Below, in pieces: positions 1 to 33,691 of a stretch of 33,691 bases of DNA. The notes below the pieces were generated by a model. The model did no database searches and was not told where the DNA came from. It worked only from the letters and a program-made list of their open reading frames with translations. Source of the DNA: Alloprevotella sp. (GTDB taxonomy: Bacteria > Bacteroidota > Bacteroidia > Bacteroidales > Bacteroidaceae); contig JAFVDF010000010.1 in assembly GCA_017478625.1 (NCBI GenBank), positions 1 through 33,691 on the forward strand, given 5' to 3'. How positions within the stretch are numbered: position 1 is the stretch's first letter; every line of letters starts with the position of its first letter. Both the position numbers and the translations under genes were made by a program.

Positions 1-567
1 AATGTCGCACTGAAAAAGTTGGAATGCAGTAGTAATGATTTGACTTCGTTGGACGTATCCAAGAATGTGGCGCTGGAAACGTTGTATTGCGCTGGTAATC
101 AGCTGGATTTGTTGGACGTATCCAAGAATGTGGCGCTGGAATATTTGAATTGCCACTTCAATAACTTGACTTCGTTGGACGTATCCAATAATATTAAACT
201 GAAAAGGTTGGATTGCGACCACAATGAGCTGACTTCGTTGGACGTATCCAAGAATGTCGCACTGGAATATCTGGGTTGCACTGGCAATCAGCTTACTTCC
301 TTGGACGTATCCAAGAATGTGGCGTTGAAAGAGTTGGATTGCGAAGACAATCAGCTGACTTCCTTGGACGTATCCAAGAATGTGGCACTGGAATATCTGG
401 ATTGCACAGAGAATCAGCTGACTTCCTTGGACGTATCCAAGAATGTAGCGCTGGAAGAGTTGTATTGCTATTCTAATCAGTTGACTTCATTAATATCTTC
501 TCCTACAGGCGCGCTCGTGCGGGTGAGTTGCTTTAGTAATCAGTTGAGGGGCGCACAGATGGATGCC
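1..567 (+). repeat. 63-bp in-frame tandem repeats of the LRR gene
   Basis: Units begin at 1, 64, 127, 190, 253, 316, 379 and 442, with a degenerate ninth at 505. The segment TTGGACGTATCCAAGAATGT recurs almost unchanged, while the codons for the variable surface positions (after the Leu-x-Cys) differ. Nearly identical spacers around variable positions suggest expansion and contraction by recombination. Confidence 0.9.
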
Positions 568-732
568 TTGATAGCTGGTCTTCCCGTTTTTTTTGATGGA
601 GGTTTTTGGGTAATCGACACAGATGATAGTAGTGAAGGCAACGTGTGCACTGTGGCACAAGTAAATGCGGCCCGCGCAAAGGGATGGCTCGTTTTAGATG
701 TAAATGGAGGATTTAGCTATTCTGGAAGTTAA
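1..732 (+). CDS. Leucine-rich repeat protein, C-terminal part (5' end outside window)
   Basis: The reading frame is open from base 1, so the gene begins left of the window and the true N-terminus and any signal peptide are not seen. The visible 243 residues start with eight near-identical 21-residue leucine-rich repeats of the form NVALxxLxCxxNxLTSLDVSK, plus a ninth degenerate one, each with one Cys. A non-repeat tail of about 55 residues follows, containing a DGGFWVIDTDD stretch and ending in FSYSGS. LRR proteins of this kind in Bacteroidales are usually surface or secreted binding proteins, but the ligand cannot be read from the sequence. No type IX sorting domain is evident at the end. 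The family call is firm; the function is unknown. Confidence 0.85.
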   Translation, partial: NVALKKLECSSNDLTSLDVSKNVALETLYCAGNQLDLLDVSKNVALEYLNCHFNNLTSLDVSNNIKLKRLDCDHNELTSLDVSKNVALEYLGCTGNQLTSLDVSKNVALKELDCEDNQLTSLDVSKNVALEYLDCTENQLTSLDVSKNVALEELYCYSNQLTSLISSPTGALVRVSCFSNQLRGAQMDALIAGLPVFFDGGFWVIDTDDSSEGNVCTVAQVNAARAKGWLVLDVNGGFSYSGS

Positions 733-801
733 TCCTACTCCATAATAATATAGAGAGCATGAGGATTCTGGCGCAATAAGCCCCCCTCGCTCCTGAATAT
801 A

Positions 802-832
802 GTCGGCCTTCCCCGCAAAGAGGAAGGCCGAC
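802..832. terminator. Hairpin after the LRR gene
   Basis: A perfect 11-bp GC-rich stem (802-812 with 822-832) encloses a 9-base loop, 70 bases after the LRR stop. No T-run follows, so termination is inferred from position and stem strength only. Confidence 0.5.
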
Positions 833-839
833 GTGTGCA

Positions 840-1070
840 GATAGCGCACGTTGTCACATTCTATCCGGCCCCGATTACCGCGCGCAGGCAGTTATTCTTC
901 CCCGCACATCTCAATCCTTTCCGCGCACAGCACACTTTCTTCCTTGCATAGTACGCTCTTTTTCTCCACCGAGCACATTCTTTGCGTCGCATAGCACACA
1001 ATTTTTCTCACATAGCATACTCTTTTTCTCACTCAGCGCACTCTTTGCCTCACAAAGCACGCTTTTTTGC
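840..1070 (-). repeat. Degenerate tandem array, 21-bp period (downstream of the endonuclease gene)
   Basis: This gene-free stretch (733-1074) is occupied by about eight to ten imperfect copies of a 21-bp unit. On the plus strand the core AGCACACTTT or a variant recurs at 929, 950, 972, 993, 1014, 1035 and 1056, spaced 21 or 22 bases. Read on the minus strand the units begin TGTGAGAAAAA and resemble those in the array at 2122-2319. The copies are diverged, and one 22-base interval breaks any reading frame, so this is a DNA repeat and not a coding region. It recalls the 22-23-bp BrickBuilt-type repeats known from Porphyromonas; that link is inference. Confidence 0.75.
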
Positions 1071-1074
1071 TGAA

Positions 1075-2121
1075 TTATTCAGCCTCGTAGTAGAAATCCA
1101 GCACTACGGGCAGATGGTCAGAGTATCCGCCGTGGTACACAGGCCCTAAATAACTGCGCCGAGGCTTTACGCTTCCGCGATGGGTACGCTCCAGCAGAAA
1201 ATCGAAGGCTCCTATTCGGCAAAAATCCTGCGCGGTGAAGAAACGACTCTGCTTGTCGAGCAAATTTCCCGACACAATGACGTGGTCCAACTGCGACCAG
1301 CGTTGCCGAAAGTAGTATGTGCCGCGAATCTCTCGGCCATTCTTCAGATTCGCCGTAAGTACGTACCGATTCTCTGGCCTCAGTTTCCCCCTCGGAGGCC
1401 TTGCGCCGAGCACTTTCCGTATGCTGTTGTTGCGCCACTCGTCATTGAAATCTCCCAGAATAAGCGTTTTGGGCTCCCGTCCCACAGTGCGGAGCGAATC
1501 AATGTGGCTGGCAATGATTTCAACCGCCTCCGAGCGCCGTTTGTCAGTGGCTCGCTGACCACCGGAACGGCTTGGCAGATGCACACAGTAGAGATGTAGC
1601 GTATCCTGCGTGGGAGTCAGCCCCTCCACCCAAAGAATATCGCGCGTAGAGCCCTTCGGATTGTGAGCAGAGACCACCTCCAACGCTTTCCAGCACAGAG
1701 GTTTGAAAGAAAACGGCTGATACATCAGCGCCACATTGATGCCTCGCGGATCAGAGCCCCGAGTCATCAGAAATTCATATCCCATACTCCTCAGCCGGGT
1801 ACGTTGGGTCAAATCTCTGAGTACTGTATCGTTTTCTACCTCGCACAAAACGACAAGATCGGCGGGCTCTACGCCACTGCAAGCCACGATGACGCGCAAA
1901 AGTTTGTCCTGTTTTGTCCAATATCTCCGACTGTCCCAATGCCGACTCCCCTTCGGTGTGTATTCCAAGTCGTTAAGAGCCTCCTGATGCACCGTGTCAA
2001 ACAGATTCTCTACGTTATATTCCACCACACGGAACCTTTTCCGTTGCGCCCAACTCGTCTCTTGGCCCAAACAGAACGCCAAGAGCATCAAAAGTCCGAA
2101 ACGACTGAAAAAATACCTCAT
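1075..2121 (-). CDS. Endonuclease/exonuclease/phosphatase family protein, exported
   Basis: The predicted 348-residue protein carries the motifs of the EEP (DNase I-like) metal-dependent phosphoesterase fold, in order: VVEYNVENLFDT near the start with the metal-binding Glu, VVLCEVEND, HLPSRSGG, LILGDFND and SDHLPVVLDF close to the end with the catalytic Asp-His pair. I start it at 2121 because the protein then opens with a clear signal peptide (MRYFFSRFGLLMLLAFCLG, then Ala-containing cleavage region). The longer frame up to 2223 only adds heptads encoded by the 21-bp repeat array. An AAAGGG sits just before this ATG. Export suggests nucleic-acid or phosphoester scavenging outside the cytoplasm; the substrate is unknown. 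It stands alone, bounded by repeat arrays on both sides. Confidence 0.85.
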   Translation of the reverse strand: MRYFFSRFGLLMLLAFCLGQETSWAQRKRFRVVEYNVENLFDTVHQEALNDLEYTPKGSRHWDSRRYWTKQDKLLRVIVACSGVEPADLVVLCEVENDTVLRDLTQRTRLRSMGYEFLMTRGSDPRGINVALMYQPFSFKPLCWKALEVVSAHNPKGSTRDILWVEGLTPTQDTLHLYCVHLPSRSGGQRATDKRRSEAVEIIASHIDSLRTVGREPKTLILGDFNDEWRNNSIRKVLGARPPRGKLRPENRYVLTANLKNGREIRGTYYFRQRWSQLDHVIVSGNLLDKQSRFFTAQDFCRIGAFDFLLERTHRGSVKPRRSYLGPVYHGGYSDHLPVVLDFYYEAE

Positions 2122-2319
2122 CCCTTTACACAAAATCCTGATTTTCTCACCAAAATGTTCGATTCCCTCACAGATAATTAAGCCTCCCTCGCGGAGAAGT
2201 ATGTCTCCGTTACGAAGAAACATGCTTTTCTTGCAGAAAAATGAGATTGCCGATGCAGGATACGGGATTCTCTCATAGAAAAAGGGGATGTCTTTACCAA
2301 TTCTAAGGCTTATTTGCTA
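2122..2319 (-). repeat. Degenerate tandem array, 21-bp period (upstream of the endonuclease gene)
   Basis: Read on the minus strand, about nine units with exact 21-base phasing end at the endonuclease start. Their first bases are at 2319, 2298, 2277, 2256, 2235, 2214, 2193, 2172 and 2151. The best conserved units begin TGTGAGGGAATCGAAC (2172) and GGTGAGAAAATCAGG (2151). Because 21 is a multiple of three, the array reads through as heptads (LREGGLI, ICEGIEH, FGEKIRI, LCKGMRY) and artificially extends the downstream gene. The endonuclease promoter must lie in or beyond this array. Confidence 0.75.
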
Positions 2320-2372
2320 CCAAGAAGCCGTTTGCTCGGTTTACTATCTGACCGAAAACCGATAACAGCACA

Positions 2373-2753
2373 TTATTTTTGTTTTTTATAATACTTTTTT
2401 CGATTATTTACGATGCCTTCTAAATGGGAAGAGGCCCATTCTACTAAGTCATTGAGCAATGGCGTCAGAGAGTGTGCCCGTTCGGTCAGTTCGTATTCTA
2501 CTCTTGGCGGAACTTCAGCATAGGCTTTCCGAATGACAAAGCCATCGGCTTCGAGATCGCGCAAAGTGCGGGTAAGCATCTTTTGGGAAATATCGGGAAT
2601 GGCGTGCTCGATTTCCGTAAACCTCATAGGTTTTTTTGCCAGTTCGAGAGTAAGAAAAATGAGAATACTCCAGCGATCACTAATGCGAGCGATAACGTTG
2701 CGAACAGGACAGTCTGGAAAATGTGAATCTCGGATTTTGTGATTTATTTCCAT
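2373..2753 (-). CDS. HxlR-family transcriptional regulator
   Basis: This 126-residue winged-helix protein has the HxlR signature from end to end: CPVRNVIARISDRWSILI near the N-terminus, the recognition region ISQKMLTRTLRDLEADGFV, and PPRVEYELTERAHSL in the wing. HxlR proteins bind inverted-repeat operators as dimers, and several (the HypR, YodB and QorR type) sense quinones, aldehydes or oxidants through a Cys in the CPV motif. Here that Cys (residue 15) is the only Cys in the protein. The gene is the last of the minus-strand ACGX locus, 3 bases after the stop of the oxidoreductase gene, so it is very likely co-transcribed. A regulator responding to redox or electrophile stress is inferred. 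Confidence 0.9.
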   Translation of the reverse strand: MEINHKIRDSHFPDCPVRNVIARISDRWSILIFLTLELAKKPMRFTEIEHAIPDISQKMLTRTLRDLEADGFVIRKAYAEVPPRVEYELTERAHSLTPLLNDLVEWASSHLEGIVNNRKKYYKKQK

Positions 2754-2756
2754 AGG

Positions 2757-3719
2757 TTAATTGATTTTTAAAATGATTTTTCCGCCTGCACAGCCCTTCT
2801 CCAACAAGGTGTGGGCTTCGCGAATCTGATCAAGCGTAAATACGTGGCTGTAAAGTGGCTGAATCTGTGCCTCGCTGAGGAGTGAAAACAAGCCATCAAT
2901 GGTTTTGCGAGTAGGAAAGTTGGAGAAGAAGCCCGTGAGGAAGACACCGTTAGGAATATACTTGATGGGATCGAAATGCTCAACGGCAAAAATATTGCCT
3001 AGAATACCTGTGTTGCAAACAAAACCAGGCTTGCTGACAGTAAGCAATGAGTCGCGCAAAGTTTTGGGCCCTATGAGCTCCAATATCTTATTTGGGCGAG
3101 GTTGTAGTTGTTGCTTGCTGATATTTTCGTCATCGATGATACAAAAGTCGGCACCGATAGTTTTCAAATTCTCAAAAGAAGATTCATGACGAGACGTGGC
3201 AATGACGGTCGCACCGATAGCCTTTGCCAATTGGATGGCTGCCTGTCCGACGGTACTGGTAGCTCCACGGACAAGGAGTGTATCCTGATTGTTCAATAAC
3301 AGGCTTTCTACGAGTGAACCGTATGCTGTGAAGTAAGTCTCAGGTACGGCAGCCAGCGACAACCAATCAAGTTCCGTGTTTACTTTGAATACGTTTCTAG
3401 CAGGTAGCAAGGCATATTCGGCATAACTACCATTAAACGATCGTCCCATTCCTCCCATCAGTCCTATGACTCGATCACCCACAAGAAGCTCAGAATTATT
3501 GGTTTCAACAATTTCTCCGACACACTCAATACCTGGTACAATGGGTGTATTGATATAGTCGTTGTTGGCTTCAAACATACGAAGTAGGGCTTCCGAATGG
3601 TTAAGCCCTGCGGCATGTATTTTTACAAGAACCCATTCTGGTCGTATCTTAGGAATAGGAATCTCACTCACTTGCAAGTCTTCGGCTTTGCAACACTTCT
3701 CTAATACGATTGCTTTCAT
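2757..3719 (-). CDS. Zinc-free medium-chain alcohol dehydrogenase / quinone oxidoreductase
   Basis: The 320-residue MDR-family NAD(P)H-dependent oxidoreductase opens MKAIVLEKC, has the GroES-like half (VLVKIHAAGLNHSE, VPGIECVGEIVE, GDRVIG) and then a Rossmann half with the nucleotide loop GATSTVGQAAIQLAKAIGA, ending GGKIILKIN. The Cys/His zinc ligands of true alcohol dehydrogenases are not apparent, which points to the quinone-oxidoreductase branch. I start it at 3719: the reading frame continues upstream to 3824, but the family alignment begins at MKAIVLE and the extension would run far into the flavoprotein gene. It lies 4 bases after that gene and 3 before hxlR. Quinone reductases paired with HxlR regulators are a known arrangement; a role in peptide maturation is possible but unproven. 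Confidence 0.85.
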   Translation of the reverse strand: MKAIVLEKCCKAEDLQVSEIPIPKIRPEWVLVKIHAAGLNHSEALLRMFEANNDYINTPIVPGIECVGEIVETNNSELLVGDRVIGLMGGMGRSFNGSYAEYALLPARNVFKVNTELDWLSLAAVPETYFTAYGSLVESLLLNNQDTLLVRGATSTVGQAAIQLAKAIGATVIATSRHESSFENLKTIGADFCIIDDENISKQQLQPRPNKILELIGPKTLRDSLLTVSKPGFVCNTGILGNIFAVEHFDPIKYIPNGVFLTGFFSNFPTRKTIDGLFSLLSEAQIQPLYSHVFTLDQIREAHTLLEKGCAGGKIILKIN

Positions 3720-3723
3720 ACGC

Positions 3724-4338
3724 TTAATCAAATCTGATGATGGCATCCGCTGGACAATTCTCAAAACAGTTGCCGCAATGAAGACAATGCTCCGCCTGGA
3801 TACGATAGGGTTTGCCCTCCTCAATACAACCTTGCGGACAATTAGCTAGGCATGTACCACAGCCGATGCATTGCTCGGTAATCTCGAAGCCTTTGCATTC
3901 AGGCTCTGCATCGCCCATCGTGAAGTAGGCGCGGTCGATAGGCCGTACACTGAGATTGAAGTATTCTATTTGGGCATCGCGGATGACAAAGATGATTCCA
4001 ATGGAGCGAGTGTCGTCAGGATAGACATTTACCAGATAAGGTTGTTCCTCGAAGATGACATCCTTCCAGTGCTTTTGCTCATCGTCGGGCACGGGCTTTG
4101 CCACAGCTGACAGGCGAATCATCTCCTTGAACTTCGTCAGCGCATGAATCTGAACGTGTCCGTCGTCCATCAACTGCTGGCAGAAATTCTTTCCGCGAGC
4201 CGTATAGAAATAGATAGCATCCGGCTCGTAGTGAATAGCCGAGATGCTCCGGGTCTGAGGATGGCCGTGCTTATCTACAGTGGCGAATGTCAGAATGCCG
4301 ACATAGCCGAGTTTCTTGATACAGGTTTCTGCGTCCAT
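3724..4338 (-). CDS. FMN split-barrel (PNPOx-like) protein fused to a 2x[4Fe-4S] ferredoxin
   Basis: This 204-residue protein has two parts. Residues about 1-135 look like a pyridoxamine-phosphate-oxidase-type flavin split barrel (GILTFATVDKHGHPQTRSISAIHY, then AIYFYTARGKNFCQQL). Residues about 148-204 form a bacterial ferredoxin with two clusters, CIGCGTCLANCPQGC and CLHCGNCFENC. The fusion suggests electron transfer between a flavin and iron-sulphur clusters, plausibly to or from the neighbouring radical SAM enzyme, which needs low-potential electrons. Its start at 4338 lies inside the end of the radical SAM gene (49-base overlap), which indicates translational coupling. The substrate is unknown. 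Confidence 0.85.
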   Translation of the reverse strand: MDAETCIKKLGYVGILTFATVDKHGHPQTRSISAIHYEPDAIYFYTARGKNFCQQLMDDGHVQIHALTKFKEMIRLSAVAKPVPDDEQKHWKDVIFEEQPYLVNVYPDDTRSIGIIFVIRDAQIEYFNLSVRPIDRAYFTMGDAEPECKGFEITEQCIGCGTCLANCPQGCIEEGKPYRIQAEHCLHCGNCFENCPADAIIRFD

Positions 4339-5378
4339 GACGATTCATTTTTCACTTCCTTCCAGCACTGTGGATCTGGTGCATAGAAGTTTTTGGTGTA
4401 TCCGTATGCTACGGCAGGACATCCACGACAGAAACGAAGTAGCTCACACTTCTGGCACTTCTCGAAATTTTCGTGTTGGCGATACTTTTTCATATGTATT
4501 CCGTGGAAAACATCATACATTTCTTCATCAATTGTGCCGACATAGCTTGTAAAACGGCGACAAGCCATCAAGCGACCTTCGGCAGAAATCGTGAAGTGGC
4601 AGTTGCCACAGTTGCAGCCGTCATAGATAGTGTCCTCGTCGAGCCCGTCGGGAATCTTAAAGAGTCCCTTCTCGTAGAGGAAGAGTGTCCAGAGGTGATC
4701 CTTTAAATTAAATGTAGTGTTTGAGTCCTTGTATAATTCAAACTTAGCCCAACATTTGTCTAGAAACTCACGATAACGTTTGGGTTCGATATGCCATGTA
4801 TCTTTGTATGCCTTATCCTCGCTTGTTGGGCAGTAGCGTCCAAAAGCAAAAATATCTACATTGTGTTCTACAAGGATATCAATCAACTGTGGAATCTCAT
4901 CGATGTTCATAGCAGAGATAGTTGACATGACTGCACAATGTAGCCCACTATGACGTATTGTATCAATCGCCTGTAGAGTGGAATCAAATGAACCAGATTT
5001 GCGAAAACGGTCATGTGTTTCTCGCAGTCCGTCAAGCGAGAGTTGGTATTTCCGGCATCCTAGTGCTTTCAATCGAAAGCAGACTTCATCAGTCAAGTGG
5101 AACGGGTTACCCATAATGGTAAAAGGAATGCCTTTAGAGTGTATGAGATCCAGAAAACGCCAAAAGCAACTGTGTAAAATTGGATCTCCCCCCGTAATAT
5201 AAAGGTAAGGTAGCCGTTGCATCCTTATAGCCATTCGTTCAATGTTTGCAAGCACTGCTACCAGTTTCTCCCAAGGCATTTCTATTAGTTTCGGATGCCC
5301 TTCGGAAAAAATGTAGCAGTGCTTGCAACGCTGGTCACACTCGTCAGTGATATGCCACTGAAATGCGAAATAGTCCAA
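4290..5378 (-). CDS. Radical SAM/SPASM maturase of the ACGX-peptide system
   Basis: The 362-residue protein starts with the radical SAM cluster motif CDQRCKHC (Cys14, 18, 21) in the context WHITDEC, followed by the SAM-binding YITGGDP. The C-terminal third is a SPASM region rich in Cys (CNCGNC, then MACRR, CQKCELLRFCRGC, DPQCW) that should hold auxiliary [4Fe-4S] clusters. The gene lies 29 bases after the small ACGX-repeat peptide, and together they match the maturase/precursor pair called the ACGX system in the radical-SAM peptide classification. The chemistry (thioether, epimerisation or other) is not known to me. No ATG is available: the frame from the preceding stop allows TTG at 5378 or ATT at 5387 (giving KALDYFAFQ). 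The last 16 codons overlap the next gene. Confidence 0.9.
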   Translation of the reverse strand: MDYFAFQWHITDECDQRCKHCYIFSEGHPKLIEMPWEKLVAVLANIERMAIRMQRLPYLYITGGDPILHSCFWRFLDLIHSKGIPFTIMGNPFHLTDEVCFRLKALGCRKYQLSLDGLRETHDRFRKSGSFDSTLQAIDTIRHSGLHCAVMSTISAMNIDEIPQLIDILVEHNVDIFAFGRYCPTSEDKAYKDTWHIEPKRYREFLDKCWAKFELYKDSNTTFNLKDHLWTLFLYEKGLFKIPDGLDEDTIYDGCNCGNCHFTISAEGRLMACRRFTSYVGTIDEEMYDVFHGIHMKKYRQHENFEKCQKCELLRFCRGCPAVAYGYTKNFYAPDPQCWKEVKNESSWTQKPVSRNSAMSAF

Positions 5379-5407
5379 GGCCTTAATCTTTCTACTTTAA
5401 GCCCCGC

Positions 5408-5605
5408 TTATTTTTCACCAGCACCACATGCTGTACCGCACGCGGCAGGTTTTTCTCCTGCACCGCATGCTGAGCCACAAGCAACGGGTTTCTCTTCGAT
5501 AGGCTTGTCGCTACTGCCACAGGAAGCGCCACAAGCTGCAGGTTTATCACTCAATTTCATTACGCCTTGTGCACTGTGCGTGAAGTTCAAATCAATTCTC
5601 TTCAT
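5408..5605 (-). CDS. ACGX-repeat peptide, RiPP precursor
   Basis: A 65-residue peptide with a short leader (MKRIDLNFTHSAQGVMKLSDKP) and a repetitive Cys/Gly/Ala core. The core holds three ACGxxCG modules (ACGASCG, ACGSACG, ACGTACG) separated by charged Lys-Pro linkers such as EEKPV and AGEKPA. The six Cys are at residues 25, 29, 43, 47, 56 and 60, always as C-x3-C pairs, which is the expected target for a radical SAM/SPASM enzyme. The maturase gene follows directly. No signal peptide and no transporter or protease gene are seen nearby, so the mature product may stay inside or use an unlinked exporter. It is the first gene of the operon, behind a strong promoter. Confidence 0.9.
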   Translation of the reverse strand: MKRIDLNFTHSAQGVMKLSDKPAACGASCGSSDKPIEEKPVACGSACGAGEKPAACGTACGAGEK

Positions 5606-5636
5606 TGTCGTATAATAAAAAAGTGGAACAATAATA

Positions 5637-5655
5637 GTTACGATTTGTCCGTAAC
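5637..5655. promoter_or_regulatory. Inverted repeat at the ACGX transcription start, candidate operator
   Basis: GTTACG (5637-5642) and CGTAAC (5650-5655) form a perfect 6-bp inverted repeat with a 7-base spacer. It lies just downstream of the -7 element on the minus strand, where a repressor would block initiation. The operon encodes an HxlR-type dimeric regulator, so autoregulation is inferred. Confidence 0.45.
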
Positions 5656-5660
5656 GACAA

Positions 5661-5668
5661 CAAAGATA
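5661..5668 (-). promoter_or_regulatory. Promoter -7 element of the ACGX operon
   Basis: TATCTTTG on the minus strand is an exact match to the Bacteroidetes -7 consensus TAnnTTTG, 56 bases before the peptide start codon. The upstream -33 position has TTT instead of TTG. Confidence 0.65.
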
Positions 5669-5790
5669 TAATCTTCTACGGATAATAAAAAGACTTATAC
5701 TGTTTTTTCGCGCGCTAAATTTTTAGAAGTGATATGTTTGGATGTTAGTCCTTGAATAAGATGAAAAAGCCAATTTCTGTTTTGGAGCAG

Positions 5791-5836
5791 AGAAAAGAAG
5801 AGGACGGTCTTATCAAAGATCGTCCTCTTCTTTTCT
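5791..5836 (-). terminator. Long hairpin between the aldolase and ACGX loci
   Basis: A perfect 16-bp stem (5791-5806 with 5821-5836) can be extended by a G-T pair and four more pairs to leave a 4-base loop. It starts 22 bases after the aldolase stop on the minus strand and would insulate the ACGX operon from aldolase read-through. Confidence 0.8.
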
Positions 5837-5857
5837 AAGAATTATATTCTAACCAGA

Positions 5858-6868
5858 TTAGTCAAGTTGTGCTAATTTGTTGTCTGAGCCAAGAACTTCT
5901 TTAATCTTGTGCTCATATAATTCTGTCATCAAATCACGAGCTGGACCACAGTATTTACGTGGATCGAACTCTCCGGGTTTGTCATTGAATACTTTACGAA
6001 CTGCAGCGGTAAAGGCAAGACGAGAATCGGAGTCAATATTTATCTTACAAACAGCACTGTTCGCAGCCTTGCGCAGTTGTTCCTCTGGAATACCTACAGC
6101 ATCGGGCAACTTGCCACCGTTGGCATTGATGATATCCACATATTCCTGAGGTACGGAACTGGAACCATGGAGTACGATAGGGAACCCTGGCAGTTTCTGC
6201 ATTATAGCATCCAAAATATCAAAGGCAAGTGGGGGAGGTACGAGGCGACCAGTTTGCGGGTCACGTGTGCACTGCTCGGGTTTAAACTTGTATGCACCAT
6301 GGCTAGTACCTATGGAAATAGCCAAGCTATCTACACCAGTTTTGCTTACAAAGTCAATAACTTCTTCTGGCTTTGTGTAGTGTGATTCTTCGGACTGCAC
6401 TTCATCTTCAACACCAGCCAATACACCAAGTTCGCCCTCTACGGTAACATCAAACTGGTGAGCATATTCAACAACCTTTCGGGTCAGTGCTACATTTTCG
6501 TCGTAAGGCAAAGAAGAACCGTCTATCATTACAGATGAAAAGCCAAAGTCTACACAACTCTTGCAGAGTTCGAAGCTATCACCATGATCGAGGTGTAAAA
6601 CGATTTCTGGGTGCTTGCAACCGAGCTCTTTTGCATATTCAACAGCACCTTGAGCCATATAACGCAACAGCGTCTGGTTGGCATAGTTGCGTGCGCCTTT
6701 AGATACCTGTAAAATTACAGGACTCTTTAGTTCGCTACTGGCCTTTATAATGGCCTGCAACTGTTCCATATTGTTAAAATTGAATGCGGGAATTGCATAT
6801 CCCCCATCAATGGCCTTTTTGAACATTTCGCGCGTGTTTACAAGGCCTAACTCTTTGTAACTTACCAT
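5858..6868 (-). CDS. fba: Class II fructose-1,6-bisphosphate aldolase
   Basis: The 336-residue zinc-dependent aldolase interconverts fructose 1,6-bisphosphate with glyceraldehyde 3-phosphate and dihydroxyacetone phosphate in glycolysis and gluconeogenesis. Class II motifs are clear: AIPAFNFNN near the start, the metal/catalytic segment VLHLDHGDSFELCK, VEGELGVLAGVED, SLAISIGTSHGAYK and the second zinc-ligand region FPIVLHGSSSVP. Length is normal for the family. It is a single gene with its own promoter (6944-6951) and terminator (5791-5836). Nothing is abnormal; this is core metabolism. Confidence 0.97.
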   Translation of the reverse strand: MVSYKELGLVNTREMFKKAIDGGYAIPAFNFNNMEQLQAIIKASSELKSPVILQVSKGARNYANQTLLRYMAQGAVEYAKELGCKHPEIVLHLDHGDSFELCKSCVDFGFSSVMIDGSSLPYDENVALTRKVVEYAHQFDVTVEGELGVLAGVEDEVQSEESHYTKPEEVIDFVSKTGVDSLAISIGTSHGAYKFKPEQCTRDPQTGRLVPPPLAFDILDAIMQKLPGFPIVLHGSSSVPQEYVDIINANGGKLPDAVGIPEEQLRKAANSAVCKINIDSDSRLAFTAAVRKVFNDKPGEFDPRKYCGPARDLMTELYEHKIKEVLGSDNKLAQLD

Positions 6869-6943
6869 TGTATTTATATTTTTAATGTAAAGGATTTTGT
6901 TGTTTTTTTAACACTATGCACTTTCAAGTATCTGAAAGCATCG

Positions 6944-6951
6944 CAAAATTA
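6944..6951 (-). promoter_or_regulatory. Promoter -7 element of fba
   Basis: TAATTTTG on the minus strand matches TAnnTTTG exactly, 75 bases before the fba start. Between it and the gene lies a small inverted repeat (CTTTCA 6921-6926, TGAAAG 6933-6938) in the leader; its role is unknown. Confidence 0.6.
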
Positions 6952-7031
6952 CGAAAAAAACATTGAATTTCTATATTCAGGTTGGATTTTACTTTTATCA
7001 AGTAAGATCTCTATCGTTTGTTCTAAAATGC

Positions 7032-7640
7032 TCAAAAATCAGACAGACTTAATAGAATTTCTTCTCGTATATGTGGGCGGATAAGTTCCTGCTCTTTTTG
7101 GTTCAGCGTATTGAACGACAATTTTGCATATAGATTGTTCTCGTGTGGTTTAATATAATAATAAATGGTAGCCTCTTGTTCCAGATGTTGATAGGCTAAT
7201 TGCAGGTTCTTGTTTTCGAGTGAAAGGTCTGTCTTAAGAAAATCCGAAAAAGATAATAGCGGAAAGTTATTTTCAGAAGGAAGCCAATCTGTCACATTGT
7301 AAACCGCTACTTCCCCATATTGATAGTGGACCGAATGTCTCTTGATAATCACCAATTCTTGTTTCTGTGGAATGGTTCGAAGTTGTATCAACGTGTTTTC
7401 CGTCAGTTGTAAATCAATTTGACAACTATCTTTATATACGATGTTACTTAGACCATTCAATTTGTTTCTTACATTGCTCTGAGCACTAGCATCGTAAAAA
7501 TCCAAGAGATTCAGTCTGTCGTTTTTCTCCAGCAAAGGCATCAAGTGCCTAGGCATATTTACGAAAATAGAATCGATGTATTGTGCAGAAGCTGATGCAA
7601 AAGCTCCCAGTCCCCAAAGAATAAGAAAAATAGCTCTCAT
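7032..7640 (-). CDS. DUF3256-type exported protein
   Basis: The 202-residue protein begins with a signal peptide (MRAIFLILWGLGAFASASAQ). It then has the segment FVNMPRHLMPLLEKNDRLNLLDFYDA, which I associate with the Bacteroidales family DUF3256. The function of the family is unknown; export to the periplasm is expected. I place the start at 7640, not at 7802: the extra residues of the longer frame have no family character and would run across the divergent rpmE2 promoter and into the rpmE2 start. An exact -7 box (TATTTTTG, 7657-7664 on the minus strand) lies just upstream of 7640. Family assignment is moderate to good. Confidence 0.75.
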   Translation of the reverse strand: MRAIFLILWGLGAFASASAQYIDSIFVNMPRHLMPLLEKNDRLNLLDFYDASAQSNVRNKLNGLSNIVYKDSCQIDLQLTENTLIQLRTIPQKQELVIIKRHSVHYQYGEVAVYNVTDWLPSENNFPLLSFSDFLKTDLSLENKNLQLAYQHLEQEATIYYYIKPHENNLYAKLSFNTLNQKEQELIRPHIREEILLSLSDF

Positions 7641-7656
7641 ATCTACAAATGCTACG

Positions 7657-7664
7657 CAAAAATA
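7657..7664 (-). promoter_or_regulatory. Promoter -7 element of the DUF3256 gene
   Basis: TATTTTTG on the minus strand, 16 bases before the chosen start, implies a very short leader and supports the short gene model. Confidence 0.5.
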
Positions 7665-7684
7665 GAAAATAATTGGATTATGGC

Positions 7685-7715
7685 TTGTTCTATTTACAGT
7701 AATAATATAATTTTG
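7685..7715 (+). promoter_or_regulatory. Promoter of rpmE2
   Basis: TTG (7685-7687), a 20-base spacer and TAATTTTG (7708-7715) match the Bacteroidetes sigma-ABfr promoter exactly, 70 bases before rpmE2. Confidence 0.7.
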
Positions 7716-7784
7716 CACCCGATTTAATAAGCCCATTACACCCCTCAGTGTTACCAGCATTGAAGTAAAAATATAAAAAGCAAT

Positions 7785-8039
7785 ATGAAAAAAGGTATTC
7801 ATCCCGAGAACTATCGTCCAGTTGTATTTAAAGATATGAGTAATGGCGATATGTTTTTATCTCGTTCTACTGCAAAAACCAACGAAACTGTAGAATTTGA
7901 AGGCGAGACTTATCCGGTTGTAAAATTGGAAATTTCAAATACATCTCATCCTTTCTATACTGGCAAATCCAAGTTGGTTGATACTGCAGGTCGTGTAGAT
8001 AAGTTCTTCACTCGTTACGGACAAGCTCGCAAGAAGTAA
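7785..8039 (+). CDS. rpmE2: 50S ribosomal protein L31 type B
   Basis: The 84-residue protein starts [22 protein letters not shown] and contains [24 protein letters not shown], the diagnostic L31 segment. The zinc-binding Cys residues of type A L31 are absent, so it is the zinc-independent type B that is standard in Bacteroidetes. It is part of the large ribosomal subunit, in the intersubunit bridge region. It is a single gene with a consensus promoter before it and a strong hairpin terminator after it, which fits high expression. Confidence 0.97.
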
Positions 8040-8072
8040 GCTAAGGGTAGAAGAAATATTCTTACTAATCAT

Positions 8073-8116
8073 AAGGACGGAACTATAGATAAGATTTCTG
8101 TAGTTCCGTCCTTTTT
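8073..8116 (+). terminator. Rho-independent terminator of rpmE2
   Basis: A perfect 13-bp stem (8073-8085 with 8101-8113) with a 15-base loop runs into T-rich sequence, 34 bases after the rpmE2 stop. Confidence 0.85.
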
Positions 8117-8151
8117 ATATTATAGAAATTAATGGTCGCATAATCGCTTGC

Positions 8152-8181
8152 TTGTACTTCTTGATAAAATATGTAATTTTA
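8152..8181 (+). promoter_or_regulatory. Probable promoter of mlaEF
   Basis: TTG (8152-8154), a 19-base spacer and TAATTTTA (8174-8181, one mismatch to TAnnTTTG) lie 32 bases before mlaE. Confidence 0.5.
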
Positions 8182-8212
8182 CAGTTGATTTACCACAAAC
8201 GAATTCTCTGCC

Positions 8213-8959
8213 GTGTTCATAGTACAATTCCTTGATTCATTTGGAAGATATATCCAACTGATGGGGCGCACTTTTAAGCGTCCTGATTCTTGGAGAATGT
8301 TTTTTAAGCAATATTTGCGCGAAATGGCACAATTGGGTGTAGACTCTATACCAATCGTGTTGCTGATCTCGTTCTTTATAGGTGCCGTCATTTGCATTCA
8401 GATAAAATTGAATATACAGAGTGCTTGGATGCCCCATTGGGTTTCGGGATATGTGACGCGAGAAATAATGTTGCTTGAGTTCTCCTCGTCCATTATGTGT
8501 CTTATTTTGTCGGGAAAAGTTGGTTCAAATATTGCTTCGGAAATAGGGACAATGCGCACATCCCAGCAGATTGATGCCCTTGATGTAATGGGGGTGAATT
8601 CAGCTAACTATCTTATTCTTCCTAAGATAGCCGGATTGGTTACGATGATACCCATACTTGTGATTTTCTCTACAGCATGTGGAATTCTCGGTGCTTATGC
8701 TACAGCGTGGGTAGGACATATCATTACGGCTAGCGATTTAACGGCTGGAATGCAGCACGATTTCGTTTCATGGTTCTTTTGGATGGGCATTATCAAGAGC
8801 CTTTTCTTTGCATTTATTATTGCAAGTGTCTCATCCTACTTCGGATATACGGTCAATGGAGGGTCCATTAGTGTGGGAAAAGCCTCAACCAATGCAGTTG
8901 TATCCTCTTCTATGCTGATACTGTTCTCTGATCTTTTCCTTACAAACCTGTTGTCATGA
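8213..8959 (+). CDS. mlaE: MlaE-family lipid-transport ABC permease
   Basis: The 248-residue inner-membrane permease belongs to the MlaE/TTG2 family that moves phospholipids between the membranes. Its typical landmarks are an N-terminal amphipathic region with an LREMAQLGVDSIPIVLLISFF start to the first helix, the conserved stretch GKVGSNIASEIGTMRTSQQIDALDVMGV, and several hydrophobic helices to the end. It overlaps the ATPase gene by 4 bases, so the two are translationally coupled. A substrate-binding MlaD gene would normally follow, but none is in the window; it must lie elsewhere or be lost. Confidence 0.92.
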   Translation: MFIVQFLDSFGRYIQLMGRTFKRPDSWRMFFKQYLREMAQLGVDSIPIVLLISFFIGAVICIQIKLNIQSAWMPHWVSGYVTREIMLLEFSSSIMCLILSGKVGSNIASEIGTMRTSQQIDALDVMGVNSANYLILPKIAGLVTMIPILVIFSTACGILGAYATAWVGHIITASDLTAGMQHDFVSWFFWMGIIKSLFFAFIIASVSSYFGYTVNGGSISVGKASTNAVVSSSMLILFSDLFLTNLLS

Positions 8960-9723
8960 TAGAAGTAAGTCACGTTACCAAACGCTTCGAGGACAAGACG
9001 GTTCTCAAGGATATCAATACCATATTTCCAGATGGTAAAACCAATCTTATCATTGGGCGCAGTGGAGCAGGTAAGACGGTTTTGCTAAAAACCATTGTAG
9101 GTCTGTTGCGACCCACGGAGGGTGACGTACTCTACGATGGTCGCAGTTTCGTAAATATGTCCAAAAAGGAACTCGCTCTCATGCGTCGAGAAATGGGAAT
9201 GATTTTCCAGTCTGCGGCTCTTTTCGACTCGCTCAGTGTCCTTGAGAATGTGATGTTTCCCCTGGATATGTTTTCTGATTTCACTTATGCCCGTCGTGAG
9301 AAGCGGGCTCTGGAGTGTTTGGCCAGAGTCAATCTTTCCGATGCGGCCTTGAAACGACCCGATGAAATATCTGGAGGTATGCAGAAGCGCGTAGCCATAG
9401 CCCGCGCTATCGCCTTAGAACCACGCTACTTGTTTTGTGATGAGCCGAACTCGGGTCTGGATCCGCAGACAAGCCTTGTCATCGATGAGCTCATATCCAA
9501 CATTACCCACGATCTTAGCATCACAACTATCATTAATACTCACGACATGAATTCTGTCCTTGGTATAGGTGAACACATTATATTTATTTCTGATGGACAC
9601 AATGAGTGGGAGGGTACAAAGGAGGAAGTGATGAATTCGGGTAATCAGGTTTTAGATGACTTTATATTTGCTTCCGATTTGCTTAAGAAACTCCACGAAG
9701 ACAGCCTGCGGGGAGTAATTTGA
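8956..9723 (+). CDS. mlaF: MlaF-family ABC transporter ATPase
   Basis: A 255-residue ATP-binding subunit with Walker A GRSGAGKTVLLK (residues about 35-46), Q-loop MIFQSAALFDSLSVLENV, signature SGGMQKRVAIARAIA, Walker B YLFCDEPNSGLDP and switch NTHDM. These match the MlaF subfamily that powers the MlaE permease in phospholipid trafficking for outer-membrane asymmetry. It overlaps mlaE by 4 bases and is followed by a bidirectional hairpin, so the operon ends here without mlaD. Confidence 0.93.
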   Translation: MIEVSHVTKRFEDKTVLKDINTIFPDGKTNLIIGRSGAGKTVLLKTIVGLLRPTEGDVLYDGRSFVNMSKKELALMRREMGMIFQSAALFDSLSVLENVMFPLDMFSDFTYARREKRALECLARVNLSDAALKRPDEISGGMQKRVAIARAIALEPRYLFCDEPNSGLDPQTSLVIDELISNITHDLSITTIINTHDMNSVLGIGEHIIFISDGHNEWEGTKEEVMNSGNQVLDDFIFASDLLKKLHEDSLRGVI

Positions 9724-9809
9724 TTAGTTCCCACGATAGGTTGGCGATGTTTTCTTTGTTGCAGGCTTGTTCTGTAATATTGTGTCAAAATCATCTTTTT
9801 CGGTAAATT

Positions 9810-9849
9810 AATACACCCCGACAAATGCCTGCATTTGTCGGGGTGTATT
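9810..9849. terminator. Bidirectional terminator between mlaF and nqrF
   Basis: A perfect 19-bp inverted repeat (9810-9828 with 9831-9849) has only two bases between its arms, so about 18 pairs can form with a tight loop. It sits between convergent genes, 86 bases after mlaF and 18 bases after the nqrF stop. Confidence 0.85.
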
Positions 9850-9867
9850 GTAAATAAGTTAGCGTGT

Positions 9868-11142
9868 TTATCCGCCAAAGTTATCAAAGGCAATATTCTC
9901 TGGTGGAACTCCAAGACTGTCAAGTAGGCCTGTAACGGCGTTTGACATCGGACCTGGGCCACACATATAGTATTCAATATCCTCTGGGGCTTCGTGATTC
10001 TTCAAATATTTCTCCCACATAACCTGATGAACAAAGCCAGGGGTATATTCTACACCAGCCTCGTCGGCCACGGGATCGGGACGGTCTAATGCGAGGAAGA
10101 ATTTGAAGTTGGGGAAATCTTTTTCTAGTTGCAGGAAATCTTGCAGATAGAAGACTTCGCTCAGAGAGCGTGCGCCATAAAAATAACTCATCTTTCGGTC
10201 TGTAGTATGGAGCGTGCGTGTCATGTGCATAATCTGTGCACGTAGGGGAGCCATACCAGCGCCACCACCGACCCAAATCATTTCGTTTTTGGTCTCAAAG
10301 TGAGGATGGAAGTCGCCGTAAGGGCCACTCATCAGCACCTTGTCGCCAGGCTTCAAGGAGAAAATGTACGATGAGGCAATACCAGGCATCACGTCCATAA
10401 AGCCACCGCCTTGCTCCTTGGGCTTAAATGGGGGAGTGGCTATGCGGACCGTCAGCATGAAGCGGTCGCCTTCAGCGGGGTAGTTCGCCATAGAGTAGGC
10501 GCGTACTGTTGCCTCTTTATTTACGCATTTCAGGGTAAAGAGGCCGAAGCGCGTCCAGGAATCAATGTATTCTTTTCCGATACTGTCTTTATCTATGTCC
10601 TTGTCGTAGTCCATAGAGAACTCGGGGATACGTATCTGCGCGTAGGAACCAGGGATGAAATCCATGTGTTCTCCCTCGGGCAGGGCCACGATAAACTCTT
10701 TGATGAAGGATGCCACGTTGTTGTTGGAAACGACAGTACATTCGTATTCCTTTACGCCGAGAACGGATTCAGGAACTTCCAGTTCCAAGTCGCCCTTTAC
10801 TTTTACTTGACAACCCAGACGGTAGTTTTCCTTGATTTCCTTACGGGTAAAATGTCCCTTTTCTACATCTAGGATTTCACCTCCGCCGGCTGGAACTCTG
10901 CACTTACATTGTCCGCAAGAACCCTTACCGCCACACGCAGAAGGAAGATGCACTCCAGCGTTATTAAGCGTGGTCAGCAAACTTTCACCCTGAGGTACGG
11001 AGATTGTCTCTTTGCCGTTGATGGTTATGTTTACTTCTCCACTCGGCAACAAGTAGGCTTTGGCTATCAGCAGTATGACTACCAACAGCAGAATCACGGC
11101 GAGAAAGACACCGATACTGATAAGAACGAATTCTATATTCAT
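9868..11142 (-). CDS. nqrF: Na+-translocating NADH:quinone reductase subunit F
   Basis: The 424-residue NADH-entry subunit has one N-terminal membrane helix (about residues 5-30). A plant-type [2Fe-2S] ferredoxin domain follows with Cys70, 76, 79 and 111 (ACGGKGSCGQC, later RLGCQV). The FAD/NADH reductase module has RAYSMANYP for FAD, GGGAGMAPLRAQI for NADH and YYMCGPGPMSNAV near the end. It passes electrons from NADH through FAD to the iron-sulphur centre and on to the membrane subunits. It is the last gene of the nqrABCDEF operon, 6 bases after nqrE. All key residues are present. Confidence 0.97.
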   Translation of the reverse strand: MNIEFVLISIGVFLAVILLLVVILLIAKAYLLPSGEVNITINGKETISVPQGESLLTTLNNAGVHLPSACGGKGSCGQCKCRVPAGGGEILDVEKGHFTRKEIKENYRLGCQVKVKGDLELEVPESVLGVKEYECTVVSNNNVASFIKEFIVALPEGEHMDFIPGSYAQIRIPEFSMDYDKDIDKDSIGKEYIDSWTRFGLFTLKCVNKEATVRAYSMANYPAEGDRFMLTVRIATPPFKPKEQGGGFMDVMPGIASSYIFSLKPGDKVLMSGPYGDFHPHFETKNEMIWVGGGAGMAPLRAQIMHMTRTLHTTDRKMSYFYGARSLSEVFYLQDFLQLEKDFPNFKFFLALDRPDPVADEAGVEYTPGFVHQVMWEKYLKNHEAPEDIEYYMCGPGPMSNAVTGLLDSLGVPPENIAFDNFGG

Positions 11143-11148
11143 ACTGCT

Positions 11149-11772
11149 TTACAAATTTAATCCAGAAAAACACATGAAAGCCATTGCCATCAGGCCGACC
11201 GTGATAAACGTGATGCCGAGACCTCGAAGGGGCTTTGGCACGTTCGTATAGGCCATTTTCTCCCTAATGGCCGCCAGCAACACAATGGCGAGCAACCAGC
11301 CAATACCGGAAGAGAATGCGTAGATGAATGCATCGCCAATACTGCCAATGTATTGAGAAGATTCATGCTCCAGACCGATACGTTGCTGCATGAATAGACT
11401 GCCTCCCATAATGGCACAGTTTACGGCTATAAGCGGAAGAAATATTCCGAGGGCTGAATAGAGCGCTGGGAAGAATCTTTCTACCAACATTTCTACCAGT
11501 TGGGTAATACCGGCTATGACGGCGATAAATAGAATAAAGGCCAGATAGGTAAGATCCTGTTTGAATATACCCGTTTCGGACAAAACTTCCGTCTGCAACA
11601 AGTAGTTAACAGGCACCGTAATGACCAGTACGAATGTAACGGCAATGCCGAGACCGAAAGAGGTCTTTACATTTTTACTGACGGCCAAGTATGAGCACAT
11701 CCCTAAGAAGGATGCGAATATCATATTATCAACAAAGATTGATCTGAGGAAAAGACTTAATTCGTGTACCAT
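11149..11772 (-). CDS. nqrE: Na+-translocating NADH:quinone reductase subunit E
   Basis: The 207-residue integral membrane subunit has about six helices. The two conserved half-helix Cys segments are present, [15 protein letters not shown] (Cys26) and [11 protein letters not shown] (Cys119). With the equivalent pair of NqrD they are thought to hold the intramembrane [2Fe-2S] cluster that links electron transfer to Na+ movement. It is 12 bases after nqrD and 6 before nqrF. Confidence 0.96.
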
Positions 11773-11784
11773 ATTCTTTTAAAA

Positions 11785-12402
11785 TTAGTCTTCAATATCT
11801 TTTACAATACTGCGATGAACCCATACGATGCACCCTACTAAAATAAGGGCCATGGCAGGCATCGTCATCATGCCGTTATCGGCATAGCCGAAGTCATAGG
11901 CGGCCTGTGGAATTATTCTGAAGCCCAGCAAGGTGCCACTACCGAGCAGTTCCCTAATTGCTCCAACCACTACAAGTATCCAGGCGTAGCCGAGTCCGCT
12001 GCCAATACCGTCAAGCAGGCTGGGGACGAACTTATTGGACATAGCAAATGCTTCGAGCCGACCCATCAGAATACAATTTGTAATAATAAGGCCGATGTAA
12101 ACGCTGAGTTGTACGCTGACATCATACATAAATGCTCTCAACAGCAGGCTTACAATTGTCACAAGCGTAGCCACCACGACCAGTTGGATAATGATGCGTA
12201 CTCGCTTTGGTATGGTGTTGCGGATGAGCGATATGATGGCATTGCTGAATGCTGTAATAACCGTAACGGACAAGCCCATTACAATGGCTGGCTCTAATTG
12301 CGCAGTCACAGCTAAGGCCGAACAGATGCCCAAGACTTGTATAAGGATGGGATTGTTCCTGCTTAGCGGAGTAAGGAAGGCTTCTTTATTATTGGTAGCC
12401 AT
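11785..12402 (-). CDS. nqrD: Na+-translocating NADH:quinone reductase subunit D
   Basis: The 205-residue membrane subunit is homologous to NqrE and shares its inverted topology. The conserved Cys pair is at 27 (LGICSALAV) and 110 (TNCILMGRLEAFAM), which complete the intramembrane iron-sulphur site with NqrE. It is located 36 bases after nqrC in the nqr operon, and its length is normal. Confidence 0.96.
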   Translation of the reverse strand: MATNNKEAFLTPLSRNNPILIQVLGICSALAVTAQLEPAIVMGLSVTVITAFSNAIISLIRNTIPKRVRIIIQLVVVATLVTIVSLLLRAFMYDVSVQLSVYIGLIITNCILMGRLEAFAMSNKFVPSLLDGIGSGLGYAWILVVVGAIRELLGSGTLLGFRIIPQAAYDFGYADNGMMTMPAMALILVGCIVWVHRSIVKDIED

Positions 12403-12438
12403 AGTTATTTAATATATTGTCTTATGATAGGTTTTAGT

Positions 12439-13143
12439 TTATTGCTTCACGGAGTCCAGATAAGCCTGGAAAAATTTGACATAAGTCTGAATCATCTGAT
12501 TGACGCCGTTGGATGTGAGCGTAGCACCGGTAATACCATCACATTTAATGGGTGAACCGCCAGCCTGCCCACTCTTGACGACTTCCAAAATAGTGCCGTC
12601 AGTATCAATGAGTGTCTGATTCTCAAATTGCTTCTGGAATTTTTGCTCGTTGATAAGCGCACCGAGGCCGGCCGTCTCACTTTCGTGTGCAAAGTAAGCT
12701 CCGTAGATGGTTTTGCCGTCTTCATTGAGCGAAATATATCCCCAGATAGAGCCCCACAGGCCTTTACCGACCATTGGGAGTACATATTTTTTCTGTCCTT
12801 CTATCTCACACTGATATATAGGCAAGCAATCTTTTGAATAATCTTTTCGGGCAATCTCAAAACCATCTTGATCTTGATTTTTTCCCTCCTTGATAATCTC
12901 GCCGGCTTGGTTTACGATTAAGTCGGCTTTGACTATCGACTTATAGATACTGTCCACACTTTCCTTTGCTATGTTGCGTTGATTGAGCGAGGCCAGAATC
13001 TGTTGCTTCTTGTTGATTTGCTCGTTGATATCTGAACGCTCTTTCAATCCTGCATAGGTGAAAGCCAATAGAAAAGCGACTATTATCACTACAATCGTCA
13101 CATAGACTATTGTATATACATTGCTTTCTGTATTTAGTTTCAT
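12439..13143 (-). CDS. nqrC: Na+-translocating NADH:quinone reductase subunit C
   Basis: The 234-residue subunit has one N-terminal membrane anchor (IVYVTIVVIIVAFLLAFTYAGL) and a periplasmic FMN-binding domain. The covalent flavin-attachment motif is intact near the C-terminus as DGITGATLTS, with Thr208 as the expected phosphoester-linked residue. The flavin transferase ApbE needed for this is not in the window. It is 20 bases after nqrB. Confidence 0.96.
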   Translation of the reverse strand: MKLNTESNVYTIVYVTIVVIIVAFLLAFTYAGLKERSDINEQINKKQQILASLNQRNIAKESVDSIYKSIVKADLIVNQAGEIIKEGKNQDQDGFEIARKDYSKDCLPIYQCEIEGQKKYVLPMVGKGLWGSIWGYISLNEDGKTIYGAYFAHESETAGLGALINEQKFQKQFENQTLIDTDGTILEVVKSGQAGGSPIKCDGITGATLTSNGVNQMIQTYVKFFQAYLDSVKQ

Positions 13144-13163
13144 AAAAATCTCCTTTCTATTAT

Positions 13164-14333
13164 CTATTGATTCGACAAAGTGCGTTTCTGGCGGCGTTTG
13201 ATATTCCGATCTACCACGATGTAGTCAATGAGTGGCGCAAACATATTCATAAATAGAATGGCCAGCATCATTCCTTCTGGATAGCCAGGGTTGAGCACAC
13301 GTATCAGTATGGCAAGTACACCGATAAAGAATCCGTAAAAATATTTGCCCGATTCTGTGCGCGCGCTGGTCACGGGATCTGTAGCCATAAATACGGCGCC
13401 AAAGCAGAAACCACCGAGCAAGAGGTGCTCATACCAAGGGGTCTGTGCGACAACAGTGTCCAATCCTCCGATGTTAAAGAGCCAGGCGGTCAAGCCTCCG
13501 CCGACGAAGACGCTCAGCATAGTCTTCCAAGAAGCAATGCCTGTCCACAATAAAATTACAGCACCTATTAAGATGGCAATCACACTGGTTTCGCCTACGC
13601 TACCGGGAATCAGACCCACAACCATATCACAAATTGAAGTATCGGGCTGTGTCTTGGCTGCAAGTTCGCCGAGCGGAGTGGCCATCGTAGTGCCGTTGGG
13701 AAGTGCATACCCCCAATTAGCGATAGCGTCTTTGGCTAGCCATACCTCATTACCAGACATCTTGGTAGGATAGGAGAAGAAAAGGAAAGCACGGGCTACA
13801 AGAGCAGGATTAAAGATGTTCATACCCGTACCACCGAATATTTCTTTTGCAAAAATAACACTGAAAGCTACGGCAAGGGCAAGCATCCAGAGGGGAGTAC
13901 CTACGGGAAGAATCATCGGAATCAACAGGCCCGTAACGAGATAGCCTTCGTTGATTTCTTCTTTGCGCCATTGAGCAACAGTAAACTCTATGCCCAGACC
14001 TACCAGGTAACTGACGATAATCTTAGGTAACATTACCAAGCAACCATACAGCCACAGTGAGAACCAAGAGGTCTCGGCCAGTTTGCCTGCGACAAGTGCA
14101 TTTTGATAGCCTATGTTGTACATTCCGAACAAGAGGGCTGGCAACAGGGCTATTACAACAACCGACATGATACGTTTAGAATCAATACAGTCGTGGATAT
14201 TCGCACCAGTCTTAGAGGTTTCATTAGAGACTAAAGCGAAACTTTCGAATCCTTCATATACAGAGTGGAAACAGCTTAGTTTTCCACCCTCACTGAAGTG
14301 CGGTCTTAGTTTGTCGAATAATTCTTTTATCAT
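13164..14333 (-). CDS. nqrB: Na+-translocating NADH:quinone reductase subunit B
   Basis: The 389-residue polytopic subunit has about ten helices. It carries riboflavin and a covalent FMN and contributes to the Na+ path and quinone site. It has the typical long N-terminal segment (KLRPHFSEGGKLSCFHSVYEGFESF) and EIFGGTGMNIFNPALVARAFLFF. The expected flavinylation segment reads NGTTMATPLGE, where Thr219 is kept but the preceding SGA of the usual SGAT motif is replaced by TMA. It is 10 bases after nqrA. Confidence 0.95.
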   Translation of the reverse strand: MIKELFDKLRPHFSEGGKLSCFHSVYEGFESFALVSNETSKTGANIHDCIDSKRIMSVVVIALLPALLFGMYNIGYQNALVAGKLAETSWFSLWLYGCLVMLPKIIVSYLVGLGIEFTVAQWRKEEINEGYLVTGLLIPMILPVGTPLWMLALAVAFSVIFAKEIFGGTGMNIFNPALVARAFLFFSYPTKMSGNEVWLAKDAIANWGYALPNGTTMATPLGELAAKTQPDTSICDMVVGLIPGSVGETSVIAILIGAVILLWTGIASWKTMLSVFVGGGLTAWLFNIGGLDTVVAQTPWYEHLLLGGFCFGAVFMATDPVTSARTESGKYFYGFFIGVLAILIRVLNPGYPEGMMLAILFMNMFAPLIDYIVVDRNIKRRQKRTLSNQ

Positions 14334-14343
14334 GACGGTCTGT

Positions 14344-15693
14344 TTATTCGTTTTCTTTTCTAAGAATATCTAATCCTTCTCGTATGACACGTTGCAACTC
14401 CAACTTGCTGGAATCTACAAATTCTGCAACTGCGAAGTCTTCAGGAGCCACTTCATAGATACCCAAGGCCTCTTGTTTGTCAATATCTCCTGTAATGATG
14501 GCTTTGATGAGGAACTCTCCGAGCACATCCATAGGAAGCACGCGATCATATTCTCCGGACATAATCATTTGCCGTTTTCCTCCCTTGATGCGACAGTCTA
14601 ACGACTTGGCTTTCGACTTCTGCAACCAAGAGAAATAAGAGCGTGAAACGGAGAAGTCTTTGAATCGGGGTAAAATCCAGCCGAGCACTTCGTGCTTATT
14701 ATGGCCTTCTGCAATAGCACAAACTTCCGTGGTCCTCAGTGCGGTAAATGCATCCACGTCAGTATGTGTTCCGGTTAGAGGATTACCATCTATGATTCTC
14801 ACATCTTCCGTTTCCTTCAGTGGAATATTGGCTAGGATTTCGCTGATAGGAGAGCCTGCCAAGATACGGAGGTATGAAGGTTCTGTTACCTTATCGCCGG
14901 CTACGGCAATAGTGCGTTCCCAATTTAGTTTCCCTGTCAGAGCATAAGCACCGATAAGGCAAACCCCCGCAGGGTCTATTGTCCAGACCTCATCATTTTT
15001 CCCCGTCGGGGCTATATGATGTATCTGTACACCTACATTTCCAGAGGGATTGGGACCGTCAAAAATATTAATATCCGCATCCTCTTCGGAAATCCACTCG
15101 GCGTTTGTCTGGGTCGGACGGATGCCCAGATGAACCGGAGCAATGTTTTTCAGGATGCGAATACCTGTCTCAAAATCATGTTCTTTGCCTTTTATGACAA
15201 AGTCGAAGTCTGCAGCCAGGGGCATAAGGTTGAAGCAACTTACAAAGATGTCGCGCGGAATGCGGGTACCATCTATGCAGATGTCATAGGGGCGACGATG
15301 GAAGAGTAGGCCTAAACCTGTCTGGCAGAGTGCCTTGGCTGTGGCCTCCGGGCTGGCGTTGACGGATAGGGTGGGCAAGTCGGCCACCTGCTCTCGTTTG
15401 CCGTCGGGTTCAATTATGACAGCCAGCAATTTGCGTCTTTCGCCACGGCGTATCTCCTTGACGACTCCACTTACAGCCGACGTACCGACAACTATCCCGT
15501 TCTTCTTATCGGTTACCAAAGGGGTACCTACAAAAACGACATCGCCTTCGTGAACTAAAATCTTTGGTTGCAGACCTTGCCAGTTAGCCTCGGTCAACGC
15601 CCATAGTTTCGGAAGCGATGCGGTTGTGATTTTTTCGGAGGCAATACCACTGAGTGGAATGTTAAGCCCCCGCTTTGTCTTGAAAACTTTCAT
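14344..15693 (-). CDS. nqrA: Na+-translocating NADH:quinone reductase subunit A
   Basis: The 449-residue peripheral cytoplasmic subunit is the first gene of the operon. It begins MKVFKTKRGLNIPLSGIA and shows the family's KILVHEGDVVFVGTPLVTDKKN barrel-sandwich segment, then HHIAPTG and RILAGSPISEI later on. NqrA lies at the quinone-binding end of the complex. The length is normal. A -7 box at 15745-15752 precedes it. Na+-NQR replaces or complements complex I in many Bacteroidales and builds a sodium motive force. Confidence 0.96.
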   Translation of the reverse strand: MKVFKTKRGLNIPLSGIASEKITTASLPKLWALTEANWQGLQPKILVHEGDVVFVGTPLVTDKKNGIVVGTSAVSGVVKEIRRGERRKLLAVIIEPDGKREQVADLPTLSVNASPEATAKALCQTGLGLLFHRRPYDICIDGTRIPRDIFVSCFNLMPLAADFDFVIKGKEHDFETGIRILKNIAPVHLGIRPTQTNAEWISEEDADINIFDGPNPSGNVGVQIHHIAPTGKNDEVWTIDPAGVCLIGAYALTGKLNWERTIAVAGDKVTEPSYLRILAGSPISEILANIPLKETEDVRIIDGNPLTGTHTDVDAFTALRTTEVCAIAEGHNKHEVLGWILPRFKDFSVSRSYFSWLQKSKAKSLDCRIKGGKRQMIMSGEYDRVLPMDVLGEFLIKAIITGDIDKQEALGIYEVAPEDFAVAEFVDSSKLELQRVIREGLDILRKENE

Positions 15694-15744
15694 TGCAAAA
15701 GTTTAGATATTTGAATTTTAAGTAGAAAACATTTATTTCACGCG

Positions 15745-15778
15745 CAAAAATAATAATTAAGTGCGAAGAATAATCCAA
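15745..15778 (-). promoter_or_regulatory. Promoter of the nqr operon
   Basis: On the minus strand, TTG (15776-15778) is followed after 23 bases by TATTTTTG (15745-15752), an exact -7 box. The spacer is a little longer than the usual 19-21. The box ends 51 bases before the nqrA start. Confidence 0.55.
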
Positions 15779-15830
15779 TTCTTTCCTATAAAAATAGGTG
15801 TCTGACAATAATATTAAGCTATTGTTTGAA

Positions 15831-15869
15831 AAAAATCCCCGGCCATACGAAAAGTGGCCGGGGATTTTT
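15831..15869 (-). terminator. Terminator of the sigma factor operon
   Basis: A perfect 15-bp stem (15831-15845 with 15855-15869) with a 9-base loop ends in a T-run on the minus strand, 15 bases after the membrane-protein stop. It separates this operon from nqr. Confidence 0.88.
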
Positions 15870-15884
15870 GGCGGGATTATGCGG

Positions 15885-16499
15885 TCAGTCGGTTTGTGAT
15901 TGGAGTTGTTCGATATCTGCAATCATATCGTTGATTTCCCCTTGCATCTTGAAGAATATGCGCAGGCCAACGATGAGTCCGATTATACCTCCCAGTAAGG
16001 GCATCATAATCATACCCAGGAAGATGTATGGGTCTTGGACGTAGAATAACTTATAGTATTCGAAGATAAACCAAGCAAGCCAAAGAGGTATGACACAGAA
16101 GCATCCAATCTTTTCAACGAAAAGCCGCTGTGCTTTCATCTTCTGCAACCTATGTACAGTGTCCCGAAGGTTTTCTCCCATTTTTCCTATATCCATGCGG
16201 TTGATGTATAGGCCTAGGCTCATAGACAACAGGCAAATTAGGATGGTAAAGAGGGTAAATCCCCAAGAAAAATGGTTCATGTATTTGATCCATATCCATA
16301 GCAGGATGGCTACTATGTTCAGGATACATATCTGGTAAACTTTTCGGTGAAACCGTGACATCTTATGCTTGACAGATTTTATTATGAACTGCTCTGTCAG
16401 CGTGGTCTGCGCATCTAATCGCTTCTTGAACTGTGCTATTTCAATACGCAGATTTTCAAGTTCTTGTATATTTTCGTTCGAGGGAATTGTCGGATTCAT
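15885..16499 (-). CDS. Four-helix membrane protein co-transcribed with an ECF sigma factor
   Basis: This 204-residue protein has a polar, coiled-coil-prone N-terminus (ENIQELENLRIEIAQFKKRLDAQ). Two hydrophobic hairpins follow (IVAILLWIWIKYMNHFSWGFTLFTILICLLSMSL, and later CVIPLWLAWFIF with IFLGMIMMPLLGGIIGLIVGL), and the protein ends in a short polar tail. I start it at 16499, 4 bases after the sigma gene stop, because the longer frame (to 16589) lies inside the sigma gene. I recognise no family. By position it may control the sigma factor as an anti-sigma protein, but it lacks the FecR or ZAS zinc-finger signatures. Function inferred only from context. Confidence 0.75.
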   Translation of the reverse strand: MNPTIPSNENIQELENLRIEIAQFKKRLDAQTTLTEQFIIKSVKHKMSRFHRKVYQICILNIVAILLWIWIKYMNHFSWGFTLFTILICLLSMSLGLYINRMDIGKMGENLRDTVHRLQKMKAQRLFVEKIGCFCVIPLWLAWFIFEYYKLFYVQDPYIFLGMIMMPLLGGIIGLIVGLRIFFKMQGEINDMIADIEQLQSQTD

Positions 16500-16503
16500 A
16501 GGT

Positions 16504-16989
16504 TCAAGGGTTGGATGAGGACATTTGCTTGAGTTGTTCTTTGATGCGATAGAGACGTACGGAAACATTCTTTGTAGAAATGCCGACAATCTGGCCTATT
16601 TCTTCATAACTGAGATTTTCCAGCCACAGCAGGATTATGGCGCGGTCAAATGGGCCAAGTTTGTTGATGCGTTGCTTTAGAAGGGCTATCTGGCGGTCGT
16701 TGGCCGGATCGGCTTCTATAAGGTAATTTTCTTGTAACTCGGTGGTCGGGATACGTTTCTTTTTCTTACGCTCTTGTGAGATACAGACATTCAGACTTAC
16801 CCGGTAGATATAGGCTCGAAGGTCTTGGATTTCATCACGTTTGCCGAAGGCTTGCCATAGGGCTATAAGCACTTCTTGGAAGAGGTCGTTTACATCGTCC
16901 GGTTCCTTGGAGAACATATAGCACACCATATAGATTGTGCTACGGTGTTCTTGTACCATCTGCGTAAAGGCGGTTTCTGTAGGGGTCAT
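16504..16989 (-). CDS. ECF-type sigma-70 family RNA polymerase sigma factor
   Basis: The 161-residue protein has the two domains of an extracytoplasmic-function sigma factor. Region 2 (residues about 10-75) contains PDDVNDLFQEVLIALWQAFGKRDEIQDLRAYIYRVSLNVC, and region 4 (about 105-155) contains LENLSYEEIGQIVGISTKNVSVRLYRIKEQLK. A basic linker (ERKKKKR) lies between them. It should recruit RNA polymerase to a small set of promoters. It heads a two-gene operon with a membrane protein; a -7 box (17051-17058) precedes it. No SusCD or FecR genes follow, unlike typical Bacteroidetes ECF loci. Confidence 0.93.
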   Translation of the reverse strand: MTPTETAFTQMVQEHRSTIYMVCYMFSKEPDDVNDLFQEVLIALWQAFGKRDEIQDLRAYIYRVSLNVCISQERKKKKRIPTTELQENYLIEADPANDRQIALLKQRINKLGPFDRAIILLWLENLSYEEIGQIVGISTKNVSVRLYRIKEQLKQMSSSNP

Positions 16990-17050
16990 CCTTAGGAATG
17001 GGTTGTGGTATGTTTTATGTATATAGACGTCGAATAGTCTTATAAAACTA

Positions 17051-17058
17051 CAAAAGTA
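17051..17058 (-). promoter_or_regulatory. Promoter -7 element of the sigma factor operon
   Basis: TACTTTTG on the minus strand matches TAnnTTTG exactly, 61 bases before the sigma factor start. It is therefore a housekeeping-type promoter and gives no sign of autoregulation by the ECF factor itself. Confidence 0.5.
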
Positions 17059-17120
17059 GGTTATTTTTTTGAAGGTCCGATTTGTAGACTTCTTTCAGAG
17101 TGGAGTGTCGGGAAAAGTTT

Positions 17121-17128
17121 TATTTTTG
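17121..17128 (+). promoter_or_regulatory. Promoter -7 element of the membrane-anchored protein gene
   Basis: TATTTTTG on the plus strand lies 46 bases before the start at 17175; the -33 region is poor. It is divergent from the sigma factor promoter. Confidence 0.45.
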
Positions 17129-17174
17129 CTTGAAGAAGTCTATGGCATTTTCAAAATTAAATCTTCTGTAGGTT

Positions 17175-18587
17175 ATGAAAATATTTCCGCCGAAAGTCTC
17201 TATACGCCAGTCATCATGGCTGATAGGTTTTGTCACCATCTGTTTGATGGGGCTGTTTTTGTATATAGCCGTCTTGTCGCGCAACTTTGAGGGCGACACC
17301 GTTTGGCCTCAGTTCTATGGGGCTTTGCTGGGAATGGTGCTCTCTGCCATAATCACACTACTCCTTCTGACGGGGCAGTCGCGCAGTGCAGATAAGTTGC
17401 AAAAGCAGGATGCTATATATAGAGAAAAAATCAGCGTATTCAAAGATTTCCTTGATAATCTGTACGAGGTAATAAAGGATGGCGAAATCACGCCACAAGA
17501 GGCGAATCTGCTAAAATATAAGGTAGCGAATCTGGCTCTCCATATGGGTGGGAACAATCTTAAGACGCTGGGAGAAAATGTCCGGGAACTTTGCAATAAG
17601 ATGAATCAGCCCAATGCCCCCCTGCCGTTGGACATACTTTTTAAGATAGTGCGTGAGTTTAAAGAAGAACTCTATCAAGACGAATTTCAGAGTAAAGACG
17701 CCACGGAAGAGGTACGAAAATGGCGTGAGATAGTCAAAAACTTTGAATCACTTGACGACGTGAACGAGCGCGAGGCAAAGTCGGGCAAGAAATTGTTTCA
17801 GGAGCAAGATACCTACAGCCAATTTCGTCAAGTGCTTATTGAAAGAACACAGAGGCGGCTTGACTCCTCTGTGTTCAGCGTAGTGCATCAAAACAATGGT
17901 GTGCTGGGTGTCTCTGTCATTATGCAGCAAGTGCAGGGAGCCGACAAACCGCTCGTACGGATAGGGAACGACAATAATACAGGTACTCCCTATTTCTTTC
18001 AACTCCACATGGAGGAAGAAAATACGGCTCCTTCAAAAGAATATCGTACTCTGTATAAATCTGTGGCCTGGGATTGGGGCGGACGCAATAATAAGTGGTG
18101 CTGGTGGAAGTATATCGATGCCAAATATCGTGAGTTGGAGAGCGACGAACTTCGTCCTCTGATTGAGAGTAAAGATGAGATTCTGCTCCAATATCTTGAA
18201 GACTCGCTGGTTCAACTGGCTACCGACTTGCAGTATTATGCTGCACTCTACTTCGGCGTTTGGCGTAACTTGCTGGAGAACTATACGCAGGAGATGAAGC
18301 CTTGGAGAGTCTGGTTCGACTACACTACGCTGGCCTTTGATGCAGATAATACGTCGGACAAACTGTGTTTCGATGTAGAGGACAAGGGCGAAGATAGATA
18401 CCGTATAAAAATCTTCAACCGTCGGGAGGCTTGGGATGCGTTAGCCCGTCGTATCAAGTCGTTAGGCTTAGATTATGACAGTGGCCGTGATGCGGACAAC
18501 CGATTCTGCTATGCCGAGGTCACCGGCAAAGAGGAAGCATTGAAAAAAATACTTGAAATCCTGCCTTTAGCCAATCAGCCAATTTGA
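17175..18587 (+). CDS. Membrane-anchored protein of unknown function
   Basis: The 470-residue protein has two N-terminal membrane helices (SSWLIGFVTICLMGLFLYIA and YGALLGMVLSAIITLLLLTG) joined by a short loop (SRNFEGDTVWPQF). A large, charged, presumably cytoplasmic region of about 400 residues follows. It has a predicted coiled-coil-like stretch just after the helices (SADKLQKQDAIYREKISVFKDF) and an aromatic-rich middle (SVAWDWGGRNNKWCWWKYID). The C-terminal part (YRIKIFNRREAWDALARRIKSLGL) looks like a small alpha/beta domain. I recognise no named family, though two-helix-plus-cytoplasmic-domain proteins of this layout occur among Bacteroidetes stress and phage-defence candidates. It is a single gene divergent from the sigma operon. 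Confidence 0.75.
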   Translation: MKIFPPKVSIRQSSWLIGFVTICLMGLFLYIAVLSRNFEGDTVWPQFYGALLGMVLSAIITLLLLTGQSRSADKLQKQDAIYREKISVFKDFLDNLYEVIKDGEITPQEANLLKYKVANLALHMGGNNLKTLGENVRELCNKMNQPNAPLPLDILFKIVREFKEELYQDEFQSKDATEEVRKWREIVKNFESLDDVNEREAKSGKKLFQEQDTYSQFRQVLIERTQRRLDSSVFSVVHQNNGVLGVSVIMQQVQGADKPLVRIGNDNNTGTPYFFQLHMEEENTAPSKEYRTLYKSVAWDWGGRNNKWCWWKYIDAKYRELESDELRPLIESKDEILLQYLEDSLVQLATDLQYYAALYFGVWRNLLENYTQEMKPWRVWFDYTTLAFDADNTSDKLCFDVEDKGEDRYRIKIFNRREAWDALARRIKSLGLDYDSGRDADNRFCYAEVTGKEEALKKILEILPLANQPI

Positions 18588-18823
18588 CAGAATTGGCTTA
18601 TCTGCAGATAGTAGCCACTAATCTTTCTGCGGTATAATGCCAGATTTGAGTTCACACTGTGAAATTCAAATTTCACAGTGTGAAACGCGTATTTCACAGT
18701 GTGAACTGAGAAACGGGAGGGACAAAAACAAAAATCCGACGGACCTTCTGGTACATCGGATATTGGTACGGGCAGATGTACGTATAGTGCTACATTCCGA
18801 GTCTGTCTGGGACAATTTCTGCC
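18588..18823. other. Gene-poor stretch after 18587 with repeats
   Basis: Besides the palindrome array (18651-18705), this 236-base interval holds a weak inverted repeat (ATCCGA 18734-18739, TCGGAT 18756-18761). A short open frame (18637-18843) is explained by the array and overlaps the end of the next gene, so I do not call a gene. Confidence 0.5.
18651..18705. repeat. Three palindromes at exact 21-bp spacing
   Basis: TTCACACTGTGAA (18651-18663), TTCACAGTGTGAA (18672-18684) and the same again (18693-18705) are 13-bp palindromes whose starts are exactly 21 bases, two helical turns, apart. The first differs only in its central base. Spacers differ. This could be an operator array or a short member of the 21-bp repeat family seen at 840-1070 and 2122-2319. 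Confidence 0.85.
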
Positions 18824-19891
18824 TTATGGGTCAGCTACATTGACTATATTTCCCGTGGTGGTAGAAAAGACTATTTTGGTATCTGTACGTTTGTTGAATA
18901 AATCAGGACCCAGATGTCCGAACGTGCCAAACTGCGCCATAGGTAGCGTCGTATCCAGTACGGTCTTTCCAGCCCATTGCAATTCCACGCGCACGGGAGT
19001 GGCTACTCGGTAGATAATGTCGTTGGCCGAGCGCTTAGATTCAGTTTCCGGTTGCCTTATGGCGGGTACGGCCTGTGGCGTGAGGGAAATCAAAATGGGC
19101 TCACTGGTGGCCGAAGCCTCTGTCTGCCAGCCCGATTGGGGTGAGAAGTAGGCAAGAGGAACCATTATGTCGGCCTTGTCGAACAGTCTGTCAAGACAGA
19201 GTACATAGCGTTCTTTTTTGTAGGTGCCACAGAAGAGACTGAGCAAGCCTCGCTCGCGCTCGTCGAGGCTTTGGAGCATCAGGCGCAGTTGTTCTCCGTC
19301 TTTGGGCATAAAGTCTGCCTGTCCCTTTGACAGGCTTGCACGGGCGGTACGTATGTCAAAAATTTCGCGCGCCGCTAGTTTGGCCAGACTTCTCTGGTTC
19401 GTAGCTTGAAGCATTTCTGGCGTGGCAATGCCCGATAAGGAAGGAATGGAATCGGCTTCATCGCTCAGCAGAACCGACGAAGGCAGAGTGAGTGTGGGCT
19501 CTATCTGTGGCTGCGTGTTAATAGCCGCCAGAATGCCCGTAGGCGAGAGCGAGAGGAGCGGAGCTGTGGTCTTTGCGCGTAACTTGATGACATAGGCTTG
19601 GGCGGTATCGGGAACGCCGAATGTCTCTATGCGCACATCGTCCAGCGTCCATGTTTCCGACTTTTCAATAGGGGTGTCGATGCGGAGCAGGGGTTGGGCA
19701 AACGAAGCCAGGGAGCCAGGCGTATAGGACGTCTTTGTGGCGGTTACGACAAAGCGGAAAGCCGTCCGAGGCAATAGGTAAACTACACCGTCCTCTGTCC
19801 CACCTTTTCCAATCTTCTCTACATTGGTTTGGGCCATAGTGCTTCCCACCGATACGATCAGGAAGGAAAGGAATAGAATAATGCGTTTCAT
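18824..19891 (-). CDS. DUF4831-type exported protein
   Basis: The 355-residue protein has a signal peptide (MKRIILFLSFLIVSVGSTMAQ), then GGTEDGVVYLLPRTAFRFVVTATKT, which I associate with the Bacteroidales family DUF4831. It is mostly beta-like, with a central helical segment (LAAREIFDIRTARASLSKGQADFM) and a C-terminus LPMAQFGTFGHLGPDLF. The biochemical role of the family is unknown. It is the last of six closely spaced minus-strand genes, 41 bases after the large secreted protein, so it may be co-transcribed with them. Confidence 0.8.
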   Translation of the reverse strand: MKRIILFLSFLIVSVGSTMAQTNVEKIGKGGTEDGVVYLLPRTAFRFVVTATKTSYTPGSLASFAQPLLRIDTPIEKSETWTLDDVRIETFGVPDTAQAYVIKLRAKTTAPLLSLSPTGILAAINTQPQIEPTLTLPSSVLLSDEADSIPSLSGIATPEMLQATNQRSLAKLAAREIFDIRTARASLSKGQADFMPKDGEQLRLMLQSLDERERGLLSLFCGTYKKERYVLCLDRLFDKADIMVPLAYFSPQSGWQTEASATSEPILISLTPQAVPAIRQPETESKRSANDIIYRVATPVRVELQWAGKTVLDTTLPMAQFGTFGHLGPDLFNKRTDTKIVFSTTTGNIVNVADP

Positions 19892-19932
19892 ATATGAGCG
19901 CGTATGAGGAATTGACTTGATTTTGAAAAAAA

Positions 19933-21798
19933 TTAGAAAAGCACTTTCTTTGAGTTGATAATATAGACTCCGTGTTGGGTTATATGGTTTACTTTTCGTC
20001 CGTCAATCGTGAAAATTTCAGTAGGCTTATCGGACGAGATGATTTGCGGGTCAAGAATCTTGACGCGAACAGACTGTGCAGATGAGGAAAGGCGCAGATA
20101 AGCTCTAAATGGGGCAAGATGGCTGCCAGAAGCCACTTTTTTGAAATTCAGACCGTCTTCTGTGAGAAAATAGATATCCGCCTTGTCTGTATCCGTAACG
20201 TGCCAATCCGTATAATTAGGGAACAAGAAAGCCTCATTATCCTCCGGCATGGCCAGAGCGGTGGAGCTAGTCGAGTCTATAACAAGAGGATATGAAGAAT
20301 CGGACTTACGTCCGTTGTACCTTATGATGGCTGGCTTGTGGGCAGGTATGTCGGTGACTGTTTCAAAGATTAATTCTCCATTGCTGTATCCCGTCATTAC
20401 AGCAGCGTCAAATGCGGAGGTACATCTCCATGCAAATGGCAGACAGATTGTTTCCCAATGTCCATCCCTATAGGCCTCGCGATCGTAGATTAATCTGACA
20501 GATGTTTGCCAACTGATGTCGCGGTCAAAGCATAAGGGACTTTTGTCGTTGAGGTGGATTGTGGATTGTAGCCAATAGGTTCCGTCGCTACTTCCGGCTA
20601 CCACGAATGGCCAACTACCGGGTACAAGTGACAGTTGAGCCTCGGATACATAAATGGGAATATTCTTCACATCCAGCGCATAGGCAAAATCTTTTGGCGT
20701 CTTTGGCAATGTGAGTGCCGTAAGGTCTAAGGCAGAAATGCCATTAAAATCCACTTCTGAAAGTTGCGTGGCCGACCAAGCACCAGAAAGCTGTTTCGTG
20801 CCACTACTAGTTAAGGTGGAATCAGGCGCAGTGCCGACGCGTGCAAGCATAATGCCTACTGCGTTTTTCTCAACTGCACTGCTCCAGGACTCTATACTAA
20901 AACGATTTTCGTCTGAGAGATATACCAAAAACTGTGCTGGCGTCGTTGTCGTGGCTAATTGTCCATTTACCGTAGTCCATCCTACCTCGTTGTCAGAGTA
21001 GGAAAGGTCTGCTTGCAGATATTGACCCGATGGATTCAGCAAGAAAAACTGGTCTGCTCCATTAGGCTTGTATGTCAGAAGTGTAAGTCGCGAATCGTGG
21101 GCAATGGTATTGTCAGAAAGAAGATAGTCTGACTTGTCTGTTGCCCCGAACGAGGTTGTGGCAAGTTTATCCTCTGCTTCAAATGTAATATCACATTCTG
21201 CAGAGGGAGGTTCCACTTGGCCAGGTAATTCTTCTAAACTGTCTGCCAGACGGTATAGTACACATTCGTTAGTTTCGTATGTCGCACTTGAATAGACCCC
21301 AAAGACAACCTTATCTTCCTGGTCGCGGACAGAGAGGTAGTAGTTGGAGCGTTCCTTACTCTGAAATGAGAACGTGCCGTTTGCATTCGCATACAGATTC
21401 CACTTTGTGAACGAGGAGGTAGAGAGGATGAGATCGTTGGTACTGGAACTCCGGATGCCACCGTTTCCGTTAGCAGCCACGAGGGAGATTTCTGTGTTTT
21501 CCGGGTTCAAAGATAATTGCCAAACACATTTTTCTTGTGCTCCGACAAATTTTTGAGGGGCATTCTCCGTGCAAAGAATGGCGGCAAGCTTGTTACCTGT
21601 AGCTTGAGTGGACTTTTCTGACGATAACATCCAGAAACTCTCCCGCATGCCTGTGGAACAGATGAGATAGTAGTCCGTACTATTCAGCTCGTCCAACGTA
21701 TTGACGCGTACAAATGTCCTGTTGCTGAAGTCAATACCGCTTTGAGCCTGTCCAATAGACAGATTTGCCCAGCAAAATACCAGGCAAATCAATCTCAT
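19933..21798 (-). CDS. Large secreted protein with type IX-like C-terminal tail
   Basis: The 621-residue protein has a signal peptide (MRLICLVFCWANLSIGQAQ). Its N-terminal half has repeated units such as YYLICSTGMRESFWML and YYLSVRDQEDKVVFGVY, suggesting beta-trefoil-like or similar repeats. The C-terminal end, TEIFTIDGRKVNHITQHGVYIINSKKVLF in pieces (IFTIDGRKV, then GVYIINSKKVLF), resembles the sorting tail of Prevotella-type type IX secretion substrates. I chose 21798 over 21834 because the signal peptide begins there. The function is unknown; surface exposure or secretion is inferred. It is 49 bases after rfbA. Confidence 0.75.
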   Translation of the reverse strand: MRLICLVFCWANLSIGQAQSGIDFSNRTFVRVNTLDELNSTDYYLICSTGMRESFWMLSSEKSTQATGNKLAAILCTENAPQKFVGAQEKCVWQLSLNPENTEISLVAANGNGGIRSSSTNDLILSTSSFTKWNLYANANGTFSFQSKERSNYYLSVRDQEDKVVFGVYSSATYETNECVLYRLADSLEELPGQVEPPSAECDITFEAEDKLATTSFGATDKSDYLLSDNTIAHDSRLTLLTYKPNGADQFFLLNPSGQYLQADLSYSDNEVGWTTVNGQLATTTTPAQFLVYLSDENRFSIESWSSAVEKNAVGIMLARVGTAPDSTLTSSGTKQLSGAWSATQLSEVDFNGISALDLTALTLPKTPKDFAYALDVKNIPIYVSEAQLSLVPGSWPFVVAGSSDGTYWLQSTIHLNDKSPLCFDRDISWQTSVRLIYDREAYRDGHWETICLPFAWRCTSAFDAAVMTGYSNGELIFETVTDIPAHKPAIIRYNGRKSDSSYPLVIDSTSSTALAMPEDNEAFLFPNYTDWHVTDTDKADIYFLTEDGLNFKKVASGSHLAPFRAYLRLSSSAQSVRVKILDPQIISSDKPTEIFTIDGRKVNHITQHGVYIINSKKVLF

Positions 21799-21847
21799 TA
21801 TGCAATGACCACGTTCCTTGCTCAAAGCACCCAATTTCTTTATTCAG

Positions 21848-22729
21848 TTATTTCTTTGAATGGGCTAATCGAAGCAGATATTGGCCGTATTGATTTTTGA
21901 CCATAGGCTTGGCGATTTCTTCCAGGCGCTGTGCATCAATCCAACCATTCTCGTAGGCGATAGCTTCTATACAGCCTACCTTTAACCCCGTGCGCTTCTC
22001 AATAACCTCTATGTAGGTGGAGGCTTCCGATAGGCTTTCATGGGTTCCGGTATCGAGCCATGCAAATCCCTTACCGAGCACCTGAACGCGCAACGAACCT
22101 TCCTCCAGATAGCATTGGTTGACGCTCGTTATTTCAAGTTCGCCTCGGGCTGATGGCTTAATCTGTTTGGCCACATTAATAACGCTGTTGGGATAAAAAT
22201 AGAGCCCCACGACTGCGTAGTTAGAGCGCGGATTGACAGGTTTCTCCTCTATGCTCAGACAACGGCCTGTCTGGTCAAACTCAATTACGCCGTAACGCTC
22301 GGGGTCGTTTACGTGGTAGCCAAAGACTGTGGCAAGGTTGTTTTCCTCAGCATCTTTGACCGCATTCGATAGGAGTGGTTCAAAATTGGAGCCATGAAAA
22401 ATATTATCACCCAACACTAGGCAGACGCTATCATTACCGATAAACTCTTCGCCAATAAGAAATGCCTGTGCAAGTCCGTCGGGCGAGGGCTGTTCTGCAT
22501 ACGAAAGCTTCACTCCATAATCCTCGCCACTTCCAAGTAGTCTTTGGAAATGCGGAAGATCTTGTGGCGTACTGATGATAAGTATCTCTTGGATTCCAGC
22601 TTGGAGTAATACGGACAGTGGATAATACACCATCGGCTTGTCATAGATGGGCAGTAGTTGTTTACTGACTCCTTTGGTAATGGGATAGAGGCGTGTGCCA
22701 CTACCACCTGCCAAAACGATTCCTTTCAT
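21848..22729 (-). CDS. rfbA: Glucose-1-phosphate thymidylyltransferase
   Basis: The 293-residue nucleotidyltransferase makes dTDP-glucose from glucose 1-phosphate and dTTP, the first step to dTDP-rhamnose and related sugars. The dTTP-binding loop [11 protein letters not shown] is at the start. [43 protein letters not shown] and [12 protein letters not shown] follow as in RmlA. The length is normal. The usual partners rfbB, rfbC and rfbD are not here; instead it follows a GH57 homologue by 31 bases within a glucan-metabolism group. Confidence 0.96.
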
Positions 22730-22760
22730 AATAGGCTAAATTTTCAGGGACGATCTGTGA

Positions 22761-24158
22761 CTATTTTTTACGCTTAGCGCGTGGTTTTGTAGCGGTTTTT
22801 GTTTTTTCTGCTACGGGGGCTTGCTCGATTACTTCGGGCACAGGTGTCTCTGCCGTACCGCCGGTGCTTATTTTAGCCAGCATCTTGCGGAGACGCCTGA
22901 TTTCTTTGTCACGAAGTGCGAGCTCGTCTTCTTGATTCTTTATGGTGGTGAGTAACGAGTCTAATTCTTCATTATCTACGCTTGGGTAAAGATTTTCTAC
23001 GCGCGTGATAAAGTCGCCTAGAATATTCATATAGTTTGTAAAGGCGTCGTAAGGTGAATCGTAGATACCGCGATAGCCACCGTAAGAGTTTGCCTTGGTT
23101 GACATAAAGCGCAAATTATTGGACGCCTGTAGGTAGTCAAAATCTTGCATGAGACGTCTGTTTCGACTAATATGTACACGTGGCGCAATCGAATAGAGCT
23201 TGTTGCATGCTTCTTGTTGCATTGTGTTGCCAAGCCAAGGAGACAGATCGCGTTCTTCGTCCACCCAAGATGTGGGATATTCTACGACAAGATCTCCTGC
23301 TGACTTTACTTTTGAGATAATCTCGCTGGGAGTGGCAAACTCTATGCCACGCTTGCGACACTGCTCAGGAAGTGCGCGAAGGAAGTCGAGAATGTTGCTG
23401 GATAATGGCTGGAAGATTCCAAAAGCACAAAGCTCCATATACAGATTAATGACCTGTTCGTCTTCAGGAAGCGCTGCAATCCAATCTGCATAAGTTTCTG
23501 CGAATAGGGGATAGTGCTGCCAACTGGAATCATTGAAGCGGAATGAGATATCCTCAGACAACGAACTGTCGCGCAGGAGAAGTTTAAGCTTGGGATTACG
23601 GCAACAATTGTACACATAATGTGGGCTCTTCCAACCAAGGATGTGCTTGGCGCCTTCTGCCAACATTCCCTTGAATCCCATATCTGCTACCATTTCACCA
23701 ATCTCGTCATCATAAATTAGACAAGAGTTGCGGAAAACTTTAGGCTCTTTTCCAAACAGAGACTTTACTTTTGCGCAGAGACGCTTAACCTCATCGCGGA
23801 AATATTCGGGATCTTTGAGCGAAGAAAAACCGTGAGAGTAGGGCTCAGCCAAAAACTCAAGCACGCCATAATCGTTCAGCTCTTGAAGTAAGTCCAAGAC
23901 TTGTGGCGCATGGTTCTCCAATTGTTCAATAGCACAGCCTGAGAGAGAAATTGCGCACTTAAAATATTTTCCATAAGACTTTGCCATTTCTATAAGCGTC
24001 TTTAAAGTCGGGATATAAGACTTTTCGGCCGTCTCAGTAATGGCGCGCTCGTTTTCATAATCGTCATAGTAATAATGATCCTTGCCTATGTCGAAGAAAC
24101 GGTAGCGTTTCAAGTGTATATTCTGATGTATTTCAAAATATAGGCAGATTGTTTTCAT
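22761..24158 (-). CDS. GH57 family alpha-amylase-like protein
   Basis: The 465-residue protein aligns by eye with the GH57 alpha-amylase subfamily: CLYFEIHQNIHLKRYRF (region 1), FLAEPYSHGFSSL (region 2) and GMLAEGAKHILGWKSP with a candidate nucleophile Glu168. Region 4, which in active enzymes contains a catalytic Asp (DYETFGEHQ in my memory of the family), here reads MELCAFGIFQ, with Glu241 at the Asp position. The C-terminal about 70 residues are a coiled-coil-like stretch and a Lys/Ala/Pro-rich tail (TKTATKPRAKRKK). It lies between the GT4 gene (46 bases) and rfbA (31 bases), so a role with alpha-glucans is likely, though catalysis is uncertain. Confidence 0.88.
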   Translation of the reverse strand: MKTICLYFEIHQNIHLKRYRFFDIGKDHYYYDDYENERAITETAEKSYIPTLKTLIEMAKSYGKYFKCAISLSGCAIEQLENHAPQVLDLLQELNDYGVLEFLAEPYSHGFSSLKDPEYFRDEVKRLCAKVKSLFGKEPKVFRNSCLIYDDEIGEMVADMGFKGMLAEGAKHILGWKSPHYVYNCCRNPKLKLLLRDSSLSEDISFRFNDSSWQHYPLFAETYADWIAALPEDEQVINLYMELCAFGIFQPLSSNILDFLRALPEQCRKRGIEFATPSEIISKVKSAGDLVVEYPTSWVDEERDLSPWLGNTMQQEACNKLYSIAPRVHISRNRRLMQDFDYLQASNNLRFMSTKANSYGGYRGIYDSPYDAFTNYMNILGDFITRVENLYPSVDNEELDSLLTTIKNQEDELALRDKEIRRLRKMLAKISTGGTAETPVPEVIEQAPVAEKTKTATKPRAKRKK

Positions 24159-24204
24159 AGCTATATGGAATTAAATGGTTTCTTTGTAGTGTAAATGGAC
24201 AGGT

Positions 24205-25479
24205 TTATTTGTGGATGAGGTCGTAATAGCATTTGTAGATTCTTTCGCCTACTTTTTCCCAAGTGATCTGATCTACCTCTTCCTTTCCCTCTTTTGAGAG
24301 ATAATTGAATAGGGCTTCGTTCGTACAGATTGAGTGCATCGCGTCGGCCATGGCATTTATATCCCAATAGTCTGTTTTAATGCATTTGTCCAATATTTCT
24401 GCGCAACCGCTCTGCTTACTGATTATGGACGGAACACCACACTGCATGGCCTCTAAAGGGGAGATGCCAAAAGGTTCCGATACCGAAGGCATCACATAAA
24501 CGTCACTGTCGCGAAATACCTCGTACACTTGTTTTCCTTTCATAAAGCCAGGGAAGAAAAAGCGGTCTGCAATGCCACGTCGCGCGACAAGTTCAATCAT
24601 TTCCTCCATCATGTCGCCTGATCCGGCCATACAAAATTGGATGTTCCTAGTGCGAGAGAGAACTTGAGCTGCTGCTTCGACAAAATATTCCGGACCTTTT
24701 TGCATCGTAAGGCGTCCCAAGAAGGTAACGACCTTTGTTTTGCGCTCTCGGAACGATTTTCTTTCCTTAACGATGGCTTGGATTTCTTCAGAGAGCGGAT
24801 AAACGGCGTTGTGCATCGCAATACATTTTGCCGGATTCTGATGGTAATGGTTTATTACAGTCTGCCGTGTGAGCTCACTAACGCACATTATGCAATCTGC
24901 ATGGTCCATACCGTCTTTCTCAATATTATAGACAGTGGGATTAACATTGCCTCGAGAACGATCAAAGTCGGTGGCGTGAACATGAATAACTAGAGGTTTC
25001 CCACTAACGTTCTTTGCGTGGATACCCGCGGGGTAGGTGAGCCAATCATGGGCGTGGATAATGTCATATTCCTGCTGTCGGGCGATAACACCTGCAACAA
25101 TCGAATAGTTGTTTATCTCATCATAAAGATTGTCTGGGTAACGTCCCGAGAACTGGATGCAACCGAAGCGGTCGGTAAGGCAATAGGAAAAATCGGCGTA
25201 AATGTGGTCGCGCAGACTAAAGTAAAGTTGCGGATCCATTCTTGTTTCTTTATCGGCCTTTACGTCGTCGAAATTTACATCCCGCCAGACTATAGGCGTG
25301 TCGCTCATGCTAATAATATTCATAAAGCTCTTATCCTCGTCACCTATAGGTCGAGGCAAACAGAACGTTATGTGCATATCGGGCTGAAGCGAAAGTCCCT
25401 TTGTAATACCGTAACTGGCTGTCCCAAGCCCTCCGAGAATATGAGGGGGAAACTCCCAGCCAAACATAAGTACTTTCAT
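24205..25479 (-). CDS. GT4/glycogen-synthase-like glycosyltransferase
   Basis: The 424-residue two-Rossmann-domain glycosyltransferase begins MKVLMFGWEFPPHILGGLGTASYGI, has HAHDWLTYPAGI in the N-terminal domain, and has the donor-binding GRLTMQKGPEYFVEAA and EPFGISPLEAMQCGVPSII in the C-terminal domain. The opening GWEFPPHILGGLG resembles glycogen synthases, which use a nucleotide-glucose donor. It sits 55 bases after a debranching enzyme and 46 bases before a GH57 homologue, so glycogen or a related alpha-glucan is the probable product. The donor (UDP- or ADP-glucose) cannot be told. Confidence 0.9.
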   Translation of the reverse strand: MKVLMFGWEFPPHILGGLGTASYGITKGLSLQPDMHITFCLPRPIGDEDKSFMNIISMSDTPIVWRDVNFDDVKADKETRMDPQLYFSLRDHIYADFSYCLTDRFGCIQFSGRYPDNLYDEINNYSIVAGVIARQQEYDIIHAHDWLTYPAGIHAKNVSGKPLVIHVHATDFDRSRGNVNPTVYNIEKDGMDHADCIMCVSELTRQTVINHYHQNPAKCIAMHNAVYPLSEEIQAIVKERKSFRERKTKVVTFLGRLTMQKGPEYFVEAAAQVLSRTRNIQFCMAGSGDMMEEMIELVARRGIADRFFFPGFMKGKQVYEVFRDSDVYVMPSVSEPFGISPLEAMQCGVPSIISKQSGCAEILDKCIKTDYWDINAMADAMHSICTNEALFNYLSKEGKEEVDQITWEKVGERIYKCYYDLIHK

Positions 25480-25534
25480 AGGAGATTGTATTTTAGATTT
25501 TGGTCAACAGGTTATAGTGTCAGATGAGAGCTGG

Positions 25535-27511
25535 TTATGCTTGTTCGTCCTCATCTTGATGTGTAAGTTTTTCAATCATACGCAGGGCTGTCAAAATACC
25601 GGCTACATTCATAGCATAGGATATTGCGCCTCGACCACTGAAGCGTGGATTTCCGTCAAAGAGCTCTGGGATGGTTCCAATACAATGGTAATAGAGTTCT
25701 TCCTCAAATCCGATGAGCTGACGTTCAATGTAATTGACGCCACTCATTTTGTACACTTTTAGATAGGCTGACAGGTAGAAGCCCGTAAGCCATGGCCAAG
25801 CTGTGCCTTGATAGTAGGCCTGATCCCGATTGTATTGTGGGCCTACATAAAGTGGATCATAGCCAACACTCTTAGGCGAAAGCGACCGAATACCCTTTGG
25901 GGTAACAAGCTCTTTGGTGCACATATCTAATACGCTCTTGCGGTCCGATTTCTCCAGCGGAGAATAATCCAGAGCTATTGCCAATAGCTGATTGGGCCTT
26001 ACGCTCCAGTCCATTATCTGTCCGTCAACGTAGTCCAATAAGTAGCCACTGTCGTTTAAGAATGTCTTACGAAAATTAACGGCTACTTTCTCTGACAATC
26101 TTTCAAAGAATGGAGTAAGCGTCTTATCCTGTTTGTTTCCACAACTATTGGCCAGCTGAATACTAAAGCGTAGGGCGTTGTACCAAAGTGCATTAAATTC
26201 TACCAGATAGCCGGAGCGAGGAACAATAGGCTTGCCATTGAGCATAGAGTTCATCCACGAAATGGAGGTATCTCTTCCGTTGCTGTAAAGTAGCCCGTTG
26301 TCGTGCAAGAAGAGGCTCGGATGTTTTCCTTCAATAATGAAATTGACAATCTTCAGGAGTAAAGCTCCGTATTTCTCATAACATTGCTTCTCAGAGGTAT
26401 ATTTAGCGTATTGCTGGATACAGTAGATTGCCCAGAGTAGTACATCGGGCTTATCCATTTCATAAATCTTCACACTGATGGGACGGCCTGCGAGGAAGTC
26501 TTCTATTGCTTTGCAAGCTGTTTCCATATAGCGCTCAAACTCTTCGATTTCTCCAATGGAAAGTGTCAAGCCAGGAAGAGCCACGAAAGAGTCGCGTGCG
26601 CGACATTTGAACCAATGGTAGCCAGCGAGTACGTAATTTTCGTTGTTTTCTTGGTACTTGAACTGGTGAGCGGCATGTATTAAGCAGTGGTAAAAACTAT
26701 TCAGCGGGAGACGCGGAGCGATCTCAGCGTCAATCATATCGGACAAATTCCGCGTTTCCACAGGAGCATTGACTGATGCGGAGAATACAATGCTTTCGCC
26801 TTTCCTTATTGGCATTTCGAAGTAGCCGGGAACGAGTAAATCCTCGCAGGAGTCGTATCCACGCTCACGTTCTTTTGGGTATTCCAAATTCATGTACCAG
26901 TTGGGCGAATAGTTGAACGTGGCTTCTGCCGTATTGAGCTGCATGAAAAGTTCCGGATAGCCTTCGTACAGACACATTTTAATGCCATTTTCAATATTCT
27001 GGAAATTTTGATTGGCAGCTCCGTTGGCGTGAGTCCACTGTCGAACGCTTCTGAAGGCTAAGAAAGGTTTCAAACGCAAGGTAGTAGGAGAGTTGGCCTC
27101 TAATAGCGTGTAGCGAATGTATAAGCGTGAGTCGAATACACCATAGGAAATTTCCTTCTTCAGATATACGCCACCAATACGGTATATCCACGTGGGCACC
27201 TTTTCCCAGTAGAATTGTGTGATATACTTATGCCCCTTGGGGCTGTAGTTGTCGCCTGCGTATTTATGAATGCCGAGGTTGAATTCTGCGCCGTGCTGTA
27301 TGACGGTTTCATCCAGCGACGAAAGGAATACATAGTTATCGTCGCCCAATTGGGGTACGGGAGCAACCAACAGACCGTGGTATTTCCGGATATTGCATCC
27401 GACAAGCGTTGTCGAGCAATATGCACCCGTCCGACTGGTTATTAGAAATTCCTTAAAGAGCGAATCTTGTAGATTCGTCATCTGGTTTTTGTCGAAATGT
27501 AAGAAATACAT
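25535..27511 (-). CDS. Glycogen debranching enzyme (amylo-alpha-1,6-glucosidase type)
   Basis: The 658-residue protein has an N-terminal domain typical of archaeal/bacterial-type debranching enzymes (FLITSRTGAYCSTTLVGCNIRKYHGLLVAPVP). Its C-terminal (alpha/alpha)6 barrel of the amylo-1,6-glucosidase type has YHWFKCRARDSFVALPGLTL, ISWMNSMLNGKPIVPRSGYLVEFNALWYNALRF and YYQGTAWPWLTGFY. It should hydrolyse alpha-1,6 branch stubs of glycogen. The frame could extend to 27580, but a -7 promoter box covers 27578-27585, so transcription cannot include that start; MYFLHFDKNQMTNLQ at 27511 matches the family N-terminus. It is the first gene of a six-gene minus-strand group. Confidence 0.93.
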   Translation of the reverse strand: MYFLHFDKNQMTNLQDSLFKEFLITSRTGAYCSTTLVGCNIRKYHGLLVAPVPQLGDDNYVFLSSLDETVIQHGAEFNLGIHKYAGDNYSPKGHKYITQFYWEKVPTWIYRIGGVYLKKEISYGVFDSRLYIRYTLLEANSPTTLRLKPFLAFRSVRQWTHANGAANQNFQNIENGIKMCLYEGYPELFMQLNTAEATFNYSPNWYMNLEYPKERERGYDSCEDLLVPGYFEMPIRKGESIVFSASVNAPVETRNLSDMIDAEIAPRLPLNSFYHCLIHAAHQFKYQENNENYVLAGYHWFKCRARDSFVALPGLTLSIGEIEEFERYMETACKAIEDFLAGRPISVKIYEMDKPDVLLWAIYCIQQYAKYTSEKQCYEKYGALLLKIVNFIIEGKHPSLFLHDNGLLYSNGRDTSISWMNSMLNGKPIVPRSGYLVEFNALWYNALRFSIQLANSCGNKQDKTLTPFFERLSEKVAVNFRKTFLNDSGYLLDYVDGQIMDWSVRPNQLLAIALDYSPLEKSDRKSVLDMCTKELVTPKGIRSLSPKSVGYDPLYVGPQYNRDQAYYQGTAWPWLTGFYLSAYLKVYKMSGVNYIERQLIGFEEELYYHCIGTIPELFDGNPRFSGRGAISYAMNVAGILTALRMIEKLTHQDEDEQA

Positions 27512-27577
27512 GTTCTTATAGTAGTGATTTATGATTTGGTTCATCAGACTTGCAAGCAGATTACCTCTTGCAAAGTC

Positions 27578-27585
27578 CAAAGATA
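27578..27585 (-). promoter_or_regulatory. Promoter -7 element of the glycogen gene group
   Basis: TATCTTTG on the minus strand matches TAnnTTTG exactly, 66 bases before the debranching-enzyme start. Confidence 0.6.
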
Positions 27586-27887
27586 CATAATTTTTGAGTT
27601 TAACGAATATTTCGCCACGAAAAATACATGGTTGTGTCTCTCACGGACGCTTTATAAAGAATCTGTTTGGGTAATTTCCGTGTATATAAATATATACTTT
27701 TTTAAAACTTTATAATATGCTGAAATTATGCACATAACGCATACTGAAAATTGAATATTTTAACGCGAATTTTTATCCGAGAATTTGATAGAAATGTCTT
27801 GGCAAATTTTCTGATCATTTATCGGATTTATGGAGTGGACGGATAGACAATCGCATTATGCTTTCGTGGGGCTTTGTAGGGTATTTC

Positions 27888-27918
27888 TTGTTTTTTAGAA
27901 AACAAGTTTATATTTTTG
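27888..27918 (+). promoter_or_regulatory. Promoter of the glucosaminidase gene
   Basis: TTG (27888-27890), a 20-base spacer and TATTTTTG (27911-27918) match the Bacteroidetes promoter exactly. The -7 box ends only 10 bases before the first possible ATG at 27929. Confidence 0.7.
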
Positions 27919-27928
27919 CCTAATAACT

Positions 27929-28867
27929 ATGGGAACAGAAAACCTTCTTCGCCAACGGTGTTCTAGCCGACTGTTTATGTATCTTATAATGGTGCTGTTG
28001 TCGGCAGGCTTTTTGTCGGCTCAAGCTCAGAACCAGTCGTATCAGAACTATATAAAAAAATACGCACCGATAGCTGTTGAGCAGATGCGGCGCTATGGCA
28101 TTCCTGCCAGTATTACGTTAGCCCAGGGGTTGCTGGAGAGTGCAGCCGGACAGAGTACTTTGGCATATACAGCCAATAATCATTTTGGCATAAAGGTAGG
28201 TATGAACTGGACTGGGCCTTATGTGCTGAAGGACGATGATTATAAGAATGAGCGATTTCGTAAATATAAAAGTGCAGAGGAGAGTTATGAAGACCATTCT
28301 CTCTTTTTGAAAAACGGGCGGCGTTATGCATCGTTGTTTTCCCTTCGAGAGACTGACTACGAGGGTTGGGCTAAAGGGTTGAAGCAGGCGGGATATGCCA
28401 CAAATCCCCATTATGCAACCCAACTCATCCGTATCATTGAGACATACAACCTCGCGCAGTACGACCAGAACCATCATAAACACCAGAAGGAATGGGAAGC
28501 AGACTCGAAAGCCTCGGTTGCAGGTTATCAGTTCGGGCAGTGTAATGGGGTAAAATACCTCCTTGCAAAAGATGGCGATACTTATCAGTCGCTGGCACGG
28601 ATATTTGGCATAAATGCCCGTAAACTCAGAAAATATAATGACGCTCCCAAGAACACCACTCTACACGCTGGCGACATTGTATATTTGAAATCTAAAAAAA
28701 CTAAGGCCTCCAAAAAGCTAGGTTATAGAACGCATGTTGTTAAATCAGGCGAGAGTCTTTATTCTATATCCCAGGCGTATGGCATTAGGATGAAAAATCT
28801 CTACAAATTAAACCAGTTGGCCCCGGACCATATCTTAAGAGTAGGAGAGAGTATCATATTGCGGTAA
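27929..28867 (+). CDS. Exported N-acetylglucosaminidase with two LysM domains
   Basis: The 312-residue peptidoglycan hydrolase has a signal peptide ending near SAQAQ, a glucosaminidase (GH73-type) domain at about residues 38-190 (IPASITLAQGLLESAAGQSTLA with the probable catalytic Glu, NNHFGIKVG, GWAKGLKQAGYATNPHYA) and two LysM domains. The first LysM is at about 207-255 (DGDTYQSLARIFGINARKL), the second at about 268-312 (SGESLYSISQAYGIRMKNL). LysM binds peptidoglycan; the enzyme cleaves glycan strands in cell-wall remodelling. The start may be the internal Met at 27977, which gives a cleaner signal peptide (MYLIMVLLSAGFLSAQA) and a more normal leader after the promoter. Confidence 0.9.
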   Translation: MGTENLLRQRCSSRLFMYLIMVLLSAGFLSAQAQNQSYQNYIKKYAPIAVEQMRRYGIPASITLAQGLLESAAGQSTLAYTANNHFGIKVGMNWTGPYVLKDDDYKNERFRKYKSAEESYEDHSLFLKNGRRYASLFSLRETDYEGWAKGLKQAGYATNPHYATQLIRIIETYNLAQYDQNHHKHQKEWEADSKASVAGYQFGQCNGVKYLLAKDGDTYQSLARIFGINARKLRKYNDAPKNTTLHAGDIVYLKSKKTKASKKLGYRTHVVKSGESLYSISQAYGIRMKNLYKLNQLAPDHILRVGESIILR

Positions 28868-28930
28868 TCCACATTCTTAAATCTTAACAAATCCTTACTC
28901 TTGGCCGAGAATCTAAAAAATAATTAAAAA

Positions 28931-28962
28931 TTGCACTTTCCAGATTAACTAAATTATATTTC
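28931..28962 (+). promoter_or_regulatory. Probable promoter of the Trp-rich protein gene
   Basis: TTG (28931-28933), a 21-base spacer and TATATTTC (28955-28962, one mismatch to TAnnTTTG) lie 52 bases before the start at 29015. Confidence 0.45.
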
Positions 28963-29014
28963 CCTCGTCAAATTCTATAAATAAGAATATTCACCATCTT
29001 AAACCTATACGAAT

Positions 29015-30163
29015 ATGAAAAAGTCAGTTTTACTCTTAGCCTTGTTGCTTTGCTACGCAGTAGGCTCTTATGCGCAAGATGATGTGTACTTCGTTCCGAA
29101 AAAGACGCAGAAGAAGGTAAGCGTGACTGAACCTACGAATACAGACTCGCGTTCTTCTTACGAAGTATTATCTTCGAATCAGGAAAATGTCGTTTATGAC
29201 AATGAAGACGATTGGTATGTAGGTCGCAATACCCGTACGGATGTTGATACCTATAATCGTCGCAGTGTAAACAATAATGAAGTGGCCCAAGTAGAGGAAG
29301 TTCCAGAAGTAGAGGACGGACAATACACGACGCGCATTATTCGTTTCCACTCCCCTGGTACGGTAGTCGTTCTGAGTCCATATTATTGGGATTTCTACGA
29401 TGACCTTTGGTACGATCCGTGGTATTCTTGGACTTGGCGTCCCTATTCTTCGTGGGCTTGGCGTACGGGTTGGTATTCAGGTTGGTATGGTGGCTGGCGA
29501 TACAGCTGGTATGATCCTTGGTACTCTTGGTCTTGGAACGCATGGGCTTATCCGCGTTGGAACCATTGGTACGGTGGCTATTATTCCCCCTATCGTCACA
29601 GTGGATTTGCCTGGGGACGTCCTGGACATGATCCAGCTCCTTACAGAGGCGGTTGGGGCGGTCGTAGAGACTATAATTATGCTTCCAACGGTGCTCGTCC
29701 GGGCACTCGTCCAGGTGCAGGTAATATGCGCCACAATAATGTAGGCAATTATGGTGGTATTGGCACACGCCCGGGCAATGGTGGCATATATAGCGGTAAT
29801 AGTCGTAATCGCTCATTCGGTAGCAGCGGAACGTACAATCGGCAAGCTCCCAACTCGAACAACGGCGCTGGTAATGTAGGTGGCGGACGTAGTCGCAATT
29901 ACAATAATGGGTCCACCAATTCGGGTACATCTTCTCGCGGACGCAGTTGGAGTGGCAGCGGTACAAGTCGTTCCAGTGGCAGTTCCAGCAGTAGGACGGG
30001 GTCCTACAATAGTAGTCGCTCCTCATCAGGAGGTGGAAGAAGTTTCGGTAGCGGTTCTGTTGGTGGAGGCAGTCGTTCTGGCGGTTATAGTAGCGGTTCA
30101 ACAAGTGGCGGAGGCCGTTCCTTTGGCGGAAGTGGCGGAGGTGGCCGTGGCGGTCGTCGATAA
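29015..30163 (+). CDS. Secreted low-complexity protein, Trp/Tyr-rich then Gly/Ser/Arg-rich
   Basis: The 382-residue protein has a signal peptide (MKKSVLLLALLLCYAVGSYAQ) and an acidic N-terminal part to about residue 110 (NVVYDNEDDWYVGRN, VEEVPEVEDGQY). A segment of about 85 residues follows that holds some 18 Trp and many Tyr (DLWYDPWYSWTWRPYSSW and similar). The last about 180 residues are Gly/Ser/Arg/Asn repeats (RSSGSSSSRTGSYNSSRSS, GGGRSFGGSGGGGRGGRR). I recognise no enzyme domain. Such composition suggests a structural or adhesive surface component. The DNA is locally repetitive, which creates long spurious open frames on both strands. The porin gene follows after 72 bases. Confidence 0.8.
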   Translation: MKKSVLLLALLLCYAVGSYAQDDVYFVPKKTQKKVSVTEPTNTDSRSSYEVLSSNQENVVYDNEDDWYVGRNTRTDVDTYNRRSVNNNEVAQVEEVPEVEDGQYTTRIIRFHSPGTVVVLSPYYWDFYDDLWYDPWYSWTWRPYSSWAWRTGWYSGWYGGWRYSWYDPWYSWSWNAWAYPRWNHWYGGYYSPYRHSGFAWGRPGHDPAPYRGGWGGRRDYNYASNGARPGTRPGAGNMRHNNVGNYGGIGTRPGNGGIYSGNSRNRSFGSSGTYNRQAPNSNNGAGNVGGGRSRNYNNGSTNSGTSSRGRSWSGSGTSRSSGSSSSRTGSYNSSRSSSGGGRSFGSGSVGGGSRSGGYSSGSTSGGGRSFGGSGGGGRGGRR

Positions 30164-30235
30164 AAAATAAGATACGATACTGCTATCAATTCATTAATAC
30201 CATTGAACTATTGGATCTAATAAGACTATTTTGCA

Positions 30236-31837
30236 ATGAAAAAGATATTTTTGACACTTTCCCTTATGTTGTCGGGCGTGGCTCTCTATGCACAGGATAT
30301 CTATAAGGCAGAAACGTTTTCTTCTGAAGATTTGAATGGTACGGCACGTTATGTGGGCATGGGCGGTGCTATGGGAGCACTGGGAGCCGACCTCTCTGTG
30401 ATGGGTTCCAACCCTGCCGGTATCGGTTTGTACCGCAAGAATGATGTGTCCCTGACAGGTAGTGTTATCGGACAGCCCACAAACGCCAAGATAGCTTCGG
30501 GCGACAAGACAAAGGGCAGTTTTGATCAAGCCGGTATTGTAGTGGTTACACAACTGCAAAGTGATGCGGTAAAGTTCTTGAACTTTGGATTCAACTACCA
30601 GAAGCGCAAGAATTTCAAGAACTTTATCGGTCTGGACAATATTGCGCTTGGTGGACTTAGCCAGTCTATGGAGGCGGCCAATCTGGCCTCTATGTATGGC
30701 CGTGACAATTATAGCAACGATTATGTTCCCATTGCAGATGTGGCTTACAATACATATATGTTTGATCCCATCTATGATGCGCAAGGAAATGTAGTAGATT
30801 GGAATCCGTCTCAAGCTCAGAGTTACGATTATCAACGCCTCTGGTCCGGAGGAATACAGCAGTACGATTTCAATATCTCTATGAATGTGCGCGATAAGAT
30901 GTATTTCGGAATCTCAGCGGCCATATATAATCTCAAATGGGAGAGTGATGTCCTCTATGGCGAACAGCTTATAGAGGCCGGTAGTGCTCAGACACATCCT
31001 TACTATATGAGCAATCACGAGTATGTTGATGGAGTTGGAGTGGACTTTAAGTTTGGCGCAATTTTCAGGCCTATTGAGGAAAGCCCGTTCCGTTTTGGAG
31101 TGGCACTGACTACTCCGACTTTCTACGACCTTTCAGGAAGTGGCTCACTCTATATGCTTTCTCCCTATCAGAATATAAGTTCCACAGGGGCCGTGCTTTC
31201 AGAGACGACGGAAGCAGGATATAACACAGGCTACGATATTCGTATCCGTACTCCATGGAAGGTAAATCTCAGCCTGGCTACTACCATTGGTACAAAGGTG
31301 GCTCTTGGAGCGGAATATGAGGCAAGATTTATGCACACGGCTAGTATTGGCTATCCAGACAATTATAACTATGATTGGGGCTTCTCATCAATATCTGCAG
31401 ACAAGGCTCTAAACAGTGAGATAGACCGCTATACCAATACGGTACATACGTTCAAGGTGGGTGCAGAGGCACAAGTCTTGCCAAACTTCTTCCTTCGCGC
31501 TGGTTACAATTATGTAAGTGCACCATTCAAAAAGGATGCAATCTTAAATTATTGGCCCGAAGAGGGAACCAACCACTTTGAGAGCGAAAGCGCCTATAAT
31601 GCCGTTGGAACTGATTTTGTTAATCTTAAAGGCATCAATCGCATTACCTGCGGACTCGGATATCGTGGAAAACACATCTATGGCGATGTCGCATTCCAAT
31701 ATCAGAATCAGAAGGCAGACTTTTATCCTTTCCATTTACCCTCTTCCGACACCAATTATCGTACGAATTCACTCAGACCTCAGACTCTGGATTTGAAACG
31801 CTATAATGTGATGTTCACATTGGGTTATCGGTTCTAA
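30236..31837 (+). CDS. FadL/OmpP1-family outer membrane protein
   Basis: The 533-residue protein has a signal peptide (MKKIFLTLSLMLSGVALYAQ). It then has the N-terminal hallmark of the FadL/OMPP1/TodX family in Bacteroidetes, TARYVGMGGAMGALGADLSVMGSNPAGIGLYRKNDVSLTGS in part. Many alternating beta strands follow, and the protein ends in aromatic GYRF as expected for insertion by the BAM machinery. These porins import hydrophobic compounds; Bacteroidales members are often labelled hemin receptor with little evidence. No TonB box is seen. It is the last gene of the plus-strand group and is followed by a good terminator. Confidence 0.87.
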   Translation: MKKIFLTLSLMLSGVALYAQDIYKAETFSSEDLNGTARYVGMGGAMGALGADLSVMGSNPAGIGLYRKNDVSLTGSVIGQPTNAKIASGDKTKGSFDQAGIVVVTQLQSDAVKFLNFGFNYQKRKNFKNFIGLDNIALGGLSQSMEAANLASMYGRDNYSNDYVPIADVAYNTYMFDPIYDAQGNVVDWNPSQAQSYDYQRLWSGGIQQYDFNISMNVRDKMYFGISAAIYNLKWESDVLYGEQLIEAGSAQTHPYYMSNHEYVDGVGVDFKFGAIFRPIEESPFRFGVALTTPTFYDLSGSGSLYMLSPYQNISSTGAVLSETTEAGYNTGYDIRIRTPWKVNLSLATTIGTKVALGAEYEARFMHTASIGYPDNYNYDWGFSSISADKALNSEIDRYTNTVHTFKVGAEAQVLPNFFLRAGYNYVSAPFKKDAILNYWPEEGTNHFESESAYNAVGTDFVNLKGINRITCGLGYRGKHIYGDVAFQYQNQKADFYPFHLPSSDTNYRTNSLRPQTLDLKRYNVMFTLGYRF

Positions 31838-31857
31838 AGAACAGATAATACATTTAG

Positions 31858-31886
31858 GGGCCAGGCAAATCTGTCTGGCCCTTTTT
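31858..31886 (+). terminator. Rho-independent terminator after the porin gene
   Basis: GGGCCAG (31858-31864) pairs with CTGGCCC (31875-31881) around a 10-base loop and is followed by a T-run, 20 bases after the stop. Confidence 0.85.
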
Positions 31887-31894
31887 ATATAAAT

Positions 31895-32041
31895 AAAATT
31901 TTATTCGTACCTTTACTCCCGCATTGTGTCCGCTGCCCATGTTGTAGTGACAAGCGGGTGGCACGAAAGGATGCTTTGCAGGACATCGCGGGTAAAGAAA
32001 GAATTGTATCGAAGATTCTGATGAGGGTCAAAACCAAATAG
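31895..32041 (+). pseudogene. Possible gene-end relic with a Cys-rich motif
   Basis: One plus-strand frame is open without any usable start and ends at the TAG at 32039-32041. It reads CVRCPCCSDKRVARKD, then ALQDIAGKERIVSKILMRVKTK. The closely spaced Cys resemble a zinc ribbon and the tail is basic, as at the end of a DNA-binding or transposase-like protein. It may be a remnant left at the edge of an accessory region, or chance. I give it low weight. Confidence 0.25.
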
Positions 32042-32223
32042 TCGGCAAAACTAATTTAAATACACGACCTCACGGGATTGGGGATACGCCTGTCATAGGC
32101 GTACCCTTTTCCTTGTATATCGTGTAAGGGCCTGTTTGCCGACGGCTCGGTTTTGAGTATGCAGGGGTAGAGAGTACGCTTTTCTTATGCCCATAAGTAG
32201 AACTTGAAATGACAGGCAAACAG
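32041..32223 (+). promoter_or_regulatory. Structured leader before the PP-loop gene, with competing stems
   Basis: Three stems can form. GTCGGCAAA (32041-32049) pairs with TTTGCCGAC (32135-32143). A terminator-like hairpin at 32081-32106 (7 bp plus 3 bp across a bulge, then TTTT) lies inside that pairing. CTGTTTGCC (32132-32140) can instead pair with GGCAAACAG (32215-32223), which ends 2 bases before the ATG. The first and last are mutually exclusive because both use TTTGCC. This would suit attenuation or translational control, but no expression evidence is available. Confidence 0.4.
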
Positions 32224-32225
32224 AA

Positions 32226-33691
32226 ATGTATAAAATAACGTGGGACAAAGAGACGGGTGGAGTGCTGTTACACTCTCGCATTGTTGAGGGCACGCTTGGC
32301 GTGCCACCTCGTCCTGTGTTCTTCGAGGAACTTAACTTACTTAAACTGAATGAACTTGGTTGGGAGTATCCACACTCGACGGAACCACTTTTGTGGGCCG
32401 TCAACAAGCAGTATTGGTATCAGGGCGACCTGATGTTTGAGGCCAAGGGTGCCAATATCTATGACGCAGCAACGATAGTGTTCCAACCTGGGCGAGAGAA
32501 GATGAAGTTGAAGCCGGTGGATGTAAAGAAGATGCTGGCAAAGAACCACGACTTCATGTTCCTGTTGGAGAGTGAGGCCATTGAGTTTATCCGTGAGACA
32601 TTCAGTCAATATGCAGGAGCAAGGAAGAGTGTGGAACGTGTTGCTGCCAACCAGATGGACTATGAGGCTTTGGCCAAGCGCATGGAGAAGAAGACCAAGC
32701 AGAAGATGGCCATCGTGAAGGAGGACTGCGACAGTTTTGAGATCATGCCACTCAATGCGGCTGAGGAGCAGGGAAAGAAGGTGTTCCATACCACAAAGAT
32801 TGACCGCTTTCTTGCATCGTTCTCTGGTGGTAAAGATTCCCAGGTGGTCCTTGACCTCTGTACGCGGGCAATACCCAGTACCGAGTTTGAAGTCATCTAT
32901 AGTGATACCGGCTATGAGTTACCCCCTTCTTTGCAGCTATATGAGCAGGTGCAAGAGCATTACCACAAGTTGTTTCCAGACTTAAAGTTCTCTATGGCTC
33001 GCAATCATGAGAGCGTGCTAAACTATTGGGACAAGATTGGGACGCCAAGCGATACTCATAGGTGGTGCTGTTCCGTTATGAAGACAGGACCTCTTTACCG
33101 TTCATTAAAACTTAATGGAAGTAACAAACAAGCCAGAGTTCTTACATTTGATGGAGTAAGATCAGAAGAAAGTACCAGGCGTTCTAATTACAATAGGATT
33201 GGTAAAGGAGTAAAACATGACACGGTAATAAATGCTAGTCCTATTTTGAGTTGGTCTTCTGTCGAAATCTTCTTTTATTTGTGGCAGCACGACCTTCCTA
33301 TTAACCCTGCCTATCGATATGGCATGACAAGAGTTGGATGCCTTATTTGTCCATTTTCTTCTGAATGGAACGATATGATATCAAGTCGGAAATACGCTGA
33401 GCAGCTAAGTCCATTTCTTTCACGGATTGAGGCTATCACTAGGAAATCTGGCGTAAAGGATGTAGATGTTTATATCAAAGAAGGAAACTGGAAACGCAGG
33501 GCTGGTGGACGTGGAATGGACTTTCCTTCGTCACTTGTGATAGAAGCAAACAAGCCTCATTTCAAAATGACGATTCTTAACCCGCAGGTCAAATTACTTA
33601 CATGGCTCAATGCTGTAGGCAAATATACAGTCTTCAGCAATGACGACGGAAGTATGTCTGGAGAACTGAAGTACAATGACAAAATGATTCC
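32226..33691 (+). CDS. PAPS-reductase-like PP-loop protein, 3' end outside window
   Basis: The frame is open from the ATG at 32226 to the last base, giving 488 visible residues. An N-terminal region of about 190 residues (YKITWDKETGG, STEPLLWAVNKQYWY) precedes a PP-loop ATP-pyrophosphatase domain with FLASFSGGKDSQVVLDL and DTGYELPPS. The Cys motifs RWCCSVMKTGPL and GCLICPFSS look like metal or thiol sites. Enzymes of this family activate substrates by adenylation, as in sulphate reduction or DndC-type DNA sulphur modification. Large versions with such N-terminal extensions often lie in Bacteroidetes accessory and defence regions, but the partners are outside the window. Codon use changes sharply after about 33095. 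Confidence 0.85.
   Translation, partial: MYKITWDKETGGVLLHSRIVEGTLGVPPRPVFFEELNLLKLNELGWEYPHSTEPLLWAVNKQYWYQGDLMFEAKGANIYDAATIVFQPGREKMKLKPVDVKKMLAKNHDFMFLLESEAIEFIRETFSQYAGARKSVERVAANQMDYEALAKRMEKKTKQKMAIVKEDCDSFEIMPLNAAEEQGKKVFHTTKIDRFLASFSGGKDSQVVLDLCTRAIPSTEFEVIYSDTGYELPPSLQLYEQVQEHYHKLFPDLKFSMARNHESVLNYWDKIGTPSDTHRWCCSVMKTGPLYRSLKLNGSNKQARVLTFDGVRSEESTRRSNYNRIGKGVKHDTVINASPILSWSSVEIFFYLWQHDLPINPAYRYGMTRVGCLICPFSSEWNDMISSRKYAEQLSPFLSRIEAITRKSGVKDVDVYIKEGNWKRRAGGRGMDFPSSLVIEANKPHFKMTILNPQVKLLTWLNAVGKYTVFSNDDGSMSGELKYNDKMI

What the first reader, a model, noticed from the sequence alone, without database searches (positions are those of the whole stretch)
2373..5668. Self-contained ACGX-peptide RiPP operon with a redox cassette and its own regulator
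Seen: a 65-residue precursor with three ACGxxCG modules, a radical SAM/SPASM enzyme with the CX3CX2C motif, a flavin split-barrel/ferredoxin fusion, an NAD(P)H quinone-oxidoreductase homologue and an HxlR regulator follow one another on one strand with gaps of 3-29 bases or an overlap. Known: precursor plus SPASM maturase pairs of the ACGX type have been catalogued, but I know of no described product. Inference: NAD(P)H, flavin and ferredoxin could supply low-potential electrons to the maturase, and the HxlR protein would tie peptide production to quinone or oxidant stress. The lack of an exporter or protease suggests a cytoplasmic function, such as a metal- or thiol-binding peptide, not a secreted toxin.
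Basis: partly seen in the sequence, partly recalled or inferred. Interest (0 to 1): 0.88.

Follow-up and report, generated by a model that had tools for sequence, protein, structure and literature searches.

The report
Stress-switch operon making a cysteine-repeat peptide
A five-gene bacterial operon makes a small cysteine-repeat peptide and an enzyme that probably cross-links it, beside a switch of the thiol-sensing kind; similar operons occur in several bacterial phyla and in archaea, which points to a role inside the cell in coping with reactive chemicals rather than to a secreted toxin.

Summary
All five genes are there. Peptide and maturase are the catalogued, unexplained ACGX pair (TIGR04341/TIGR04340; RefSeq acgA/acgM). 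New here: (1) the repeat hides a Cys-acid code: the last Cys of a module has Asp/Glu at +4 in 201 of 223 cases from 74 precursors, and 30 of 30 in eight genomes not used to find it; two archaeal precursors have the acid at +3. PapB makes thioether rings in Cys-X3-Asp/Glu. (2) HxlR belongs to most operons: within 1.5 kb in 34 of 42 fully flanked loci against 0 of 43 other radical-SAM loci, though only 6 of 9 (within 2.5 kb) in an evenly drawn Bacillota set. Its N-terminal Cys is invariant, and GTTAC/GTAAC half-sites move with gene order to the promoter that heads the operon. (3) Nearly every operon has one of two reductases, QOR or nitroreductase, rarely both. Best explanation: an HxlR-switched electrophile/oxidant-response operon making a cytoplasmic, PapB-like cross-linked peptide. 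Product, inducer and function are untested.

The parts
5637..5655 (.). Candidate HxlR operator GTTAC-N9-GTAAC
   Evidence: Perfect inverted repeat; only place of GTTACN{8,10}GTAAC in the held 1.26 Mb genome (the reversed control pattern has 6 matches, so uniqueness is not enrichment); strict form GTTAC-N9-GT[AG]AC upstream of 8 of 76 precursors, the window included, against 0.1 expected (pattern chosen)
5661..5670 (-). Promoter-like TATATCTTTG, fits the Bacteroidetes -7 element TAnnTTTG (consensus recalled, no call)
   Evidence: Sequence; similar box just before the half-sites in close relatives such as L053, L055, L057, L061
5408..5605 (-). ACGX-repeat precursor peptide (acgA type), three Cys-X3-Cys-X3-Asp/Glu modules
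   Evidence: TIGR04341 50.3 bits, cut-off 28; residues at +4 are D, E, E
4290..5378 (-). Radical SAM/SPASM maturase (acgM type)
   Evidence: TIGR04340 542.3 bits, cut-off 400; C14, C18, C21 and C255, C273, C308, C311, C317, C320, C338 invariant in 45 sequences
3724..4338 (-). Flavin split-barrel domain fused to a 2x[4Fe-4S] ferredoxin domain; optional accessory
   Evidence: PNPOx_N and Fer4 above their cut-offs; near 2hhz and NimC/NimA-family 2ig6; in 16 of 80 loci
2757..3719 (-). NAD(P)H quinone-oxidoreductase homologue of the MDR superfamily
   Evidence: ADH_N, ADH_zinc_N; best solved relative 4dup, quinone oxidoreductase, E 3.3e-27; in 43 of 80 loci
2373..2753 (-). HxlR/DUF24 regulator, Cys15 = putative thiol sensor
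   Evidence: PF01638 100.1 bits; Cys15 aligns with chain position 14, a Cys, of YybR 4a5m (that YybR is HypR is recalled); Cys in 66 of 66 nearby HxlR with a letter in that column

Best explanation
An HxlR-switched electrophile/oxidant-response operon. HxlR binds a GTTAC/GTAAC palindrome at the promoter that heads the operon, and a thiol-reactive compound modifies its N-terminal Cys and changes transcription (half-sites and Cys are shown by sequence; binding, sensing and its sign are inferred). The operon then makes a small soluble Cys-rich peptide, the radical SAM enzyme that modifies it, and one NAD(P)H-type two-electron reductase (QOR or nitroreductase). The maturase most likely links the second Cys of each module to the acid four residues on by a thioether, as PapB does, leaving the first Cys of each pair as a free or otherwise modified thiol (inferred). 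The peptide stays in the cytoplasm as a thiol/thioether buffer or carrier in the same stress that the reductase relieves (inferred).
For: Cys-acid code: D/E at +4 of the module-ending Cys in 201 of 223 (8 further ones lie too near the chain end), 79 of 95 after thinning to 28 precursors under 70% identity; D/E at +3 or +4 in 212 of 223; 34 of 34 in nine genomes from the phylum of L113, of which L113's own contributes 4, so 30 of 30 in eight new ones whose maturases are at most 72% identical to those used before; acid at +3 in all units of two archaeal precursors (9 of 9 in L127; 7 of 7 in L146). PapB cross-links Cys-X3-Asp/Glu and accepts Cys-Xn-Asp with n 0-6 (PMC9413430, passages). HxlR within 2.5 kb in 62 of 80 loci, 39 of 42 with full flanks; 3 HxlR in 414 kb farther than 3.5 kb out; within 1.5 kb 34 of 42 against 0 of 43 loci of other radical SAM proteins. 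Half-sites against 200 shuffles: HxlR last in the operon, 34 upstream of the precursor vs 8.1; divergent, 47 vs 13.0; HxlR first, 25 upstream of HxlR vs 3.0 but 2 vs 1.8 upstream of the precursor; no HxlR seen, 4 vs 4.3; far control 40 vs 33.6. QOR, nitroreductase or FlavFd in 65 of 69 loci with over 1.2 kb downstream; QOR or nitroreductase within 1.5 kb in 71 of 80 against 2 of 21 other HxlR loci of Bacteroidales. HypR, YodB and CatR sense HOCl, quinones and diamide through conserved N-terminal Cys (Cys14 in HypR), and nitroreductase YodC acts in quinone and diamide detoxification (PMC6943732, passages). 72 of 74 cores have no aromatic, His or Met, leaving mainly Cys and acid side chains for chemistry.
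Against: Nothing biochemical was tested. The maturase is far below the PapB family cut-off (57.3 of 340 bits). Each paired module has two Cys and one conserved acid, so the first Cys is unexplained; 22 of 223 modules lack the +4 acid (9 of them in L127), and the cultured Roseburia precursor has it in 2 of 3. HxlR linkage is weaker in the evenly drawn nine: 5 of 9 within the fetched 1.5 kb, 6 of 9 within 2.5 kb counting L113, two more about 4 to 5 kb away and none within about 5 kb in L172. 18 of 80 loci show no HxlR in range (15 with short flanks); of the three well-flanked ones, two have it about 4 kb away. L006 passes the maturase cut-off yet shows no precursor, HxlR or reductase within about 1.5 kb. 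HxlR-type regulators can be repressors or activators. The 80 loci are the best of 582, not a random sample; operator patterns were chosen after looking; related rows are not independent. An MFS transporter gene lies upstream of the Roseburia operon, beyond HxlR and two other genes.
Confidence: 0.46

Rival explanations
1. The reductases act on the peptide itself: the maturase makes an unsaturated or oxidised residue and QOR or nitroreductase reduces it, as dehydrogenase-like LanJA and flavin-dependent LanJB enzymes do in lanthipeptides (analogy recalled; only a search listing seen).
For: One of two unrelated reductases in nearly all loci (QOR 45, NTR 30, both 2, neither 7 of 84); 15 exchanges on the quick maturase tree, of which strongly supported branches force roughly 9-10 label changes; not a general HxlR neighbour (2 of 21); in this order QOR relatives at E 1e-40 or better were found only in the window and one other of 198 genomes.
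Against: Thioether formation as known from PapB leaves nothing to reduce; neither enzyme in 7 of 84 loci, though some are cut by contig ends; the same enzyme pair is expected for quinone or electrophile detoxification; the choice is still clustered on the tree (0 of 500 shuffles as low).
Confidence: 0.2
2. One reading: NAD(P)H, flavoprotein and ferredoxin supply low-potential electrons to the maturase.
For: The FlavFd protein joins a flavin-type domain to two [4Fe-4S] sites; MiaB is activated through ferredoxin and PapB with FMN/NADPH (PMC10470005, passages).
Against: FlavFd is in only 16 of 80 loci and 5 of 9 of the second set; QOR shows no flavin or Fe-S domain and is exchanged with nitroreductase.
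Confidence: 0.12
3. A metal-binding peptide: the Cys modules bind Zn, Cu or Fe-S and the operon answers metal or thiol stress.
For: 12.4% Cys in the cores; C-X3-C spacing.
Against: I recognised no metal pump or chaperone in the recurring clusters (partly by eye); 52 of 231 modules hold a lone Cys; unmodified Cys would suffice for metal binding, so a radical SAM enzyme is not expected.
Confidence: 0.12
4. A secreted antimicrobial or signal peptide.
For: Several rSAM-modified peptides are antimicrobial (general knowledge); module number varies (2-9).
Against: No exporter, leader peptidase or immunity gene recognised in recurring clusters (partly by eye); 0 of 74 leaders end in GG or GA; linked to HxlR and reductases.
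Confidence: 0.05

Closest known systems
ACGX system, TIGR04340/TIGR04341 (RefSeq acgM/acgA)
   Same: Maturase and precursor pass both curated cut-offs; a Roseburia sp. 831b plasmid carries the named pair with HxlR, nitroreductase and a FlavFd-type protein
   Different: The models cover only the pair; regulator, operator, reductase choice and the Cys-acid code are not part of them
PapB/PapA ranthipeptide (freyrasin)
   Same: Cys-X3-Asp/Glu repeats and an rSAM enzyme with auxiliary clusters
   Different: Maturase not of the PapB sequence family (57.3 of 340 bits); mostly paired-Cys modules; HxlR and reductase operon; thioether not shown
SbtM (thio/seleno-oxazole rSAM maturase, TIGR04082)
   Same: Second-best NCBIfam match of the maturase (169.2 bits)
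   Different: Below its cut-off of 350; its targets are recalled only
YodB/CatR/HypR (DUF24) thiol-stress regulons of Bacillus
   Same: HxlR-type regulator with N-terminal Cys; nitroreductase among the controlled genes (PMC6943732, passages)
   Different: No RiPP in them is known to me; the one paper search for HxlR with radical SAM and RiPP found no paper
SirTM/Zn-macrodomain ADP-ribosylation operons
   Same: SirTM-like sirtuin in 12 of 80 and macrodomain in 5 of 80 ACGX loci; L063 copies match 5a3a SIR2 family protein, 5.8e-37, and protein-ADP-ribose hydrolase NF003163, 335 bits, cut-off 272
   Different: Not in the window operon; no GcvH-L or LplA annotated beside them in L145

Membership tests
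ACGX RiPP system | Maturase over TIGR04340 cut-off (400) | tested here: met
   542.3 bits
ACGX RiPP system | Precursor over TIGR04341 cut-off (28) | tested here: met
   50.3 bits
Ranthipeptide (PapB type) | Precursor Cys-X3-Asp/Glu motifs | tested here: met
   3 of 3 modules in the window; 201 of 223 over 74 precursors
Ranthipeptide (PapB type) | Maturase in the PapB family NF047865 (cut-off 340) | tested here: not met
   57.3 bits
Ranthipeptide (PapB type) | Thioether to a non-alpha carbon | not testable with these tools
   Needs mass spectrometry/NMR
SPASM rSAM peptide maturase | CX3CX2C and seven SPASM Cys | tested here: met
   Invariant in 45 sequences (the seven-Cys pattern is recalled, last spacing CX2C rather than CX3C); Pfam SPASM 19.5 bits, just under its cut-off of 21.5
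HxlR/DUF24 thiol-sensing regulator | HxlR domain and conserved N-terminal Cys | tested here: met
   PF01638 100.1 bits; Cys 66 of 66
HxlR/DUF24 thiol-sensing regulator | Responds to electrophiles/oxidants | not testable with these tools
   Needs EMSA and induction assays
SbtM family TIGR04082 | Curated cut-off 350 | tested here: not met
   169.2 bits
LanJ-type peptide reductase | Reduces a dehydro residue of the peptide | not tested
   No call; analogy only

The most novel reading that the evidence does not exclude
ACGX peptides are a peptide-based thiol/thioether stress buffer shared by several bacterial phyla and by methanogen archaea: an HxlR sensor induces a multi-ring Cys-Asp/Glu ranthipeptide whose remaining thiols trap quinones or aldehydes inside the cell and which is served or regenerated by a swappable NAD(P)H reductase. 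In some operons the SirTM/Zn-macrodomain pair, whose targets outside the lipoylation operons are unknown, ADP-ribosylates this peptide or its partners.
Probability: 0.24. Interest if true: 0.88.

Novelty: new variant of a known kind. Interest (0 to 1): 0.65.

Why it matters
RiPPs are mostly studied as secreted antibiotics or as cofactors. A widespread RiPP built into a thiol-stress operon, with a visible operator, a simple Cys-acid code and hosts with named strains (Roseburia sp. 831b, Methanosphaera sp. ISO3-F5), would be a new physiological role and a directly testable one. The Cys-acid rule turns a vague 'ACGX repeat' into a specific mass-spectrometry prediction.

Tried and rejected
Electron-supply chain as the general role of the accessories: rejected because FlavFd is in only 16 of 80 loci and QOR is exchanged for nitroreductase. 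Quinone cofactor made from the peptide (PQQ/mycofactocin-like): rejected because 72 of 74 cores have no aromatic, His or Met. QOR/NTR as ordinary HxlR neighbours: 2 of 21 other HxlR loci, from 60 Bacteroidales genomes, seen with about 1.5 kb flanks and HxlR matches at E 1e-18 or better only. Phage or plasmid cargo in general: no phage record at E 1e-40, 4 plasmid records at E 1e-60, two of them versions of one plasmid, 2 confirmed IMG/VR loci, not followed further. Uniqueness of the palindrome in the genome is not enrichment. Other operator patterns tried: everted 2 of 76 against 0.2, GTGC form 2 of 76 against 0.0. Paper searches: ACGX with radical SAM, none; TIGR04340, TIGR04341, rSAM_ACGX or ACGX, 28 papers, the 15 listed unrelated; HxlR with radical SAM and RiPP, none. 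Most subscription papers are not in that library.

Rows dropped: precursors came from 76 of 87 loci (10 without a candidate; L126 left out by hand because the frame picked was not an ACGX peptide). Precursors were picked for having at least three CG, so Gly at +1 is by selection; the +4 acid is not. Rows with both or neither reductase were not counted in the 15 exchanges. A second, spurious frame in L143 was ignored. The window's own HxlR was left out of the 21.
Full report
Observation. The five genes lie on the minus strand in the order precursor, radical SAM/SPASM maturase, flavin split-barrel/2x[4Fe-4S] protein (FlavFd), quinone-oxidoreductase homologue (QOR) and HxlR regulator, with a gap of 29, an overlap of 49, and gaps of 4 and 3 bases. 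Precursor and maturase pass the curated cut-offs of the catalogued ACGX pair TIGR04341 and TIGR04340. The maturase is sporadic: 5 of 393 genomes of the order over the cut-off, the window's own included; in the genus only the window's own of 58, plus one cut by a contig end and so below the cut-off; 9 of 398 genomes of the phylum of L113, its own included.

Relatives. I compared neighbourhoods of 87 loci: these 80, two IMG/VR loci, four order genomes (L002, L003, L005, L006) and the window.

HxlR goes with the system in most loci. It lies within 2.5 kb in 62 of 80, 39 of the 42 with at least 2.5 kb on both sides; only 3 HxlR genes were found in 414 kb farther than 3.5 kb away; within 1.5 kb it is 34 of 42 against 0 of 43 loci of other radical SAM proteins with flanks of about 1.5 kb or less. 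In 37 of 80 it is upstream on the opposite strand, in 17 downstream and in 8 upstream on the same strand; 18 have none in range, 15 of them with short flanks, and two of the other three have it about 4 kb away. In nine genomes drawn evenly from the phylum of L113 the linkage is weaker: 5 of 9 within the 1.5 kb fetched, 6 of 9 within 2.5 kb counting L113; with wider flanks two more have it about 4 to 5 kb away and one (L172) has none within about 5 kb. The N-terminal Cys is present in 66 of 66 nearby HxlR proteins with a letter in that column; in the window it is Cys15, which aligns with a Cys at chain position 14 of YybR, 4a5m. HypR, which I recall to be YybR, is S-thioallylated at its redox-sensing Cys14 (PMC6943732, passages).

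The half-sites move with the gene order. GTTAC/GTAAC in the 200 bases upstream of the precursor: 34 against 8.1 in shuffles when HxlR is last (19 regions), 47 against 13.0 when divergent (36), 2 against 1.8 when HxlR is the first gene (9); in that last group they lie upstream of HxlR instead (25 against 3.0), and upstream of HxlR they are not enriched when it is last (3 against 4.6, 20 regions). Loci without HxlR nearby (4 against 4.3, 10 regions) and 150 far regions (40 against 33.6) are not enriched. The window has a perfect GTTAC-N9-GTAAC at 5637-5655, directly after a promoter-like TATATCTTTG. The strict pair occurs upstream of 8 of 76 precursors against 0.1 expected, a looser one in 16 against 0.4. 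The patterns were chosen after reading, and the sequences are related, so the figures are not independent tests; the shift of the sites between gene orders is the better evidence.

The repeat is a Cys-acid code. In 74 distinct precursors, 231 Cys end a module (the second of a Cys-X3-Cys pair, or a lone Cys). The residue at +4 is Asp or Glu in 201 of the 223 that reach that far, against 6% at +3, 19% at +5 and at most 50% at any other offset up to +12; after thinning to 28 precursors below 70% identity it is 79 of 95. With +3 counted too it is 212 of 223: the 9 units of the Methanobrevibacter precursor L127 have Asp at +3, and so does Glu in all 7 units of the Methanosphaera plasmid precursor. 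In the nine genomes it is 34 of 34; one of these is L113 itself, so 30 of 30 come from eight genomes not used before, with maturases at most 72% identical to the earlier ones. The Roseburia precursor has 2 of 3. PapB makes thioethers in Cys-X3-Asp/Glu motifs and accepts spacers of 0-6 (PMC9413430, passages). I infer, and did not show, the same chemistry here. The maturase has the invariant Cys expected of SPASM enzymes but is not of the PapB sequence family.

One reductase of two. Of the 69 loci with more than 1.2 kb downstream, 65 have QOR or nitroreductase within 4 kb (some with FlavFd as well, none with FlavFd alone); within 1.5 kb QOR or nitroreductase is in 71 of all 80. On the maturase tree of 84 rows, 45 have QOR, 30 nitroreductase, 2 both, 7 neither (Fisher p 7e-14, inflated by relatedness). 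The quick tree needs 15 exchanges; strongly supported branches alone force 10 changes of the QOR label and 9 of the NTR label; the labels are still clustered (0 of 500 shuffles as low). All nine genomes have exactly one (QOR 3, nitroreductase 6). This is not a habit of HxlR genes in general: 2 of 21 HxlR loci from Bacteroidales genomes have one, in flanks of about 1.5 kb. QOR relatives at E 1e-40 or better were found in the window and in one other of 198 genomes of the order, at 40% identity and with no ACGX gene in the 2.8 kb seen; of six genomes with the maturase, four have a QOR at 71-100% identity, one only a 31% match elsewhere (its operon is cut by a contig end), one none. Other neighbours of the 80: FlavFd 16, YgiN-type monooxygenase 9, SirTM-like sirtuin 12, macrodomain 5, DUF1848 6, tautomerase 3 (domains of examples; tautomerase by eye). 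The window's exact gene set was seen in four of the 80 (L051, L071, L095, L127).

Named isolates. Roseburia sp. 831b carries on a plasmid HxlR (divergent), acgA, acgM, nitroreductase, a FlavFd-type protein, protein-ADP-ribose hydrolase, Sir2 and DUF1848; an MFS transporter gene lies farther upstream. Methanosphaera sp. ISO3-F5 carries on a plasmid HxlR (divergent), a Cys-Gly peptide, the maturase annotated in two pieces, a zinc-binding dehydrogenase and a 4Fe-4S protein.

Interpretation. A regulator of a thiol-sensing family, half-sites at the operon promoter, a two-electron reductase and a Cys-rich peptide with no GG/GA leader end (0 of 74) and no exporter or protease that I recognised in recurring neighbours (partly by eye) point to an intracellular response to thiol-reactive compounds. 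Shown: linkage, half-sites, sequence code. Inferred: inducer, thioether, role of the peptide. The main rival is that the reductase finishes the peptide itself.

Novelty. The pair is catalogued and named; the paper searches found no product or function. The regulator, half-sites, reductase choice and Cys-acid code are, as far as those searches go, not described.

Noticed in passing
L063 10673-12308; L145 8319-9969; L170 1760-3383: SirTM-like sirtuin and macrodomain genes sit in some ACGX operons; in L145 no lipoylation genes are annotated beside them. PMC11490716 (passages) says targets outside the extended operon are unknown.
   Followed up: partly
window 4290-4338: The maturase frame overruns the end of its relatives by about 20 residues into the FlavFd gene; why was not examined.
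   Followed up: no
G258:C3:112459-112740: A genome of the window's family shows a short maturase-like stretch (65.9 bits, positions 1-94) with two stop codons inside.
   Followed up: no
L006: A maturase over the family cut-off (485 bits) with no precursor, HxlR or reductase seen within about 1.5 kb.
   Followed up: no
L131: An IMG/VR contig of 24 kb carries precursor, maturase, monooxygenase, nitroreductase and HxlR; whether it is viral was not checked.
   Followed up: no
L130 1586-2545: One reading frame reads as a nitroreductase followed by a FlavFd-like part, perhaps a real fusion or an assembly artefact.
   Followed up: no
window 19-732: A leucine-rich-repeat-like frame with repeats of the type NQLTSLDVSKNVALEYLDC at the start of the window.
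   Followed up: no
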